Below, in pieces: positions 1 to 64,000 of a stretch of 64,000 bases of DNA. The DNA comes from a virus. Position 1 is the first letter of the stretch. Each line of letters begins with the position of its first letter. The stretch lies in the IMG/VR virus record IMGVR_UViG_3300010885_011653, positions 29,447 through 93,446 of that record; one strand, 5' to 3'. Under the pieces are notes generated by a model, which worked only from the letters and a program-made list of their open reading frames with translations, made no database searches and had not been told where the DNA came from. Position numbers and translations under genes: made by a program.

Positions 1-739
1 CTGCATGTAAGTCGTTTAAGTTGGTTACACGCCCAACTACAGGGTATCCTGTGTAATGTATAATCTTTTCTACTCCGTGTTCTTCTAAGAAGTCAGGACC
101 GTGCGCCCAAAAGAATTTAATCAATGCTTCAAAGTCTTTAAATTCTGGATAGTCTGTTTGTGCTATGTTAATACCTGCTTTGATAAAGTTGTGGAACTTA
201 CAAGTTTGGCTAATGTTGATACCATCTTGTTCCTGAAATAACTGTAGAGGACCGTGTCCTACATAAGGGTTAATTAATTTAACATCACCAAAGTCAAAAC
301 TACGTTTAAACTTAAAATCTGTGTCTAAGGGAAAGCCCACTGGTAAATGATATTCTAATTGTAACCAGCTTGTTCTATCACCTGTGCCAAACTGTGTTAG
401 GTGTAAGCAATAGTGTAACTCGTGTATGAGTTCATCTTGTTGTTCAGTAATCTGACTAAAGCCCGTTGCTAGTAGTGTTTCTAAATTCTTATGTAAGCTA
501 GGAGCAATGCCTATGTTAATGTCTTCGTGTTCATCCCAAGTCCAGCCAAATTCTCGTTTAGCCTGTTGACTTAATTCTCTCATGTACTCGGGTGTATACT
601 TTAATACGTCTCTGTATATAGTTGGGTGTCTACTATATGTGGCTTTGATTAGTTTAGCAAACTTATTCCCAACGGCGGTATCATCAATGGCTAAATTGAG
701 TTCGGGACGATCTTTAAATTTAACTTGTATATTAGGCAT
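1..739 (-). CDS. Unrecognised protein, C-terminus cut by window edge
   Basis: An open frame of 246 codons starts at ATG 739 and runs off the left edge without a stop, so the protein is partial. Its ATG overlaps the last 8 bases of the upstream radical-SAM gene, which makes it the last visible member of the eleven-gene operon. The visible part is soluble-looking, with no signal peptide or membrane segment. It contains a histidine-rich stretch (HELHYCLH, residues 106-113) and several aromatic residues. I do not recognise the family. Sitting directly behind four radical-SAM genes it could be their substrate, partner or a further enzyme, but that is only inference from position. Confidence 0.75.
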   Translation of the reverse strand, partial: MPNIQVKFKDRPELNLAIDDTAVGNKFAKLIKATYSRHPTIYRDVLKYTPEYMRELSQQAKREFGWTWDEHEDINIGIAPSLHKNLETLLATGFSQITEQQDELIHELHYCLHLTQFGTGDRTSWLQLEYHLPVGFPLDTDFKFKRSFDFGDVKLINPYVGHGPLQLFQEQDGINISQTCKFHNFIKAGINIAQTDYPEFKDFEALIKFFWAHGPDFLEEHGVEKIIHYTGYPVVGRVTNLNDLHA

Positions 740-1943
740 AACCCATTGCTCTGGCTATTTCAGGATGCGTATCTGTAAAACATTGTTTACGATATTCATC
801 TGTTTGTTTCATCTTAAATAAGAATTCACTTCCGTCACTGCCAGGACCTGCTTCGATAAAATTAATCACGCTGTTAATTTCTTCTTGGTACGACTTGCTG
901 GTCCAGAATGTTGTTTTTAATTTATTAAGAACTAGTTCTTTTGCCCGAGGAGTCATATACTGTATGCTCATATGATCGGGGCTGTGCATCATGTTAAAGT
1001 AAATGCTACCAAAGGGTTTAGTATTTGCCCATGCCAGTAATTCATCCAAGTAGTATACGTTCTGTATGTTGATAGTGAAGCATAACTGTGTGGTAATGTT
1101 AGGGACACTCATTTTTTTCATTATGTGAATTTCATCAATGATGATGTTTGATTCTTGCCAGTTAGCCCCATAACGCTCGTATTCAAATCTATTACCCACA
1201 TTGTCTACACTAAATGCAATGTCCACACGACCAAAATTCTTCCATAGTCCCCAGTGTCCACCAGGATACTGTGTAGCATTGGTATTGTAGTGTATATCAA
1301 TATGTTGACTATCACCAGTTTCAACTGCGTATTCTAATAGATCAAAGTGTTCTTTGATCATCCAGGGTTCGCCGCCAGTAAACTCAAAGTACTTGATGTT
1401 CGGCAACAACTCACGCATGTTATCCCAGAACGTTTCAGTCTTACGCGGCCAAGCGCCTTGCTTTAACCATTGGTATGCTATGTGTTGTTTCTTATCAACA
1501 CCGGGCATATACTTTAGTTCTTCTTCTGCCCACTTACTACTGGACCAAGAGCCGCATATACGACATTTAAGGTTACAAATGTTACCCAGCTTTAAATCAA
1601 CAAACCAAAGTTGATCGGGATTGTCATTGGTCCAATCTACTTCTTTGTACAGTTCTTTAAGTCGTACTTGTGTATGCATACGCTTGCTAGTACGGCCCGC
1701 GGCTTCTTCTTCCCAACAACGGTTACATGTTGCAGGTTTTTCACCTGCGCGAAACTGTTGCCGTAAATTTTGCATATAAGTACTACGATATGCTGTTTCA
1801 ATATTGGTTTTAGTTAAGTCGTACTTGTTGCCGGCTTCGTCTGTAATTTCTTCATGTGCCATACAGCAAGGACGTACTGTGCCCATTGGGCTAGTTTCTA
1901 CGCTAATCCAAGGTAACATACAAATTGAACTGGGTAATGTCAT
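732..1943 (-). CDS. Radical SAM protein with N-terminal cysteine cluster (copy 4)
   Basis: A 403-residue radical-SAM enzyme. The CxxxCxxC motif that binds the SAM-cleaving 4Fe-4S cluster is C123/C127/C130 and the GGEP SAM-binding motif is at 190-193. Before the barrel there is a second cysteine set: C8 followed by PW, a CC pair at 26-27 and CNRCW at 73-77. This resembles the auxiliary-cluster (SPASM/twitch) signature, but it lies at the N-terminus rather than the usual C-terminus. Such enzymes generate a 5'-deoxyadenosyl radical; SPASM/twitch relatives often modify peptides. The start ATG overlaps the upstream stop as ATGA. It is most like the neighbour at 1940-3280 (shared C-x2-PW and CC motifs). 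Substrate unknown. Confidence 0.9.
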   Translation of the reverse strand: MTLPSSICMLPWISVETSPMGTVRPCCMAHEEITDEAGNKYDLTKTNIETAYRSTYMQNLRQQFRAGEKPATCNRCWEEEAAGRTSKRMHTQVRLKELYKEVDWTNDNPDQLWFVDLKLGNICNLKCRICGSWSSSKWAEEELKYMPGVDKKQHIAYQWLKQGAWPRKTETFWDNMRELLPNIKYFEFTGGEPWMIKEHFDLLEYAVETGDSQHIDIHYNTNATQYPGGHWGLWKNFGRVDIAFSVDNVGNRFEYERYGANWQESNIIIDEIHIMKKMSVPNITTQLCFTINIQNVYYLDELLAWANTKPFGSIYFNMMHSPDHMSIQYMTPRAKELVLNKLKTTFWTSKSYQEEINSVINFIEAGPGSDGSEFLFKMKQTDEYRKQCFTDTHPEIARAMGYA

Positions 1944-3280
1944 CGTTTAATTGTTGCTAATTCTGGAAATACTGTAAAGAAATCTTCCCCGCGCAAATTA
2001 TCTAACTTGGCCGTTTCGTTTAAGAACGCCCCCATAAATCCACCATTGCGTTTGGCGTTTATCATGTTGAGCGCACTTTGAAATCCGTTGCTGGCTCTAC
2101 GTAAATCATCTTTAGGCACTAACCATTTTAAATGACTTTTATATGCTGGAGTAATAACATCATCTTTAAACTCTTGTGGAAATATATCAACACGATACCA
2201 TTCGGGACTTTGACAAATGTTTACGTTAAAATCTTTGGGCTGTATCAATCCTAACTCAACCCATTCTTTGTGAAAGTCCAAAACGTGTAACACATTCATA
2301 GCACTGATGGTTGCCGCAACATAAAAGTCTACATGCGGAACTTCTTCCATCATGCGTCTACGGTTATCCACAGTTTGTGCCCAATCTGTTCCTTTTCGCA
2401 TTAGCTCCGCTCTAGCTCCGCTTGCATCTAAGCTGGCTCCAACGCTAACATTGGTAAAATGTTTCCAATATTCGAATACGTGTTTATCTTTATATGCCAA
2501 TTCGCTAAAGTTTGTATTGTACTGTATACGTATATCTGTTTTACCTGCTTCAATTAACTTCTCTAGCAAGTAATAATGTTCCTTCATAATCAGCGGTTCG
2601 CCACCGGCAAAGTACACCTGCTCTAAGTGAGGAATATGTGGCTCCATTTGTTGAAGCATGTCTTCTTCATCACCGGTAGTGTACTCTATACGTGCCATTG
2701 GACGATTTAGCACGTCTGGGTCCTTACCGTATAACTTTTTATGATCGTTAAACCAATTACTACTAAAGATAGGACCGCAACTACGACAACGGAAATTACA
2801 TAAATTACTAAAGCGAACGTCCCAGTAGCGTATTTCAAATTTGGGGTTAGTACCATCAGATAATGTGTCATCTACTTCGGCAATGTGCTGTCCGTAACTA
2901 CGATTGGCATCATTACGCATACTAAAGAAACCATTTTGCTCTTGCTCGTAGCACTTGGTACATTCTTTACATGGCTTGTCTTCCATCATATTAGTACGCA
3001 TTAGTTTATATGGATCTTGATTCCATACTTCTTCCATTGTGTTCTTGCGTAGGTCTCCTACTGGATGCCAATACTCACTTAGACAACAAGGATAAGCACG
3101 ACCGTCCGGGAAGGCATGCATGTGTACCCAAGGCATCATGCAGAATGTTTCGCTTTCAGTTAATCGATTCCATTGTTCGTCTGTGCATTGATCGCGTTCA
3201 ATGAAAAAAGGATCCTTTACATTGTAACTGTATCCTCTTTTATAAAATCGTTTAATCTTATCTTCTTCTTGATCGCTCAT
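1940..3280 (-). CDS. Radical SAM protein with N-terminal cysteine cluster (copy 3)
   Basis: I choose ATG 3280 (MSDQEEDK) because it overlaps the preceding stop as ATGA; a longer frame would need a TTG at 3295. The protein has 446 residues. The radical-SAM motif is C161/C165/C168 (CNFRCRSC) and GGEP is at 226-229. The N-terminal cysteine set comprises C47 (CMMPW), CC at 65-66 and CKECTKC at 104-110. It belongs to the same subtype as the 732-1943 gene. The fold is expected to be a cytosolic iron-sulfur radical enzyme. No precursor peptide is visible beside it, so a target cannot be assigned. Confidence 0.9.
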   Translation of the reverse strand: MSDQEEDKIKRFYKRGYSYNVKDPFFIERDQCTDEQWNRLTESETFCMMPWVHMHAFPDGRAYPCCLSEYWHPVGDLRKNTMEEVWNQDPYKLMRTNMMEDKPCKECTKCYEQEQNGFFSMRNDANRSYGQHIAEVDDTLSDGTNPKFEIRYWDVRFSNLCNFRCRSCGPIFSSNWFNDHKKLYGKDPDVLNRPMARIEYTTGDEEDMLQQMEPHIPHLEQVYFAGGEPLIMKEHYYLLEKLIEAGKTDIRIQYNTNFSELAYKDKHVFEYWKHFTNVSVGASLDASGARAELMRKGTDWAQTVDNRRRMMEEVPHVDFYVAATISAMNVLHVLDFHKEWVELGLIQPKDFNVNICQSPEWYRVDIFPQEFKDDVITPAYKSHLKWLVPKDDLRRASNGFQSALNMINAKRNGGFMGAFLNETAKLDNLRGEDFFTVFPELATIKR

Positions 3281-4626
3281 ATTGAATTGTACCAATCTGC
3301 CAGTGCAGGAAATGTTTGTGTAAAGTTTTTACCACGACGCTGATCGTATTGTGTGTAAAACTGTTTGAAGTCTTGTTGTAGTACTGATTGTTCTGCGGCG
3401 CCCATATGAGGAGTTTTAACTACATCTAAGTAATCGATTAGTCTTTGTAGTTGATTGCGTTCCATCTGGTGTAAGAATTCATCATTTCTATTAGCATCTA
3501 GCCAGGCTTGTAATCTAAAACGATATTGTGTACGTAACTCATCTGATAGTACTAAGGGACTTTGAAAACTTGGAAAGCGTAAAATATTTAGCGTAAACGT
3601 GGGGTAGTCTTTACCGTATTCGCGTTTCCAATTCAGTATACATTCTAAGAATTGATCCAGTGTGTCTAAACATAATGCGTTAATAGTACACATCATGTGG
3701 AAACCTTCTATCCTGCCATTGGTTAGGACTTTTTCTACATTGTTAGCCCAGTCATCCCATACTAACCCATCACGTATGTATTCTGCTTGCGTACCCATTG
3801 CTTCGTTACTAGTGTACAAATGAAAGTGCTTGATGTTTTGACTAGCATCAATCATACGATCAATTAGCTCGTCTTTGGCACCCAGGTTACTGTTAAGAGC
3901 AAAGCGCATGTCAGTGTCATTATTCTTAAACCAATCTAACAGTTTAAATGTTTCTCCGGACATTAATGGCTCGCCGCCAGTTAGTCGTAATTCCAAGAGT
4001 GTTTTATGTAAGTCTGATTCCCACCATTTAAAGAACGCTTCAACATAAGGATTACTTTGACCAAACTTATAAAGCTGACTACTACCATGGTTATGAGTAA
4101 AATGATTCCTACCGTCTGAAGTGAGATTTGTGTAAGGCCCGTGAACATCGATATCTTTAACCCAAGTACTACTGAAAGCAGGGTTACAGTAGCTACACCC
4201 AAAATTACATGTACGATCAAAAGCAATCTCAAGCGTTCGTAAATCCACGTCAGCTGATGGGTTAAGTCTATAGGCATCATCGAGTTCCTCATCTTTGTAT
4301 ATAACAGTTTTGTAAACACGATCGCTGATGTTGTCCCGACCAATGTCTTCTATTTTCCAACAGTACTCACACCCAGATGGTCTTTTGCCCTGTTGCATCT
4401 GAGCACGTTCCTCTTTTTTCTTGGGTGTGTTGTGCAATGCTTTGGGGTTTGCTTCTACTTCTTCCACACTTACTTTATGCGGTAATGGGTGATGACAACT
4501 TGTAGTCATTCCAGATCCCAACCATATAGTAGCGTTGTACCATTTTGCTCCACAGAATGACTCTGACTTGATGTCAATCACACGGTGCTTGTATTCTAAA
4601 TCAGTTTCGTTATTAATTCTTGGCAT
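3277..4626 (-). CDS. Radical SAM protein with N-terminal cysteine cluster (copy 2)
   Basis: A 449-residue radical-SAM protein with C140/C144/C147 (CNFGCSYC) and GGEP at 217-220. The N-terminal cysteine set differs from copies 3 and 4: C25 is followed by GAKW, C44 lies in SCHHPLPH in place of the CC pair, and CEYCW is at 86-90. Copy 1 (4613-5995) shares this pattern, so the four genes fall into two subtypes of two. ATG 4626 lies inside the end of the upstream gene (14-base overlap). The C-terminal half carries no further cysteine cluster that I can see. Function beyond radical-SAM chemistry is not determinable. Confidence 0.9.
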   Translation of the reverse strand: MPRINNETDLEYKHRVIDIKSESFCGAKWYNATIWLGSGMTTSCHHPLPHKVSVEEVEANPKALHNTPKKKEERAQMQQGKRPSGCEYCWKIEDIGRDNISDRVYKTVIYKDEELDDAYRLNPSADVDLRTLEIAFDRTCNFGCSYCNPAFSSTWVKDIDVHGPYTNLTSDGRNHFTHNHGSSQLYKFGQSNPYVEAFFKWWESDLHKTLLELRLTGGEPLMSGETFKLLDWFKNNDTDMRFALNSNLGAKDELIDRMIDASQNIKHFHLYTSNEAMGTQAEYIRDGLVWDDWANNVEKVLTNGRIEGFHMMCTINALCLDTLDQFLECILNWKREYGKDYPTFTLNILRFPSFQSPLVLSDELRTQYRFRLQAWLDANRNDEFLHQMERNQLQRLIDYLDVVKTPHMGAAEQSVLQQDFKQFYTQYDQRRGKNFTQTFPALADWYNSI

Positions 4627-5995
4627 AGTATTCGCATTCTTTCCAGAACTCTTTCATTTCTGGAAATGTTTTTAAAAAGTCGGTATCTCTGCGTTGATCG
4701 TGTTCGTGAAAGAAACGATAAAAATCAGCACGTTGTAGTTTAACATAATCAGGGTCTAAATTGCGACCTTCTTTCATCCAGTCTATATCCCTACGCATAC
4801 GCTGTATTTCGTAATCTTTAAAACCTTGAAATGGACGTTCTTCAGTTTCTAAATGTAATTCCATCCAGTCTGCTACACGTTCTAGTACACCAATGTAGAC
4901 TTCGGGCAGTATCTGTAAACTTTGCCAGGCTGGTTGTCTTAGTAAAGGAGTATCAAACCAAACACGTTGATATGTGCTACTGTACATTTTTCGTAAATCT
5001 AAAATCCATTCTAATTGTTGTTGTATGCCTAACACACTTAGATTATTCATTGTAATGATAAACGTAAGACTATTGCGATAGGGAATCTCATCTAAGAATC
5101 TATGCACTCGATCCCATACACGTCTGAAGTTTAATCCGTTGCGAATATACTCAGCATGTCTGGGATTTCCAGAATCTAAACTTACGTATTGCATAAAGTG
5201 TTCTATCTGTGTGCCGCATAATTCTTTAACATAACCCAGGTATTTTTCAAACAAAGGTTCTTCAACACTAAAGTTACTTGTTACATTTAAGTGTAGTTCG
5301 GGATTAGGCAATGCTAACACATAGTCAAATACTTTATAAGTATTCTTATCCATTAGCGGCTCGCCACCGGTCATGCGAAAATGTTTTAAGTGGGGATATA
5401 GTGTGGGCCACCATTCCCAGAATGCATCAACATATGGATTATCTTCTCTAGTAGGAATTGGTCTATTACGGCCAGTAAAATGGCTAGGATCATTGTGAAC
5501 AGTACTAGTAGGATAGCCACCCCAACGGTCAACCTCTTGTTGCCAGCTCGAGCTGAACTGTGGACTACAATAACTACATTTGAGATTACAAGCGTGATTA
5601 AAATTAACTTCAACATAACTAGGTACAACATCTTCATCTCCGGTACTATTCTGAATAGTATCAAAATCACTTGCAGCCCAGGGCTCACCTGAACGATAGT
5701 GTCTGTCGCTTAACTGTCCGTGTGCTTCTATATTCCAACAATAACTACATTCTGCGGGCTTTTCATTCTTAAGCATTATAACCCGTTGTTGTTTTTTATA
5801 TGCTGTATTATGTAGTGCGCCCGGATTGTCTTTAAGTGCATCTGCATCAATTGCGTGAAGTGGCGGGTGGTAGCAGGAGTTGTTTAGTCCTGTGGGCAAG
5901 TGTAAACTAACTTGTTTCCATTTAGCCAAACAAAGTGCAGGACCTAAGTTCGCCTTCATCCATTCAGCTGATGCCATAAAATCGCTTTTAGACAT
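4613..5995 (-). CDS. Radical SAM protein with N-terminal cysteine cluster (copy 1)
   Basis: A 460-residue protein, the first of the four radical-SAM genes in transcription order. The catalytic cysteines are C136/C140/C143 (CNLKCSYC) and GGEP is at 210-213. The N-terminal set is C22 (CLAKW), C41 (SCYHPPLH) and CSYCW at 83-87, matching copy 2. The segment just after the CxxxCxxC motif reads SPQFSSSW and is echoed in all four copies (GSWSSSKW, GPIFSSNW, NPAFSSTW), which supports common descent by duplication. The ATG overlaps the SGNH-like gene by 8 bases. Cytosolic; substrate unknown. Confidence 0.9.
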   Translation of the reverse strand: MSKSDFMASAEWMKANLGPALCLAKWKQVSLHLPTGLNNSCYHPPLHAIDADALKDNPGALHNTAYKKQQRVIMLKNEKPAECSYCWNIEAHGQLSDRHYRSGEPWAASDFDTIQNSTGDEDVVPSYVEVNFNHACNLKCSYCSPQFSSSWQQEVDRWGGYPTSTVHNDPSHFTGRNRPIPTREDNPYVDAFWEWWPTLYPHLKHFRMTGGEPLMDKNTYKVFDYVLALPNPELHLNVTSNFSVEEPLFEKYLGYVKELCGTQIEHFMQYVSLDSGNPRHAEYIRNGLNFRRVWDRVHRFLDEIPYRNSLTFIITMNNLSVLGIQQQLEWILDLRKMYSSTYQRVWFDTPLLRQPAWQSLQILPEVYIGVLERVADWMELHLETEERPFQGFKDYEIQRMRRDIDWMKEGRNLDPDYVKLQRADFYRFFHEHDQRRDTDFLKTFPEMKEFWKECEYYAKN

Positions 5996-6710
5996 AGCCT
6001 CTACTTTTTAATTCAGTGTATAAAAATTCTGCATACACAGTATAAGCCCACTCGTTTGGGTAATTAACGTTATCTGGGTCAGTCCATCCACGTTCTGTGG
6101 CCAAATCTATTAGATGTTGTTCTGTGTAGAATTGTGACCAATCGATTAATTGATATAAATTTTTATATCTATCGAATTTTTTTAATGTACCAGGGGTCAT
6201 GAAAAGATAGGGAATTTTCATTTCTTTAAGAACACCTTGTAAACTAACAACTCTAATTAGACTCTGTTGTACCAGCTCTGCATACTTTACTACACTAAAA
6301 TAATCCACAAACAACCGGCTAATAGTATCCAGCTCTTCTTTTGATTTTTTCTTTTTTCCAAAACTTTCTACCAGGTATCCTTGGCTACTGATCCAGTTTT
6401 CTGGAACATGATTATCTTGCGGCATTCCTTCGTGTATTCCTTTAAGATGATTGGAAGTCCAATAATTATTATCAAATTGGTCAATGCTACCAACTTGCCA
6501 GTCTGCACGTACCATTGTTTCCGGCCACATAACTAATACTAAATCAAATTTCTCTTTAGATAATTTTTCAACTGTACTTTCGTGTACGTAAGTGTATCCG
6601 GTGCCCGGACACGAAATATTGATTATTTCGCATTCCATTTTATTTTTAAGCTGGTTAGGCCAGGCGATAGGTTTAGCACTTATTGATGCGCCGTTAACTA
6701 GTATTTTCAT
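5988..6710 (-). CDS. SGNH-hydrolase-like protein
   Basis: A 240-residue protein beginning MKILVNGASIS, which fits block I of the SGNH/GDSL fold (small residue-x-Ser after a first beta strand). A PGTGYTY segment follows and suits the second oxyanion block. The C-terminal block, normally DxxH, reads YPNEWAYTVYAEFLY, so the catalytic histidine is not obvious. The protein may be a divergent esterase/acetyltransferase-like enzyme or a non-catalytic member. SGNH proteins commonly remove or add acyl groups on glycans, which would suit the neighbouring glycosyltransferases. ATGA overlap with the upstream gene. A distant relative lies at 42332-43054. Confidence 0.6.
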   Translation of the reverse strand: MKILVNGASISAKPIAWPNQLKNKMECEIINISCPGTGYTYVHESTVEKLSKEKFDLVLVMWPETMVRADWQVGSIDQFDNNYWTSNHLKGIHEGMPQDNHVPENWISSQGYLVESFGKKKKSKEELDTISRLFVDYFSVVKYAELVQQSLIRVVSLQGVLKEMKIPYLFMTPGTLKKFDRYKNLYQLIDWSQFYTEQHLIDLATERGWTDPDNVNYPNEWAYTVYAEFLYTELKSRGYV

Positions 6711-7600
6711 TCGCGTGTCATTGGTCCTTGATTTTTAAAATTGCTCTTATAGTGGTGTTTGAAAAACTTACTTTCTGCAGGTTTTATGTCCACAATAGGC
6801 AATCCCAATCGTATACGTAGTATGTCGCCTACATTGATACTTTGGTCTGTACCATCTTGTTTGAATGATTCCCACAATCGAGCCAGCACATCAAAATCTT
6901 GTACATCTTGATAATTCCACCCTTCCAGCATGATCATAAACGTTCCAAGGCGTGCGCCGTATATGGCCCACATGCCATTGTCAACATCTGCGCCTACACT
7001 TTGCCAAATACACAAGTGATCATAGTTGCGATTGTTCACACGGGTTTCAAATTCTTCTAGTGAGGGCTTATGTCCTCGATCCAAACACATCTTTACGCCT
7101 TCACGAAACCCGGCGCGCCATGCTTGAAAAGGGCTGGCGTTAGGATAAGTTGTACTGTAGCAATCATTCATAGCCCAGTAATTGGGATAAAAACAAAACT
7201 CTACATCATTGGCTTCACTGCCGTCACTATTCTCGTGAGTACGCATATTTCGTATAAATTCTTTTGTCCAACAACTCATACCACCATTGCCGTACATCAA
7301 TCCATTGATAATATTACGGCTGCGCCAACGAAACACACAATCGCTATTACTGCTATCCAGAGTAAGTTGTAAATTAAAAAATTCGGGATCAGGTATGTTA
7401 TCACCGTCAATAAGAATAAACCGCTCAGTATCACTTGCATCAGCCGCAGCCTTATGTGCCGCATCTGATCCCTTGACCCCGTCCACTCGCTTTGCCCAAG
7501 GCACCATGTTTTGAATTTTAATCCAAAATTCTTCTTTTTTAGGTTCATCATATGTTAAGTAAATGCAGTCTAAGTCTGCTACATCAATTATATCTGTCAT
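6707..7600 (-). CDS. GT-A-like glycosyltransferase (DGDN motif)
   Basis: A 297-residue protein with an N-terminal layout typical of GT-A nucleotide-sugar transferases: a first strand (DCIYLTYDEP), then GVKGSDAAHKAAADAS, then FILIDGDNIPDPEFF with a DxD-type metal-binding motif at D65-G66-D67. The family expectation is transfer of a sugar from a nucleotide donor, with Mn/Mg bound by the DxD. Acceptor unknown: candidates are tail-fibre or other virion proteins, phage DNA or host surface glycans. It overlaps the upstream gene by 17 bases and the downstream SGNH gene by 4, so all are co-translated. No transmembrane segment is visible. Confidence 0.7.
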   Translation of the reverse strand: MTDIIDVADLDCIYLTYDEPKKEEFWIKIQNMVPWAKRVDGVKGSDAAHKAAADASDTERFILIDGDNIPDPEFFNLQLTLDSSNSDCVFRWRSRNIINGLMYGNGGMSCWTKEFIRNMRTHENSDGSEANDVEFCFYPNYWAMNDCYSTTYPNASPFQAWRAGFREGVKMCLDRGHKPSLEEFETRVNNRNYDHLCIWQSVGADVDNGMWAIYGARLGTFMIMLEGWNYQDVQDFDVLARLWESFKQDGTDQSINVGDILRIRLGLPIVDIKPAESKFFKHHYKSNFKNQGPMTRE

Positions 7601-7946
7601 AGTACTCTACGTTGTTATATTCTTCTTTGGGGTATAATGCTATTGCGGCATTGCCTGCTACTACTCTTTGTCCTGTAGTACCTTTTGATAGTACAGTTCG
7701 GTTCTGTGTCTTTACTTCTATCTTTTTTAATTTTCCGTCAACAACACGAAGCTGATTAGTATTTGTTTGATTAAATTCGTCGGGATGATTTAATACAATG
7801 TAATTGCCTTCAGGATGATCTGTTTCCCATAGACCAATTATACTGCCATCGTCATTGTAATACAACCTAAACTCTTTTACCTGCTTAGGTCTATTACGAT
7901 CATATTCAGCTACTAGTTCAAGTGCTTTTAAGAATTCTGGATTCAT
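7584..7946 (-). CDS. Small conserved phage protein, unknown function
   Basis: A 120-residue protein (MNPEFLKALELV...) with alternating charged and hydrophobic segments. It contains a FRLYYNDDGSIIG beta-like stretch, a GNYIVLNHPDEF segment and RVVDGKLKKIE. Similar small proteins are, from memory, common in T4-like marine phage genomes, but I cannot name a family or function. It is embedded between two glycosyltransferase-like genes, overlapping the upstream one by 29 bases. No catalytic motif, signal peptide or membrane segment is visible. Confidence 0.65.
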   Translation of the reverse strand: MNPEFLKALELVAEYDRNRPKQVKEFRLYYNDDGSIIGLWETDHPEGNYIVLNHPDEFNQTNTNQLRVVDGKLKKIEVKTQNRTVLSKGTTGQRVVAGNAAIALYPKEEYNNVEYYDRYN

Positions 7947-8787
7947 AGTATTCGATCATATCATCTGATGCAAATGTTTTATCATGGTAATGAAAAGGAT
8001 GTAATTGGTTAATGCCGTTTACTCTGATCATTCCAGAATCAAACTCTGAAACAAATGTTTGTTGAAAAGTCAAATCTTCATCAAAGTTATTGTGTGCAGG
8101 CTTCATATGTGTAAAATTAACAAAGTCTGCACTGGGTATTGTGCATAGTTCTGGTCCTACTAGTTGTGCCGCTAGAGCAAATACTACATCTGTAGTTGCT
8201 TGGTCGTCTCTACAGTTTTTAATAGTATTTTTAACTGTGTCCCAATTTTCATAAATTTGTCTGGCGTAGGTAAAAAAGTCTCGGGCTGTTTTAGTAAATC
8301 TAAAATACATTAATCCGTTATAAACATCAGGTAACTGATTGTTAATGAACACTTGTCTGTATTTTTTACTTGTGCTTATATTTTGTTGATAATCTCTGCA
8401 ACCGTGACTTAGTACAATATCACGTAGTCTAAAAGTATTCCACCAATGATCTATACTGCGTGTAAACAGTAAGTCGCTTTCTACTTTAATAGTTTCTTTA
8501 AAAGGCGTGAGCCAAAACGCTTGCCATTCGTTATCCAACCGCCAACCAGAGGCCATGCTAGAATCATCCCGGGCAAGATCAATAATGTAATCAAAAACGC
8601 TATGATGGCTATCATTTAATAACTCTCGAGTTTGGGAATCTACTACGACTGCTACTTGAGCATTTGTTTGTGTTGCTTTTATATTTAGTGCTTGTAGGTA
8701 AGCCAGGCGTAGATAGTCTACATCTGCTGTGTTTAGTGCAAAAGTTAAGAATCCCTGTTGTGCTTTATGCTGACTCAAGTTCAACAA
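7918..8787 (-). CDS. Glycosyltransferase-like protein with ESD metal motif
   Basis: A 289-residue protein related to its upstream neighbour: both open with a strand of the type FLTFALNTADVDY / IVAFAVNTDTTDY and later place an acidic motif after an ETI(K/V) strand. Here the DxD position reads E103-S104-D105 (KVESDLLF), a variant of the GT-A metal site. No ATG precedes the conserved strand; the reading starts at TTG (8787, or TTG 8784 or 8778), unusual for this genome. It overlaps the upstream gene by 23 bases. Likely nucleotide-sugar-dependent transferase of the GT-A fold; acceptor unknown. Confidence 0.6.
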   Translation of the reverse strand: MLNLSQHKAQQGFLTFALNTADVDYLRLAYLQALNIKATQTNAQVAVVVDSQTRELLNDSHHSVFDYIIDLARDDSSMASGWRLDNEWQAFWLTPFKETIKVESDLLFTRSIDHWWNTFRLRDIVLSHGCRDYQQNISTSKKYRQVFINNQLPDVYNGLMYFRFTKTARDFFTYARQIYENWDTVKNTIKNCRDDQATTDVVFALAAQLVGPELCTIPSADFVNFTHMKPAHNNFDEDLTFQQTFVSEFDSGMIRVNGINQLHPFHYHDKTFASDDMIEYYESRILKST

Positions 8788-9538
8788 ACTCCTTAAACTG
8801 TTGGCTTAGTAAATATGCTTTACTCATAACATGTAAATTCATACGTGGCACTATATAAGCCTTGGTCTCATCACGTATGATAAACGTGTTATTTTTTGCT
8901 GTAATAGATTTAATAGGTTGATCTATGTTTAGCATAGGTCCAGGAATACCCTGCGGGTTATACTGGTGTCCGTTTAAGATAATATCAGCAATAGCAAACG
9001 CATAGTCATTTCTATAGTTGCGTTGTTCTATGTTGTACAAGGCTCTATAGTATCCATAGTTGTTTTGTATACGTTTAATCAATTCAAAGTATGTTTGTGC
9101 CCTGGGTGTTTTTCTAAAAGCAAATACCGTGGCCCAGACATAAGGTAAACTAGTTACTCCCATTGTCTTGGGAAATTCCTGTGTTAGACCACGAGCTTGT
9201 TTCATTATGCTCCAATCAAAATCTAACGTAAACAATTGATTAAGTGTATCATTGAAAATTAAATAGTCTGCGTCAATTACAATAGTTTCGTCGTATGGAC
9301 TTAGCTCATAGGCCATATAACGACTGGCATTGTTCCATTGTACAAACTGTTTACTATCTATATCATAGCGTGTGTTTTCTGTGCTAGGTACATCAGTAAT
9401 TAGTGTATAAGGTAATCCCAGGGTCTTACTGGCCAATTTTAGTGTGTGGTTAGCTATACCAACATAGTCTGTGGTATCTGTATTAACAGCAAAGGCCACA
9501 ATGCCTCTAGATTCTACGGAGACGTTTGAGTTCTGCAT
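8765..9538 (-). CDS. Glycosyltransferase-like protein with DADY motif
   Basis: A 257-residue protein with an N-terminal Rossmann-like strand (GIVAFAVNTDTTDYVGIA), a GLPYTLITD strand and the metal-binding motif D89-A90-D91 (ETIVIDADYLIF). This layout resembles GT-A family glycosyltransferases of the GT8/nucleotide-diphospho-sugar kind. It is a likely paralogue of the downstream gene (7918-8787), from which it differs in keeping a canonical DxD. The gene overlaps its upstream neighbour by 32 bases. Acceptor and donor sugar cannot be read from sequence. Confidence 0.65.
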   Translation of the reverse strand: MQNSNVSVESRGIVAFAVNTDTTDYVGIANHTLKLASKTLGLPYTLITDVPSTENTRYDIDSKQFVQWNNASRYMAYELSPYDETIVIDADYLIFNDTLNQLFTLDFDWSIMKQARGLTQEFPKTMGVTSLPYVWATVFAFRKTPRAQTYFELIKRIQNNYGYYRALYNIEQRNYRNDYAFAIADIILNGHQYNPQGIPGPMLNIDQPIKSITAKNNTFIIRDETKAYIVPRMNLHVMSKAYLLSQQFKEFVELESA

Positions 9539-9860
9539 GTTCTTGATGCCATGTGTTCATTGCCTGTTGATAGTGCTGACAAGCAGTACGGTAAAATTCT
9601 GCACAATTTTCAATTTGAATAGGATTGCCGTACGTATCTTCCATAAACATATTTTCCCCGCCACCCCAGGGCCATACTTCATCTGCACTACGCCAAGCAT
9701 GTACAAAGGAGATTAATTCTGGTGTGGCCTTAAATAAGCCACCGGCATAAGCAAAGTGCAGATCAGTTTGAATCTTTTCGCGCAGGATTGCTCTGTTAAT
9801 TTGATGGTTGGTAGATTGGTGAATTGCAGAAACAAGATTGTCGAGTTCAGCGTTTATCAT
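9507..9860 (-). CDS. Small conserved phage protein, first gene of accessory operon
   Basis: A 117-residue protein (MINAELDNLVSAIH...) with a largely helical look, a central AGGLFKATPELISFVHAW segment and a helical C-terminus rich in charged residues (YQQAMNTWHQEHAELKRLRR). Similar proteins are, from memory, present in T4-like marine phages, always without an assigned role. It is the first gene behind the embedded sigma70 promoter (9891-9919), with a leader of about 24 bases and only a weak Shine-Dalgarno (CTGGAC). Function unknown. Confidence 0.65.
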   Translation of the reverse strand: MINAELDNLVSAIHQSTNHQINRAILREKIQTDLHFAYAGGLFKATPELISFVHAWRSADEVWPWGGGENMFMEDTYGNPIQIENCAEFYRTACQHYQQAMNTWHQEHAELKRLRRI

Positions 9861-9875
9861 TGATTGTCCAGATAG

Positions 9876-9907
9876 AAAAAAGCATAGTAGATTTTACACT
9901 ACTATGC
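9876..9907 (-). terminator. Rho-independent terminator of the tail-fibre operon
   Basis: On the minus strand a 9-bp perfect stem (GCATAGTAG / CTACTATGC, loop TGTAAAAT) is followed by six T residues (9881-9876). It lies 26 bases downstream of the stop of the last tail-fibre gene, in the right orientation to end that operon. Confidence 0.8.
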
Positions 9908-9919
9908 CGGGTGTGTCAA
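9891..9919 (-). promoter_or_regulatory. Sigma70-type promoter of accessory operon, inside terminator
   Basis: On the minus strand a perfect -35 box TTGACA (9919-9914) and a -10 box TAAAAT (9896-9891) are separated by 17 bases. The -10 box is the loop of the terminator hairpin, so transcription would begin about 9884, in the 3' arm of the stem. It is the only good promoter in front of the 9860-1 gene run. Confidence 0.7.
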
Positions 9920-9932
9920 CTACCAAATTGGA

Positions 9933-10889
9933 TTATAGGGAAGTGATTGTTACTGCGCCCCAAGTATTACTTATGTTTGTAACTTCTGGGTAGCTTACAT
10001 CAATTGAACGTGTTACAGCAATACCTAAGCTGTCATCAAAGCTCAATGAACCTGCGTTAGCACCAGCAGTAGAACTTAGGTTGATCCAAAAGTCAACGTT
10101 TAAGCCGTTACCGTTGTACGATCCCTGTGAGCCGTTTGGGTTAACAGCAATGGTAGCTGTATCAGATGTATAACTTGCTGTGGTGCTGGTAACGCTAATT
10201 ACGGTTGTGTTAGCGTTGTATGCGCTGGTCCAATAACCTTTGGTTGTATCATTGGTATTTAATGTGCCGCCGGTACCATTGCGTCCGCCGTTTGTGTTAG
10301 CACCAAATGTAGCAATGCCGCCTAAATTAGTACATAATGCAATTGCCGCATTAGTACGAGCTGTGGTACTTGCTGATTGTGCTCCACTTACGTTTAACTT
10401 CAGTCTGCCACCGGCATTAAAGAAATAACGTGCTTGGTCAGCACTGGCAAATGTGGCACGAGCACCAAAACTACGAGCGATTGTGGCATTTACTGTGCCA
10501 CTGGTCCAGGTTGTTGCTAGTCCAGATCCAACTAACACAGCTGAGTTTGATGCAAATGTCAAACGATTGGTGTATGCTGTGGTAATATTACCGCTGATAA
10601 ATGTGTTGGCATTAATAACTTGTCCTGCTGTTGTTACAGTAACACCAGTACCTGTACCGCGTTGGTGTGTTGTAATACTATTTAGAGTATTAATCAAGCT
10701 AGCCCACTGAGTTGCTGTAACATTATCAGTTACCGCCGCTACGTTAGTTAGTGCTGTTTGACCGTATCCAGCCGATCCGCTACCAACTGCCCAAACAGTA
10801 TTAATAGTGTTTGGTGTACCACTAGGACTTGCGCCCAAAAAGTTATTATAGTCTGCGGCTAATATTAAATTACCTGATGAATACGTCAT
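9933..10889 (-). CDS. Tail-fibre/virion structural protein
   Basis: A 318-residue low-complexity protein rich in Thr, Ser, Asn, Ala and Gly, with no signal peptide or catalytic motif. It opens MTYSSGNLILAADYNNFLG, contains ATQWASLINTLNSI and TNRLTFASNSAV segments and ends in beta-rich sequence (NAGSLSFDDSLGIAVTRSIDVSYPEVTNI). Proteins of this type occur, to my knowledge, among structural genes of T4-like cyanophages. It is the last gene of the tail block and is followed by a strong terminator. Likely part of a distal tail fibre or its adhesin. Exact role not known. Confidence 0.65.
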   Translation of the reverse strand: MTYSSGNLILAADYNNFLGASPSGTPNTINTVWAVGSGSAGYGQTALTNVAAVTDNVTATQWASLINTLNSITTHQRGTGTGVTVTTAGQVINANTFISGNITTAYTNRLTFASNSAVLVGSGLATTWTSGTVNATIARSFGARATFASADQARYFFNAGGRLKLNVSGAQSASTTARTNAAIALCTNLGGIATFGANTNGGRNGTGGTLNTNDTTKGYWTSAYNANTTVISVTSTTASYTSDTATIAVNPNGSQGSYNGNGLNVDFWINLSSTAGANAGSLSFDDSLGIAVTRSIDVSYPEVTNISNTWGAVTITSL

Positions 10890-10903
10890 ATTCTAATTTC
10901 CGT

Positions 10904-12466
10904 TTACGAATTAATTTTTACAATGGCTTCAATAATACCTTCGCCGGAATCTAGTTTATCAACTAAACTACGACCAATGACATTGAATGCTGTTATTTCA
11001 GTTTTATTACCAGCTCGTGCAATTCCGTTTCCTGCGCTAACTAGTCTATCGCCTTTGGCAATCACACCAATAACTCTAACAGGAACTCGACCGCTCATAG
11101 CAATTGGGGGGTGTGTGTAATCGTTGCCAGCTGCCGAATTCATTAAGTAGGCCGCATTTGTACTTATGACACCAAATACTTTATCACTTAATTCTGCTTC
11201 CACTTTGGTAATTTCTTTGTCGCCGCCCATTTCGACTACAGTACCAGCTGGGTAATATGCATCTGCTTCGAAACGTTCTGCTAAGTCGGCGTACTGTGCC
11301 TTGATAGCAGTACCCCAAATATTACCAAAGCGCAGTGATGTGCTACCAATATCAACAACACCAGTTACAGTTGGTAAAATACCCGAAACTGTACTTGGAT
11401 TTACTGTTAAAACAGTAAATGTACCGGCACGTGGAGTTACGTTACCAACAACGGTGTCATTGATAGATGTAAAACTTGCTGAGCCGCCAACTGTGGCAAT
11501 CTCAACACCTTTATAATATGTAGTACCGTTTAAGTTTGCAATACCTGTTACGTTTAAAGCACCGCTTACGTTAGCTACTGTTAAATTACCAACTGTGGTA
11601 ATATTAGTTTGTGATGCTGTTTGTATGGTACCATAAATTGCAGGTGTATCAATTCTTCCACTTGCTTGTAAGTTTGTTGCTGTCATTGTGACACCAACTA
11701 CGTTACCAGCTAAGTTACCAGTAAATGTACTAGTTACAGTAGGTGCAGTAATGGCACCAGTGGCTGTTACTGTAGTTGCGGCAATTGTAGAGACAGCAAT
11801 ACCAGCACTACCATCGCGTTGTACTAGAGTATTGTTGGTTGCGGCCGTGTCTTGTGTGTTTAACGCTAAACTTGGACTGGCACTGGTACTAAAGTTTAAG
11901 CCAGCTTTAATTGTGGTAAATCCAGTTACGCTTGTAGTAAATGGCTCTTTAGCAAAAATAGCATAAACTACACCACTAACTCTGAACTGAATAACAATAC
12001 GTTGAGTACTGCTGACATCTGTCATTAGTGCAGGAACAGCACCAGTATCACCTGTTGATGGTGTTGCAACTGGTCCAACTACTACCCAGCTACTGCCAGA
12101 ATAAACTTTTAATTGGTTGTTGGTTGTATCCCACCATAAGTCTCCGCCAATACTACTTAGGTCGCCCGGTGGAGTACTTGCTGGACTACTAGTAGCACCA
12201 GTAGAAATTTTCCAGCTTGTGCCTGAATAAACTTTTAAAATATTGTTAGTTGTGTCCCACCATAATTGTCCACGAATTGGATTGGCTGGACTTGAACTGT
12301 AAGCAAAGTTTTCTAATAGTCTTACAAAGTTGTCATTTAAAAATGCACCGTATCCGGCGTAGTTTTTACCGATGAGGACTAAGCTAGAACTTTCAACATT
12401 GTTAATAGTACCATCACTGATGGTAGTTAATGTTGTTCCGTCTGTTTTAGTAATTGTATATGCCAT
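10904..12466 (-). CDS. Tail fibre with shared N-terminal module and G2-like C-terminus
   Basis: A 520-residue fibre protein. Residues 1-85 form a module shared with the genes at 12514 and 15349 (GKNYAGYGAFLNDNFVRLLENFA, then GQLWWDTTNNILKVYSG), probably an attachment or anchoring domain. The middle is repetitive beta sequence. The C-terminus has YADLAERFEADAYYPAGTVV and VFGVISTNAAYLMN, resembling the intramolecular-chaperone/peptidase G2-type end of phage appendage proteins, which can self-cleave after trimerisation. A CATAAATAC late-type motif and AGAGGA Shine-Dalgarno precede the start. Likely receptor-contacting fibre. Confidence 0.8.
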   Translation of the reverse strand: MAYTITKTDGTTLTTISDGTINNVESSSLVLIGKNYAGYGAFLNDNFVRLLENFAYSSSPANPIRGQLWWDTTNNILKVYSGTSWKISTGATSSPASTPPGDLSSIGGDLWWDTTNNQLKVYSGSSWVVVGPVATPSTGDTGAVPALMTDVSSTQRIVIQFRVSGVVYAIFAKEPFTTSVTGFTTIKAGLNFSTSASPSLALNTQDTAATNNTLVQRDGSAGIAVSTIAATTVTATGAITAPTVTSTFTGNLAGNVVGVTMTATNLQASGRIDTPAIYGTIQTASQTNITTVGNLTVANVSGALNVTGIANLNGTTYYKGVEIATVGGSASFTSINDTVVGNVTPRAGTFTVLTVNPSTVSGILPTVTGVVDIGSTSLRFGNIWGTAIKAQYADLAERFEADAYYPAGTVVEMGGDKEITKVEAELSDKVFGVISTNAAYLMNSAAGNDYTHPPIAMSGRVPVRVIGVIAKGDRLVSAGNGIARAGNKTEITAFNVIGRSLVDKLDSGEGIIEAIVKINS

Positions 12467-12487
12467 CTTTTAATCCTCTAATTAAGT

Positions 12488-12496
12488 GTATTTATG
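12488..12496 (-). promoter_or_regulatory. Late promoter-like octamer (CATAAATAC)
   Basis: T4-late-like -10 element on the minus strand 21 bases before the start at 12466, with an AGAGGA Shine-Dalgarno between. It is one of about ten such sites in front of structural genes. Confidence 0.5.
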
Positions 12497-12513
12497 CTCG
12501 TTTTATATATTGT

Positions 12514-14424
12514 TTATGCGTATGGGTCAGAGTTAACTTTTTGTATATAACACAAAGCATAATAAGGAGGACGACGATCAATTGCTGTCCCGCTGCCGGT
12601 ATTTGCAGTATTTCCAGTAATATTTAATGTATGTATGTGATCAGCAGTGGACTGTACAGAAATTCCTGTATTTGCAGGCCCTGTTTTGGTATAAAACCAA
12701 ATTGGGTTTCCGCTGTTGCCGTCACCATCGTTGCCAGCACTGGTGTAAAACTGGAAACTAGACCCGTTTCTGTCTATTGGGGCTGTATTATTAGAAGCAC
12801 TATTGTATTGGCTAAACAGTTGATCTACATTGTGTTGATGACCTGGGTCAGTCAAACTATGAGTATGTCCACCTGAAAACCCTGTGCTTCCTGCTAAAGT
12901 GCCAACTCCGTGTGCGTGTACCGGTAAGTTACCAGTTGCTATTGTGGTTGTATTTGCACCACCAACTGCGGCAGGATTATAGCTACTGCCAGCACCTACT
13001 ATAAATCTGTCACGTAAATCTGGTGTACCGCCAGTGCCATCGCATAACGCCCATCCTGCAGGAATACTCAGAACAGGTCCTCCCCACATAACAATAACAC
13101 CGTCGGGCAATATATTATGTACAAACTGTGTGGTTGCAATCAACGGAGTTTTATTGTATATAGGTTGGGTAGTTGCTCCAGTATACATTAAATCACCGTT
13201 GTAAATACGAGGACTAATTAATGCTGAATTACTGATATTTCCGCCGCTAATAGTTGCTGTGGTTGCTACAACATTGGTAAATGTAGAGTTAGTAGCAGAT
13301 ATGTTTGCAAGACCGCTAGCATAACCGCCCGTAATAATTACATTGCTAGTACTTAGGTTAGTTGCCGTAGCGGTAGTGGCCGAAATGTTAGCTAATCCGC
13401 TGACATATCCGCCCGTAATAATTACATTGCTAGAACTTAGATTTGTTGAACGTGTGCTAGTTGCAGTTAAGGAAGTAAGTGCGCCGGTTGTTGCTGTTAT
13501 ATTTGCTAATGAACTAATGTACCCACCACTTATTACCAAATTGCCAGAACTTAGATTTGTTGCTATAGCTGTAGTTACTGCTAGTTCTGTTAACCCACGT
13601 AGTGTTCCGCCCGTGACTAAAATATTGCTGGCGCTAAAATTACTAGTGGTTAGATTTAGTAGTCCAGTTGCACTACCGCCTGAGATTTGTGCGTTACCAG
13701 AGCTAAAATTAGTGGCCCGACTTGTAACACTATCAACATCTCCCGATACTGTGCCTACTAGTCTACCAGTTACTGTACCAATTACGTTACCTGTTAAATT
13801 ACCAACCACGTCAGTGTTTGTTGTTGTACCAGTAATTGTCCTATTAATGTTAACACCAGGACTGATTGTAGCAAATCCAGATATTGCAACATTGGGGGTA
13901 AAAGTGCTATCGCTACTAATTATAGCAATAATAGTGCTTCCATACTTTATCTGTACTACATTGTGTGATACACTACTGTTGTCTACGATTTCAACAGGTA
14001 TAGCACCCGATATGCCTTGTGCTTTGGTATATTGTGGTCCAACTAGTTTCCATAATGATTCGTTTACGTCATATACTTTAAGTTGGTTAGTTGTGGTATT
14101 AAGCCAAAAATCACCATTTCTAACAATGGTAGGTTCGCTATTTGATACAGTAGCACCAGCAACAGGCTGATATCCATTTGTTGTAAATATTTTTAATGTT
14201 TGTGTAGATTTATCAAACCACAATTGACCTTTTAAACTGTTACCCGAGCTTGGCGCGGCGTTGCCTGCAAAATTTTCTAGTATGTAGACTAAATTTTCGT
14301 TGAGCTTTTGTCCGTACCCGATGTAGTTTGGGCCAGCTAATTTTAGACCAGTAGTAGCATCAAAGTCTCCGTCAGGGATATTGAAAGTTACTGTTCCGTC
14401 GTAATTTGTAAAATTGTATGCCAT
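12514..14424 (-). CDS. Tail fibre with phage tail-collar C-terminal domain
   Basis: A 636-residue fibre. It starts with the shared N-terminal module (GPNYIGYGQKLNENLVYILENFA, then GQLWFDKSTQTLKIF). The middle contains tandem beta repeats of the type ATNLSSSNVIITGGYVSGLANISAT in about five copies, which suggests a triple-stranded beta shaft. The C-terminus is a tail-collar domain (PF07484 type): PDGVIVMWGGPVLSIPAGWALCDG, then GTPDLRDRFIVGAG and a histidine-rich metal-binding segment (HAHGVG, GGHTHSLTDPGHQH). In T4 gp12 such HxH residues bind metal in a receptor-binding tip. A short TATAAAGA-like sequence lies upstream. Role: host recognition. Confidence 0.85.
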   Translation of the reverse strand: MAYNFTNYDGTVTFNIPDGDFDATTGLKLAGPNYIGYGQKLNENLVYILENFAGNAAPSSGNSLKGQLWFDKSTQTLKIFTTNGYQPVAGATVSNSEPTIVRNGDFWLNTTTNQLKVYDVNESLWKLVGPQYTKAQGISGAIPVEIVDNSSVSHNVVQIKYGSTIIAIISSDSTFTPNVAISGFATISPGVNINRTITGTTTNTDVVGNLTGNVIGTVTGRLVGTVSGDVDSVTSRATNFSSGNAQISGGSATGLLNLTTSNFSASNILVTGGTLRGLTELAVTTAIATNLSSGNLVISGGYISSLANITATTGALTSLTATSTRSTNLSSSNVIITGGYVSGLANISATTATATNLSTSNVIITGGYASGLANISATNSTFTNVVATTATISGGNISNSALISPRIYNGDLMYTGATTQPIYNKTPLIATTQFVHNILPDGVIVMWGGPVLSIPAGWALCDGTGGTPDLRDRFIVGAGSSYNPAAVGGANTTTIATGNLPVHAHGVGTLAGSTGFSGGHTHSLTDPGHQHNVDQLFSQYNSASNNTAPIDRNGSSFQFYTSAGNDGDGNSGNPIWFYTKTGPANTGISVQSTADHIHTLNITGNTANTGSGTAIDRRPPYYALCYIQKVNSDPYA

Positions 14425-14455
14425 TTTTATTCTCTTTATACTTACTTATCTAAAA

Positions 14456-15346
14456 TTACCAGGAAATTATAGCGTACCCGGCGGTTCCAGAACCACCACC
14501 ACCACCTGGCTCATATCCGCCACCGCCATATCCATAACGAGCTCCGGCTCCGCCGCCACCTTGTCCATATGCGCCAATTGTAAGAGTCGATGTTACAAAC
14601 GATGATCCGCTATTACCGCCGATGCCGCCATCTTCGCCCATACTGCTGCCGCCTGTACCAGCTCCGTAGCCACCACCACCGCCACCTCCACCGCCACCAT
14701 CTTCGCCCCAATCTACGCCTGCGCCGCCGGCATTTCCAGATCCAGTGCCTGGACTACCTTGTGCCGCACGACCTGGGCCATAATTACCACCACCACCGCC
14801 GCCTCCACCACCTGCGGCAATAGCAAGAATTTTATTGGCTGCATTTTTAAATATTGTAGCGCCACCGCCACCTCCGCCACCACCTGACCAACCACCAGGA
14901 CCAGCATTTCCGCCTCGTCCGCCGGCATAGCCTGCTGTGCTTGATCCTCCAGCACCGCCGCCGCCACTACTTACGTCTGTAGCACCCCCGGCTCCACCGC
15001 CGCCTACAGAAACGGTAATAACATCTCCGGGTCTGACCTTAATAGTACCAGACACGGATTGGGCTGCTTGGCCTGCACTACCGCCTTGCGTATCTGCTCC
15101 GCCACCCCCGCCGGATCCTCCTGCGGCATTAACCGTTAATGTAAATATGCCAGGTGGTACTGTAAAGCTATGACTTCCTACGCCGTAAGTAACAGAACCA
15201 GTTGTGGGGTAAAATAAATGCCATTCTCCATTTACTTTTACATATCCTCCTTTTATAGGTCTCCAGTTGCCGCTTTTACGAAGTTCAAAATCATAAACTT
15301 CTTCCCAGACACCGCCTACTTTTTGGAATATTCCTCTAGTTGTCAT
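14456..15346 (-). CDS. Glycine-rich tail adhesin
   Basis: A 296-residue protein. The first 70 residues look like an attachment domain (WRPIKGGYVKVNGEWHLFYP) followed by a beta segment (HSFTVPPGIFTLTVNAAGG). The remaining 220 residues are dominated by glycine runs of 5 to 10, interrupted by segments such as GDVITVSVGGGGAGG. This matches glycine-rich domains (PF12810 kind) and recalls the polyglycine-II sandwich of the S16 gp38 adhesin, where loops between glycine helices bind receptor. Encoded between two fibre genes, so probably the receptor-contacting tip. Long ORFs on the opposite strand here are artefacts of GGN/NCC composition. Confidence 0.8.
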   Translation of the reverse strand: MTTRGIFQKVGGVWEEVYDFELRKSGNWRPIKGGYVKVNGEWHLFYPTTGSVTYGVGSHSFTVPPGIFTLTVNAAGGSGGGGGADTQGGSAGQAAQSVSGTIKVRPGDVITVSVGGGGAGGATDVSSGGGGAGGSSTAGYAGGRGGNAGPGGWSGGGGGGGGATIFKNAANKILAIAAGGGGGGGGGNYGPGRAAQGSPGTGSGNAGGAGVDWGEDGGGGGGGGGGYGAGTGGSSMGEDGGIGGNSGSSFVTSTLTIGAYGQGGGGAGARYGYGGGGYEPGGGGGSGTAGYAIISW

Positions 15347-15348
15347 AG

Positions 15349-16911
15349 TTACGTATTAATTTGGAACCAAAAATCGCCATCTGAGCCGCCTGTTGGTGGA
15401 CTAGTTGACACAGTATAATTAAAATGCTTGTTTACTGCTGTTTGCACAAAGGCTGTGGTAGCAATCTTGGTTGTAGTATCTCCTACTGCCGGAGTTGGAG
15501 CACGTGGAGTTCCAGTAAAATTTGGACTATCAATTGGTGCCAATGGGCTTACTGCATTTAATAAATTTGACTGTGCTTGCTGTGCAATTAAATTTGTAGT
15601 AGTATTAGTGTATTCATATAAGGTATTGGCACTAGCAGTAACTTGATCTTCTGTTGCCGCTAAGTTGCCATTAACTGTAACTGTTCCTACTAGTGATGGA
15701 CTGTTAACACTGGCCAACGTAGCAACATTTGTAAATAAACTATTAATTTGAGATTGCAAAATTGCTTCGGTTGCAGCCAATAATGCAATTTCAGTTTCGG
15801 TGTTGTTGGATAAGGTATTTAACTCGGAAGTCAGACCAGCAACAGCACCGTTCAAATTAGCATTGGTATTTAAAATAACTGCACCAATATTAGCATTAAC
15901 AGTAGAAAGTCTATTATCAACATAAGACTTCATTGAAGTATTGGCTGTAATAATATTTCCGTAAATGATATTTGTTTCTGAAGTTAAGTATCCGCTGTTA
16001 ACAACACCGTACTGTCCGATTGGAAAATTAGAAACATTTAACGTGGCTGTGTTACCATCAATCCACGCTGATTTAGTATTTCCTACAACAGGAGCATTAA
16101 TATAAAATTCAATGTTACCAAGTAATGTTGTGTTTTGAGTGATTAGAGAACGAGCATCATAGTAAACATTTGCATTGCCTGTTGTGCCATTGAAAACAAC
16201 TTTATCTTTAACAGTTACATCTTTATTAAAGGTTGTGGCAATGTCTGTACGAGCATAGGCATTGGCAAAAGACCCGGCCAATTGTAAACTATTTGTAGAT
16301 GTGCCATTAACAACAGCATTACTAACAAAATTAACACCAGATTGAATATTGCCAAACCCGCTATAACCTGCATTAGCAGTGAATGCGGCATCAGCACTGG
16401 TAATACTAATTAGAGCCCCGTGTACATAAGTGTTAACTACTGTATGTACTGTGCCATTAGAATCAGTTATGGATTCAACAAATGTGCCACTCTTGCCTTG
16501 AGTACGTGTATATGCTGGGCCAATCAACTGCCAGTTTGAGCCATCCCATGATTTTAATTGATAATCTGTGGTGTCCCACCATTGGTCGCCTGTTTGAATT
16601 CCTATAGTGGGTGCTGTTGCTGATACATTAACTCCGCTAACTACATTCCAGTTAGTGCCATCATACACTCGCAATTTTGTTTCTGTGGTATTATACCAAA
16701 GTGTTCCTCTAATAGGAGTAAAACCAACGCTTTGTCCAGGAGGAATGTCGTCAGCAAAGTTTTCTAATAGTCTTACAAAGTTTTCGTTTTGAGCATCACC
16801 ATAGCTAACACTATTGCGGCCAATTAAATTAATACCGGTGTCGGTATTAATAACGCCATCTGCTAATTCAACTAGGGTTGAGCCGTCGGTTTTACTGATA
16901 GTGTATGCCAT
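15349..16911 (-). CDS. Tail fibre with shared N-terminal module
   Basis: A 520-residue fibre. The N-terminal module (GRNSVSYGDAQNENFVRLLENFA, then GTLWYNTTETKLRVYDG and a second GDQWWDTTDYQLKSWDG) is shared with the two downstream fibres. The middle contains helical heptad-like repeats (NTNANLNGAVAGLTSELNTL, TETEIALLAATEAILQSQIN), which suggest a coiled-coil shaft. The C-terminal part has SPNFTGTPRAPTPAVGDTTT, a motif common in phage fibres, and ends in SPPTGGSDGDFWFQI. Spacing of only 2 bases to the downstream adhesin gene indicates co-translation. Receptor-binding structure; partner relations not visible. Confidence 0.8.
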   Translation of the reverse strand: MAYTISKTDGSTLVELADGVINTDTGINLIGRNSVSYGDAQNENFVRLLENFADDIPPGQSVGFTPIRGTLWYNTTETKLRVYDGTNWNVVSGVNVSATAPTIGIQTGDQWWDTTDYQLKSWDGSNWQLIGPAYTRTQGKSGTFVESITDSNGTVHTVVNTYVHGALISITSADAAFTANAGYSGFGNIQSGVNFVSNAVVNGTSTNSLQLAGSFANAYARTDIATTFNKDVTVKDKVVFNGTTGNANVYYDARSLITQNTTLLGNIEFYINAPVVGNTKSAWIDGNTATLNVSNFPIGQYGVVNSGYLTSETNIIYGNIITANTSMKSYVDNRLSTVNANIGAVILNTNANLNGAVAGLTSELNTLSNNTETEIALLAATEAILQSQINSLFTNVATLASVNSPSLVGTVTVNGNLAATEDQVTASANTLYEYTNTTTNLIAQQAQSNLLNAVSPLAPIDSPNFTGTPRAPTPAVGDTTTKIATTAFVQTAVNKHFNYTVSTSPPTGGSDGDFWFQINT

Positions 16912-16916
16912 GTTTC

Positions 16917-17561
16917 TTATCCTATTGAGCTTAGATTAGTTAATGTCTGAACTCGTACTGTGTAATCAATTTGAATTAATCGGTTCAGAGCTTTTTGCAC
17001 TGGGTGGAATACCACGTGTGTTAACAATAAGCCAGTACTAAGCAACCCACCGGTGCCATCGGTACTACGACCACGTAATCCTAGTTCGTCAAATACATAT
17101 TCGCTGTTTAAGTTTTGACTGTTATCAAACAAGGCCTGGCCACTGGGCTCGCCGTAATCTAATAGACAGCTAATCAAAATGTCTGTGTAAACTGTGCCAG
17201 GAATATGTGTGATTGTAATTTTGTTGTTTGATGGATCAGCATTGGCAATAGCAGTATTATCTACAATCTTACTATATGTTGGATTGTATAGACTAGCATT
17301 TTGACCCACAGTATTTGTGGGCAAGTAGGTAATAATACCAGTAGTGTCTACACTAGTGCCGCCGTTGCCAAATGTCATTTCGTAAATAAAGTTCTGTCCT
17401 TTATTACCAATACTGTTTGCTAACGCTACAGAGAAATTTTCGTAGTGGATTGCGTTGGACTTATCAATATAAACTTCACCCGACTTGGGGTCAAATATTT
17501 TGATGTGTCCTCTGACATAGATTCCAGATGATTCATCTGGTTTTTTCATAGTATTTTCCAC
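16917..17561 (-). CDS. Conserved structural protein near fibres/baseplate
   Basis: The frame is open from ATG 17624, but that ATG lies inside a GATAAATAC late-promoter motif (17614-17622). I therefore prefer the GTG at 17561, which has GAGGA 7 bases upstream; the protein is then 214 residues. It carries YVRGHIKIFDPKSGEVYIDKSNAIHYENFSV-like sequence near the start, YEMTFGNGGTSVD in the middle and a beta-rich end (RLIQIDYTVRVQTLT). Similar proteins occur, from memory, in T4-like cyanophages among baseplate and fibre genes. Likely virion component connecting the giant upstream protein to the fibres; role unproven. Confidence 0.65.
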   Translation of the reverse strand: MENTMKKPDESSGIYVRGHIKIFDPKSGEVYIDKSNAIHYENFSVALANSIGNKGQNFIYEMTFGNGGTSVDTTGIITYLPTNTVGQNASLYNPTYSKIVDNTAIANADPSNNKITITHIPGTVYTDILISCLLDYGEPSGQALFDNSQNLNSEYVFDELGLRGRSTDGTGGLLSTGLLLTHVVFHPVQKALNRLIQIDYTVRVQTLTNLSSIG

Positions 17562-17613
17562 TGCTTTTTCCTCTATTTTGTGTTTGTTATCGTTCTCGGA
17601 ACGGTTGTTATCA

Positions 17614-17622
17614 GTATTTATC
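17614..17622 (-). promoter_or_regulatory. Late promoter-like octamer (GATAAATAC) overlapping an ORF start
   Basis: On the minus strand GATAAATAC overlaps the first codons (ATG ATA AAT ACT) of the longest frame of the 16917 gene. The same 9-mer precedes gp6 and the 56446 gene. It supports a downstream GTG start and separate late transcription of the fibre genes. Confidence 0.5.
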
Positions 17623-17630
17623 ATGTATGT

Positions 17631-20600
17631 TTAGCCTTTACTTGCCTTCAGGAATTCTGCTTGTACTGTAGTGCTGTTGACTATGCCTGTTCCATCAGTT
17701 GCATATCCAACGCCTGGATTGTACCAAATATTGCCTTGTAATAATCTAGTATCAGCAGAAACATTGGCAAATCCTGACTGTGTAACAGTACCAAGCACAT
17801 ATGAACTAGTTACATAAGCCGGTGTTTGAGAATCGTTAACAAATATTGAGCCCACTGTATTGTCAAAGCCTTGTTCGTCGAAGCCAACAGGACCATTTAC
17901 GTTACCGTCAAATAGTTCTGGCAATCCTTCAATTGTTCCATTAACTAGCAGTACTGGAATAGTTTTAACATTGCTTACAGTTTCTAAAACTTTCATGGTA
18001 CTGATTGTTATTGTATTACCAGCAAATGCCAAATTGGCTGCTACATTACCGGCAAATAACAAGTTAACTGCTGTGCTACCAAACGCTAGTACAGCATTAC
18101 CTGACGACACTACATTGGCAAAATACGTAGCATGTACGTTGCCTTTAACTTGGTAAGTGTTGCCGCTATAGTATATCATTTGTGCTGTGGTTACAGTATT
18201 GGCTGTCCATACAGGATTGTTATTAGCACTAACGTTGGCAAAGTACGGAGCATGTACGTTACCAGTTACGTGATAAGTATTGCCACTATAGTACATGGTA
18301 GTAGATGTGATTGCAGTATTAGCTGTCCACACTGGATTGTTATTAGCACTAATATTAGCAAAGTGTTCAGCAAATACATTACCGCTGGTAATGTACGAGT
18401 AGCCATTCAGGCTATTATAAGTATATTCGCCTGTTAATACATAGGTATTTGCAGTCCAATTACTTATAATAGTTCGTTGTGTAATAGTATCACCAATGTT
18501 TGCACTGACTATTAAAGTTAAGTTGGCTCCATAACTTACTATGTCAGTTGCTTTGTATGCTGTATTGGCAGTTACCAAAATATTACCCAATGTGGTACCA
18601 GGAATAATTTGTTGTTGGCCGGCATCAACTACACTAGAACCTGCTACATGAACATTTGGCGTATACGTACCATCAACACCACGACGTAATTGTGCAATCG
18701 TATTGGTAGACACTTGTCGCACATTGGATTTAATAGTGTTAAATCCAGAGTTTTCGCCTGTGTACAATAATGTTAAGTTGGCTTCGATTGCTGCAAATGA
18801 CGGAGCTCGAACATTACCAGTTACAATGTAACTGTTTCCGCTATAGTAAAGATTGGCATTAATGTTGTATGCTACGTTGGCAGTCCAAGGAATATTAGGT
18901 GCATAAACATTACCTTTGGTAATGTAAGTATTACCTGCATGGCCGTCGTTTGTTACCAAAGTTGCTGTACTGATAACTGTATTAGCAGACCATACCGTTG
19001 GAGTTTCTAAACTATAATTTCTCCAGTAGGTAATTTTTTCACCATTGATAAACACATAGCCAGGTATATCTAAATCCGGATCTGGGTTAGGTAGTTTAGT
19101 AGCATCATTGACTAAAATTTCTATGTCTCGAATGCTTAAATTACTAGACAGTACTGTGGTGTTTGCTGCCGCAATACGCAAGAACGAGTGTTCTTGATTC
19201 ATATTATCCAGAAATCTGAATTTCAATAACTCTGGATCAATGTTTTGAGTTACAGTCAAGTTTAAACTATCGTACATGCGTCCCGGAACTAATTCATCAG
19301 GAGCATAGCTACTAAACGTATCTACGTATGCTCCGCCATCTACAAATATAGCATTAGGATCAATACCCAAGTTATCAGCATAACTGCTGGTAACAATAGC
19401 ATCTAGCTCTTGTCCTATGTAAGTATTGCCATCAATGATTACTCCGGGATAACTTAGACCTGCCTGTGTTATACTTAGATCAATGTTGCCTTGAGTAGAA
19501 ATAATACGATCGTTGGCATTGTTAAAATCGCCTGCATATATCTGTGTAACAAAATCAATTGGGAAATTTACTGACCCAGTTGTAGTATTACCGGTAATAG
19601 TATAAGCATTGGCCAAGTTGTATAACTTGCTGTTTATTACTAAAATTGTATTGGCTGGAATTACATTACCAACGCTGGTATTAGCGGTTAATGTATCCCA
19701 GAATACAAAAGTATTTGCTGAAGTATAGTTAATACGGTCAAACTTCATAGTAGTATTAATACTTCTTATTACGTTATGTCCTTGATTCGCGCCGTCGTAT
19801 ACATTACGCAATACTGCTCGTGCGCGAGCGTCGGTACCTGTTCCCTCAATTTTAATTTCAGGAATAGTAGTAAATCCTTCGCCGCCTTTGGTTACATATA
19901 TTCCAGTAATCTGACCACTGGAGTTAACTGCCGCGTATGCTTTGGCACCTGATCCGTTACCACCATACACAACAATGTCAGGAGGAAATAAGTAATCTTG
20001 TCCAGCATCTTCAACAATAATATCAACAACTTTGTACTTGTAATTTTGTGCCCAGTTGTAATATAAATTTTCTGTTAATAACAATGGATCATAACTTTGT
20101 TCGCCGCTTGGACTACGATATACTTGCAATGTTTTATCATAGTATGCTGGCAAATCAAAGTCAGTAACATCACCGCCATAATTATCATTGCCGATATAAT
20201 CAATTACAAATTCGCGCACGGCTGTTCTATATGGTGTAACTTCGTTCATATAGTCAAGATAGTAATTTTGATTATCGGCAATGTACGCAGGGAAATGCTC
20301 AAGTTTTCTAATATATTGTGTAGCACTGATAAAGCTGGTTTTGAATACCCAATCAAGATTCTTTTGTTCTGTTAATGCATACTTGATCATTATAAAGAAT
20401 AAAGTATTGTATTCAGCTGCCAGGTCTTCGATAAGGATTTCGTTTTGTATTGCCAGTGCAAGTTGACGCATTTCTTTTGCAGGAATGCTGGTAGTATCAA
20501 TTTGTACTGTGCCGTTTTGAATTCCCACTAGTGTGGTAGTCAAATTAGGGTTAACATAGTAAACAGCAAATTCGCCTGATCCATTGTCTAGAACTTTGAT

Positions 20601-23600
20601 ATACGTGCTGGCAACCAGTGTAAGTTTACCTAATTCAACACGATTGGCCACAGTAACATCGGGGGTTCTGGTAGGATCGTATGTTGACTCATACCAATCA
20701 ATTGATGTCCAATATAGACTAGTTTTGTAACTTTGTATTCTAGAAACAGACCATGCGGTTCCCGACCAAGTGTAGATAGCCCATTTAGTATCTTGTGTGC
20801 TATCATTCTCTACTAGAATTTTATAACCAGTGGCAAAGTTTGCAGCATTTAGATATCCAAGATCTTCTTTAGTTGCAACAACTTGATTGTATGCACCAGT
20901 TAAAGCACTGGGTGTAGGTTCATTGCTGTTTAGTGTAGTCAACACTCTGCGGTCAACTACAGGATATGTTGACAAAACAGCATTTACAAATGTTAGATAA
21001 TTTGTCCAAGCCAATGTTCTATTGACAAACATGCTTTGTCTTGGCCGTATATCGATACCGTAACTTTGTGCAGGTGTTAGTGCAGGATCAGGTACAGTTT
21101 GCCCAAACAAATCTTGTCCGGACAGGCTGTCAATTAATTTATTTTTAATTACATCAGGTATTGTGCTTGCAGGGTTTCCTTCTTGCACTAAAGCATACTC
21201 GCTGTGAATTAAACCTGAATCTACAGCTTTATTACCTAGATGTACAACACTATTTTGCCCAACTAGTTTATTTTTAATATTGTAAATTGCTATAGTATCG
21301 TTACGTAAAACGGTAGCGTACGGTATACCCTGACTTTGTGGATTTTCAATTGCGGCTGCAATACTATATGCGCTGTTTGTTTTTCCTGTTTGGTAACTAA
21401 TAGAATCTTTGTTCTTTACCCAGAAGTAATACTTTAATCTAATGGTGCCACTTTGATCCACGTAACCGTAGGTACTATATGCGCTGTCATCTGAATGCAA
21501 CGGAGTACCTGTTCCAGTGTACTGGCTTGGCAATACGTAACTTTCTGTCCATTCATATACATTAATTTCGCTGCCAGGGAATAACTCTCCCCAATGATTT
21601 AGTCTATAAATCAGTGCATCTTGTTCGTAATCTATATAACGTGCATTGTCAAGATCCCACCAAATTTTTCCAACTTGTGATGGACCCCAGTGAAAATCTT
21701 CGTGGATATCGCCGGTTCCTGCGTTATAAAGTGCAGGGTCATGTGTATGTTTGTAATCAATGTCTTGATCAACTGTAGACAATACTTTGCCTTTGGCAGG
21801 ATCTATAAAATCAACCGCTGCCAAAATATTATTGTCTGATTTGTTATAGATGAATGTTCTACCAATGCTGTTAATATCAACTTGAACTTGTTGCTGTCTT
21901 GTTAATTCCCATGCACGAGATTTTGAAATGTTTTCATAAATTTGAACATCTCCAGCTGAATTATTAGTTCCCGGAGCACCAACCATCATAACATCTCTGG
22001 TAACTGTAACGCTTGACCCAAATTGGTCGCCGGAGTCAACTTGAGCAGATAAGTCATCAGTATAAGAATACGTGCCCAGGTCATTGGCAACTGTTTGATC
22101 AATAATTGATTCAAACAAATATATTGCGCCGCTGTTAGACACTTGGTCAACAAAGTATGTTGTTCCAGCATCAATTGATAATGCATCGCCGTCAAATGTT
22201 GTATCTTCGTCTGCGGCACTACCGGAACTACCAACAGCCAGCACCACTGCATCACCAGTGATACTCAAACTACTACCAAATTGTCCAACTTGTGCATCTG
22301 GATGCACTATAGACTCTTTAAATACATAACTGGTACCATTATATGTATATCGCTCAACCAGTCCATTAGCATTACCGCTGGCTAAACTATTTGGTATACC
22401 CACAAATAAGTTTCCTGCTGTACTATCTATGGCTAAACTTGCACCAAATCCAGCATTAATGTTTTTATACTGACTGGTTAAAGTCTGCCCCAATGTAAAT
22501 GCATTTGCAGTTCTTGAGTAAACATACAGATTACCATTGCCAATGACCCCATTAGTATCGTTCGACGCACCAACAAATAGTCGTGTTCCATTGGCATTGG
22601 TCTTGATAGCAGTGGCCGCAACAGTTAAACTTGATACCAATGTATAACTGGCTGCACTGGCCACATTACTTGTGTAATATGCTTGTACTTGTGATACTGT
22701 TGGTTCGTTTACATATAACCAATGTCCGTCGGCACTCATAGCAATGTTGGCTCCAAACTTGCCGCTAGCGTTTGCCGAATGCAACATTTGTAATTTAGTG
22801 TGTGTACCGTTATTGTTATAGTAAACATGTACGTTGCCGGCAGTAGGTGCACCAATTGCTAATAAATTAGCCTGTGTGTCAAAACTACTGCCGAAGCTGG
22901 CGTTTATGTTACTGATAGTTTGTGCTGTTGAGAACTCGTAATCAACATTGGCAAATACCTGTACACTCTTGTTGCCAGGATTGCCTGCATACAACCAACG
23001 TCCATTGGAACTTATGGCTGTTGTTGAACCAAATTGATCATTGGATGTAACTGTGTTGGCTGTAACTGTTACACTAACATTAGACACCCACGGACGATTG
23101 TATGTGTAAACACCCCAGCCATCTTGTGTGGCATTGTTAACCCAAATATGATCATGTGATTTCCATCCGTTCAAAGGGCGAATTGAATCTAATTCAGTAA
23201 TGCGATTAATTACTGCTGAATCAAGACTATATATTACTCCGTTGCCAACTGCTCTACCGCTGGTTGAGATTAATTTTGTTGGATCGTCAAGTTCTATAGT
23301 AACGCTTAGTAAGTCTGGAACATTTACTACTCTGTACAATCCGTCAAACAAGGGATTAAAATTATCTAAGATAAAATAATCATTGCTATTGAAACTATGT
23401 GCATTGTCAAAAGTCAATTTAGCGTAAGTGTCAAGGGTGTATGCCATCTTAATAGCCTGACTTCTAGTTGCGTTGATACGCAACACATTCCAGTTTTTAT
23501 TATAATCTTTTGCTACCCAAATCTTTTTACCCACTACCGGATTGTCAATCATTGATAGTTTAGTAATATCAAATACCTGGTAATCAACATCCTGGACATT

Positions 23601-26600
23601 GATATATCCACAATCAGGTAAATCACCAATATACAAATTGTTTACACGATTATTATATAATTGAGTACTTGTTGTAGTCAGATTACTTGATGTATATATA
23701 TTTGACTGTACTAGATCAACTACAATATTACCAGTGCTGTAAGTATCAGCATAGGTAAATGCCACTGGGTTGGTCTTAAATGTACTTTGGTCTAATATAA
23801 ACTCTCTGTACTGATTGTTGTTTACATCTCCATATACACCAACGCGAAACGCCCATTCTTCGTAGGTACTAATTGTACTGTTAATGTTATTAAACTGTGC
23901 TTTGGTCAAAGCGTCTATAGCATTTTTTGTGCCTTTTTGTTTGATATATCCTTGATAGAATTTTGTCTGTGTCGGGATACTCATGCCTAAATCTGTCAAG
24001 TACGGACGTTCACGGAATCCAATCAGACCCGAACTAAACATTTGTACCTGCTCGTCGACTGGAGGATTGTCTATGTCATAGATATTAGTAAACATCTGTG
24101 CATTTGTACCCGGAGTAGGTAATAATCCTGTTTGTATAGAACTGTACGGAATCTCTGTCCATACTGTGATATTGAATGTTTCGCTGGCCAATACATCCAT
24201 GCTTGCAGTATAGTATGCATCATTATAAACAACAAGATCGCCCATGCGATAGTCTTGTCCTGGAATCCATGCATTAATATCCGGGTTACTATATATGTAC
24301 CCAGCTGGGCTAATTGCACCCGACCAAGCACCTGTTTTAAATCCCGAGACTTTTAATCTATATTGTCTTGCTCCTTGTTCGGGTATGTAAATTACATCGC
24401 CAAAATCATCAACATTGTCAAATATCAACGTGCTTTCATACTGAACAAAATTTAGTTTAACTAATCCAATTGTAGATCCATTGATAGTATCAAATTGAAA
24501 TCTATTTTCGCCAGGAAAATCAGTTCTTATAATATTAAAGTGCTGACTCTTAATAGGTACATAGTTTTGATCTAATACAATACCTTGCCCGGGCATGTTA
24601 CTAATTTCGTCAACGATTGAATCAGTAGAAGTAATAAACACTCGAGTTGACGCAGGAGTTAATACAAGAATAGTTCCAAGGTCCCAGCCTTGCTGTGCCC
24701 AGAATAAGAATTCTTTAATGCTTAGTCTAAAGTTTTTAGTTTCGCCGAGATCATCGTCAAATGTTTGAAATACAAAACCCTGCGCTACCAAATGACGTTC
24801 GTAACTAATTAAGAAATCGGCTATTTGTTGGGCTGTAGCAAAAGTAGTTCCGTATGGTATAGTAATAGACCGATTGCTACTGTCTTGATATATTTTTACA
24901 GCAAGATTGTCTACTTTAATTGTTTCTACTTTGTTGTTGGCAACACTAGGTAATATAGTAAAGAACGGATCTGTACTGTCATATCCCTTGACAGAATATC
25001 CAGATTCAGTTCTTTCAACAACAACAGCACTATATGTAATTGTGCGATTTGGCACAGGCTTACCAATATAAGTCTCATAATTAGAATCTGGTATTATAAC
25101 ACTAGAGTTTGTGGTACCCGGGCTAGTTTGTTCTGCACTTACGGTAATAAGTTTTTTATCTGTAAAGCCACTGCATCTATACGCCAACTGTACAGATAAA
25201 TTTTGATAATATGTGTTTAACTTAGTAACAGGATCAATACCGTAATTCTTAATAGAATCAGCAATCCAATTGGCATATCCGCTGGTACGCAATACAGTAC
25301 CAGTGGTAGTATCACCGTTGACTACCAATGCCGTTGGTGTAATTTTTTGATTGGTCGCACTAGAAAACTGTCCAGTAACTTCATTAAAATAAAATCTACT
25401 GGTATCCAATTGGCTAGCAAAATACTTTGCTGGTCTAGCCAGTGCTAATCCCTGTTGAACTGCAAAAGGAAAATCACTACTACGACGCCAGGCTGTTTCT
25501 GCAGGGCCTTGGTGACCTATTGCAAATTTGTTATCTATTGTACGATTACTGTATTCTTTAATAATCCCAATTGCTGTTGGGGGCAATAAATTACCAGCTG
25601 TATCTACAGGAATGAAATTGGTCAATCCGGGACGTGCAAATCTTGTATCGTAGTAGGCGGATCCGTTATTCCAAATATATCCAGCTTCAAGATCTTCCCA
25701 TAATGTAGCATTACCAGAAGTATATGGACTTGGACCATAACGATCTTGCCACCAACTCGGCTCATCGCTGATACCCAGCATACGCCACGGAAACAAATTA
25801 GGGCTTACTGTATCAAACCAGTGATTGTAAATTGCTCTCCAACTGCCTTGCAATTTTACACCATCTAATCCGGTAAATTGACTGTAATTCCAAGTCCATG
25901 GATCACCTGCATTAAACCAAGTATTAGATGCATAATCAACTTTATTTGATCCTACCCAATATAAGAAATTTTGACTTAATAATCTATTCCATTCGCCCGA
26001 ACTGTAATCCGTGGACCTAAACTGACCAGGAATAGTATCGTAAAGATCCAAAGTATTGTTAGTGTAATTGGCCTTAATGTTGTTGTATATGCGTAACTCA
26101 AGTTCCAGTAGGTATTGGTCTCTGAAGTCGCCGAACGCCGGGGTAATACTACCATCGTGTCCTCTGAGTACTTCTGTGGGAGTTAGGTATGTTGTATCTG
26201 TAAAAAGTTCAGGAGTAAACTTTGGATACAATCCCAACTTGGTTGGTGTTTCGGGAATAAAGTTTCCGTCTGTGTTGTAATAGTCACGTATCACAAGTAT
26301 GGTACCAATGCTTAACGGAGTCGTTAAAATAATAGAAGGAGCTAAGTTATTAAATTCGTAGTCAACTCCTTTGACCAATTGTGTTCCGTTTACATACACT
26401 AGAACTGCACGATTACTTAATTGTGTATCATCAAAAATTGAACTGATTTCATAATTGGTCTGTCTGGCATTAAGAACTGTATAAACTACTTCGTTGTATT
26501 CTGCCCCGTATGGAACCATATCGCTATAGTACCAAGGAAAATTAGAGTTCTTAACTGTGTTAATATTCTTTAAAATTATGTCAACACCGGCCGCAGGATC

Positions 26601-29546
26601 ATTATAATCTAATATGGTTAATGTTTCACACAAAGTTAAAAATTTATTTTTAAATCTTTGATATTCTTTACGTGCATAGGCAACGGAATTTACAAAACTA
26701 ACTGACTGGTCATTCATAAAAGTCAATGCGTAAACTGCAGGACTATCATGTTGTAACAATAAACCGCCCTGTGCTTTTACGTTAATGTCTTGTATAGGAC
26801 GTTGTGTTGTTGGGCTAACTGTTGTGTTTTCAATTAAAGTATTATAGTGTTTGCGAATTTGCCCAAGAGTGATAGTATTAAAATTTGCATTTAATGGATT
26901 ATGATCAAGGTTGGCAGGTATTTCGTAATATGCAGATGCACTGATGCTATTGCTGTATACTAATACATCAATCTTGTCGCCTTCAGTAAGATTGTTTTTT
27001 AATACAATAACATCAAATAACTTGTACTGTCCTTTAACATACCCAATGGTTGATTGAAAATTGTTTAAGGTTGTGTAGTCGTTATCAGCACCGCGAACTA
27101 ATAATTCGTTATTTAGATAAACTTTTAATGTTGGTACAGTTGACTGTGCGGCAGGTGTTATATCAATTTGTACAAATGGAAAGTCACCTTGGTCTGTTGC
27201 CAAAATTCTACCGTCGTAAAATTTTGTAAACACTTGATACTGTTTTGTAGGTTCTCTGTTTAATATCCAATTATTAACTTTTGCTACAACATTAAGCCCG
27301 TCATTTTTAGCCAAGTATCCCTGGTTAAGAGGTGTATTGGTTGCGGCGCTGGTAGAAAAAGAATCTGCGTCGTAGTAGTTAGTAAAAAGAATGTCGCCGA
27401 TATTATTGAAATTTTGATATTTCAATGGAAACCCTAGTACTACATCGTTATTGCCTGTGCCTACGGAGTAATTAAAAAACTTAGTACCAGCAAAATTACT
27501 ACCAGGATATACTGTTGTGTCTGAAAAACTATATCCGTTGGCATCTACTAGATCAAACAATGGCGCTTGATTAAATGATGTTTTACGTGGTAAACATTCT
27601 GTCCACACCTCTCCATCATATTTAAAAATTCTGTCTGCGTAAGTGCCTTGTTTGACCAATACCTGCTCGCCTGCTAGTACAGGATCGTCAGCGGTTAATA
27701 TTAGTCTGATAAAGTTTTGACTGTTGATTCGTTGAATATCAACTTCATAAATTTCAAATCTAATATTTTCGTCGTAGTCATTGGCAAAAACAATACGCTG
27801 ACCATTGGCTAAAGTAACGCCTTCAACGGTAGCTGTGATTTGTCCTTCAATATTTACAAATGCATCAGTGGATGCAAAAGTTATAATGTCTATTGCTCTT
27901 TTGGCTATTTTACCATAACCGTATAATTGTAGGTTAGGCTCGAACTCAACAATAGCTCTGCGTCCTTGTACATTGGGACCGTAATCTATATCTGTTGTAT
28001 TATATTTGGCTACTGCTTCTAACACATCTTTATGAAACCAACGGTTAGTGCGTGACCAAGGATTTAAGTCTTGGCTTGCACGATTCACTGTTAAATAATC
28101 TGCTTCAACTAAAATCTGATCTTCGAATACTGTTGGTACTACCAATTGCTCAACCGGAACTAGTCTAATGTAAGTACCTACGCCTTCAACATAATATTCG
28201 CCGTCGGCGTAGGTAGCGGGTAATACTAAACTATCAAATTTAACTTTTAAACCATTGGTAAAAATAACACCGTTAGGGCTGGTATAGCTTGTTCGTCCAA
28301 TGATATCATTTAGTACATCGATAGGAGTGCTGGTATTATCTACTAATTTAATTTCGCCAAAGAAATCAGGATTGGCGCTGTCCTGGTAATACAAATAGTT
28401 AGCATTGGCAGTAATTGTTGGAACTTGTACATACCTTTTGTTATTGTCAAGCCAGAACTGCAAAGATGCGTAAGTTTTCCCTGATCGTACAAAAACTTTT
28501 TCAAGAGAATTAACAGCTTTAATAGAAACCAAATTGATTGTGTAATCGCCTGCGCCATCTGACACCAAATTGATTTTCCATACACCAGTGCGTGATGACT
28601 GTGGAACAGTCATGCTATTTGCAGTCCACTTGGCAGCGTCAAGACTGTTGTTTATAAACAGCAATGTTTTATTTTGTAGTTGATTATTAACACCATCAAA
28701 TCCGTTGGCGTTAGCGGCCAAAAAGTCACTTAATAGTTGTCCCTGTATATCACTGTAGTATAATGTAGTGGCTGCGTCTACGGTATCTACAATTGGCATT
28801 CTAATATAAAAATCTTGTGCTGTAGACAATGGCACATTAAACTCTACTACCCCAGACGAAGCACCATTGTTTTTAACGCCCATTACTTCTCGGGTGCTCA
28901 ATGTACTTACATTTCTATCTGCGCCAGAAATACCCGATTGACTTTGAATCCAGAAATTAAATCCAGACTGGTCGATGGCAAATGTATATTTGCCACCACG
29001 TGCCAAAGTAAGTTGTGTGTTAGGATGGCCACCAAGTGTACTAAAGGTGTATCCATCAACTGCGGTATTACGTGTAACTACATAGTCTGCTTGTGTGGGT
29101 GTTAATCCACTGCTAACATCCACGGCAACTGGGCCGTTTGGTAACCAGTAGTAGTTGTGATAGTTAATAAATTTGTCGTAGTCAACATGCCCATCAAAGC
29201 TGTAACTGTCTTCAACAAAAAGTTTTTGATGATTATTTACATTTCCGTTGTTACTTACAACACTTTGTAATAAATCGCTGTATTGGCCGTTAAAGGTTAT
29301 ATTTTCATTTTTATCGCGTATAACAACGCTGGGCTCAAGTTGATAGTTTGTTTTTAGTGTTGTTATTTCAGGAACATAGTTATCGCCAATTTGGTATGTG
29401 GGGCTAAATCTTCTGCCAATATATCCATTTACTGGAACGTTAACAGAATCGCTGGCTAGCTGATCTAATGTAGCGCCAAGGAATCGTTGATTTGTACCAG
29501 ATCTGAAAACCTGTGGTAAAAAATTGATAGTGTTTACTAAAGCCAT
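17631..29546 (-). CDS. Giant tail/baseplate structural protein (3971 aa)
   Basis: An uninterrupted 3971-codon frame, by far the largest gene here. It opens MALVNTINFLPQVFRSGTNQR and starts 1 base overlapping the gp6 stop (TAATG), the position T4 gives to baseplate gene 7. Residues about 2165-2530 hold seven FG-GAP-like repeats (for example DQFGSTTAISSNGRWLYAG, DQFGSSVTVTRDVMMVGAPG), predicting a seven-bladed beta propeller. Around 3520-3830 there are repeats of the type WTANT...YYSGNTYHVTGNVHAPYFA, some exactly 40 residues apart. Very large structural proteins at this locus are known in T4-like cyanophages. Likely baseplate wedge or peripheral baseplate; carbohydrate or host-surface contact by the propeller is inference. 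Confidence 0.8.
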   Translation of the reverse strand: MALVNTINFLPQVFRSGTNQRFLGATLDQLASDSVNVPVNGYIGRRFSPTYQIGDNYVPEITTLKTNYQLEPSVVIRDKNENITFNGQYSDLLQSVVSNNGNVNNHQKLFVEDSYSFDGHVDYDKFINYHNYYWLPNGPVAVDVSSGLTPTQADYVVTRNTAVDGYTFSTLGGHPNTQLTLARGGKYTFAIDQSGFNFWIQSQSGISGADRNVSTLSTREVMGVKNNGASSGVVEFNVPLSTAQDFYIRMPIVDTVDAATTLYYSDIQGQLLSDFLAANANGFDGVNNQLQNKTLLFINNSLDAAKWTANSMTVPQSSRTGVWKINLVSDGAGDYTINLVSIKAVNSLEKVFVRSGKTYASLQFWLDNNKRYVQVPTITANANYLYYQDSANPDFFGEIKLVDNTSTPIDVLNDIIGRTSYTSPNGVIFTNGLKVKFDSLVLPATYADGEYYVEGVGTYIRLVPVEQLVVPTVFEDQILVEADYLTVNRASQDLNPWSRTNRWFHKDVLEAVAKYNTTDIDYGPNVQGRRAIVEFEPNLQLYGYGKIAKRAIDIITFASTDAFVNIEGQITATVEGVTLANGQRIVFANDYDENIRFEIYEVDIQRINSQNFIRLILTADDPVLAGEQVLVKQGTYADRIFKYDGEVWTECLPRKTSFNQAPLFDLVDANGYSFSDTTVYPGSNFAGTKFFNYSVGTGNNDVVLGFPLKYQNFNNIGDILFTNYYDADSFSTSAATNTPLNQGYLAKNDGLNVVAKVNNWILNREPTKQYQVFTKFYDGRILATDQGDFPFVQIDITPAAQSTVPTLKVYLNNELLVRGADNDYTTLNNFQSTIGYVKGQYKLFDVIVLKNNLTEGDKIDVLVYSNSISASAYYEIPANLDHNPLNANFNTITLGQIRKHYNTLIENTTVSPTTQRPIQDINVKAQGGLLLQHDSPAVYALTFMNDQSVSFVNSVAYARKEYQRFKNKFLTLCETLTILDYNDPAAGVDIILKNINTVKNSNFPWYYSDMVPYGAEYNEVVYTVLNARQTNYEISSIFDDTQLSNRAVLVYVNGTQLVKGVDYEFNNLAPSIILTTPLSIGTILVIRDYYNTDGNFIPETPTKLGLYPKFTPELFTDTTYLTPTEVLRGHDGSITPAFGDFRDQYLLELELRIYNNIKANYTNNTLDLYDTIPGQFRSTDYSSGEWNRLLSQNFLYWVGSNKVDYASNTWFNAGDPWTWNYSQFTGLDGVKLQGSWRAIYNHWFDTVSPNLFPWRMLGISDEPSWWQDRYGPSPYTSGNATLWEDLEAGYIWNNGSAYYDTRFARPGLTNFIPVDTAGNLLPPTAIGIIKEYSNRTIDNKFAIGHQGPAETAWRRSSDFPFAVQQGLALARPAKYFASQLDTSRFYFNEVTGQFSSATNQKITPTALVVNGDTTTGTVLRTSGYANWIADSIKNYGIDPVTKLNTYYQNLSVQLAYRCSGFTDKKLITVSAEQTSPGTTNSSVIIPDSNYETYIGKPVPNRTITYSAVVVERTESGYSVKGYDSTDPFFTILPSVANNKVETIKVDNLAVKIYQDSSNRSITIPYGTTFATAQQIADFLISYERHLVAQGFVFQTFDDDLGETKNFRLSIKEFLFWAQQGWDLGTILVLTPASTRVFITSTDSIVDEISNMPGQGIVLDQNYVPIKSQHFNIIRTDFPGENRFQFDTINGSTIGLVKLNFVQYESTLIFDNVDDFGDVIYIPEQGARQYRLKVSGFKTGAWSGAISPAGYIYSNPDINAWIPGQDYRMGDLVVYNDAYYTASMDVLASETFNITVWTEIPYSSIQTGLLPTPGTNAQMFTNIYDIDNPPVDEQVQMFSSGLIGFRERPYLTDLGMSIPTQTKFYQGYIKQKGTKNAIDALTKAQFNNINSTISTYEEWAFRVGVYGDVNNNQYREFILDQSTFKTNPVAFTYADTYSTGNIVVDLVQSNIYTSSNLTTTSTQLYNNRVNNLYIGDLPDCGYINVQDVDYQVFDITKLSMIDNPVVGKKIWVAKDYNKNWNVLRINATRSQAIKMAYTLDTYAKLTFDNAHSFNSNDYFILDNFNPLFDGLYRVVNVPDLLSVTIELDDPTKLISTSGRAVGNGVIYSLDSAVINRITELDSIRPLNGWKSHDHIWVNNATQDGWGVYTYNRPWVSNVSVTVTANTVTSNDQFGSTTAISSNGRWLYAGNPGNKSVQVFANVDYEFSTAQTISNINASFGSSFDTQANLLAIGAPTAGNVHVYYNNNGTHTKLQMLHSANASGKFGANIAMSADGHWLYVNEPTVSQVQAYYTSNVASAASYTLVSSLTVAATAIKTNANGTRLFVGASNDTNGVIGNGNLYVYSRTANAFTLGQTLTSQYKNINAGFGASLAIDSTAGNLFVGIPNSLASGNANGLVERYTYNGTSYVFKESIVHPDAQVGQFGSSLSITGDAVVLAVGSSGSAADEDTTFDGDALSIDAGTTYFVDQVSNSGAIYLFESIIDQTVANDLGTYSYTDDLSAQVDSGDQFGSSVTVTRDVMMVGAPGTNNSAGDVQIYENISKSRAWELTRQQQVQVDINSIGRTFIYNKSDNNILAAVDFIDPAKGKVLSTVDQDIDYKHTHDPALYNAGTGDIHEDFHWGPSQVGKIWWDLDNARYIDYEQDALIYRLNHWGELFPGSEINVYEWTESYVLPSQYTGTGTPLHSDDSAYSTYGYVDQSGTIRLKYYFWVKNKDSISYQTGKTNSAYSIAAAIENPQSQGIPYATVLRNDTIAIYNIKNKLVGQNSVVHLGNKAVDSGLIHSEYALVQEGNPASTIPDVIKNKLIDSLSGQDLFGQTVPDPALTPAQSYGIDIRPRQSMFVNRTLAWTNYLTFVNAVLSTYPVVDRRVLTTLNSNEPTPSALTGAYNQVVATKEDLGYLNAANFATGYKILVENDSTQDTKWAIYTWSGTAWSVSRIQSYKTSLYWTSIDWYESTYDPTRTPDVTVANRVELGKLTLVASTYIKVLDNGSGEFAVYYVNPNLTTTLVGIQNGTVQIDTTSIPAKEMRQLALAIQNEILIEDLAAEYNTLFFIMIKYALTEQKNLDWVFKTSFISATQYIRKLEHFPAYIADNQNYYLDYMNEVTPYRTAVREFVIDYIGNDNYGGDVTDFDLPAYYDKTLQVYRSPSGEQSYDPLLLTENLYYNWAQNYKYKVVDIIVEDAGQDYLFPPDIVVYGGNGSGAKAYAAVNSSGQITGIYVTKGGEGFTTIPEIKIEGTGTDARARAVLRNVYDGANQGHNVIRSINTTMKFDRINYTSANTFVFWDTLTANTSVGNVIPANTILVINSKLYNLANAYTITGNTTTGSVNFPIDFVTQIYAGDFNNANDRIISTQGNIDLSITQAGLSYPGVIIDGNTYIGQELDAIVTSSYADNLGIDPNAIFVDGGAYVDTFSSYAPDELVPGRMYDSLNLTVTQNIDPELLKFRFLDNMNQEHSFLRIAAANTTVLSSNLSIRDIEILVNDATKLPNPDPDLDIPGYVFINGEKITYWRNYSLETPTVWSANTVISTATLVTNDGHAGNTYITKGNVYAPNIPWTANVAYNINANLYYSGNSYIVTGNVRAPSFAAIEANLTLLYTGENSGFNTIKSNVRQVSTNTIAQLRRGVDGTYTPNVHVAGSSVVDAGQQQIIPGTTLGNILVTANTAYKATDIVSYGANLTLIVSANIGDTITQRTIISNWTANTYVLTGEYTYNSLNGYSYITSGNVFAEHFANISANNNPVWTANTAITSTTMYYSGNTYHVTGNVHAPYFANVSANNNPVWTANTVTTAQMIYYSGNTYQVKGNVHATYFANVVSSGNAVLAFGSTAVNLLFAGNVAANLAFAGNTITISTMKVLETVSNVKTIPVLLVNGTIEGLPELFDGNVNGPVGFDEQGFDNTVGSIFVNDSQTPAYVTSSYVLGTVTQSGFANVSADTRLLQGNIWYNPGVGYATDGTGIVNSTTVQAEFLKASKG
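18121..18440 (-). repeat. 120-base tandem repeat inside giant structural gene
   Basis: Near-identical blocks recur every 120 bases, for example the segment beginning at 18201 and again at 18321, and that beginning at 18121 and again at 18241. Each unit encodes 40 residues with the core YYSGNTYxVxGNVHA. A more degenerate unit continues to about 18990. The period is a multiple of three, so the frame is preserved. Confidence 0.7.
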
Positions 29547-32500
29547 TAATAGCCCCCGACCAATGGTGCAGTTAAATTAAGTCCTGCGGCAGTCACTGCT
29601 GATACAATGTCAATGTCATTGACCGTGGCCGCACTGGCGATAATTTCCCACGGCTCGCTGTTGATTTGGAAATAGTTGCCGAATGCCATATTATCCCCTG
29701 CCGGGATAATAACCACACTTGATATTGCAGGTGCAAGTATTTTGTGCAGGTATGCACTTAGCTCAGAGAAATAAAACGTATCTCCAAATCCCCAATTGGC
29801 TATGGAAAAATAATTATTAATAGCAGATATTACACGACTTTTGATTTCGTTATCTGTTAAATTAATTGCAGGGTTTTTTACCACTTGAAAACGAGCCTGT
29901 AACATTGTGTTTGCTTTTGCCCCGAATAAAGGTTTAAATTTAGCTGGATTATAAATTAGTGTATCACTAATGGTCTTATAGTTGTTTAGTCCGCTATAGG
30001 CAATTTCTAAACTGCCCGATGTTGGTGCAATTGGTTCAGTGATCGTACCAGTTAAATCTCTCAACCATTTAAAATAGTCTGAGCTATAGTCAGCAGTTAA
30101 TATATATAGATCAATAATATTAATAGGTGTTGGGTCTATACGATTACGTGCCGGAACGTTGTGCTTGTATTGGAAATACAAATCACTGCGTGTATTGTTG
30201 CCATCTGCTACCAGAGTAAACAAATCAGGATTATCCGGTACACCGTCCATTTGTGTACTAGCAGATTTTACCAGCACTTGATTATTGTCAACATAGCCAT
30301 CTTCTGCTGTGATAGTATTATAGATTTGCCAAATTACATCGTTGGCCAATGGATTGTTACTACCGGGTTGAGTGTTGATCTTAAGTATCTTAACAATGTC
30401 CGTGACATTGGTTCCTGTTAGTGAATCATATACTTTGACCTTGGGATCAAAGTAAAATACAGTTGATCTATCGCTGCCAAAAGTATATTCTAAGTTGCGA
30501 TATTGTACATTATACAATCCTTGATTGTATGTAAATTTCAATAACCAATTGGTACTGGTACCAATTGAACTTGGTGTTATGTTTTCCCATGCTTGATTTG
30601 TTTGATTATAAATCAATCCAAAATTGACACGGGCACCAATTTGACTAACGATTGTGTCTATTAGCGATGTGGTAAAATTATTTTTATACACTGGAATAAT
30701 AGCATTTTGCCCGGTCAAACTAGCCGACGGTTCGCTTAGTATTGCACCGGTTGGCACTTGAGTGCCGAATGTAATTTGATTTGGTGTTTGATTATCATCA
30801 CCAGCTACTACTCGTGTAACTGCCGCATAGAAATTTAAGGTATCACTAGATACCGCAGGATTTCCAGATATTAATTTATGCTGTGCATCAAAGTAATATC
30901 CTGTTGGTGCAGAAAACTGTAAACTAGCTCCTGGTGTAATATATTTTAAATTGCTACTAATTCCTGTACCGACATCTTGCACATTACCAGAAGTAAGATA
31001 TGTTAGGTTACCAGTACTGCTCACTGTAGTGTTGGCACTTTGAACAAAAGTAATGTTAGCCCGTGTACTGTTGTATCTGGTGTAGTTTTTATAATAATAA
31101 TTGTTCATGCCCACGCCGCTAACAGTTGGAATTATGTCATTGTAAATGGCATTGTAAATATCTGTTGTGGTTAAAAAGTCAAATGTCAATGTCGAAATAC
31201 GACTGTTGGCTGTCAATATACCATCGTCGCCAAAAATGTTAGTACTGCTAAAACTGCTTGTTGGATCGATGCTGTCTAGATATAAACTCACACCCGAGCT
31301 AGTACGATTAACTGCTTTGACCTTTTGAATACTAGTATATGATGTTTGTGGGAAGATATTATAATCCTCACCTGTAATCATACGATTCTGTGTATAATAT
31401 TGTTGTGGTGCGTAGGATTTAACGCTGGCTAAACTTTGAGTTGTTGTTGCATTAGTTACGCTATACTTTAAACTGGCAATAACTGTTAAAGTTTCAATAG
31501 TGCCTTTCTTGCTAGTATAGTAGATAGGAATATTAACACTAGGCAAATCGTCTGGAGTGATGCTATACGCAAGACCGTTGCTGGTACGATACCAGAACGA
31601 GAAACTACCTTGTGGAATATTACTGAAACTGCCGTCACCAAATATCAAATTGACTGTGTCACTGGACATTGAATTAATTTGATATAAATTTTTGTTTGCC
31701 AATTGGTTGTAAACAACATTTATCCCAGAAAGTGCAGGAACTGCTTGCCATACAATTTGTGGACGATTGTTTGTGTCTAGTTTATATAACCAATGGTCTG
31801 TGTGGTTAATATTTGATGTATTAATAGTAACAAAGTTGTTTGGAACAGCATTTTGTATGCTGAAGTTGGTAGACTGTAAGCTACCTTGTTTAAAGTAAAC
31901 AAAGAATCCAGTATTATTACTGCCGTTGCCATTGTTATCGTTACGATAAAGAATGTTAAATATCCCAACATTGGTTGGGTCTGCTTCGTAGACATAGCTT
32001 TCGCCTACTGTAGTGGCGCTGACTGCTTCAAAGTTAGTTGACTCATTTTGTATAACAGCCTGAAACGGTGCTACTGGTAAATTTTGGGGGTTGAGACTGA
32101 TGCTGTATTCGTCAGTTTGAATTCCATTGATAGACTGGCTATTAGCAGGTTTGCCAACTGCCTGGCTATTAACAAAAGCCGCATTTAAGATTGTGGTAAA
32201 TTGTTCTAGCCAATTATCGTTAGTTAAGTCGTTCCATTGTACTGTGGCATTGGTTAAGTTGTTGCCTGCGCTGTCTGACAAACTTTCAGTGGTACTGATA
32301 CGATCAATTTTCAATAGGCCACTGGCGCTTTGTGTGCGAGTGGGGTTATACGCCAACATACGTGCTAATTTTAAAATACTATCACGGCGCTGAGCTGTAT
32401 CTATGAAATTTTCACGAGCATTTAAATCTGTACGGAAAGCTAAACTTTGCCCCAAAAATGCTATACAATCAATGAGAGCCAGGTATTCTGAGCTTTCTAC

Positions 32501-32665
32501 AAAATCGTTAAAAGTTTCTGGATAATAGGTTTTGATATAGTTGATCATACTAGCACGAAGTGTTTCAAAATCGTAGCTTGCAAAATCAGCATTTGTAAAG
32601 GATTGGTATACTTTAGTCCAATCTTGTTCAACTAATAAATTTGTTTGACGTGTAGTTTGTGCCAT
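29546..32665 (-). CDS. 6: Baseplate wedge subunit gp6-like
   Basis: A 1039-residue protein whose N-terminus matches T4-superfamily gp6: DFASYDFETLRASMINYIK, YPETFNDFVESSEYLALID, AFLGQSLAFRTDLNARENF and ARMLAYNPTRTQSASG. gp6 dimers form the inner iris of the baseplate around the hub and bind gp25 and gp53 in the wedge core. It is longer than T4 gp6 (about 660 residues), as usual in cyanophage-type relatives. The C-terminal part (NPAINLTDNEIKSRVISAINNYF, then FYFSELSAYLHKI) is typical of gpJ-like domains. A GATAAATAC late motif lies 20 bases before the ATG. Confidence 0.92.
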   Translation of the reverse strand: MAQTTRQTNLLVEQDWTKVYQSFTNADFASYDFETLRASMINYIKTYYPETFNDFVESSEYLALIDCIAFLGQSLAFRTDLNARENFIDTAQRRDSILKLARMLAYNPTRTQSASGLLKIDRISTTESLSDSAGNNLTNATVQWNDLTNDNWLEQFTTILNAAFVNSQAVGKPANSQSINGIQTDEYSISLNPQNLPVAPFQAVIQNESTNFEAVSATTVGESYVYEADPTNVGIFNILYRNDNNGNGSNNTGFFVYFKQGSLQSTNFSIQNAVPNNFVTINTSNINHTDHWLYKLDTNNRPQIVWQAVPALSGINVVYNQLANKNLYQINSMSSDTVNLIFGDGSFSNIPQGSFSFWYRTSNGLAYSITPDDLPSVNIPIYYTSKKGTIETLTVIASLKYSVTNATTTQSLASVKSYAPQQYYTQNRMITGEDYNIFPQTSYTSIQKVKAVNRTSSGVSLYLDSIDPTSSFSSTNIFGDDGILTANSRISTLTFDFLTTTDIYNAIYNDIIPTVSGVGMNNYYYKNYTRYNSTRANITFVQSANTTVSSTGNLTYLTSGNVQDVGTGISSNLKYITPGASLQFSAPTGYYFDAQHKLISGNPAVSSDTLNFYAAVTRVVAGDDNQTPNQITFGTQVPTGAILSEPSASLTGQNAIIPVYKNNFTTSLIDTIVSQIGARVNFGLIYNQTNQAWENITPSSIGTSTNWLLKFTYNQGLYNVQYRNLEYTFGSDRSTVFYFDPKVKVYDSLTGTNVTDIVKILKINTQPGSNNPLANDVIWQIYNTITAEDGYVDNNQVLVKSASTQMDGVPDNPDLFTLVADGNNTRSDLYFQYKHNVPARNRIDPTPINIIDLYILTADYSSDYFKWLRDLTGTITEPIAPTSGSLEIAYSGLNNYKTISDTLIYNPAKFKPLFGAKANTMLQARFQVVKNPAINLTDNEIKSRVISAINNYFSIANWGFGDTFYFSELSAYLHKILAPAISSVVIIPAGDNMAFGNYFQINSEPWEIIASAATVNDIDIVSAVTAAGLNLTAPLVGGY

Positions 32666-32684
32666 ATTATTTTACCTATATTGA

Positions 32685-32693
32685 GTATTTATC
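32685..32693 (-). promoter_or_regulatory. Late promoter-like octamer (GATAAATAC) before gp6
   Basis: Minus-strand T4-late-like element; the predicted transcript would start about 32679, giving a 14-base leader that includes an AGGT Shine-Dalgarno before ATG 32665. Confidence 0.55.
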
Positions 32694-32717
32694 GGCGGAA
32701 ATAATATGGTCTGTTAA

Positions 32718-33095
32718 TTAACCAAGCGTTAAAGTTTTGGAGTTTTGATTAAAATTAAAGTTGATAGTATCGGTTTGATTTGTGGGTACATAGCTCAGGG
32801 TAATTTGAACCATCAATCCGTTATGTTGTTGTGTAACAGCAACTTGCCCCACACGAAGTCTGGGGTCGTAGCTGACAATACGTACAATATCTTTAGTAAT
32901 GAGTTCTTGGACTGATTCATCTAGCGGATCAAACAAATGATCCCAGACAATAGTGCCAAAATTTGGTTGCATGAGCTTGTCGCCCTTGCGTATATTAAAG
33001 TAATTGATCAAGTCCTGTCGTGCCAGCGCATAGTCGGTTAAGACGTATTTTTTCTTATTAACTAGTGTACTGATTCCGCGGTATATTGTTGTCAT
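32718..33095 (-). CDS. 25: Baseplate wedge subunit gp25-like
   Basis: A 125-residue protein of the gp25/gpW-lysozyme-like family. Diagnostic segments are YALARQDLINYFNIRKGDKL, QPNFGTIVWDHLFDPLDE and DIVRIVSYDPRLRV. In T4 gp25 sits in the wedge core with gp6 and gp53 and helps trigger sheath polymerisation. Length matches T4 gp25 (132 residues). It is transcribed just upstream of gp6, as expected for this phage group. An AATAAATAC motif lies immediately before the ATG. Confidence 0.92.
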   Translation of the reverse strand: MTTIYRGISTLVNKKKYVLTDYALARQDLINYFNIRKGDKLMQPNFGTIVWDHLFDPLDESVQELITKDIVRIVSYDPRLRVGQVAVTQQHNGLMVQITLSYVPTNQTDTINFNFNQNSKTLTLG

Positions 33096-33099
33096 AATA

Positions 33100-33108
33100 G
33101 TATTTATT
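33100..33108 (-). promoter_or_regulatory. Possible late promoter-like octamer (AATAAATAC)
   Basis: Minus-strand match to the late motif only 4 bases before gp25 ATG; transcription would start at the ATG itself, so it may serve only leaderless or downstream expression, or be chance. Confidence 0.3.
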
Positions 33109-33766
33109 GTGCTAGAACTTGTATGGCATAGCGACCACCATTAAAACTTGCGGCGCCCGAACCCTGATTAGAATATCTCCATGCATACGCACCTGTGCCG
33201 TACGGGTATCTCCCAGTTGGCTGTTGTCCGGCCCCTAATGTCCAGGCTACGTACATCATACCGGCTATTACATCTACAGAATCTGTCAACGCAATAGCAC
33301 TTACTTGTAGCAACTCTTTAAAGTAATCAATTAATAGTTGATAAGCTAAATGTTCCTGAATGGTGATATTTGTTAAAAATGTATTTTGACTGTCTGCATT
33401 ATAAAAATAATTAGCGTAATTGTTTACTGTAGACTGCAAGTACACTGGCCTCCAACTGCTTTTATAGTTTACTGCATCAGTTCCATGGAACTCTGTGCTG
33501 TGTACCGCTAGCAGTCCATATTCTTCTAGTTTAGCGGCAGTGATTTGATATCTACCTAATTGATCATCTGTACCAATTTTATTATAATCCCATACACTTA
33601 TATCATAGGCAATTTGGCCAAGTAGAGCTTGTATTTGAGTATTTGATAACGGTCCTATATTGGCCCACGCTGGTGGTATTGCGGGTGCATCTGCTCTGCC
33701 TAGCCATGCTGGCGGTAAAGGAGTTAATATTTCCTGTCCAATTGCTTGTGCGATTCCTATGTCCAC
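33104..33766 (-). CDS. Lysozyme-like baseplate-associated protein
   Basis: A 220-residue protein between gp5 and gp25. Residues 55-87 (DISVWDYNKIGTDD, then GRYQITAAKLEEYGLL) resemble the GxYQ region of lysozyme/transglycosylase-like folds, and acidic residues at D55, D60 and E81-82 are candidates for a catalytic role. The end is glycine/alanine-rich (GYPYGTGAYAWRYSNQGSG in essence). It lies 2 bases downstream of the gp5 stop and is probably a tail peptidoglycan-processing or hub-associated subunit. No signal peptide, so it would act from the virion. The assignment rests on a short motif and on neighbours. Confidence 0.5.
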   Translation of the reverse strand: MDIGIAQAIGQEILTPLPPAWLGRADAPAIPPAWANIGPLSNTQIQALLGQIAYDISVWDYNKIGTDDQLGRYQITAAKLEEYGLLAVHSTEFHGTDAVNYKSSWRPVYLQSTVNNYANYFYNADSQNTFLTNITIQEHLAYQLLIDYFKELLQVSAIALTDSVDVIAGMMYVAWTLGAGQQPTGRYPYGTGAYAWRYSNQGSGAASFNGGRYAIQVLAQ

Positions 33767-33768
33767 GA

Positions 33769-35286
33769 TTATCCAAATGCTCCAATTGCTTTACTAATAC
33801 CAATGCTGAGTACCAATGCCCCGGCGGCTTTAGCACCTGCTTTAAGTAGACTGCCGCCGCCTGCGGGTTTTGGTCTACCCGGACCGTTGCCGTCGAGCCA
33901 TGGTTCGTGGCACGGTACCACAGTACAGGTACTACCCAGAGAACCTTCTCGTGGGATCCATACTGTGCCATTGAATTCTGTGTCTGGTAGTCTATTTGGT
34001 ATTACCGGCATTGGTGGAATAGCCAATGGTGGTTTACCACCGGCATTTAATAACACCAACGATCCTTGAATACTAGTTTGCAAATATGATCCAACACTAC
34101 AACTTGCTCCACCTGCTAAACTTGCGGCTCCAACAGCACTTAAACTTAACAAGCCCATGCTCTTAACTGACGTAGATACCATTGATTGAATACCAACAGA
34201 TCCGATGCTGTTGATATTAATGCCATAATCAGCATTAATATCAATTGTGCCACCTGCATGAAATTTAATTGCACTATCACTGTGGAAATTCATTGGTCCT
34301 GTGCTACGAACGTTAAAGCCAGCGTATCCGTAGATGTTAATACTACCGTCTTTGCTAAACTCTAGCCACTGTAAACCGGTTTTGCTGCCGAGATAATAAA
34401 TTCCTTCTGTGTCGTTCATTAATAATTGATGGCCACCGCTGGTGCGTAATCTAATTAGTTGATCGGTGCCTTCTGGTTCGCTACTGCCTTTTGCTGCGCC
34501 ATCATCCATAACAAAACTGTGGCCGCCTGTACGAGCAACAATTTTTTGCGGATTTTCTTTAACTTGATCGTCTTTGGTAATTTTACGACCAGGGGTGCTG
34601 ATACCATATACGTTACTGGGTGTTTCTCGCAAGCTACTGCTACTGACAGCTCCGCGCACTTTATCTCTGTCAAGGCCTTGGTTAATTAGTACATAGGTTT
34701 GAAATTCGTGTGGGTACCTGGGAGTTCCTGTGACTGCGTCTTCATCAAATGCATTGGGATCTGCGGTGCTTGCTTCAACCACAGGTGCATTAGTGTCGCT
34801 GGTTAATTTAGTAGCTAACTCGTCGTCGGGCACCGTGACATTTTGTTTACCGCCTACGTTTCGTCCCAATGCTGGTACCATATGATGACTGGTACTGTCG
34901 TATATACAAGCAAACCAGTAGCCGCGGTCCTTGTCACCATTGACAAACATAACTAACACTTTGCAACCAATGTCAGGCGGAACCATCCACATTCCATAGC
35001 TTTGTCCATTGGTGTTGGGGCCAGTCGGTGCTAGCTGTGTATCTGTTCCGTAGGTTCCGCCATAGAACGGACTGGCATAACTCACCGACAGTTCTCCGTT
35101 GCCGTCTGTGCCTTCTTGTCCTTCCCAGTCTGGGATAACAACCCTGAGTTGCCCCATTCTACTGCCTTCTACGTGTTTAACAACAATAGCTTCATAAGGA
35201 CCGGGGTCAACGGTATAACCATCCCTGGGACTGGCAGATCCCCCTTCTTCTATGCCTGTTTTTCTAATAGAACCACTTCTACCCAT
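33769..35286 (-). CDS. 5: Baseplate central spike gp5-like
   Basis: A 505-residue protein with an N-terminal OB-fold of the gp5/VgrG type (YEAIVVKHVEGSRMGQLRVV, FYGGTYGTDTQ, GMWMVPPDIGCKVLVMFVNGD). A C-terminal stretch of short beta repeats follows (SINIYGYAGFNVRSTG, GGTIDINADYGININSIGSV), predicting the triple-stranded beta helix that pierces the host outer membrane. The lysozyme domain found inside T4 gp5 is absent; lysozyme-like sequence is instead found in the flanking genes. The C-terminus (SLLKAGAKAAGALVLSIGIS) is alanine/glycine-rich and hydrophobic. Part of the baseplate hub. Confidence 0.85.
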   Translation of the reverse strand: MGRSGSIRKTGIEEGGSASPRDGYTVDPGPYEAIVVKHVEGSRMGQLRVVIPDWEGQEGTDGNGELSVSYASPFYGGTYGTDTQLAPTGPNTNGQSYGMWMVPPDIGCKVLVMFVNGDKDRGYWFACIYDSTSHHMVPALGRNVGGKQNVTVPDDELATKLTSDTNAPVVEASTADPNAFDEDAVTGTPRYPHEFQTYVLINQGLDRDKVRGAVSSSSLRETPSNVYGISTPGRKITKDDQVKENPQKIVARTGGHSFVMDDGAAKGSSEPEGTDQLIRLRTSGGHQLLMNDTEGIYYLGSKTGLQWLEFSKDGSINIYGYAGFNVRSTGPMNFHSDSAIKFHAGGTIDINADYGININSIGSVGIQSMVSTSVKSMGLLSLSAVGAASLAGGASCSVGSYLQTSIQGSLVLLNAGGKPPLAIPPMPVIPNRLPDTEFNGTVWIPREGSLGSTCTVVPCHEPWLDGNGPGRPKPAGGGSLLKAGAKAAGALVLSIGISKAIGAFG

Positions 35287-35304
35287 TATATTTCCTTAAT
35301 TGAT

Positions 35305-38300
35305 TTATCTTGGTACTGTATTAACAACATTTCTAACTTGACCGTTTTGATCATATGTGGTGGTTGTTATTACAGCATTTCTGTTTCCTTCAGCGGCTGC
35401 ACGTTCAGCATATTCGCGCTCGCCCGGACGATATGCTACACCGCCATCGTTTATGTTGGGATTAAATGCTCCATTGGTATCGCCGGCCGCTTGTGTTTGA
35501 TTGCTTTGAGATACGCCCACAGAATTTGATCCATTTATCTGTGTATTATCTTCTCGTTGATTTTCTGTTACCTGATTAAATGTGGTAACTGCGTCAGAGT
35601 TAAAGTGTCTAACCAGTTTTAAAACTTGAGTAAATTTTCCCTTTGAAAAAGTGCTTTTAATACTGATTATCTTATACAATCCACTGAATATTGCAGGTCT
35701 GGTACTAACTGGGGGGAAAGACAATCCTGTGTTGTTATAATCTGTATCAATATCCAGCGGTGTATTTACAGTCAGGCGAACCACCATTGTGCCATTTTCC
35801 ATTCTAACATGTCCGTATTTTCTAACAAAATCAGCTTGACTAGTTTGTGCATTCCAATTTGGACTACCAGTTGGGCTAGGTACGTACAAGAAATCGTCTT
35901 GTTTTAACAAGGTAGGATCTCCTATAATAGTTAAGTCCACATTTAACATATCGCCGGATGCAGGATTACTTAATAGTGATTCGCCCACGTCGGCGGCTTT
36001 TGCCACTGCTGATCTATCTTTTTGATTTCCGCCCTTGGTTAAATTTTCTTTATTAACAACAGGTTTAAATACCTGCGGATTTATCTGTGGTACTGTGGCT
36101 AGTTCTTTAATTAAATTAGATAGCGATCCTATACCTAACACAGGGCTCGGCAATCTATCCAATAATTTATTGATAGCGGTACTTTGCGTAGTTTTATAAC
36201 TTGGCAACTTATTAGTGTAGGACATTACCGCAGTATAATACGTCATGTCAAAATTTAATTTAAAATCAATTATATCAATATTTTTTCCTGTATAAAGGTA
36301 TTGATAATCTTTAATAACAAATGGCTGGCTATTGGTCATTTGAGGCAGTAGCGGGTGTGTACCATCACCTATCCAATATTGATGTATACCGTAACTCATT
36401 ATCATACATCTACGATTATTTGAATTATCAAATGCTCCTTCAGTCACTGCCCCACTTGCTTGTATGCCACCGTATATTACTTGAGTGGTAACTTTATAAT
36501 GACTGTAGATCTGTGTTTGACTGGCCGCAGTATTAGGTTTTGCTAGTCCAAGTTGGTCAATAAAAAACTGCGATGATGGCATAATTTTTTGTATAATATC
36601 AATTATGTTCATGCTGTGTGGTATAGTAAATGTATTGGCCTGTACATCAATTGTTTTACCTTTACTATCAGGGTTACTTTTAGCCAATCCCGTTTGTTGA
36701 GGGTCTACAATTTTACTTTCCCCGATAGCTCTATCTATATCAAATTTAACTGCATCTGCTACGTCTCTTTTTCTAGCGGCTACTTCGGTTAGTGAAAATT
36801 TATTCATTTGCGCCGCTAATCCTTTGGGCCCGTTGAAAAATTCATTAACTGTTGTTGCGACGATTGTAAAGTCTTTAGGTATACTATTTTCTTTTGTGTG
36901 GTGCGGTGCGTGTCCGGTTGGACAAAATTCTATTTTGTATTCTGCCCCTTTTCCGGTTACATTCAGTTTCATTGATAAAAATCTAATAGGAAAACGTTTT
37001 CTTGTTAGGCCAATTTGGTCGCCGGGTATAGGATTACCTTGATCGTCGTATCCAACAAAATTCAACTCTAACATGTATGGTTGGCTAATGTAGTTTTGCG
37101 GCAACCCAGTTGCTGGATCAATACTGGCAGAAACTAAACTGTCAATAAATGTAACACCATACGGCTCTATTATCGTAAATGTTCCTTTAATATCACTGCT
37201 ACTTTTAGTATTTTTGTTTAAAGCCACTACACTATCAATTTCAACATCTTGTATGTTATAGTTTAATCCTAATGTTGCTGGATGTCTACGATCGGGATAT
37301 AATCCTGCATCTTCTGCAAGAACATAACTGTCGTAACTTAAATTATATGCTACCCCAACACCTACATCAGCACCGGCCATTAGAGCATTGTAATCTTTAA
37401 TACCCACCCACCATAATACCCAGGTATAGGTATACGATGCTAACCCATGTACTGGGTTTGGTATGTATGCGGTGATAGCTGGTAATTTCTTTTGAGCTGG
37501 TGTTGGTCTATCAGGTGCCGACGGAGAATTGACACCGCTTATGTTGACCCGATACACTCCATCTGAGGTGTACCCATCAGGTCGATAGTCAGAGTTGGGA
37601 CGATCTGGTTGTTCTGATATTTTTGCATTGTTGTAGGCGGTTAGTAAGGTAGGGTCAATATTAGAAGCAGTTGTGGGAGAATTAACTGTGGTATCTGGAG
37701 TACCATTTAATTGATTGGTCATCTTACTAATGACAAATTGTCCTTGAGTACCAATTTCGCTCGCGGCTGCTGCTACAAGTTCTTTAGTTAAATATGTAGA
37801 GCCTGCTCCGTCTGGACTTGTTAGTTCATCAATTACATCTTTAACCGTGCCGGGGAGCGCAACTCCGCCTCCACCAGGGAGACTAATAATAATTTCCGTA
37901 ACAGGTGACTCTGAGTCAGCCCCTGCACTGACCCTATACTCAACAAAACCACCATCAACTTGACGTACCACAGTTAAAAAATCGCCGGCGGTGATCTTTG
38001 TTATTACGTTAAGTGGTACTGTCGTTGTCACATCCATTGGGCCCGTCTTATTCAGAACTTCAAAAGTTTTGCCTCCAGCATTAATGTCTACTTGCGATAC
38101 AATATTACTTGCTGTTAGTGTTCCTACTGTTTGAGGCTCTACTAGTGTGCCTTTGGACTCTCGAAAATTAGAATATTCTATTACTTTGTTACCATCAATG
38201 CCCATTGCTGTTAACACATCAACTCTGCCATCTTTGTACGCAGTATTAATAACGTTTTGTGTATGTGTTAGGAATGATTGACTATTAATGGCCTCAACCG

Positions 38301-38952
38301 GCGGTACACCAAGTTGGCTATTAGTCTGATTATACGCATCAAGTAATTTTTGTTGATTGTCTGCAGATAACCCATCAAGGAGATTTAGTGTTTGTACCGA
38401 GTTGAGTGGTAAAAATATATTTGTTGGTTGAATTGGTATGTCGGACAACAATGTTAAAGAACCAGTCGTTGATCCAACTGTAACTGTGCCGCGAGATTGA
38501 CTAATAACATCAGCTTGAACTGTATTACTGATAACTGCATTAGGATTAGTATAATCAATGTTTTTTGCATTGCTAGGTGCTAGTTGTAACGCCCAGGCTT
38601 TAGCTGTATCTATATTAATATCGCCAGAGAAAAAACCAGGTCTAATACCAGCTTGTTGCCAATAGTAATCTTGTACTTTTGCTTGATCAGCAATGCTGAG
38701 TTGTTTATATTGGTCTGGTGTATATTGTGTGCCTAGTGCTCTCTCAGTAAAGTTAGGAACAAATTGCGAATTTAATTGGAATACTCCTACATAGGCTCCA
38801 CCTGCGCCTCCTACGGCATGAGTTTTATAACCCGATTCAACACCCCATACCGAAAGAAGTGCTGTAGGATTTATACCCCATTTGGCTCCAAGGTCGTTTG
38901 CCGCGGCAACTACATCAGCTGGTGGTGGTGGTAGTTTTTGTTGAGTTGCCAT
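35305..38952 (-). CDS. Baseplate hub protein with N-terminal lytic-transglycosylase-like domain
   Basis: A 1215-residue protein. Residues 10-130 match a goose-type/SLT transglycosylase: INPTALLSVWGVESGYKTHA with candidate catalytic E39, then GVFQLNSQF. This domain would cut peptidoglycan during tail penetration. The C-terminal third has hub/late-control-D features: DPTLLKQDDFLYVP and GLYKIISIKSTFSKGKFTQVLKL. The central part is long and not recognised, with a proline-rich linker (SAPDRPTPAQKKLP). The gene sits between gp53 and gp5 with a 1-base overlap, where T4-like marine phages carry a large hub gene. It may unite the roles of T4 gp27 and a tail lysozyme. Confidence 0.75.
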   Translation of the reverse strand: MATQQKLPPPPADVVAAANDLGAKWGINPTALLSVWGVESGYKTHAVGGAGGAYVGVFQLNSQFVPNFTERALGTQYTPDQYKQLSIADQAKVQDYYWQQAGIRPGFFSGDINIDTAKAWALQLAPSNAKNIDYTNPNAVISNTVQADVISQSRGTVTVGSTTGSLTLLSDIPIQPTNIFLPLNSVQTLNLLDGLSADNQQKLLDAYNQTNSQLGVPPVEAINSQSFLTHTQNVINTAYKDGRVDVLTAMGIDGNKVIEYSNFRESKGTLVEPQTVGTLTASNIVSQVDINAGGKTFEVLNKTGPMDVTTTVPLNVITKITAGDFLTVVRQVDGGFVEYRVSAGADSESPVTEIIISLPGGGGVALPGTVKDVIDELTSPDGAGSTYLTKELVAAAASEIGTQGQFVISKMTNQLNGTPDTTVNSPTTASNIDPTLLTAYNNAKISEQPDRPNSDYRPDGYTSDGVYRVNISGVNSPSAPDRPTPAQKKLPAITAYIPNPVHGLASYTYTWVLWWVGIKDYNALMAGADVGVGVAYNLSYDSYVLAEDAGLYPDRRHPATLGLNYNIQDVEIDSVVALNKNTKSSSDIKGTFTIIEPYGVTFIDSLVSASIDPATGLPQNYISQPYMLELNFVGYDDQGNPIPGDQIGLTRKRFPIRFLSMKLNVTGKGAEYKIEFCPTGHAPHHTKENSIPKDFTIVATTVNEFFNGPKGLAAQMNKFSLTEVAARKRDVADAVKFDIDRAIGESKIVDPQQTGLAKSNPDSKGKTIDVQANTFTIPHSMNIIDIIQKIMPSSQFFIDQLGLAKPNTAASQTQIYSHYKVTTQVIYGGIQASGAVTEGAFDNSNNRRCMIMSYGIHQYWIGDGTHPLLPQMTNSQPFVIKDYQYLYTGKNIDIIDFKLNFDMTYYTAVMSYTNKLPSYKTTQSTAINKLLDRLPSPVLGIGSLSNLIKELATVPQINPQVFKPVVNKENLTKGGNQKDRSAVAKAADVGESLLSNPASGDMLNVDLTIIGDPTLLKQDDFLYVPSPTGSPNWNAQTSQADFVRKYGHVRMENGTMVVRLTVNTPLDIDTDYNNTGLSFPPVSTRPAIFSGLYKIISIKSTFSKGKFTQVLKLVRHFNSDAVTTFNQVTENQREDNTQINGSNSVGVSQSNQTQAAGDTNGAFNPNINDGGVAYRPGEREYAERAAAEGNRNAVITTTTYDQNGQVRNVVNTVPR

Positions 38953-39251
38953 TATATTCCTAGTGCTTTACGTATTGTTTCTCTAGTGGGAATGTAGATA
39001 ATTGTAGGTGGTACAAAATTAAAAATTGGATCTACAAGCACATCAGGATTACGCACAGCAAATACCCACCATAGATTGGTGTCTTGGTACATGTCGTGTG
39101 CCAACAAATCGGGACGTAATTGATATACCGGATCAATTTGATAACGTGCATCAGAGACATCGCTAGGAATATATTTTCCAGACCATAGGTCTAAGAAATT
39201 TCCCCACTGAGGTGTGGTACTGTATGGACTGGTTTTGCTATAAGTTGCCAT
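38952..39251 (-). CDS. 53: Baseplate wedge subunit gp53-like
   Basis: A 99-residue protein with the gp53 signature: YQLRPDLLAHDMYQDTNLWW followed by VFAVRNPDVLVDP and a C-terminal IYIPTRETIRKAL. In T4 gp53 clamps the gp6/gp25/gp7 wedge core and connects neighbouring wedges. T4 gp53 is 196 residues; the shorter form with only the LysM-like core is usual in cyanophage-type relatives. It is translationally coupled to both neighbours through TAATG overlaps. Confidence 0.85.
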   Translation of the reverse strand: MATYSKTSPYSTTPQWGNFLDLWSGKYIPSDVSDARYQIDPVYQLRPDLLAHDMYQDTNLWWVFAVRNPDVLVDPIFNFVPPTIIYIPTRETIRKALGI

Positions 39252-40255
39252 TATAGGAATCCTCCTGCATTGCCGCCACCGGTGTTGTATCCACCTTGTG
39301 TTGCGCCAAATGAGCTGGCTGGGTAACCTGTCCCGGGGCCGTTGATTAATGCACCACGGGCAAAGTCTTGTAAACTAAATGCGCGACTCTGTGCCAAACG
39401 ACTGTAAATAGGTTGTACTGTTAATGTAACTGTACTTTGCGTAGGCATGCGTGTGCTGTTTAATCTATAGTTGTTAAATTGCGGATTATATCCTGTTCTA
39501 GTTACACCAGGTTCAGGAATGTCCATATAATCTGCATCAGATGGCATAGTGTGTGCAAAACTAGTTACCACACATGGAACGTTGGGTAGATAATACTGTC
39601 CATACCCGTTTAAGTACACTATCGGCGGAGGATTACCTGCATTGGGATCCGCGCCAAAAAACATCTTGGTTACCGATCTAAAGAAATATATTACTGCCAA
39701 CAAGTATTGACCTTCATTGATATTTTGTACTGTAAAATCGCCTTGTATTTGTATGGCCTGTGTTTCGGAGTTGTCATAGAAATAATTGGTATAATTGTTA
39801 TGAGTTAATTTTTGTGCCAGATAGTTGGCCACAGATGTTACTGTAATTTGCGGGGTATAGGGAAATACTACTCCAATTCGTTTGGCCCCAGCATTTTGAC
39901 CAATTACGCCTAGTATAGCACTACCAAAGCCGCTGGTACTACCACCCCCAATTTCTGTAACTAAGGGACTCATTAAAGTATTACTACTGTCATTATAAAA
40001 ATAGTTAGAGCCCGGTGCTAGACTAATACGTACACGCCAATCTTGACTGGCGTTGGGATATATAATTTGTGGGTTTGGACCTGCTGTTCTGTTACTATAT
40101 TGATACATCTGTGCTACGTTTTGGCGATTAGTTGCACCGCTAAGTCCTACGCTGCCAAGAAGGCTTGCCCCGATAGCCTGACCAATTTGGGCACCCACGC
40201 TTTGATTGGGATTTATAGTATTTCCAGGTAGGACCGCATTAGGTAGTACAGGCAT
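39251..40255 (-). CDS. Tail-tube-cap-like baseplate protein (gp48/gp54 candidate)
   Basis: A 334-residue protein that opens the minus-strand baseplate block. Its C-terminal half has VPCVVTSFAHTMPSDADYMD followed by TRMPTQSTVTLTVQPIYSRL. This arrangement recalls the tube-fold end of T4 gp48/gp54 (a PCQIQSIRF segment followed by LPSTFTLEITM), and it also has an IYFFRSVTKMFFG segment comparable to IYQYFNYFSYG. The ends are glycine/asparagine-rich. Such proteins nucleate tail-tube growth on the baseplate. A GATAAATAT late motif precedes the start. The assignment is by remembered similarity, not a search; a general tail structural role is safe. Confidence 0.55.
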   Translation of the reverse strand: MPVLPNAVLPGNTINPNQSVGAQIGQAIGASLLGSVGLSGATNRQNVAQMYQYSNRTAGPNPQIIYPNASQDWRVRISLAPGSNYFYNDSSNTLMSPLVTEIGGGSTSGFGSAILGVIGQNAGAKRIGVVFPYTPQITVTSVANYLAQKLTHNNYTNYFYDNSETQAIQIQGDFTVQNINEGQYLLAVIYFFRSVTKMFFGADPNAGNPPPIVYLNGYGQYYLPNVPCVVTSFAHTMPSDADYMDIPEPGVTRTGYNPQFNNYRLNSTRMPTQSTVTLTVQPIYSRLAQSRAFSLQDFARGALINGPGTGYPASSFGATQGGYNTGGGNAGGFL

Positions 40256-40275
40256 AATAGTTCCAAGTTATAAAC

Positions 40276-40284
40276 ATATTTATC
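40276..40284 (-). promoter_or_regulatory. Late promoter-like octamer (GATAAATAT)
   Basis: Minus-strand element in front of the first baseplate gene; predicted leader of about 15 bases with TTGGAA before ATG 40255. It lies in the divergent gap shared with the gp55 promoter. Confidence 0.5.
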
Positions 40285-40331
40285 GGTATCAAAAACGGCC
40301 CAGATAATGTTTTGGCATTTTCAAAATTAGG

Positions 40332-40361
40332 TTGACCATTGGGAGATAATTATGTTAGTAT
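40332..40361 (+). promoter_or_regulatory. Sigma70-like promoter for gp55
   Basis: TTGACC (40332-40337) and TAGTAT (40356-40361) separated by 18 bases. The predicted start near 40368 lies just before the AAAGGA Shine-Dalgarno at 40373-40378 and after the first possible GTG of the frame, supporting the later start at 40386. Confidence 0.5.
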
Positions 40362-40385
40362 GTGCTAACTTTAAAGGACCAAAAG

Positions 40386-41270
40386 GTGCGCCACAACTAT
40401 CTTAACAACAAAGACATTCTTAAAGAAATACACAAAAGTAAAAATACCTATTGTTTTTACTCAGAGCCCGAGGTAACAGACTACGATATGATTGTGTCTG
40501 ATGTGGGGAAAATTAATAAGAAAACTATTCTACAAGCTCGGAAAGATCGGGCGGTACGCTTGGCTAAACTAGCACACGAAGCCGCAACAGTAGAAGGTGT
40601 AAAACGAAAACTTGACGAATTTGAAATCAAGCTCAAGGATGTTAAAGATACTGATATAGTGTTTAGAGTGATGACTTGGGAACATGTTCCAGTGGATGAT
40701 GTTAAGAGTCGTAAAGCCGCAGTAAAAGCCTTAGAGGAAGAAGGCGGTCCAGTGCGTAGTGAATATGACGATGAGGATTTAGATCTGATAGGCAACACCA
40801 AATATGTCAAAGTAAATTTTCCACCGTTTGAACATTTTCAAGTAGGTGAGGAAGGTAATCTTATCCTGGTGGGACGTAGCCATTGGAAGGGCAACTTTGA
40901 AAAAGGACACTTTAGCCGTGACCACGGGGCAATGACTCCCAAGCTAGCTCATATGTTTATCAAGCTGTGCGAACGCTATGCTACACGTAGTAACTGGCGC
41001 GGATATACATACAACGATGAAATGCGATCGCAAGCACTATTACAGTTAAGTCAAATTGGACTACAGTTTGATGAATCAAAAAGTCAAAACCCGTTTGCTT
41101 ATTACACAGCGGCCATTACTAATTCATTTACTCGTGTTTTAAATATTGAAAAACGTAATCAAAACTTACGTGACGACATTTTAGAAATGAATAACCTGAC
41201 ACCGAGTTACACCCGTCAAGGTATGAGCCGAAGCCCATCAAGTAGCAGTGACGGCGGGTACGACGATTGA
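40386..41270 (+). CDS. 55: Late-transcription sigma factor gp55-like
   Basis: Start chosen at GTG 40386, 7 bases after AAAGGA; the frame could open at GTG 40362 but that lies upstream of the likely transcript start. The protein has about 295 residues. The C-terminal half is diagnostic of gp55: ERYATRSNWRGYTYNDEMRS, QALLQLSQIGLQFDES and NPFAYYTAAITNSFTRVLNI, followed by EKRNQNLRDDILEMN. gp55 is a highly diverged sigma70-family protein that directs host RNA polymerase to late promoters (TATAAATA in T4). The GATAAATA-type motifs in this window are its expected targets. The middle (residues 100-170) has a long insertion of unknown role. Confidence 0.9.
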   Translation: MRHNYLNNKDILKEIHKSKNTYCFYSEPEVTDYDMIVSDVGKINKKTILQARKDRAVRLAKLAHEAATVEGVKRKLDEFEIKLKDVKDTDIVFRVMTWEHVPVDDVKSRKAAVKALEEEGGPVRSEYDDEDLDLIGNTKYVKVNFPPFEHFQVGEEGNLILVGRSHWKGNFEKGHFSRDHGAMTPKLAHMFIKLCERYATRSNWRGYTYNDEMRSQALLQLSQIGLQFDESKSQNPFAYYTAAITNSFTRVLNIEKRNQNLRDDILEMNNLTPSYTRQGMSRSPSSSSDGGYDD

Positions 41271-41297
41271 GCAAATTGTTGTTTGATTTTGCTCAAT
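41266..41297 (+). repeat. 10-bp inverted repeat between gp55 and gp47
   Basis: ATTGAGCAAA (41266-41275, containing the gp55 stop) and TTTGCTCAAT (41288-41297) are perfectly complementary with a 12-base loop. No T-run follows. The right arm overlaps the end of the -35 box and the spacer of the gp47 promoter, so it could be an operator or an RNA hairpin rather than a terminator. Confidence 0.6.
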
Positions 41298-41311
41298 TGA
41301 TACTGTATACT
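41283..41311 (+). promoter_or_regulatory. Sigma70-type promoter for gp47-gp46 operon
   Basis: TTGATT (41283-41288), 17-base spacer, TATACT (41306-41311). Predicted transcript start is at or next to the gp47 ATG (41319), implying a leaderless or nearly leaderless message. Confidence 0.55.
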
Positions 41312-41318
41312 TGTTGTT

Positions 41319-42335
41319 ATGACTAACCTTTTCAAGAAGGCCGCTATCTTTACAGATATACATTTCGGCCTAAAATCAAATAGTACGCTACACAACGAAG
41401 ATTGTTTGTCGTTTGTTAAATGGGCTACTGCTAAAGCCCGGGAAGAAGGGTGCGAAACTGCTCTATTTCTCGGTGATTGGCATAATAACAGAGCCAGCAT
41501 TAACATCGTCACACTTCAGTACAGCCTCAGAGCGTTGGAGCATCTCAATGAAAACTTTGATCAAACATTCTTTATCCCGGGCAATCACGATTTGTATTAT
41601 CGCGACAAGCGTGATGTACAGTCTGTGGAGTGGGCCAAACACCTTACTAACATCCATATTTGCAACGATTGGACTACTTTTGGCGACGTTACTATTGCTC
41701 CTTGGCTAGTAGGCGACGACCATAAGAAGGTTAAGAAGTTAAAAGGAAAGTATATGTTTGGGCACTTTGAACTGCCTGGATATTTAATGAATGCTATGGT
41801 TGCCATGCCCGACCACGGCGAGATTACTGGTAACGACATGCAAGGATTTGAGCATGTGTTTACCGGACACTTCCACAAACGTCAGACGCAACGCAACATT
41901 ACTTACATTGGTAACTGTTTCCCACACAACTATGCCGACGCCGGTGACGACGATCGCGGACTTACCGTATTAGAATGGGGTAAAGCCCCAGAATATCATA
42001 GTTGGCCCAACCAACCTATGTATCGAGTGTTTCAATTAAGTGATGTACTCAGACACACTGAAGTCATGTTAAAGCCCAATATGCATGTACGTGTTAACTT
42101 GGACATTGATATCAGCTACGAAGAAGCTACATTTATCAAAGAAACGTTTATAGACACATACAAGTTACGTGAAATTACATTAATTCCTGCTAAAGTCACT
42201 GAACTAAGTGATTACGAAATAGCCGGTAACATTGAATTTGAATCAGTTGATCAAATTGTCTTTGGTCAGCTTAACAGTATTGATAGCCAACAGTTTAACA
42301 AGAACCTGTTGCTAGATATCTACCGGAACTTATGA
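41319..42335 (+). CDS. 47: Recombination endonuclease subunit gp47-like (Mre11 type)
   Basis: A 338-residue calcineurin-like phosphoesterase, the nuclease subunit of the gp46/gp47 (Rad50/Mre11-like) complex that resects DNA ends for recombination-dependent replication and host DNA degradation. Metal-binding motifs are in order: D13-x-H15 (FTDIHFG), G52-D53 (FLGDWHNN), GNHD at 88-91 and GHFHKR near 185. Length matches T4 gp47 (339). The adjacent gene overlaps as ATGA, and gp46 follows that gene. No Shine-Dalgarno is visible and the promoter places the start almost at the ATG. Confidence 0.93.
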   Translation: MTNLFKKAAIFTDIHFGLKSNSTLHNEDCLSFVKWATAKAREEGCETALFLGDWHNNRASINIVTLQYSLRALEHLNENFDQTFFIPGNHDLYYRDKRDVQSVEWAKHLTNIHICNDWTTFGDVTIAPWLVGDDHKKVKKLKGKYMFGHFELPGYLMNAMVAMPDHGEITGNDMQGFEHVFTGHFHKRQTQRNITYIGNCFPHNYADAGDDDRGLTVLEWGKAPEYHSWPNQPMYRVFQLSDVLRHTEVMLKPNMHVRVNLDIDISYEEATFIKETFIDTYKLREITLIPAKVTELSDYEIAGNIEFESVDQIVFGQLNSIDSQQFNKNLLLDIYRNL

Positions 42336-43054
42336 GAATATATGCTGTTGGATGCAGTACTACCATTGGAGAAGAGTTAACAGATCCTGTTAACACTTGC
42401 TATCCTGCTTTGATAGCACAACGCTTTGGTGCAGAGTTAACTAACGATGCACACTTTGGTGGTACTAATCAACGCACTACATATCGCACAATTAAACATA
42501 CGCAAGATGCGTATGATTTGTATTTGATTGCATGGTCCGCAGACAGTAGATTTACTTTTTACAAGTCAGATGACAATGAAGAAGTAAGTTTTGCACCTAA
42601 ACTTATTAACTACAAACACGATCAAGAAGATTACTATAAGATTTGGGGCAGAACACTATTCCAAGTTTGGTACAATAGGCTATATGGGTTCAAGCAATGG
42701 CTACAACAGATTATTCAGGTACAAACCATATTAGAGCAACAGGGTAAACAATACCTAATGTTGAATACTGTGCATAATAATTTAGATCGTTGGCTTAGTC
42801 CCAGAGAATCATTTTTAGATGTTGTCCAAAAACTGATTAATGTGTCGGCTATGAATGATAGTCAAATTGTTGCAGAGCACGAAGAAATACAGTATTATCT
42901 AAGTTTAATCAACACTGATAAATTTTATGGCTGGAATGAATTTGCCATTAGAGATTTAGACCATTTATTTCCGATGGGTCCAAAGAATCACATGCTTGAA
43001 GCAGGGCATCAACATTTAGCTAACTTACTTTATAACCATTTATGTTCCGTATAA
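42332..43054 (+). CDS. SGNH-hydrolase-like protein inserted between gp47 and gp46
   Basis: A 240-residue protein starting MRIYAVGCSTTIGEEL, which fits block I of SGNH enzymes with S9 as possible nucleophile. GGTNQRTTYR suits block II and the C-terminus (NHMLEAGHQHLANLLYNHL) looks like the block V helix with a conserved G-H. It overlaps gp47 by 4 bases and gp46 by 13, so it is co-translated with both nuclease subunits. It is a distant relative in fold of the 5988-6710 gene, but with better preserved histidines. Substrate unknown; a link to recombination is suggested only by position and could be that of a cargo gene. Confidence 0.6.
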   Translation: MRIYAVGCSTTIGEELTDPVNTCYPALIAQRFGAELTNDAHFGGTNQRTTYRTIKHTQDAYDLYLIAWSADSRFTFYKSDDNEEVSFAPKLINYKHDQEDYYKIWGRTLFQVWYNRLYGFKQWLQQIIQVQTILEQQGKQYLMLNTVHNNLDRWLSPRESFLDVVQKLINVSAMNDSQIVAEHEEIQYYLSLINTDKFYGWNEFAIRDLDHLFPMGPKNHMLEAGHQHLANLLYNHLCSV

Positions 43055-44811
43055 AAACACTAACCGTTAAAAACTTTATGAGTGTGGGTAATACTACTCA
43101 GGCCGTGGACTTTAACAGGCAAGACTTAACTTTAGTCTTAGGCGAAAACTTAGACTTGGGCGGAGACGACTCGGGTGCCCGTAATGGCACAGGTAAAACT
43201 ACCATTATCAATGCCCTGAGTTTTGCTATGTACGGTAATGCTCTTACTAATATTAAAAAAGATAACTTAATCAACAAGACCAATCAAAAGAATATGATGG
43301 TCACAATTGATTTTGAAAAGGACGGTATAGAGTACCGTATTGAGCGCGGACGTAAGCCGGGTATTATGAAATTCTTTGTTGGCGACGCAGAAAAAGAAAT
43401 TACAGACGATGCACAAGGCGACAGTAGAGAAACACAAGCAGAAATAGAACGTATGTTGGGTATGAGTCACGACATGTTCAAGCACATTGTTGCGCTTAAC
43501 ACTTATACAGAACCGTTCTTAGCCTTACGTGCTAATGACCAGCGCACTATTATTGAGCAATTACTTGGTATTACCTTGCTAAGTGAAAAGGCCGATAGAT
43601 TAAAAGAAATTAACAAAACTACCAAAGACGCTATCACCCAGGAAGAGTTTCGTATTAAGGCTGTAGGCGATGCCAACAAGCGCATCGAAGAACAGATTGA
43701 AGCACTTAAACGTAGACAAACCTTATGGATTAACAAACATGGAGAAGACCTTGAAAAGTTACAAGCCGCTCTCAGTGAGCTACAGCAAATTGATATTGAT
43801 GCAGAAATTGGGGCACACAAGGCTCTTGCTGAATATAAGCAAAAGAAGAAAGATATCACTGATCTATCATCCCATATTTCACGAGCCGAACAGGACCAAG
43901 TACGTGAAGTTAAACTTATTGAAAAGCTCAAGAAAGACATCGCCGCGCTCGAAGACCATAAGTGTCACTCCTGTGGGCAGGAATTGCATGACGACAAGCA
44001 CGAGTCTAATTTAGAAAGCAAGAAAAAAGAGCTACAAGAAGCCGCGCTACAAGCGTTGGCTACTAACAGTCAATGGATCGAGCTTACTGGTGGATTAAAA
44101 GAACTAGGAGAGTTAGGCATTAAACCTGACACATTCTACGAAAAAGAAGAAGATGCAATTCATCATCGCAGTACATTGGCCAGTTTACAGCAACAAATTG
44201 AAACCAAAGCCGCAGACGCAGATCCCTATGCAGAACAAATTGTAGAAATGCAAGAGCAAGGTGTAGAAGAAATTGACTATGATATTATGAATGAACTGGT
44301 TAACTTACGTGAGCATCAAGACTTCTTGCTTAAATTATTAACTAACAAAGACAGCTTTATACGTAAACGTATTATTGATCAAAACCTAAGCTACTTAAAC
44401 GCCAGGTTAGGACAATATTTAGATCGCATTGGCTTGCCGCATACTGTAAAGTTTAACAATGACTTGTCGGTGAGTATTACTGAGCTAGGCAGAGATTTAG
44501 ACTTTGATAACTTGAGCCGCGGTGAACGTAATCGTGTTATCTTAAGTCTGAGTTGGGCGTTCCGTGATGTATGGGAAAGTTTATACCAACCAATTAACTT
44601 ATTGTTCATTGACGAAATGATTGATTCAGGTATGGACAGTTCGGGTGTAGAAAATGCTTTGAGTATACTTAAAAAGATGTCCAGAGAAAGCAATAAGAGT
44701 GTTTGGCTGGTGTCACACAAAGATGAATTGGCCGGACGAGTTAACAACACGCTTCACGTAGTCAAAGAAAATGGTTTCACAAGTTACAACACGGACATAG
44801 AAATTGCATAA
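43042..44811 (+). CDS. 46: Recombination endonuclease subunit gp46-like (Rad50 type)
   Basis: A 589-residue SMC/Rad50-like ATPase, partner of gp47. The N-terminus has the strand MFRIKTLTVKNFMSVG and Walker A G45-ARNGTGKTT. Two coiled-coil arms flank a zinc hook CHSC (C308/C311), through which Rad50 dimers join. The C-terminal ATPase half has the signature LSRGERNRVILSLSWAF and Walker B NLLFIDEMIDSGMD. Its length matches T4 gp46 (560). It is translationally coupled to the SGNH-like gene by a 13-base overlap. Confidence 0.95.
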   Translation: MFRIKTLTVKNFMSVGNTTQAVDFNRQDLTLVLGENLDLGGDDSGARNGTGKTTIINALSFAMYGNALTNIKKDNLINKTNQKNMMVTIDFEKDGIEYRIERGRKPGIMKFFVGDAEKEITDDAQGDSRETQAEIERMLGMSHDMFKHIVALNTYTEPFLALRANDQRTIIEQLLGITLLSEKADRLKEINKTTKDAITQEEFRIKAVGDANKRIEEQIEALKRRQTLWINKHGEDLEKLQAALSELQQIDIDAEIGAHKALAEYKQKKKDITDLSSHISRAEQDQVREVKLIEKLKKDIAALEDHKCHSCGQELHDDKHESNLESKKKELQEAALQALATNSQWIELTGGLKELGELGIKPDTFYEKEEDAIHHRSTLASLQQQIETKAADADPYAEQIVEMQEQGVEEIDYDIMNELVNLREHQDFLLKLLTNKDSFIRKRIIDQNLSYLNARLGQYLDRIGLPHTVKFNNDLSVSITELGRDLDFDNLSRGERNRVILSLSWAFRDVWESLYQPINLLFIDEMIDSGMDSSGVENALSILKKMSRESNKSVWLVSHKDELAGRVNNTLHVVKENGFTSYNTDIEIA

Positions 44812-44859
44812 TTTCAAGACTGTGTTAACTTTTGGTCCTAAGATGATAATTAACTATGA

Positions 44860-45288
44860 ATGACCTGGCTTTTCGAAAATTCCTCTGTGGAAACACTACC
44901 CGAAGACTGTGTTGGATTCGTTTATTTGATTACTAATAAACTGTCCGGCAGGAAGTATATTGGAAAAAAGTTAGCAAAATTTAGTAAAACTAGTTATCGT
45001 GTGGTAAAATTAAAGAACGGTAACAAGAAGAAAAAAAAGATTAGAAGTAAAATAGATTCAGATTGGCAAGAATATTATGGCTCTAGTCCAGAGTTAACTC
45101 GAGATGTAGCAGCACTGGGCATAGAAAATTTTACAAGAGAAATACTTTATTACTGTCAATCAAAATCAGAATGTAGTTATATAGAAGCAAGAGAACAATT
45201 TTCACGCAAAGTGTTAGAAACAGACGAATACTATAACGGACACATACAGGTCCGTGTACATGGCTCACACATTATCAACAAGATTTAA
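44860..45288 (+). CDS. GIY-YIG endonuclease (Seg-like)
   Basis: A 142-residue protein with the GIY-YIG core at residues 20-37 (FVYLITNKLSGRKYIGKK), followed by a lysine-rich insertion (KNGNKKKKKIRSK) and the catalytic-helix region (REILYYCQSKSECSYIEARE), where E is the usual metal ligand. Such small nucleases occur in T4-like phages as free-standing homing endonucleases (seg genes) or repair nucleases. The last codon and stop overlap the first arm of the RNA structure proposed at 45285-45790, and homing nucleases are often found beside structured RNAs. A weak -10-like GATAAT (44845-44850) is upstream. Confidence 0.8.
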   Translation: MTWLFENSSVETLPEDCVGFVYLITNKLSGRKYIGKKLAKFSKTSYRVVKLKNGNKKKKKIRSKIDSDWQEYYGSSPELTRDVAALGIENFTREILYYCQSKSECSYIEAREQFSRKVLETDEYYNGHIQVRVHGSHIINKI

Positions 45289-45790
45289 TCTTCAGACACT
45301 AAGTCTAACCGCAGTAAATCACATCAACAGTATATAGGCTAGCGCAGGCTAAACATCATGCGCCTATGAAAACCGGCTTAATGGCACGGGGACAGAAGAC
45401 TCACCGCTGTAGTGAGCACTCAATCAGTATCCTTAATAGGACCAAGATCACTAATTGCCGTGGTTTGATTGTTTGAAGATTAATTTAAGGCTAAAAAGAC
45501 GTGCTAGCGATAGCACACGGTCGATGTGTATGTTAGCATGTACGTATTGATCCGCCGTTGTATAAAGACGCAACTCGAGGTACCGGACAACCGCCTCTGT
45601 AATGTTGTAATGCTAAGTGACTGTGCTACTCGGATGATGACATAGTTCTATTCTTTGCCCTGTGCGGGCAAAGTGTGACCAATTAATCTGGATGATAACT
45701 TAAAAACAGCATTATGTCTTTAATACTTTTAGAAGAAGAAAACGATCTATGAGCGCAAGCGAAATAGATAGATATGCGTAGCATATCTTA
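45285..45790 (+). ncRNA. Candidate large structured RNA, about 500 nt
   Basis: No credible gene lies between 45289 and 45787, the only gap over 300 bases in the window. It contains many complementary segments on the plus strand. A 14-bp helix with one G-U pair joins 45285-45298 to 45470-45483. Hairpins include CTCAC/GTGAG (45400-45416), GTGCTA/TAGCAC capped by the GNRA loop GCGA (45501-45516), GAGGT/GCCTC (45577-45597), CTTTGCCC/GGGCAAAG (45653-45673), and near 45745-45770 an ATCTAT/ATAGAT stem enclosing tandem G-A and a GCAA tetraloop. The terminal perfect hairpin 45770-45788 could close it. GNRA loops appear only when read on the plus strand. It resembles ornate phage RNAs such as GOLLD or ROOL in general style; I cannot confirm identity. 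Confidence 0.55.
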
Positions 45791-46006
45791 AAAGAATGGA
45801 AGACCCGATTCCTTAGTAGTTTCCATATTTTCTTTGACAATCTTAGCAATAATTCTTTTATCTTCAAGAGATAGATAGTATGCTTCTTCGTAGGAGATAG
45901 ATCCACGCATGTACCAACAGATACGCATTAATTCGTCTCTTATGGCTTTTGACTCTTTGTCTAACTGCTCCAGGTACTCTACAATTTCCTCGTTAGAGGC
46001 TGTCAA
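45788..46006 (-). CDS. Small conserved T4-like phage protein next to gp26
   Basis: A 72-residue, highly charged, probably helical protein: NEEIVEYLEQLDKESKAIRD, then ELMRICWYMRGSISYEEAYY and ENMETTKESGLPFF at the end. Small proteins with the same CWYMRGG-like centre and TTKxSGLPFF ending are, from memory, encoded beside gp26 in T4-like marine phages. It lies 5 bases downstream of gp26 in the same transcription unit. A baseplate-hub assembly role is a guess from position. The perfect hairpin at 45770-45788 covers its stop region but is not followed by T residues. Confidence 0.7.
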   Translation of the reverse strand: MTASNEEIVEYLEQLDKESKAIRDELMRICWYMRGSISYEEAYYLSLEDKRIIAKIVKENMETTKESGLPFF

Positions 46007-46011
46007 AAGCC

Positions 46012-46845
46012 TTACACGAAAAAACGCGACTGCTCAAATAAGAAAGGACTTTTGAATTCTTTAGCGCATTCTGTATTTTCGCACGTGGTAGTCACTGACA
46101 GGCTACTATCTTCACTCATTTTATCCATGCGCTTTTTAAGCCCGTCCCAAATACTTCTATCACAATTGGTTAAGAATTCTGCAATAAAAACACTATTATC
46201 AACTATAGTACCATCTTCTAAAGTAATAGATTCTATACTCTTGGAAACTTGACTGATACCTAGGTCAACAATTTTATTAAACATTTCATTAAATTTAACA
46301 ACTTTGGTATTTTCGTCGAGAGTTTCGTCTGACACTACCTGCATAATACGTTGTTGTTCGTAGTTTAGTAAATTATTTTTATTAAATTCTTCAAATGTTT
46401 GGGGGCGCAACTTAATAGTAAGGTTGTTTAAGACAGCCGGTGTTTCCCAGTCGGCAATATGTAGTCTATCTAACATAACTGTTAAATCTATTGCATGTTC
46501 GTTTTTAGTACTGCAATGCGGGCAAACAGTAGTAAACTCCATTTCCTTGCTGTAAGACGCAATTCTAATAGATATTAGTAAAGCGTCTAGATCAACTATG
46601 GGCATTTTCCACGCATTTTTAATAGCAGGACAACAGCTTTCTATTAGATTTACAGTACTAGCACCGTTGAGTAAGGCATCTGGTGTTTTCATGGTAATTT
46701 CATCTTTGGCGGTCATGGCATAAATTGGCACTTCACCGGTTACTGGTATTTCAACATTGCCAGTGGGATACCACCTGCCTTCACTGGGTAATTTTATATA
46801 CAAAATAGGTTGTCTGAAATATTTGCTTAATGGGTTTTGAGTCAT
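46012..46845 (-). CDS. 26: Baseplate hub subunit gp26-like
   Basis: A 277-residue protein of the T4 baseplate gp26 family (PF12322 type). Recognisable segments are LPSEGRWYPTGNVEIPVTGE, VPIYAMTAKDEITMKTPDAL, LNGASTVNLIESCCPAIKNAW and DALLISIRIASYSKEMEF. Two cysteine pairs (CPHC and CENTEC, the latter near the C-terminus) could bind zinc. In T4 gp26 is needed for hub assembly. It is expressed divergently from the tape-measure-like gene; the 61-base divergent gap has a CATAAATAG late motif for the plus strand only. Confidence 0.85.
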   Translation of the reverse strand: MTQNPLSKYFRQPILYIKLPSEGRWYPTGNVEIPVTGEVPIYAMTAKDEITMKTPDALLNGASTVNLIESCCPAIKNAWKMPIVDLDALLISIRIASYSKEMEFTTVCPHCSTKNEHAIDLTVMLDRLHIADWETPAVLNNLTIKLRPQTFEEFNKNNLLNYEQQRIMQVVSDETLDENTKVVKFNEMFNKIVDLGISQVSKSIESITLEDGTIVDNSVFIAEFLTNCDRSIWDGLKKRMDKMSEDSSLSVTTTCENTECAKEFKSPFLFEQSRFFV

Positions 46846-46854
46846 GATTTACTC

Positions 46855-46863
46855 CATAAATAG
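46855..46863 (+). promoter_or_regulatory. Late promoter-like octamer (CATAAATAG)
   Basis: T4-late-like element in the divergent gap, with a predicted 38-base leader to the tape-measure-like gene at 46907. Confidence 0.5.
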
Positions 46864-46906
46864 TTGATATACTGTACTTATGGTATATCATTAACGGCGT
46901 ATAAAA

Positions 46907-48826
46907 ATGTCACAGACACCTGAACAAATATTAGCATCCTTATCATCTATGATGGGCGCAGGCTCACCATTATTCCGGGATACTAGCCTAATGGCTAAGG
47001 TATTAGCAGAAGCCGCTAAAAATCAAACTAAACTCAACGGGTTAAGTGATAAAGAAATCAAGCTGATTGAAGAGAAACTCAAAGCCGACGATGAATATGC
47101 GGTAAAAGTTAGACAACGATCTCAAAATATGGCGCAGGGCGCCAATCAGCTAGGTAAAACAGTTGCTAGTGCAGTTAAAGACATGGGTAGCTTGGCTAGC
47201 AAAGTATCGGCTAGCACTGAAGGATTTACCGCAGTAATACCTGTAGTACAGATGCTAGGAAATACTACCAAGGGCGTAGTAGAGGCCCTTGGTAAAATGG
47301 CCAGTGGTATTAGCATATTTGGATTTAGTACAGGTAGGGCCAGCGAAGGCCTTAGCCAAATGGCCGGTATTGGTATAGATCTTGTTACTGGTGCATTAAC
47401 ACAACAGCTTGAAGGTACACAAAAGATAGTTAATAGCTATGTTTTGATGTCAAAAGCTGGCGTAACGTTTGGCGGTTCGTTGGAGTCAATGAAAATTGCC
47501 GCGCATTCCAGTGGCATGAGTATTGACACTTTTGGTAAATTTATTACTAAAAATTACGAACAGTTTGGTTTGTTAACAGGAAATGTTACAGAAGCGGCTA
47601 CAAGAGTTGGCACAATGACTAAAAACATTTCCAACAGTAATCCTAAGATACTAGCTATGTATGGTAGTATGGAAGAATTGGGTAATGCCACTGCTGACTA
47701 CATGGCAATGCAAGCTCGGTATGGAATAGACACCACTAAGAATACTAAAGAACTAACACTAGGAGCAACAGAGTATCTTGTAGCACAAAAAGAATTAACA
47801 GCACTAACTGGTAAGAGTGCTGAGGCACTTAAGAAATCTGAAGAGGAAAGACAAAACAGCGCGGCATATCAAATTGCCATGATGAAGATGGAACCTCAAC
47901 AAAGAGAAAATACTCGCAAAGCATTAGAACTAATTGAAGCACGTTATGGTAAAGAAGCCGCTAAAGTGGCTATGGAAAGTGTGTCACGCAACGGGGAAAT
48001 TATTAGTCAAACAGGTCTACAACTAGGTGCATTAAATCCTGCATTAGTGCAGACTATGCAAGATATGTTGGGCATGACCAAACAACCTCAAGAGCAGTTT
48101 AATAAATCTACTGCACAACTAATACAAGATAGACGCGGAATGATTACCCAAGAACAACTTCAATACTCAGAGTTGTTTAAAAATCAAGTGTCTGGCTACG
48201 GCAATCCAATGATAGAAATGCTACAGAATGTAACAGCATCTACATTAAAAAGTCAAACAGCACAAGGGGATTCTGTTAAAACAGCCGCGCAAATAGAAGC
48301 TGATCGTAAAAAGTCAGCTGATCTTGGTACACAAGCATTTGCAGGGGTTATCACACAGTTAGAACTATTTAAAGTAAGGATGGACGATGTATTCTTAAAG
48401 AGAATGCTAGCAACCGACGGCAGCTTTGCTAAAATGATGGATTCTCTATTTGACATAGCAAACGCAAGCGTTAGCATGTTAGATAAACTAAATGGTGTTA
48501 TGCCACGTCTGATGTCAGGATTTGCAAGAGCACTAAAAGCTCTTGATGAGTTAGGAACTGGTAAGGGAGATTTACCAGATTTCCAACAACCGTCGTCTAC
48601 TGTAGGCATGGACATGGGTGGTGCCGAAATAGCGACGGCCGGGCAAGCGCAACTTACATCAGCTGAGCGAGCTAATACAGGACAAGCACAATTAGCATCG
48701 ACTATAATGCATCGAATGACCGCTGATGCATTAACAACGGTATGGCTAACTACAAATGGGGCGGTGGCCATGGTGCAGATTCTGGTTTATCAGGCATTGA
48801 CTGTAGCGGGTGGATATTACACCTAA
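46907..48826 (+). CDS. Tape-measure-like protein, N-terminal part
   Basis: A 639-residue helical protein (MSQTPEQILASLSSMMGAGS), rich in Ala, Met, Gln and Lys with amphipathic stretches (EAAKNQTKLNGLSDKEIKLI, TSTLKS-like segments). A GVTFGGSLESMKIAAHSSGM-type core, glycine/alanine hydrophobic stretches (MASGISIFGFSTGRASEGL) and late repeats of GQAQL follow. These fit a phage tail-length (tape-measure) protein. The last 28 residues after about position 611 are read from a frame in which the overlapping gene at 48742 encodes a conserved peptidase, so the natural product may continue into that frame. T4 gp29 is the functional analogue. A late motif precedes it. Confidence 0.6.
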   Translation: MSQTPEQILASLSSMMGAGSPLFRDTSLMAKVLAEAAKNQTKLNGLSDKEIKLIEEKLKADDEYAVKVRQRSQNMAQGANQLGKTVASAVKDMGSLASKVSASTEGFTAVIPVVQMLGNTTKGVVEALGKMASGISIFGFSTGRASEGLSQMAGIGIDLVTGALTQQLEGTQKIVNSYVLMSKAGVTFGGSLESMKIAAHSSGMSIDTFGKFITKNYEQFGLLTGNVTEAATRVGTMTKNISNSNPKILAMYGSMEELGNATADYMAMQARYGIDTTKNTKELTLGATEYLVAQKELTALTGKSAEALKKSEEERQNSAAYQIAMMKMEPQQRENTRKALELIEARYGKEAAKVAMESVSRNGEIISQTGLQLGALNPALVQTMQDMLGMTKQPQEQFNKSTAQLIQDRRGMITQEQLQYSELFKNQVSGYGNPMIEMLQNVTASTLKSQTAQGDSVKTAAQIEADRKKSADLGTQAFAGVITQLELFKVRMDDVFLKRMLATDGSFAKMMDSLFDIANASVSMLDKLNGVMPRLMSGFARALKALDELGTGKGDLPDFQQPSSTVGMDMGGAEIATAGQAQLTSAERANTGQAQLASTIMHRMTADALTTVWLTTNGAVAMVQILVYQALTVAGGYYT

Positions 48827-49440
48827 ACAGAGAAATGATGAAGAAAGTCAATGCCGAAGCCGGTAAACCTGTATATTCTGAAGAAGCAATGAAATTATTC
48901 CAAAGTGGTGCCGCTGGTACTATTATTGCAAATGTACAAAAAGCCGGCGGCGGCCTGATTGTCAAATCATTAAAAGATTTAAATGTAAATGATTTAAAAG
49001 AAGGTATGTTGCTGGGACAACATGTACCCGAGTGGACTGGTAAAAAGTCAGGCAGCGGGACAATGGGTGGAGGCATACAACATATTGCCCAAGTAGTCAA
49101 AGGCCCAGACGGACAATTATATATTTCTGAATCAGGCGGCATGGGAGCAGAAGGGCGTGGCGCACATTTAAAATCAATTAAAGAATGGCAAGGTTTACAA
49201 CCTAAGAGTTCAGAATTTTCTATTACCGATCCGACACAACTAGCTAAACGTGCAGGCGGTGGACCTGTGCTAGTGGGAGAAAACGGCCCTGAAATCCTAA
49301 GCGGTGATGGTAGAATGGTAACATCTACAGCCGCTACTAACGCAATCTTTACCACTATGAATGATACATTAATGGAAGTTTTATCGGTATTAAAATCGTC
49401 CAAGAGTATTTCGGAAAATATCTTACAAGCCACTGCTTAA
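48742..49440 (+). CDS. NlpC/P60-like peptidase and tape-measure C-terminus
   Basis: A 232-codon frame, -1 relative to and overlapping the previous gene by 85 bases. Residues 1-135 match an NlpC/P60 fold: NYKWGGGHGADSGLSGIDCSGW with candidate nucleophile C21, and GGGIQHIAQVVKGPDGQLYI with candidate H114. The rest, AGGGPVLVGENGPEILSGDGR, is the glycine-rich VGExGPE ending typical of tape-measure proteins. The ATG at 48742 has no Shine-Dalgarno. I therefore think it is the C-terminal domain of the preceding protein, joined by a -1 frameshift or separated by a sequence error. The peptidase would cut peptidoglycan peptides at infection. Confidence 0.7.
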   Translation: MANYKWGGGHGADSGLSGIDCSGWILHLNREMMKKVNAEAGKPVYSEEAMKLFQSGAAGTIIANVQKAGGGLIVKSLKDLNVNDLKEGMLLGQHVPEWTGKKSGSGTMGGGIQHIAQVVKGPDGQLYISESGGMGAEGRGAHLKSIKEWQGLQPKSSEFSITDPTQLAKRAGGGPVLVGENGPEILSGDGRMVTSTAATNAIFTTMNDTLMEVLSVLKSSKSISENILQATA

Positions 49441-49445
49441 ACATT

Positions 49446-49454
49446 GGTAAATAT
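49446..49454 (+). promoter_or_regulatory. Late promoter-like octamer (GGTAAATAT) before gp20
   Basis: Located 16 bases before the ATG at 49471. It overlaps the TTG that opens the longest frame, arguing for the ATG start. Confidence 0.5.
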
Positions 49455-49470
49455 ACAAACAGAGAAAACT

Positions 49471-51174
49471 ATGGCCGGTTGGAAAAAATATTTTAAAACA
49501 AGTAACTTACCAAGTAACGTAAGCCCAATGGGCAATGGACGTTTAAGCGATCCTGGTTATCGTAACTACCAAAGTCAGTTACCAGAAGTCTACACAGGAC
49601 AACCAAATCGTGTTGAGCGATACAATCAATACGAACAAATGGACATGGATTCAGAAGTTAATGCGGCTCTGGATATCTTAGCTGAGTTCTGTACACAAAA
49701 GAACCTGGAAAATCACACAGCGTTTACTGTTAAGTTTAAAGAAAAGCCCAGCGATAACGAAGTTCGTATTATCAATGAACAGTTACAGCAATGGGTAGCA
49801 CTCAATGAACTAAACAAGAGAATCTTTAAAATTGTACGCAACGTATTCAAATACGGCGATCAAGTGTTTATTCGTGATCCGGAAAACTTTAAGTTATTCT
49901 GGACAGAAATGTCAAAAGTTACCAAAGTTATTGTTAACGAAGGCGAAGGTAAAAAGCCCGAGCAGTACTTGATCAAAGACCTAAATCCAAACTTTGAGAA
50001 CTTGACAGTTACAGCAGTGGCTACAACAGACACCTATGTAAACCACCCACAAACAGGCGGTCCTAGCGGTGCTTATGTACAACCACAAGCACCATTTGGC
50101 GGTGGATCTCGTTTTAGTAAAGCACAAAACGAAGCCGCAATTAACGCAGAACACGTGGTACATATGAGCCTAACAGAAGGCCTAGATGTATATTGGCCAT
50201 TTGGTAACTCGGTATTAGAAAACATTTTTAAAGTATTCAAACAAAAAGAATTGTTGGAAGATAGTATTATTATCTATCGTGTACAACGTGCTCCAGAACG
50301 TCGTGTGTTTAAAATTGACGTGGGTAACATGCCAAGTCACATGGCAATGGCCTTTGTTGAACGTATCAAAAACGAAATACATCAGCGTCGCATTCCTAGC
50401 CAAACAGGCTCAGGCGGCAACAACATGATGGATGCCACATACAATCCATTAAGCCAAAACGAAGACTACTTCTTCCCTGTAACAGCAGATGGCCGTGGAT
50501 CCAGTGTAGATGTATTCCCCGGGGGTCAAAACCTAGGTGAAATCACAGACTTACGCTTCTTTACCAACAAGTTATTTCGAGGTTTACGTATTCCCAGTAG
50601 CTACTTGCCTACCACAGCCGAAGACGGTAGTCAAGCATATACAGATGGTCGTGTAGGTACAGCACTTATACAAGAATGGCGTTTTAATCAATACTGTCAG
50701 CGTTTACAGTCAATGATTGCAGACAAGCTAGATGCTGAGTTTAAACTATTCATGCGTTGGAGAGGCTTTAATATTGATGGAAGTCTGTTTGATCTATCAT
50801 TTAATGAACCACAAAACTTTGCACAGTATCGTCAAGCTGACATTGATGCGGCTCGTATTGCTACATTTACACAGTTAGAACCATTGCCTTACTTCTCTAA
50901 GCGTTGGTTGATGAAGCGTTACTTGGGCATGACTGAGCAAGAGCTAAGTGAAAACGAAACAGCCTGGGCCGAAGAACGCGGCGACACAGAGCTGGCACAG
51001 CCTGAAGCACCAAGTATACGTGGCGTGGGCATTAGCCCCGGTGGTGTACAAAGTGACTTGGAAGGACTTGGGCCAGACGTAGGTGCAGGTGCAGAAATGG
51101 GCGGCCCAGAAGCAGGTGGCCCTGCAGCCTCTCCGGCTGGCCCTGGTGCTCCGGCTGGTGGCCCAGCACTTTAA
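49471..51174 (+). CDS. 20: Portal vertex protein gp20-like
   Basis: The frame is open from TTG 49444, but ATG 49471 (MAGWKKYFKTSN) is preferred: it follows the late motif and AGAGAAA. The protein has 567 residues. Diagnostic portal segments are QLPEVYTGQPNRVERYNQYE, MDMDSEVNAALDILAEFCTQ and YRVQRAPERRVFKIDVGNMP, with GGQNLGEITDLRFFTNKLFRG-like sequence later. gp20 forms the dodecameric gate through which DNA enters and leaves the head. The C-terminus is a proline/glycine/alanine-rich tail. It opens the head gene series 20-(67-like)-core-21-22-23. Confidence 0.95.
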   Translation: MAGWKKYFKTSNLPSNVSPMGNGRLSDPGYRNYQSQLPEVYTGQPNRVERYNQYEQMDMDSEVNAALDILAEFCTQKNLENHTAFTVKFKEKPSDNEVRIINEQLQQWVALNELNKRIFKIVRNVFKYGDQVFIRDPENFKLFWTEMSKVTKVIVNEGEGKKPEQYLIKDLNPNFENLTVTAVATTDTYVNHPQTGGPSGAYVQPQAPFGGGSRFSKAQNEAAINAEHVVHMSLTEGLDVYWPFGNSVLENIFKVFKQKELLEDSIIIYRVQRAPERRVFKIDVGNMPSHMAMAFVERIKNEIHQRRIPSQTGSGGNNMMDATYNPLSQNEDYFFPVTADGRGSSVDVFPGGQNLGEITDLRFFTNKLFRGLRIPSSYLPTTAEDGSQAYTDGRVGTALIQEWRFNQYCQRLQSMIADKLDAEFKLFMRWRGFNIDGSLFDLSFNEPQNFAQYRQADIDAARIATFTQLEPLPYFSKRWLMKRYLGMTEQELSENETAWAEERGDTELAQPEAPSIRGVGISPGGVQSDLEGLGPDVGAGAEMGGPEAGGPAASPAGPGAPAGGPAL

Positions 51175-51183
51175 TTAAAAAAG

Positions 51184-51192
51184 GGTAAATAG
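51184..51192 (+). promoter_or_regulatory. Late promoter-like octamer (GGTAAATAG)
   Basis: Lies only 4 bases before ATG 51197; the predicted start is at or inside the first codon, so it would fit an alternative start at ATG 51206 or downstream head genes. Confidence 0.4.
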
Positions 51193-51196
51193 TACT

Positions 51197-51430
51197 ATGC
51201 ATATCATGGAATTGTTCGACCCAGCACCCAGAGGCTATTATGATGAAAAAGCGGATCAAAGTACGCTTAAAAAGTCAGATAGCCGCAAAACACGACTAAC
51301 TCTAGCACACTTAAATCAGCTTAGACAAAGCCACGATGTACGTAAACTAGAGCATGAAAAAAAGCTAGAAGCTGTAGCTAAACAGTACACACCAGCCCCA
51401 GAAGGCGGTGCAGGCGGCATCGGAATTTAA
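51197..51430 (+). CDS. Small prohead-core-like protein (gp67 position)
   Basis: A 77-residue protein with a basic, helical middle (SRKTRLTLAHLNQLRQSHDV, then RKLEHEKKLEAVAKQY) and a glycine-rich end (PEGGAGGIGI). Proteins of this kind lie between gp20 and gp21 in T4-like marine phages, the site of T4 gp67 (prohead core protein PIP). Assignment as a core component is by position and general character. ATG 51197 has AAGGG 11 bases upstream; ATG 51206 is an alternative. Confidence 0.65.
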   Translation: MHIMELFDPAPRGYYDEKADQSTLKKSDSRKTRLTLAHLNQLRQSHDVRKLEHEKKLEAVAKQYTPAPEGGAGGIGI

Positions 51431-51496
51431 CAATTCTGGTATATCTTTTCTAAATCCTTCAAAAAACCCCCATTTAACCTTAATATACGTAGTTTT

Positions 51497-51505
51497 GTGT
51501 AAATA
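51497..51505 (+). promoter_or_regulatory. Late promoter-like octamer (GTGTAAATA)
   Basis: Weaker match to the late motif; predicted leader about 27 bases, containing the strong AAGGAG Shine-Dalgarno (51527-51532) of the acidic core gene. Confidence 0.4.
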
Positions 51506-51537
51506 AACTTACAAAGCCAACTTATTAAGGAGTTCTC

Positions 51538-52533
51538 ATGAACAAGTTTGAAAAACTAATTGAATACATCATTAACGATGAAGATCAAAAAGCTCGTGAA
51601 TTATTTCACGACATCGTAGTAGAAAAATCCCGCGACATTTATGAATCTATCATGGACGAAGAGTCTATGGAAGAAACAGTTGCTGGCGAGCAAGTAGAAG
51701 ACATGGTTGATGCGGTAGGTGAAGAAGAATCAACCATGGAAGCCGACGAAGACGGCGAAGAAGAATTTGACTTAGATGGAGAAGAAGACGGCGAAGTTGC
51801 TGGCGATTTCCCAGCTGACGGTGGCGAAGAGCCAGCAGGCGAAGAAGATCAGATCATGAACATCGATGCCAAGTTAGACGAGCTATTAGCTAAGTTTGAC
51901 GAAATCATGGGTGCTGATGACATGGGTGCCAACGACATGGGCGGTGATGACATGGACGATATGGGCGGTGATGACATGGGCGATGATATGGGCGCAGAAG
52001 AAGAGCCAGAAATGTTTGAAGCTAAAGCAACATCAGGTAAGTCTGGTAACCCGTTTGCTAAAGGTTCTGCAGTATCAGGCAAGAGTGGTTCAGCAGCTTC
52101 TGGTAAATCTGGTTCTGCCGCATCAGGTAAATCTGGTAAAAGTGGCAAGCCATTTGAAGGCCGCCAATCTGCAAGCGAACTAATGCGTGAATACGTTGAC
52201 AAGATTCAGGATATGAACTTGTTAGGTGCTAGCGAAGGCGATGCTGTTGGTGCAACAGGTAAGAAAACCAGCGTAAATGCCAAGTCTATTACTGGTCCCG
52301 GTGCTGACTTTGGTGGTAACGTTATTAAGCGCACTGGCGCAGACTGCGATACTCCAGATGGTACAAGTGCTCCAAGCGCAGACAAGCCAGAACAAATCAA
52401 ATCTGGTAACATCAATGTTCCAGGTGGAAAAGCTGGTAACTCGTTTAAAACTAAAGAAGCAGCTAAGTCAGGCGAAGGTCAAACTACCGATGGTAGCGTA
52501 CCTACAAACGACAAGAGCCCAGTTCGTAAATAA
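51538..52533 (+). CDS. Acidic prohead core/scaffold-like protein
   Basis: A 331-residue protein. Residues 1-40 are helical (FEKLIEYIINDEDQKARELF). Residues 40-160 are extremely acidic, with a DDMG/NDMGGDDMDDMGG repeat block. Residues 165-205 are repeated SGKSG units, and the C-terminal part is low-complexity. Such acidic core proteins are processed and lost from T4-like proheads, and this one lies between the 67-like gene and gp21. It may correspond in role to T4 gp68/IPIII-type internal proteins. The AAGGAG site is one of the best in the window, which fits high expression. Confidence 0.75.
   Translation: MNKFEKLIEYIINDEDQKARELFHDIVVEKSRDIYESIMDEESMEETVAGEQVEDMVDAVGEEESTMEADEDGEEEFDLDGEEDGEVAGDFPADGGEEPAGEEDQIMNIDAKLDELLAKFDEIMGADDMGANDMGGDDMDDMGGDDMGDDMGAEEEPEMFEAKATSGKSGNPFAKGSAVSGKSGSAASGKSGSAASGKSGKSGKPFEGRQSASELMREYVDKIQDMNLLGASEGDAVGATGKKTSVNAKSITGPGADFGGNVIKRTGADCDTPDGTSAPSADKPEQIKSGNINVPGGKAGNSFKTKEAAKSGEGQTTDGSVPTNDKSPVRK
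51911..52154 (+). repeat. Coding tandem repeats in acidic core gene
   Basis: Two adjacent repeat tracts: GATGACATGGGC-type units encoding DDMG/NDMGG (about 51911-52000) and TCAGGTAAATCTGGT-type units encoding SGKSG (about 52032-52154). Both keep the reading frame. Confidence 0.7.
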
Positions 52534-52546
52534 TTAGGAACTACAA

Positions 52547-53179
52547 ATGGCTTTGTACCTAAAAGAGAATCTTACATTTGATCGGGCAGGTTTGATTGTT
52601 GAATCTGTTGACGAAAACGGTAAGAAGACTCTAAAAATGGAAGGGATATTCATCGAAGGAGGCGTAAGAAACGCTAACGAACGTGTATATCCCGTTCATG
52701 AAATTGAAAAAGCAGTTAATGTTATTAACAAGCAAATCAATGAAGGGTACAGCGTTTTGGGAGAAGTAGATCACCCAGATGACCTAAAAATCAATTTAGA
52801 CCGTGTTAGCCACATGATTGAAAAAATGTGGATGGATGGACCAACAGGTCGTGGAAAATTAAAGGTATTGCCAACTCCAATGGGACAACTAGTAGAAGCC
52901 ATGATTACATCAGGCGTTAAACTAGGTGTTAGTTCACGTGGATCTGGTAATGTTAATGAAGGAAGTGGACACGTTAGCGATTTTGAAATCGTTACCGTTG
53001 ACATCGTAGCACAACCTAGTGCTCCTCATGCATATCCTAAAGCCATTTACGAAGGGCTTATGAACATGCGTGGTGGTGCTAAGGTATTTGAAACGGCACG
53101 TGAAGCCGCTCAAGATCAAAAAGTACAGAAGTACCTGAAAGAAGGCATTGCTGCCTTGATCAAAGATTTAAAATTATAG
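52547..53179 (+). CDS. 21: Prohead core protease gp21-like
   Basis: A 210-residue serine protease of the herpesvirus-assemblin-like prohead-protease family (U9/S77). Motifs: GEVDHPDD containing the catalytic His, and KLGVSSRGSGNVNEG containing the catalytic Ser. The segments NANERVYPVHEIEKAV and DFEIVTVDIVAQPSAP are characteristic of gp21. It cleaves scaffold and core proteins and the N-terminus of gp23 after an (L/I)xE sequence during head maturation. T4 gp21 is 212 residues. AGGAA lies before the ATG. Confidence 0.93.
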   Translation: MALYLKENLTFDRAGLIVESVDENGKKTLKMEGIFIEGGVRNANERVYPVHEIEKAVNVINKQINEGYSVLGEVDHPDDLKINLDRVSHMIEKMWMDGPTGRGKLKVLPTPMGQLVEAMITSGVKLGVSSRGSGNVNEGSGHVSDFEIVTVDIVAQPSAPHAYPKAIYEGLMNMRGGAKVFETAREAAQDQKVQKYLKEGIAALIKDLKL

Positions 53180-53191
53180 GAGAAATATCCA

Positions 53192-54307
53192 ATGTTAGAT
53201 GCTAACAAACCATTGTTGGATAACGGAATTATTAACGAAGAAACTCGTACTGCTATTGCTGAAGCATGGGAAACCAGAATTGTTGAAGCAAAAGAACAGG
53301 TACGTGCAGAACTACGTGAAGAATTTGCACAACGTTATTCACATGACAAACAAGTTATGGTTGAAGCTCTTGACAAAATGGTTACCGAGTCTCTCACTGC
53401 TGAACTTCAAGAGTTTGCAGACGAAAAACAAAAATTAGCTGAAGACCGTGTTAAGTTTAAACAACACATGTCAGAAAGCGCAGGCAAGTTCAACGACTTC
53501 ATGGTTGCAAAACTAAGTGAAGAAATTAAAGAACTTCGTGCAGATCGTAAAGTATACGAGCAAGCGATTGCTAAGTTAGAAAACTTTACTATCCGTGCTT
53601 TAGCAGAAGAAATCAAAGAGTTTGAAGCAGACAAGAAAGCCGTAGTGGAAACTAAGGTTCGTTTGGTTGCTGAAGGTAAAGCTAAACTAGCCGAACTACA
53701 AGCTAAATTTGTTGCTCAATCTGCTGCCGCAGTTAAAGAGGCTGTTACCAGTTCGTTAGAGTCAGAGTTGACTCAACTAAAAGAAGATATCCAAATTGCT
53801 CGCGAGAACATGTTTGGTCGTCGTCTATTCGAAGCATTCGCAAGCGAATTTGCAGGTACTCACTTAAATGAGAACAAGCAGATCCGTGAGTTACAAGCTA
53901 CTGTAAGTACTGTAACCGCTAAACTTTCTGAAGCAGTTCATAAAGTTGAAGAAAAGAAAGCTCTAGTTGAATCAAAAGAAACAGAAATCAAGATTATCAA
54001 AGAGTCAGCAGAACGCAAGGAACGTCTTGCAGAAATGTTGAAGCCTTTGAATAAAGAGAAGTCGGCAATTATGCGTGACTTACTCGAAAGTGTGCAAACT
54101 GATAAACTTCAGAATGCATATGAAAAGTATCTACCAGCAGTTCTAAACAACTCATCGGTTACTACACCAGCCCCAAAAGCTAGCGTTTTGACAGAGAGCC
54201 GTAAAGAAGTTACTGGCGATAAAACTGCTAAAACTGCCGTTAAATCCACACAGACAGAGTCATTGAACAATGTCTATGAGATCAAACGTTTAGCAGGGCT
54301 TAAATAA
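53192..54307 (+). CDS. 22: Prohead core scaffold gp22-like
   Basis: A 371-residue, almost wholly helical, charged protein: coiled-coil-like repeats such as ELQEFADEKQKLAEDRVKF, EEIKELRADRKVYEQAIAKL and EEIKEFEADKKAVVETKVRL. Position between gp21 and gp23 and length identify it as the main scaffold protein gp22, which fills the prohead and is later degraded by gp21. The ends (YEIKRLAGLK) are conserved in T4-like relatives. AGGAGAAAT precedes the start. Confidence 0.9.
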   Translation: MLDANKPLLDNGIINEETRTAIAEAWETRIVEAKEQVRAELREEFAQRYSHDKQVMVEALDKMVTESLTAELQEFADEKQKLAEDRVKFKQHMSESAGKFNDFMVAKLSEEIKELRADRKVYEQAIAKLENFTIRALAEEIKEFEADKKAVVETKVRLVAEGKAKLAELQAKFVAQSAAAVKEAVTSSLESELTQLKEDIQIARENMFGRRLFEAFASEFAGTHLNENKQIRELQATVSTVTAKLSEAVHKVEEKKALVESKETEIKIIKESAERKERLAEMLKPLNKEKSAIMRDLLESVQTDKLQNAYEKYLPAVLNNSSVTTPAPKASVLTESRKEVTGDKTAKTAVKSTQTESLNNVYEIKRLAGLK

Positions 54308-54331
54308 ACCCTAAAAGGAAAAGGAAATATC

Positions 54332-55510
54332 ATGACACAAGCATTATTAGAAAGCCGTTGGGGCGAAACCAAAGATGCCCTGCTAGAAGGCTTACAAGGT
54401 TCTAAGCGCACCACAATGGGTGTAATCTTAGAAAACACTCGCAAGATGTTGGCAGAAAATGCAACTGGCGGTGCAACACAAGCTGGTAACGTAGCTACAC
54501 TTAACCGTGTAATTCTACCTGTTATCCGTCGCGTTATGCCTACAGTTATTGCTAACGAAATCGTTGGTGTACAACCAATGACAGGTCCAGTAGCTCAGAT
54601 CCACACATTACGTGTACGTTATGCTGATTCAGTAACTGATTCAAGCTCATACGGTACAAGTACTACAGCTGGTGACGAGGCATTGAGCCCATTCAAGATT
54701 GCTGTTGCTTACTCAGGTAGCGCAACAACAGGTCAAGCTACAAGCACATCTACACTTGAAGGTGTTGCAGGTAACAAGATCAACGTTCAAATCTTGAAAC
54801 AAGTAGTAGAAGCTAAGACACGTAAGTTGTCAGCTCGTTGGACATTTGAAGCCGCTCAAGACGCACAGTCTATGCACGGTTTGGATGTTGAAGCTGAGAT
54901 CATGGCTGCTTTAGCACAAGAAATTACAGTTGAGATTGATCAAGAGATCCTAGGTTCACTACGTGCTCTTGCCGCAACTGACTATGCATACGATCAAGCA
55001 TCTGTATCAGGTACAGCTACATTCGTTGGTGACGAGCATGCCGCTTTGGCAGTTCTAATCAATCGTACAGCTAACTTGATCGCTCAACGTACACGTCGTG
55101 GCGCTGGTAACTGGGCTGTTGTTTCTCCAGCTAGTTTAACAGTTCTACAAAGTGCTACAACAAGCGCATTTGCTCGTACAACAGAAGGTACATTCGAAGC
55201 TCCTACAAACACCAAGTTTGTTGGTACATTGAACGGTGCAATGAAGGTTTATGTTGACGGTTATGCAAACGACAGCCAATCAGTTCTAGTTGGTTATAAA
55301 GGTTCTAGCGAGGCTGATGCAGCCGCGTTCTATTGCCCATATATCCCTCTAATGAGCTCTGGTGTTGTTCTTGATCCAAGCACATTCGAACCAGTAGTTT
55401 CGTTTATGACACGTTATGGTTACGTGGAATTGACAAACACAGCGTCATCTTTAGGTAACGCCGGTGACTACGTTGGTGAGATCAGTGTATCGAACTTATC
55501 TTTCCAATAA
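54332..55510 (+). CDS. 23: Major capsid protein gp23-like
   Basis: A 392-residue capsid protein with diagnostic gp23 segments RVILPVIRRVMPTVIANEIV, VQPMTGPVAQIHTLRVRYAD and PYIPLMSSGVVLDPSTFEPV, followed by SFMTRYGYVELTN. The sequence KMLAEN (LAE, ending at residue 42) fits the (L/I)xE site where gp21 removes the N-terminal propeptide. It is shorter than T4 gp23 (521), as is common for the marine T4 groups. A strong terminator follows (55576-55601), limiting transcription beyond this highly expressed gene. Confidence 0.95.
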   Translation: MTQALLESRWGETKDALLEGLQGSKRTTMGVILENTRKMLAENATGGATQAGNVATLNRVILPVIRRVMPTVIANEIVGVQPMTGPVAQIHTLRVRYADSVTDSSSYGTSTTAGDEALSPFKIAVAYSGSATTGQATSTSTLEGVAGNKINVQILKQVVEAKTRKLSARWTFEAAQDAQSMHGLDVEAEIMAALAQEITVEIDQEILGSLRALAATDYAYDQASVSGTATFVGDEHAALAVLINRTANLIAQRTRRGAGNWAVVSPASLTVLQSATTSAFARTTEGTFEAPTNTKFVGTLNGAMKVYVDGYANDSQSVLVGYKGSSEADAAAFYCPYIPLMSSGVVLDPSTFEPVVSFMTRYGYVELTNTASSLGNAGDYVGEISVSNLSFQ

Positions 55511-55575
55511 TCAAGACAGAACTTGATTTAACGAAAGTTAAAACCAAAATCAACCCAGGGATGGGAAGGCAGGAA

Positions 55576-55601
55576 AGCACACCTATTAGGTGTGCTTTTT
55601 T
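55576..55601 (+). terminator. Terminator after gp23
   Basis: Perfect 9-bp stem AGCACACCT/AGGTGTGCT with an ATT loop, followed by six T residues. Confidence 0.9.
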
Positions 55602-55612
55602 GTTGACTGTAG

Positions 55613-55621
55613 CATAAATAG
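55613..55621 (+). promoter_or_regulatory. Late promoter-like octamer (CATAAATAG)
   Basis: Immediately downstream of the gp23 terminator; predicted leader about 72 bases to the next structural gene. Confidence 0.5.
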
Positions 55622-55698
55622 TATTGTTCGCTTGTAATGAGTAACTCTCGGAGCACCACTTCGGGTAGCCTAGAACGCTATTTAAAGGAGAAAATAAA

Positions 55699-56349
55699 AT
55701 GGCAAAATTAAAAATTACAAACACAGATTCAAGCGGTCAAATTCATGATCGTTACACAAGTCAACAGTATATCAACGGTGCATACGTTGGTGGCACAGGT
55801 GGCTCAACAAGTCAAATTGGCAGTCAAATTCAAGGTCAGGTGTTTGTTCCTGGCGGTAGCTCAACAACAGGTTCTATCCTGGCACAAAAAGGTCGTAAGG
55901 CTTTCCGTGTTACTGATGGCACAAATACCGGTGAGTGCAGTTTAGTAAACAGCGCAAGTCCAACATCGGGTCAAATGAATATTCTAGTAACATTGAATAA
56001 TTCAACAGCGGCTATTGCGGCAGCTAACGTAGCTGGTGGCGCAACAAGCACAACAGTTACATTTTCAAGTGTAACTGGTCCAGTGTCTCTTCCACGTGTA
56101 GGCGACTATTTAAATTTTGGTACCGCACCAAGTGGTAATATTACCGGATTTGCTCAAGTTACTGCAATGAGCGGTAGTACAGCAACTATTACTACTACTG
56201 GTAACGTTTCTGCATCTAGTGTATCAACTGGCGTCTGCACATACGCTAGCCGTATCAGCAACAAGTTTGTACATGACTATAGTGTTACTAAATACCGTTA
56301 TCATTTAGCAACACCCGATAGCACATTTGTTCAAGTTCAATACGCTTAA
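55699..56349 (+). CDS. Small virion structural protein downstream of gp23
   Basis: A 216-residue protein with MAKLKITNTDSSGQIHDRYT, a QKGRKAFRVTDGTNTGECSL core and a C-terminus ISNKFVHDYSVTKYRYHLAT. Proteins of this type follow structural genes in many T4-like cyanophages and are reported among virion proteins, though without a defined role. The middle (Ala/Thr/Ser/Gly-rich) looks beta-stranded. AAAGGAG lies before the ATG and its own late promoter and terminator make it a single-gene unit. Possibly a head decoration or neck protein. Confidence 0.65.
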   Translation: MAKLKITNTDSSGQIHDRYTSQQYINGAYVGGTGGSTSQIGSQIQGQVFVPGGSSTTGSILAQKGRKAFRVTDGTNTGECSLVNSASPTSGQMNILVTLNNSTAAIAAANVAGGATSTTVTFSSVTGPVSLPRVGDYLNFGTAPSGNITGFAQVTAMSGSTATITTTGNVSASSVSTGVCTYASRISNKFVHDYSVTKYRYHLATPDSTFVQVQYA

Positions 56350-56370
56350 TTTAACCTAAGCAAAATCAAA

Positions 56371-56392
56371 AAGCGGCTTCGGCCGCTTTTTT
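56371..56392 (+). terminator. Terminator after 55699 gene
   Basis: Stem AAGCGGC/GCCGCTT with a TTCG tetraloop, followed by a T-run to 56392. Confidence 0.9.
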
Positions 56393-56416
56393 ATTGAAAC
56401 CGCTATTTTATATAAA

Positions 56417-56425
56417 GATAAATAC
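56417..56425 (+). promoter_or_regulatory. Late promoter-like octamer (GATAAATAC)
   Basis: Identical to the element before gp6; 20 bases before ATG 56446, with TAAGG between. It would drive the second fibre cluster. Confidence 0.6.
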
Positions 56426-56445
56426 TACTAAATTAAGGTTTTGTA

Positions 56446-56973
56446 ATGTCTACTGTAAAGAATATACCGGAACTATATACCGTTAACGTGCCTCAAATGA
56501 CTGTTAACGGTAATTTAACGGTTACTGGAAATAGTACCAACGTATACACTGATAATCTTAGCGTGGCTGACAATATCGTCACAATCAATGCCGGTGAAGC
56601 AGGTGCTGGTGTTAGCTTGGTTTATGCTGGACTTGAAGTAGATAGAGGTAGTTTAGCAAACGTACAATTACGATGGGACGAAACCTACGATCGTTGGCAA
56701 CTTAGCAATGATGGAACTACATACGCAAACATATCCACTACCAGTGGATCTGGTAGTGCATTAACAGCAGTAGTACAAGATACCGCCCCGGTACTTGGTG
56801 GCAATTTAGATATAACAGGCCGTACAATTTATAGCAGTAACGGTAGTGTACAAATTTTTGCCAATGCTGCCAGCAGTGGTGGATCGGGGGTGTACGTAAC
56901 CAACACAGACACAACAGGAGCCGAATTGGTTACTAAAGCCAAAGCGGTTGCTTATAGCATTGTATTCGGATAG
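56446..56973 (+). CDS. Tail-fibre-related structural protein
   Basis: A 175-residue protein with fibre-like beta segments: VNVPQMTVNGNLTVTGNSTN, then VYTDNLSVADNIVTINAG and LRWDETYDRWQLSNDGTTYA. The first segments match the 'TVNGNLTVTGN' repeats common in T4-like marine phage fibres and also found in the large fibres of this window. No catalytic motif. First gene of the plus-strand fibre cluster, probably a short fibre or collar component. Confidence 0.65.
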   Translation: MSTVKNIPELYTVNVPQMTVNGNLTVTGNSTNVYTDNLSVADNIVTINAGEAGAGVSLVYAGLEVDRGSLANVQLRWDETYDRWQLSNDGTTYANISTTSGSGSALTAVVQDTAPVLGGNLDITGRTIYSSNGSVQIFANAASSGGSGVYVTNTDTTGAELVTKAKAVAYSIVFG

Positions 56974-56981
56974 GAACAAAA

Positions 56982-57296
56982 ATGGCAATTAATAACGTAG
57001 CACTAACAACTACCGCGGCAAACATATTTGTCAATACATCCGGTACTAGTGCAATCACCACAATTCATTTGTGCAATTATTCTTCAGGTGCAGTAACAGC
57101 AAATATCTATGCTGTGCCAGCCGGTAGTATTGCAGGATCAAGTACTATCATTTATAGTAACGTTACTATTACCAGTGACAACACATTAATTATTAATGCT
57201 GAAAAATTTATTTTAGGATCAGCGGGCGACAGAATTATGGCCAATGTTAGCGCAAACAGTACAACAACAGCTACAGTAAGCTCAATTGGAATTTAA
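56982..57296 (+). CDS. Small beta-rich structural protein
   Basis: A 104-residue protein (MAINNVALTTTAANIFVNTS) rich in Thr, Ser, Asn and Ile. It has an ITTIHLCNYSSGAVTANIY segment and a TLIINAEKFILGSAGDRIM segment resembling a small beta sandwich. It is encoded 8 bases after the previous gene and 2 before the next, inside the fibre cluster. Unknown function; a small tail or fibre subunit is likely. Confidence 0.6.
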   Translation: MAINNVALTTTAANIFVNTSGTSAITTIHLCNYSSGAVTANIYAVPAGSIAGSSTIIYSNVTITSDNTLIINAEKFILGSAGDRIMANVSANSTTTATVSSIGI

Positions 57297-57298
57297 CA

Positions 57299-57727
57299 AT
57301 GGCTAGATTTTTAAAGAATCCAGACTTGGCACCAGGTAGCTTAGCCGCTAGACTGCCAATTACTACCAGCTCACTTAGTGATGCTCCGGTTACCGGTCTA
57401 ATCAGATTCAACAGCACCAACAACAGAATTGAATTTTATTATAATGGTGCTTGGAATCAAGTGGCCAAGATTGGTACAGTTCCTTTAGTAGTTGACTCAT
57501 TCCAAGGCAACGGAACAAACACAGACTTTACAATGACACAAGTTGAAAGCGAAGCAAAATCAATTGCAGTATTCATTGGCGGCGTTTATCAACAACCAAA
57601 TATTAATTATACTGTAAATAGCACAACGACAATTACATTTACGTCGGCACCTCCTTTGTATGTGGGCTCAAGTCCTGTACAGGTTAATGTAATACACAAT
57701 CTCAACAGCACTAACGCAACGGCATAG
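57299..57727 (+). CDS. Fibre-associated structural protein
   Basis: A 142-residue protein. The N-terminus (SDAPVTGLIRFNSTNNRIEF, then YYNGAWNQVAKIG) resembles the display module of fibre genes. The C-terminal half has the widespread fibre motif SIAVFIGGVYQQPNINYTVN followed by TTITFTSAPP. A related motif (INGIIQRPTVAYIVNTNQIT) recurs in the 61107 fibre. Probably a small fibre-tip or adaptor protein. Translationally coupled to its neighbours by spacing of 2 and 8 bases. Confidence 0.65.
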   Translation: MARFLKNPDLAPGSLAARLPITTSSLSDAPVTGLIRFNSTNNRIEFYYNGAWNQVAKIGTVPLVVDSFQGNGTNTDFTMTQVESEAKSIAVFIGGVYQQPNINYTVNSTTTITFTSAPPLYVGSSPVQVNVIHNLNSTNATA

Positions 57728-57735
57728 GAGACAGA

Positions 57736-60700
57736 ATGGCAATTGCACGTATAACAGGACCAATGCTACAAACTGACCTAGAACGTCAGGGTGTAAATCT
57801 TTCAATTGATGGTAACCTAGTATACGCTGATGTATCTAATCGTCGTGTTGGTATTGGTAATACAAGTCCTCAATACACATTAGATGTCAACGGCAATGCA
57901 CACATTGGTAATCTTTGGGTATTAGGCAACACTATTAGCAGTGACACAGGCAAGGTTAATTTAGGTAGTGCAACCAATCTTGTAATCACCGGCGGACAAT
58001 CTAATTATATTTTAACCACAGACGGCGCAGGCAATCCAACTTGGGCAAACATCAGCGCACTACAAGCCAATGTTGGTGTTGATGGTACAAGTATTATTTT
58101 AGGCACACCAACTGACGGTAGCTTAACAGCTAATGCCGCATACGATGGGTGGAGCTCAACTACTACATTAACCAATGCCATTGATAACCTAAACCAAGTA
58201 GCACTAAATCTTGGACAAGGTACCTTTGTTGGTAATGTACAATTTACTGCTAATTCAACATCTGGCGCAAGTCCCAAGACTATTTTGTTTACTGGTACAG
58301 CCAGTGGTAATCCAAATGTTTACTATTGGGATTTTGGGGATGGGAATACCACAACAGGTAGCAGTTCAGTATCTCATACCTACGCCAATGTAAGCGGTGG
58401 AACATTTACAGTTTATTATCGTGCATCAAATAGTTCTGGTACTTGGTCTGGCAATGCTGCCAGTGGTGCAATTGGTAGTGTGGATGATTTCACTCGCACT
58501 AACTATGTTGTGTTATATACACCAAATCCAATTCCATCTTTTACTTCTAATGCTACTTCTCTAAACACCGGCGGTGCAGTACTATTAACAGACTCTAGCC
58601 AATACGAAACTGACTATTCAGTATATTGGGGTGATGGCACTAAGACTATTAGTTCAACTGCCGGCGGTACACAAAAACACACATACACTAATGCAGCCGG
58701 TGACGCAACCTATAGTATTATACTACAGGCTAATAGTACCACAGCTGGCCCAAGCAACGTATCAGTAAACAGCGCAAGTACTACAACCAAAGTTTACAGT
58801 ACACATACTCCTTTATTCTCAGCTAATACTACAAGAGTGGTTAACTGGGAATCAAACGGTGGGGGCCTAGTTCGTTATACTAACAGCACAACCAGTGCCC
58901 CGGGGAGTGCTGCCACATTTGGCGCACAACAAGTTTACCAATATTGGTGGAGTGATAGTACAGCCAATACCAACGTGGCCATTGGTGTAGGCACAACCGG
59001 GTCTGGTGACACAGGCCAATATTTAGATCATACCTATGCCCTAAGTACAGCAAATCAAGCCGCAGGTACAACCATCACTTACGATACACAGTTAAGAATA
59101 TTTAACGGACATACAACAAGCCCATTTAGCAGTACCAACGTAAGTGTTATTGTTGAGCCAAGTGTTCGTAGTAATATTACTGCTCGTGCCAATGTGGTTA
59201 GCGATGCCACAGGAGATAATGGTCTGAGTGGATATATCTTTACAGACTATAACGGATACGATCGCGCACTATTTACATATAACACAGCCGCTCAAAACTC
59301 TACAGTATATAACTGGGGGTGGGGCGATGGCACAGCATCTGGTAATATTACCACAGGTGTTGGTACAACATCTGCTAACATTACATACGCTTATGCTTCA
59401 ACTGGAACTAAAACAGCTAACCTAACAGTTTATGGCACCCCCGGAACTATTGCACAAAGTAATAGCAAATCAGTAACAATCACAATTAAGAGTAATCCTA
59501 CAGCACCCGGTAACCTAATCGCCAAGACATTGTCAATGAGTAGTGCCAGCCAAGGTACAGCTCCATATATGGCAGTAAGTGCAACAGATAACACAGCAGG
59601 AAATATTGCATCAGCTGGTACAGCAGTTACACGTTATATAAGCACTACACCTTTGGTATCTGGTACTGTTACACAAGCTAACAGTTCAACATCAGGAACA
59701 TTGACCGCGGTTATCAACGGTACAGGCGATGGCAACGTAGCATTTAGTACCAGCACCAATGCCAGTGGCACATATACCAGTTTGATAGTTGATGTTGATG
59801 CTGATGCCCATTCAGCAATTAGTGGAACATACCCAACTGGATTCTATAAAGTATTCAGTGCTCATACCAGCAAAGCCTTAACTGGATTTGGTCTAGGTTA
59901 TAACGATATTAATCTAAATCACAGCGCAGCCGGCAAAACTAATAACGTGGGCTTTGTTAAAGATGATGTTACTGGTGTACCGGTTGTGGTAACATCCGGT
60001 GTTACAGTTTCAAACGTATCAGCTACAACCATTCGTTACATATCTAGTATTCCATATTACCAAGCTGGTGGTAATATTGTAGTACAAGGTTTGCAGGCTT
60101 ACAGCTGGATTGGACAAACATATCAAAATACTACTACTCCGGTAACCATGTGGGCCAACACTACTTTAGCTGAAGGTCGTTCTGGTACACTATATGCCAA
60201 TGTAACTAAAACCTACGCACAAATTGATGGTGCAACAACATTCTTAAGTGGTGGCATACCAAAAGCCAACACCGGCAATGTGATTACAAACAGTTATACA
60301 TTTGGTAACTTATACATTAACGGTATTGGTGATACAAGTGTAGCCGCAGTCGGTAACGCCAACGTGACTATTAGTAGTGTTAACGGTGTAAACACATCGG
60401 TGTCGCTACCAAAATTCTTAAACGTATACAGTTCTGCTCTCAGTGGATTTGATGAAACAAGTATTTCTTGCAGTTCAAGTTTAGGCGGCACATACACCGA
60501 CGTAGCTAAACGTATTAAGATTAGCGGAGCAACAGGCGACAACCCAACCTATAGTAATAGTACCAACTACTATACAACTTATGCTTGGACAGGTAGTCAA
60601 ACTATTGCGGCAACAGACGAAGCAGTGGTTCGTTGGGGCAACTTAAAAGTAAATACCACAAACTACAGTACCAGTTACTTGCCAATTGGTCCAGACTTAG

Positions 60701-61107
60701 CTACAGGTAGAACCACAACACAGTATTTTAGATTTGCCTTTAGACGTACCAACGTGGCAAACTTTGATATTGCTATTACTGGTAAGATCAGTGGATTGTA
60801 TGTTGCGGCACCGGGCACACAAATTGATACCACTAGTACTTTAAATGGATGGATAGATGCAAACGTACAATATGCAGGATCCGGTATTCCAGGAGCTGAT
60901 ACCGGAGCCAGCGGCAACGGCGGCAACGGTTGTGCATTGACCACAGCAGATAAAGTTCCAACTGGTGTATTAATTAATGGTACAGCATACACATTAACAT
61001 TAGGTAGCGAGAACCTAAGTAATGCATATGGAAACCAATGTTTGCTTAATATCAAACTAGGACCAAATGATTACATAACAGCATTGAGTATAGGAGTAGC
61101 TACGTAA
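57736..61107 (+). CDS. Tail fibre with PKD-like domains (1123 aa)
   Basis: A 1123-residue fibre. The N-terminus has VSNRRVGIGNTSPQYTLDVN, the common fibre 'VGIGxxSPxxxLDVxG' motif, followed by TGGQSNYILTTDGAGNPTWA. From about 170 to 590 there are four PKD-like domains, recognised by WDFGDGN, YWGDGT, YWWSDST and WGWGDGT followed by H/Y-T-Y ends (SHTYANVS, KHTYTNAA, DHTYALS, TYAYAST). PKD domains are beta sandwiches often seen in surface-binding proteins. The C-terminal third is not recognised. It probably contacts the host cell surface. It overlaps the next gene as TAATG. Confidence 0.8.
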   Translation: MAIARITGPMLQTDLERQGVNLSIDGNLVYADVSNRRVGIGNTSPQYTLDVNGNAHIGNLWVLGNTISSDTGKVNLGSATNLVITGGQSNYILTTDGAGNPTWANISALQANVGVDGTSIILGTPTDGSLTANAAYDGWSSTTTLTNAIDNLNQVALNLGQGTFVGNVQFTANSTSGASPKTILFTGTASGNPNVYYWDFGDGNTTTGSSSVSHTYANVSGGTFTVYYRASNSSGTWSGNAASGAIGSVDDFTRTNYVVLYTPNPIPSFTSNATSLNTGGAVLLTDSSQYETDYSVYWGDGTKTISSTAGGTQKHTYTNAAGDATYSIILQANSTTAGPSNVSVNSASTTTKVYSTHTPLFSANTTRVVNWESNGGGLVRYTNSTTSAPGSAATFGAQQVYQYWWSDSTANTNVAIGVGTTGSGDTGQYLDHTYALSTANQAAGTTITYDTQLRIFNGHTTSPFSSTNVSVIVEPSVRSNITARANVVSDATGDNGLSGYIFTDYNGYDRALFTYNTAAQNSTVYNWGWGDGTASGNITTGVGTTSANITYAYASTGTKTANLTVYGTPGTIAQSNSKSVTITIKSNPTAPGNLIAKTLSMSSASQGTAPYMAVSATDNTAGNIASAGTAVTRYISTTPLVSGTVTQANSSTSGTLTAVINGTGDGNVAFSTSTNASGTYTSLIVDVDADAHSAISGTYPTGFYKVFSAHTSKALTGFGLGYNDINLNHSAAGKTNNVGFVKDDVTGVPVVVTSGVTVSNVSATTIRYISSIPYYQAGGNIVVQGLQAYSWIGQTYQNTTTPVTMWANTTLAEGRSGTLYANVTKTYAQIDGATTFLSGGIPKANTGNVITNSYTFGNLYINGIGDTSVAAVGNANVTISSVNGVNTSVSLPKFLNVYSSALSGFDETSISCSSSLGGTYTDVAKRIKISGATGDNPTYSNSTNYYTTYAWTGSQTIAATDEAVVRWGNLKVNTTNYSTSYLPIGPDLATGRTTTQYFRFAFRRTNVANFDIAITGKISGLYVAAPGTQIDTTSTLNGWIDANVQYAGSGIPGADTGASGNGGNGCALTTADKVPTGVLINGTAYTLTLGSENLSNAYGNQCLLNIKLGPNDYITALSIGVAT

Positions 61108-64000
61108 TGGCAATATCTGATTCACAAAAAGTAGACTATCTGTTTAAGAAGCTGGGCTTTGGTGTAACCAAAACAGATACCACTGCTTTCAAAGAAGCCT
61201 TTAACGAATCTATTGCTAGTCCGTTGCTATTGCGTGGCGAAAACATTTGGCAACAGGCAGGATCAATTCCTGCCACTATTCCAAGTGCCAGTACCAGTCT
61301 AGTAACAGTTTATAAAGATAGTCCAGGTTCTTGGACTGCCACAGTCCAATGTACCGAAGACGTCACAGCCAGCGACAACAGAACTTGGAAAACCAACTCA
61401 GTTGATTGGATTTCAACTGAGTTTGGATCTACGTACCAAGTTAAAGTTTATATTGATACAACTGGTGCAACAACACCACAAACAACTGGCACACAAATTT
61501 TTGCCGCAGGCTCAGGCAACAGCGACGAATGGTTCTTTGACTATCAATCAGGCGTATTGCATTTTATTGGTACTAACATTCCTAGTGCAATCACCACAGG
61601 AGTAACAGGTAAAAGTATTTTTATCAGCGGAGCTAGATATGTTGGCGCCAAAGGTCCAACTTTTCCTGCAGGAATCACAGTTGGTAACTTAACTATCAGT
61701 GGTAACAACATCACTAGCAGCAGTGGTAATGTGACTATTGCAGCCGATTTATTTGTTACAGGTAATACTACGTTGGCTGGTTACAGCGATATTACAATTT
61801 TTGACAGCATCATAAATTTACATACACAGGCCAATCTTGCCGCTTGGACTACCAACGATGGTAAAGATATTGGTATTAAGATGCACTACTATGATGGGCA
61901 AGATGCTCACGCAGGTTTAGTTCGTGCAAATGATACAGGATTCTTAGAATGGTATGCTCGCGGCATTGAAGGATACGGAAATGTATTCCAAGGCAATGCC
62001 TACGGTACTATTAAAACCGGTGAGCTTCTATTATCAAACTCTACATCAAGTACTAGTACCAGTACCGGAGCATTGCGTGTATTAGGCGGAGCAGGCATAG
62101 CTGGTAACGTATTTGTTGGAAACATACTAACCAATGGATATTGTTATGCCAATGGCAATCCATTTACTAGCTATACCAATAGTGATGTAGCCGCATATTT
62201 GCCTACGCATACAGGTAACATCAGCGCGGGCAATATTACAGTTACCAGTAACATTTACGGTAATATTAAAACAGATTACATTTCATCACTGAATAATGCT
62301 GTAACGGTATTCACAGGATCAACCGCGGTTAAATTACCAACTGGCACCACAGCACAACGACCATCTGGACAAAACGGACTAATACGATTTAACGTTGACT
62401 TACCATCTATAGAATATTTTGATGGTACTATTTGGGTTCCAATTACCAACACAGTAACAGACCAACAGATTACACCAGACGGCACAAGTACAACCTATTC
62501 GTTGGATCAAGAAGCAACAACCATTGGGGTTATTGTTAGTATCAACGGTATTATTCAACGCCCAACAGTAGCTTATATTGTTAATACAAATCAAATCACT
62601 TTTACAGAAATTCCAGAAGCAACAGATATCATTGACATTCGTTTCTTGGGAGCGGCCGTAACTATAAATTCTACATTAACTGATGACTTGGTAGTATCTG
62701 GCAATTTAACAGTCAATGGTAATATTGTTAATACCAACAATTTTTATACATACGGCAATACACAAGTAGCCGCATATCTTGTTGCCAATCCACAAGGTAG
62801 TACATATAGCAATGCCAATGTTAAATCGTACTTGACGCAATTTGATGGTAACATAGTTCCGAGTGCCAATGTGACTTACAGTTTGGGTACTAGTACAAAT
62901 CAATGGCGAGACCTGTGGGTCAGCAACAACACCATCTATATTGGCAATACCCCGGTTACAGTCAGTAACGGCACCCTGCTGATAAATAACACGCCAATAA
63001 TTGGTGGCTCAACTTATAGCAACACCAACGTGGCTGCTTACTTGACAACAGATGCAACCGTTACCACATTACAAGCCAATCTTGGAGCAACACAGACGTG
63101 GGCCAATGCCAACATTGCAAGCATTAATGCCAATATTGGTGGATTCTATACTTGGGCCAATACTAACTTTGGTACCAGTAGTTACAGCAACACCAACGTG
63201 GCTGCTTATCTTGTTGCTAATCCACAAAGCAGTACGTATAGCGATGCCAACGTGGCTGCCTATATTACTGGCAACTTGTCTACTATAAACGCAAACGTAA
63301 CCGGGGCTAATGCCGCAATTGTGACTGCCAATACTGCAATGAAGTCGTATGTGGATGCGGTGACTACTGCGTGGACTACAGCCAACACCATACAATCAAA
63401 TCAAATCACTGGTGCCAATGCCGCTATAGTCACAGCCAACTCGGCAGTTGTGAGTTATGTTAACACACAGACCAACAGTTTAGCCACCGGAGCCAATGCC
63501 AATGTGTTGGCCTACTTGAACTCAGGATTCACCGTCACTGGTAATATCACTGCTGGCAACTTGGTGGTCAACGGTAACATCACATACAATGGCGCACAGG
63601 TCACTACTGGTACGATTACGGCAGATTACATACAAGCAGAAAAGTCAGCAAATCAAACTAGTGTGGGTATCAATACTGATGTCACATTCAATGTGACCGC
63701 TACAAGTTCTGGAATAAGTCAAACCAATGGTGTGTTTACACTCACAGCAGGAAAGACTTATTTGTTGCAAGCAGATTTATGTATCAGTAATTTTAGTGCA
63801 ACTACCGCGTATGCGTGGTGGAGTTGGGTGGATTCTACTACCAATGCTCAACTAGATACCTCAAACGGCGGTGCAACGGCAACTGGTAGTTCTGGAGTGG
63901 CAATACCTGCAACTTGGGTAGGAAACAATGACCAATATGCTGGAACTGCTAGACTTATCTATACTCCTGTAACTAACCAAACAGTAAAATTAAGAATCAC
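61107..64000 (+). CDS. Large tail fibre, C-terminus cut by window edge
   Basis: An open frame of 964 codons that begins at ATG 61107 and runs off the right edge without a stop. The N-terminus is MAISDSQKVDYLFKKLGFGV. Later there are a VGAKGPTFPAGITVGNLTIS-type region, a fibre motif INGIIQRPTVAYIV, and repeated units containing YSNTNVAAYL / YSDANVAAYI with coiled-coil-like spacers (ANAAIVTANTAMKSYVDAV). Near the end a beta region (NVTATSSGISQTNGVFTLTA, then GKTYLLQADLCISNF) resembles C1q-like trimeric heads. Likely the main long fibre; the missing C-terminus holds the tip. Confidence 0.8.
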   Translation, partial: MAISDSQKVDYLFKKLGFGVTKTDTTAFKEAFNESIASPLLLRGENIWQQAGSIPATIPSASTSLVTVYKDSPGSWTATVQCTEDVTASDNRTWKTNSVDWISTEFGSTYQVKVYIDTTGATTPQTTGTQIFAAGSGNSDEWFFDYQSGVLHFIGTNIPSAITTGVTGKSIFISGARYVGAKGPTFPAGITVGNLTISGNNITSSSGNVTIAADLFVTGNTTLAGYSDITIFDSIINLHTQANLAAWTTNDGKDIGIKMHYYDGQDAHAGLVRANDTGFLEWYARGIEGYGNVFQGNAYGTIKTGELLLSNSTSSTSTSTGALRVLGGAGIAGNVFVGNILTNGYCYANGNPFTSYTNSDVAAYLPTHTGNISAGNITVTSNIYGNIKTDYISSLNNAVTVFTGSTAVKLPTGTTAQRPSGQNGLIRFNVDLPSIEYFDGTIWVPITNTVTDQQITPDGTSTTYSLDQEATTIGVIVSINGIIQRPTVAYIVNTNQITFTEIPEATDIIDIRFLGAAVTINSTLTDDLVVSGNLTVNGNIVNTNNFYTYGNTQVAAYLVANPQGSTYSNANVKSYLTQFDGNIVPSANVTYSLGTSTNQWRDLWVSNNTIYIGNTPVTVSNGTLLINNTPIIGGSTYSNTNVAAYLTTDATVTTLQANLGATQTWANANIASINANIGGFYTWANTNFGTSSYSNTNVAAYLVANPQSSTYSDANVAAYITGNLSTINANVTGANAAIVTANTAMKSYVDAVTTAWTTANTIQSNQITGANAAIVTANSAVVSYVNTQTNSLATGANANVLAYLNSGFTVTGNITAGNLVVNGNITYNGAQVTTGTITADYIQAEKSANQTSVGINTDVTFNVTATSSGISQTNGVFTLTAGKTYLLQADLCISNFSATTAYAWWSWVDSTTNAQLDTSNGGATATGSSGVAIPATWVGNNDQYAGTARLIYTPVTNQTVKLRI
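62812..63290 (+). repeat. Coding repeats in the terminal fibre
   Basis: The unit encoding YSNxNVAAYL recurs near 62806, 63018, 63184 and 63238, with near-identical DNA such as AGCAACACCAACGTGGCTGC at the second and third. It keeps frame and forms part of the fibre shaft. Confidence 0.6.

Follow-up and report, generated by a model that had tools for sequence, protein, structure and literature searches.

Among the RNAs described so far, those that come closest to the one reported here are two catalogued motifs, Polynucleobacter-1 (RF01718) and cow-rumen-2 (RF02947), the phage-borne RNAs GOLLD and ROOL, to which no function has been assigned, and the C4/CI antisense RNAs of the P1 and P4 phages, whose short repeated words base-pair with a single partner strand. 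Polynucleobacter-1 is entered in the table of Weinberg et al. (2010) as RNA 'y', cis-regulatory 'y' and 'Burkholderiales, fresh water/estuary' (PMC2864571), that is, as a probably cis-regulatory element. As for large ornate RNAs, three have been solved by cryo-EM, and all of them are homo-oligomers (PMC12286853).

Here we analysed a window of 64,000 nucleotides, which takes up positions 29447-93446 in a viral contig of 93,446 bases. It is practically certain, in our judgement, that this stretch encodes a folded RNA of about 370 bases which belongs to many uncultured freshwater phages; in the window, the RNA sits in a large T4-like phage. The initial annotation, made from the letters of the window alone, had seen in it a large, dense structured RNA that recalls GOLLD and ROOL. 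The structured RNA is borne out by strong covariation across 77-119 non-redundant relatives. The resemblance holds in that all of these RNAs are large, pseudoknotted and phage-borne, but with its roughly 370 nt the window RNA has no sequence or structure match to GOLLD or ROOL in Rfam, and it is not linked to tRNA genes in the loci seen.

The locus and the extent of the RNA

The region 45285-45790 was described as the only large gene-free stretch, and indeed no other gap in the 93-kb contig exceeds 250 bp once the apparent gaps due to a single large ORF, open where the contig ends, are set aside. As proposed, the plus strand is the sense strand, and the region lies downstream of a GIY-YIG nuclease gene, which is of the SegE type (44860-45288, plus strand; Pfam PF19835 SegE_GIY-YIG, E=2.9e-32). 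Upstream of segE stands the gene of a gp46/SbcC-like recombination nuclease subunit (43042-44811, plus strand; phrog_77, E=2.8e-103; Pfam AAA_23), and downstream, in convergent orientation, that of a gp26-like T4 baseplate hub protein (46012-46845, minus strand; PF12322, E=3.5e-14; phrog_150). ARAGORN found no tRNA or tmRNA genes in the window. Two hairpins, GAGCGCAAGCGAA and AGATATGC-GTA-GCATATCT, lie 3' of the RNA at 45746-45788, and a GAGCG..AAGCGAA motif is seen 3' of the RNA in many relatives.

Comparison supports an RNA of approximately 372 nt on the plus strand, at 45327-45698 with approximate ends (alignment A1, 91 pairs in 20 helices; mutual information, MI, with APC). Its 5' domain (45337-45474, plus strand) is a Polynucleobacter-1 RNA, matched over model positions 1-141 of 141 with 96.9 bits, 60 bits above the gathering threshold of 37, and likewise of freshwater origin. 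A search of the whole contig hit the same locus, and 14 control genomes gave no RF01718 matches. None of the consensus pairs is broken in the window, and the consensus helices covary in 77 relatives. The statement that no known conserved sequence is present therefore fails for the 5' third. The idea of a new class was half right, for this third already stands in Rfam, and the full-length RNA, its residence in phages, its likely kinship with cow-rumen-2 and its paired boxes (two short identical words near the 3' end) go beyond both the Rfam entry and the open-licence literature (PMC2864571). The cmsearch against Rfam that had been suggested thus returned a strong match to a known motif, with no match at the window for GOLLD, ROOL, HEARO, group I, tmRNA or RNase P; with the covariance models of GOLLD and ROOL there was none at gathering over the window and none at E<=5 over the region. 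The Rfam model of Polynucleobacter-1 ends too early: it covers only the 5' 141 positions of an RNA whose conserved structure continues to about 45698, and it misses the upstream strand of the first pseudoknot, the pseudoknot between loop and linker, the boxes and the central domain.

A SegE-like ORF lies immediately 5' of the RNA in 103 of the 112 relatives with a readable upstream ORF, and its stop falls mostly -15 to +13 nt from the first pseudoknot strand, so that segE abuts or overlaps the RNA and leaves no space for a separate intergenic promoter. Most probably, the RNA would arise either as the 3'-terminal part of a segE transcript or by transcription from a promoter within segE. The nearest downstream ORF lies on the minus strand in 45 relatives and on the plus strand in 43, and this even distribution argues against a 5' UTR element and against the cis-regulatory label of 2010. 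The members examined here are not consistently upstream of a gene, nor do they hold the constant place before same-strand genes that would mark a riboswitch or another 5' UTR regulator. One might instead think of a cis-acting element of the segE mRNA 3' UTR, concerned with stability, processing or termination and with no role in trans, since most freshwater relatives have the RNA where segE stops. We regard this as quite unlikely: the RNA is far more elaborate than a terminator, no T-rich plus-strand terminator was found at the window copy, and the rumen relatives, as well as all four copies in G007, a huge phage of 327 kb, adjoin other genes.

Fold, covariation and pseudoknots

Folded as a single sequence, the region 45285-45790 reached z = -3.2, a value that none of 100 shuffles equalled; for the 3' half by itself, z was an unconvincing -1.4, and the claim is therefore carried by comparative evidence. 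MI calculated on 119 non-redundant sequences (effective number 91) ranked the helix pairs at the top, and the pseudoknots emerged from it as well. In a separate alignment of 77 sequences, the 91 pairs in 20 helices showed 91.5% standard pairing, and the covariation check that had been called for came out clearly positive, with two-sided changes at 71 pairs in 983 cells against a shuffled mean of 283 (0/500 as high). The covariation score was 0.415, versus 0.06-0.08 when the partners were slid by 1-3 columns, a very large margin, even though this control is generous to the structure, which was partly picked from an overlapping alignment.

Five of the helices are pseudoknots, which draw the 5' domain and the central domain together into one compact body, their pairing being shown by covariation. 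The first (helix 1, plus strand) joins ACAG at 45327-45330 to the hairpin loop CTGT at 45407-45410, reads GCGG/CCGC in other members, and is 91.8% paired with two-sided changes at all 4 pairs; the second (helix 2, 45337-45339/45348-45350, plus strand) lies inside the 5' domain. The weakest (helix 12, plus strand), in which the hairpin-loop bases 45457-45459 pair with 45489-45491, is 83.8% paired (MI 0.31 and 0.26) and joins the 5' domain to bases beyond the 3' end of the Rfam model. It is followed on the plus strand by a hairpin at 45501-45516 (helices 13-14) with a GCGA loop in the window, whose stem and loop length vary in relatives, and by a long hairpin at 45519-45552 (helices 15 and 16). 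The loop of the latter provides the pairing of TTAGCAT (45533-45539) with ATGCTAA (45610-45616) that had been predicted from the letters, and this is a true pseudoknot, 94.8% paired, in which each of the 7 pairs shows changes on both sides. The central core (45557-45607, plus strand; helices 17-19, 99-100% paired) comprises the helix 45571-45574/45604-45607, the GAGGTACCGGACAACCGCCTC hairpin and the pseudoknot 45557-45561/45587-45591.

Two further features proposed at the outset survive in part. GNRA loops are fewer than claimed, namely the GCGA of 45501-45516 and a GCAA in the downstream hairpin. The long-range 14-bp helix of the minimum free energy fold, whose 5' strand (45285-45298, plus strand) overlaps the segE stop and whose partner is 45471-45484, is real for the window and three close relatives (L004, L105 and L149, at 81-82% identity), which keep it with compensating base changes. 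As a feature of the wider family it was rejected, for its own pairing beats all swapped partners in only these 4 of the 30 nearest sequences.

Two other pairs of positions stood out. Columns 45430 and 45442, inside a small hairpin, show a perfect exchange of U/C for C/U (67 vs 52 of 119 sequences) that is not Watson-Crick. Columns 45564 and 45670 share one base (A, T or G) in 100 of the 119 sequences, as though CTTx at 45653-45656 had a choice between two xAAG partners, which hints at a possible switch.

Relatives in freshwater and rumen phages

Sequence searches covered IMG/VR, GTDB and INPHARED, the scan of the genome collection being made with a single pattern. A pattern of the 5' domain matched 53 IMG/VR stretches, nearly all of which, judged by eye, remain conserved well past the 3' end of the Rfam model; three pattern matches (L039, L043 and L045) were discarded as chance hits without the RNA. 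A pattern of the 3' part gave at least 120 IMG/VR matches. Homologous intergenic regions in related phages, one of the checks proposed, were indeed found: with a profile from 108 sequences the locus was at least partly present in 65 of 80 gp46-anchored loci, where some of the matches cover the segE end only and many of the misses are incomplete contigs. Nearly every member examined lies in a viral contig, with segE as the 5' neighbour in the freshwater clade. The genome-collection scan yielded one real relative on a small contig of a Bacteroidetes MAG (L375), which is possibly a phage contig.

Several observations concern the contigs themselves. Many of them (L005, L006, L019, L026, L028, L046, L137, L153 and others) stop in or near the RNA, as assemblies do at sequences common to many genomes. 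Two relatives, G003 (80644-80977) and G005 (24515-24845), carry tmRNAs with an ARAGORN asterisk, which we take to denote the permuted form, together with 25-28 tRNAs; a permuted tmRNA would fit betaproteobacterial hosts.

Among cultured phages, blastn with two freshwater representatives, one from the 327-kb phage and two from the rumen gave no convincing match, and R1, a covariance model built on the freshwater core, had no hits in PA5oct, Phosso or Atu_ph07. Between gp46 and the hub gene, the cultured phages nearest by gp46 likewise possess a stretch, roughly 1 kb long, with few annotated genes or none (L376 at approximately 5840-6760, that is, PA5oct 75839-76759; L377 at approximately 5760-6770, Sinorhizobium phage Phosso). 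Both stretches have extensive predicted folding and contain GGTGAAC, closely followed by GGGCATT, and PA5oct holds two more partial copies (at 12.9 kb and 246 kb); neither stretch matched R1 or RF01718.

We consider it probable, if not proven, that the freshwater RNA is kin to cow-rumen-2. The two have in common, in the same order, a long hairpin, CCGCC, a small helix closing an ACaGGAuGACC hairpin, and GUAA; paired boxes are present in most rumen RNAs in which the boxes can be read, and some of the rumen copies stand beside gp26-like (L287, L256, L260) or gp46/gp47-like (L288) genes, as judged by eye from the first residues rather than by profile. R1 recovered 18 of the 45 rumen loci along its entire length, with weak E values of 0.002-0.4. 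The four RNA copies of G007 match RF01718 and R1 alike, and strongly. On the other side, the rumen RNAs differ in a 5' part that RF01718 does not see (nothing was found in the rumen contigs) and in their number, several to a genome in the huge phages of the rumen. RF02947 itself, aligned over the whole model, scored 21.1 bits at 45520-45619 (E=0.23 over 701 bases), under the cut-off of 66, and we therefore do not count the window RNA among its members; nor did it match any other freshwater locus that was scanned. Taken together, it is probable that Polynucleobacter-1 and, less certainly, cow-rumen-2, both of them orphan motifs, each represent a piece of a single class of large phage RNA. One rumen contig of 415,750 bases contains several copies (L279, L287, L288 and L291), and its boxes read CAGAT twice in three copies and CAGGT twice in one.

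Twin words near the 3' end

Two copies of the word GGATGAT occupy fixed alignment columns on the plus strand, box 1 at 45632-45638 after CTC and box 2 at 45690-45696 after TCT, with the hairpin CTTTGCCC-TGTGC-GGGCAAAG (45653-45673, plus strand; helix 20) between them. Box 1 equals box 2 at positions 1-5 and 7 in 118-119 of 119 aligned RNAs, and this at a word of which four positions vary freely (column pairs 45632/45690, 45633/45691, 45636/45694 and 45638/45696). When the tree was made from the RNA with its boxes masked out, the changes at these pairs numbered 20/21, 6/6, 11/11 and 12/12, respectively, and coincided, and the whole word was seen to change no fewer than 40 times; other variable column pairs of the same spacing, used as a control, change independently. 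The argument uses the fixed columns in place of an earlier box identity of 169/170, which came from choosing the best-matching pair. Diverged relatives retain twin words with new letters, e.g., AGACGAA twice in L131, and most rumen RNAs with readable box positions have a repeated word at the same place (L259, L277 and L383 show no clear pair). In G007, TGCAG stands twice in one copy and CGCAG twice in each of three; since the copies differ in word, the matching is kept within the molecule, even between copies sharing any genome-wide partner. This counts against a shared partner, though a wobble-tolerant one could still serve all four. All full-length freshwater words hold TRA at positions 4-6, and a reading of the boxes as a sense plus stop codon was discarded in view of the L131 word and of rumen words without TRA.

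Identical words cannot pair together, and a shared partner is therefore the simplest reading. A complement to the boxes was sought inside the RNA, where no third column of the 119-sequence alignment covaries with them; within 1.5 kb, where the own complement was no commoner than swapped words; and in six large genomes, some of which are incomplete, where no enrichment was seen. A 16-nt match in G005 was rejected as a partner in trans, for it falls within a gene for a structural protein, and the corresponding site in G010 fails to covary. The C4/CI antisense RNAs set a precedent for repeated words, but they have a complementary strand, none being found for the present boxes, and the structure and genes of the window RNA are unrelated to theirs.

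On balance, the explanation that we favour overall, and hold to be probable, is that of a phage RNA of about 370 nt of which the Rfam motifs are fragments and which may serve as a twin-word scaffold or decoy. Its compact pseudoknotted body would present two copies of one 7-nt word near the 3' end, placed before and after one hairpin (the 3' hairpin), and this trans-acting scaffold or decoy may grip one partner via both words, the partner being either an RNA or a sequence-specific RNA-binding protein, from the phage or the host. The mechanism with a twin-site partner, which we infer from the matched words, is in itself tentative, and with the same reserve, short of even confidence, we suggest that a widespread phage RNA class may be a bivalent device with two fast-changing, single-stranded words matched within the molecule.

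Instead of gripping a foreign partner, the RNA could assemble with itself into an RNA-only homo-oligomer, a cage or ring like ROOL, GOLLD and OLE, with the boxes as subunit contacts. Its phage residence, its compact fold with several pseudoknots and the precedent of the ornate RNAs solved by cryo-EM (PMC12286853) speak for such an assembly, which we nonetheless deem unlikely, because the RNA is shorter than those three and matches none of them in Rfam, and because the words are not mutually complementary and no complement was found inside the RNA. Contact between the boxes themselves, e.g., in a parallel like-base duplex, or their alternation on one strand as a switch, would agree with a coupling that matches each position of one box with its counterpart in the other, read in the same direction, inside a single molecule; yet parallel duplexes of mixed like-base pairs are rare and no third column covaries with the boxes, which makes this highly improbable.

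Short direct repeats around a hairpin, coupled per locus and also between copies within one genome, could equally act in DNA, as protein sites, as an origin, or as a recombination site overlapping the RNA gene. Such a role is very unlikely to our mind, as the own word is not enriched elsewhere or upstream of genes, the fixed differences are interleaved with the matched box positions, a pattern that simple gene conversion would not give, and the RNA lies at no GC-skew extreme in those genomes where it is well inside the contig. A replication origin was dismissed on the last ground, and promoter elements on the lack of enrichment of the own words upstream of genes; promoter-like matches on the minus strand were no more than expected by chance. 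Finally, repeated modules that end in the same word might suggest the antitoxin RNA of a type III toxin-antitoxin system, with the boxes as cutting sites whose specificity could drift with the nuclease. The neighbours are gp46, SegE and gp26, however, and two imperfect modules are not an array of pseudoknot repeats, so that we find this scarcely credible.

The scaffold or decoy reading lends itself to experiment. Covariation of two separated words in the same direction is rare and provides a sharp handle: a binder of one box would be expected to bind the other, and a single swap to break function, which a double swap would restore only if the partner allows. More broadly, two motifs catalogued as unrelated appear to be pieces of one RNA that extends from freshwater phages to the huge phages of the rumen, and corrected model boundaries would lead to better annotation of viral metagenomes.
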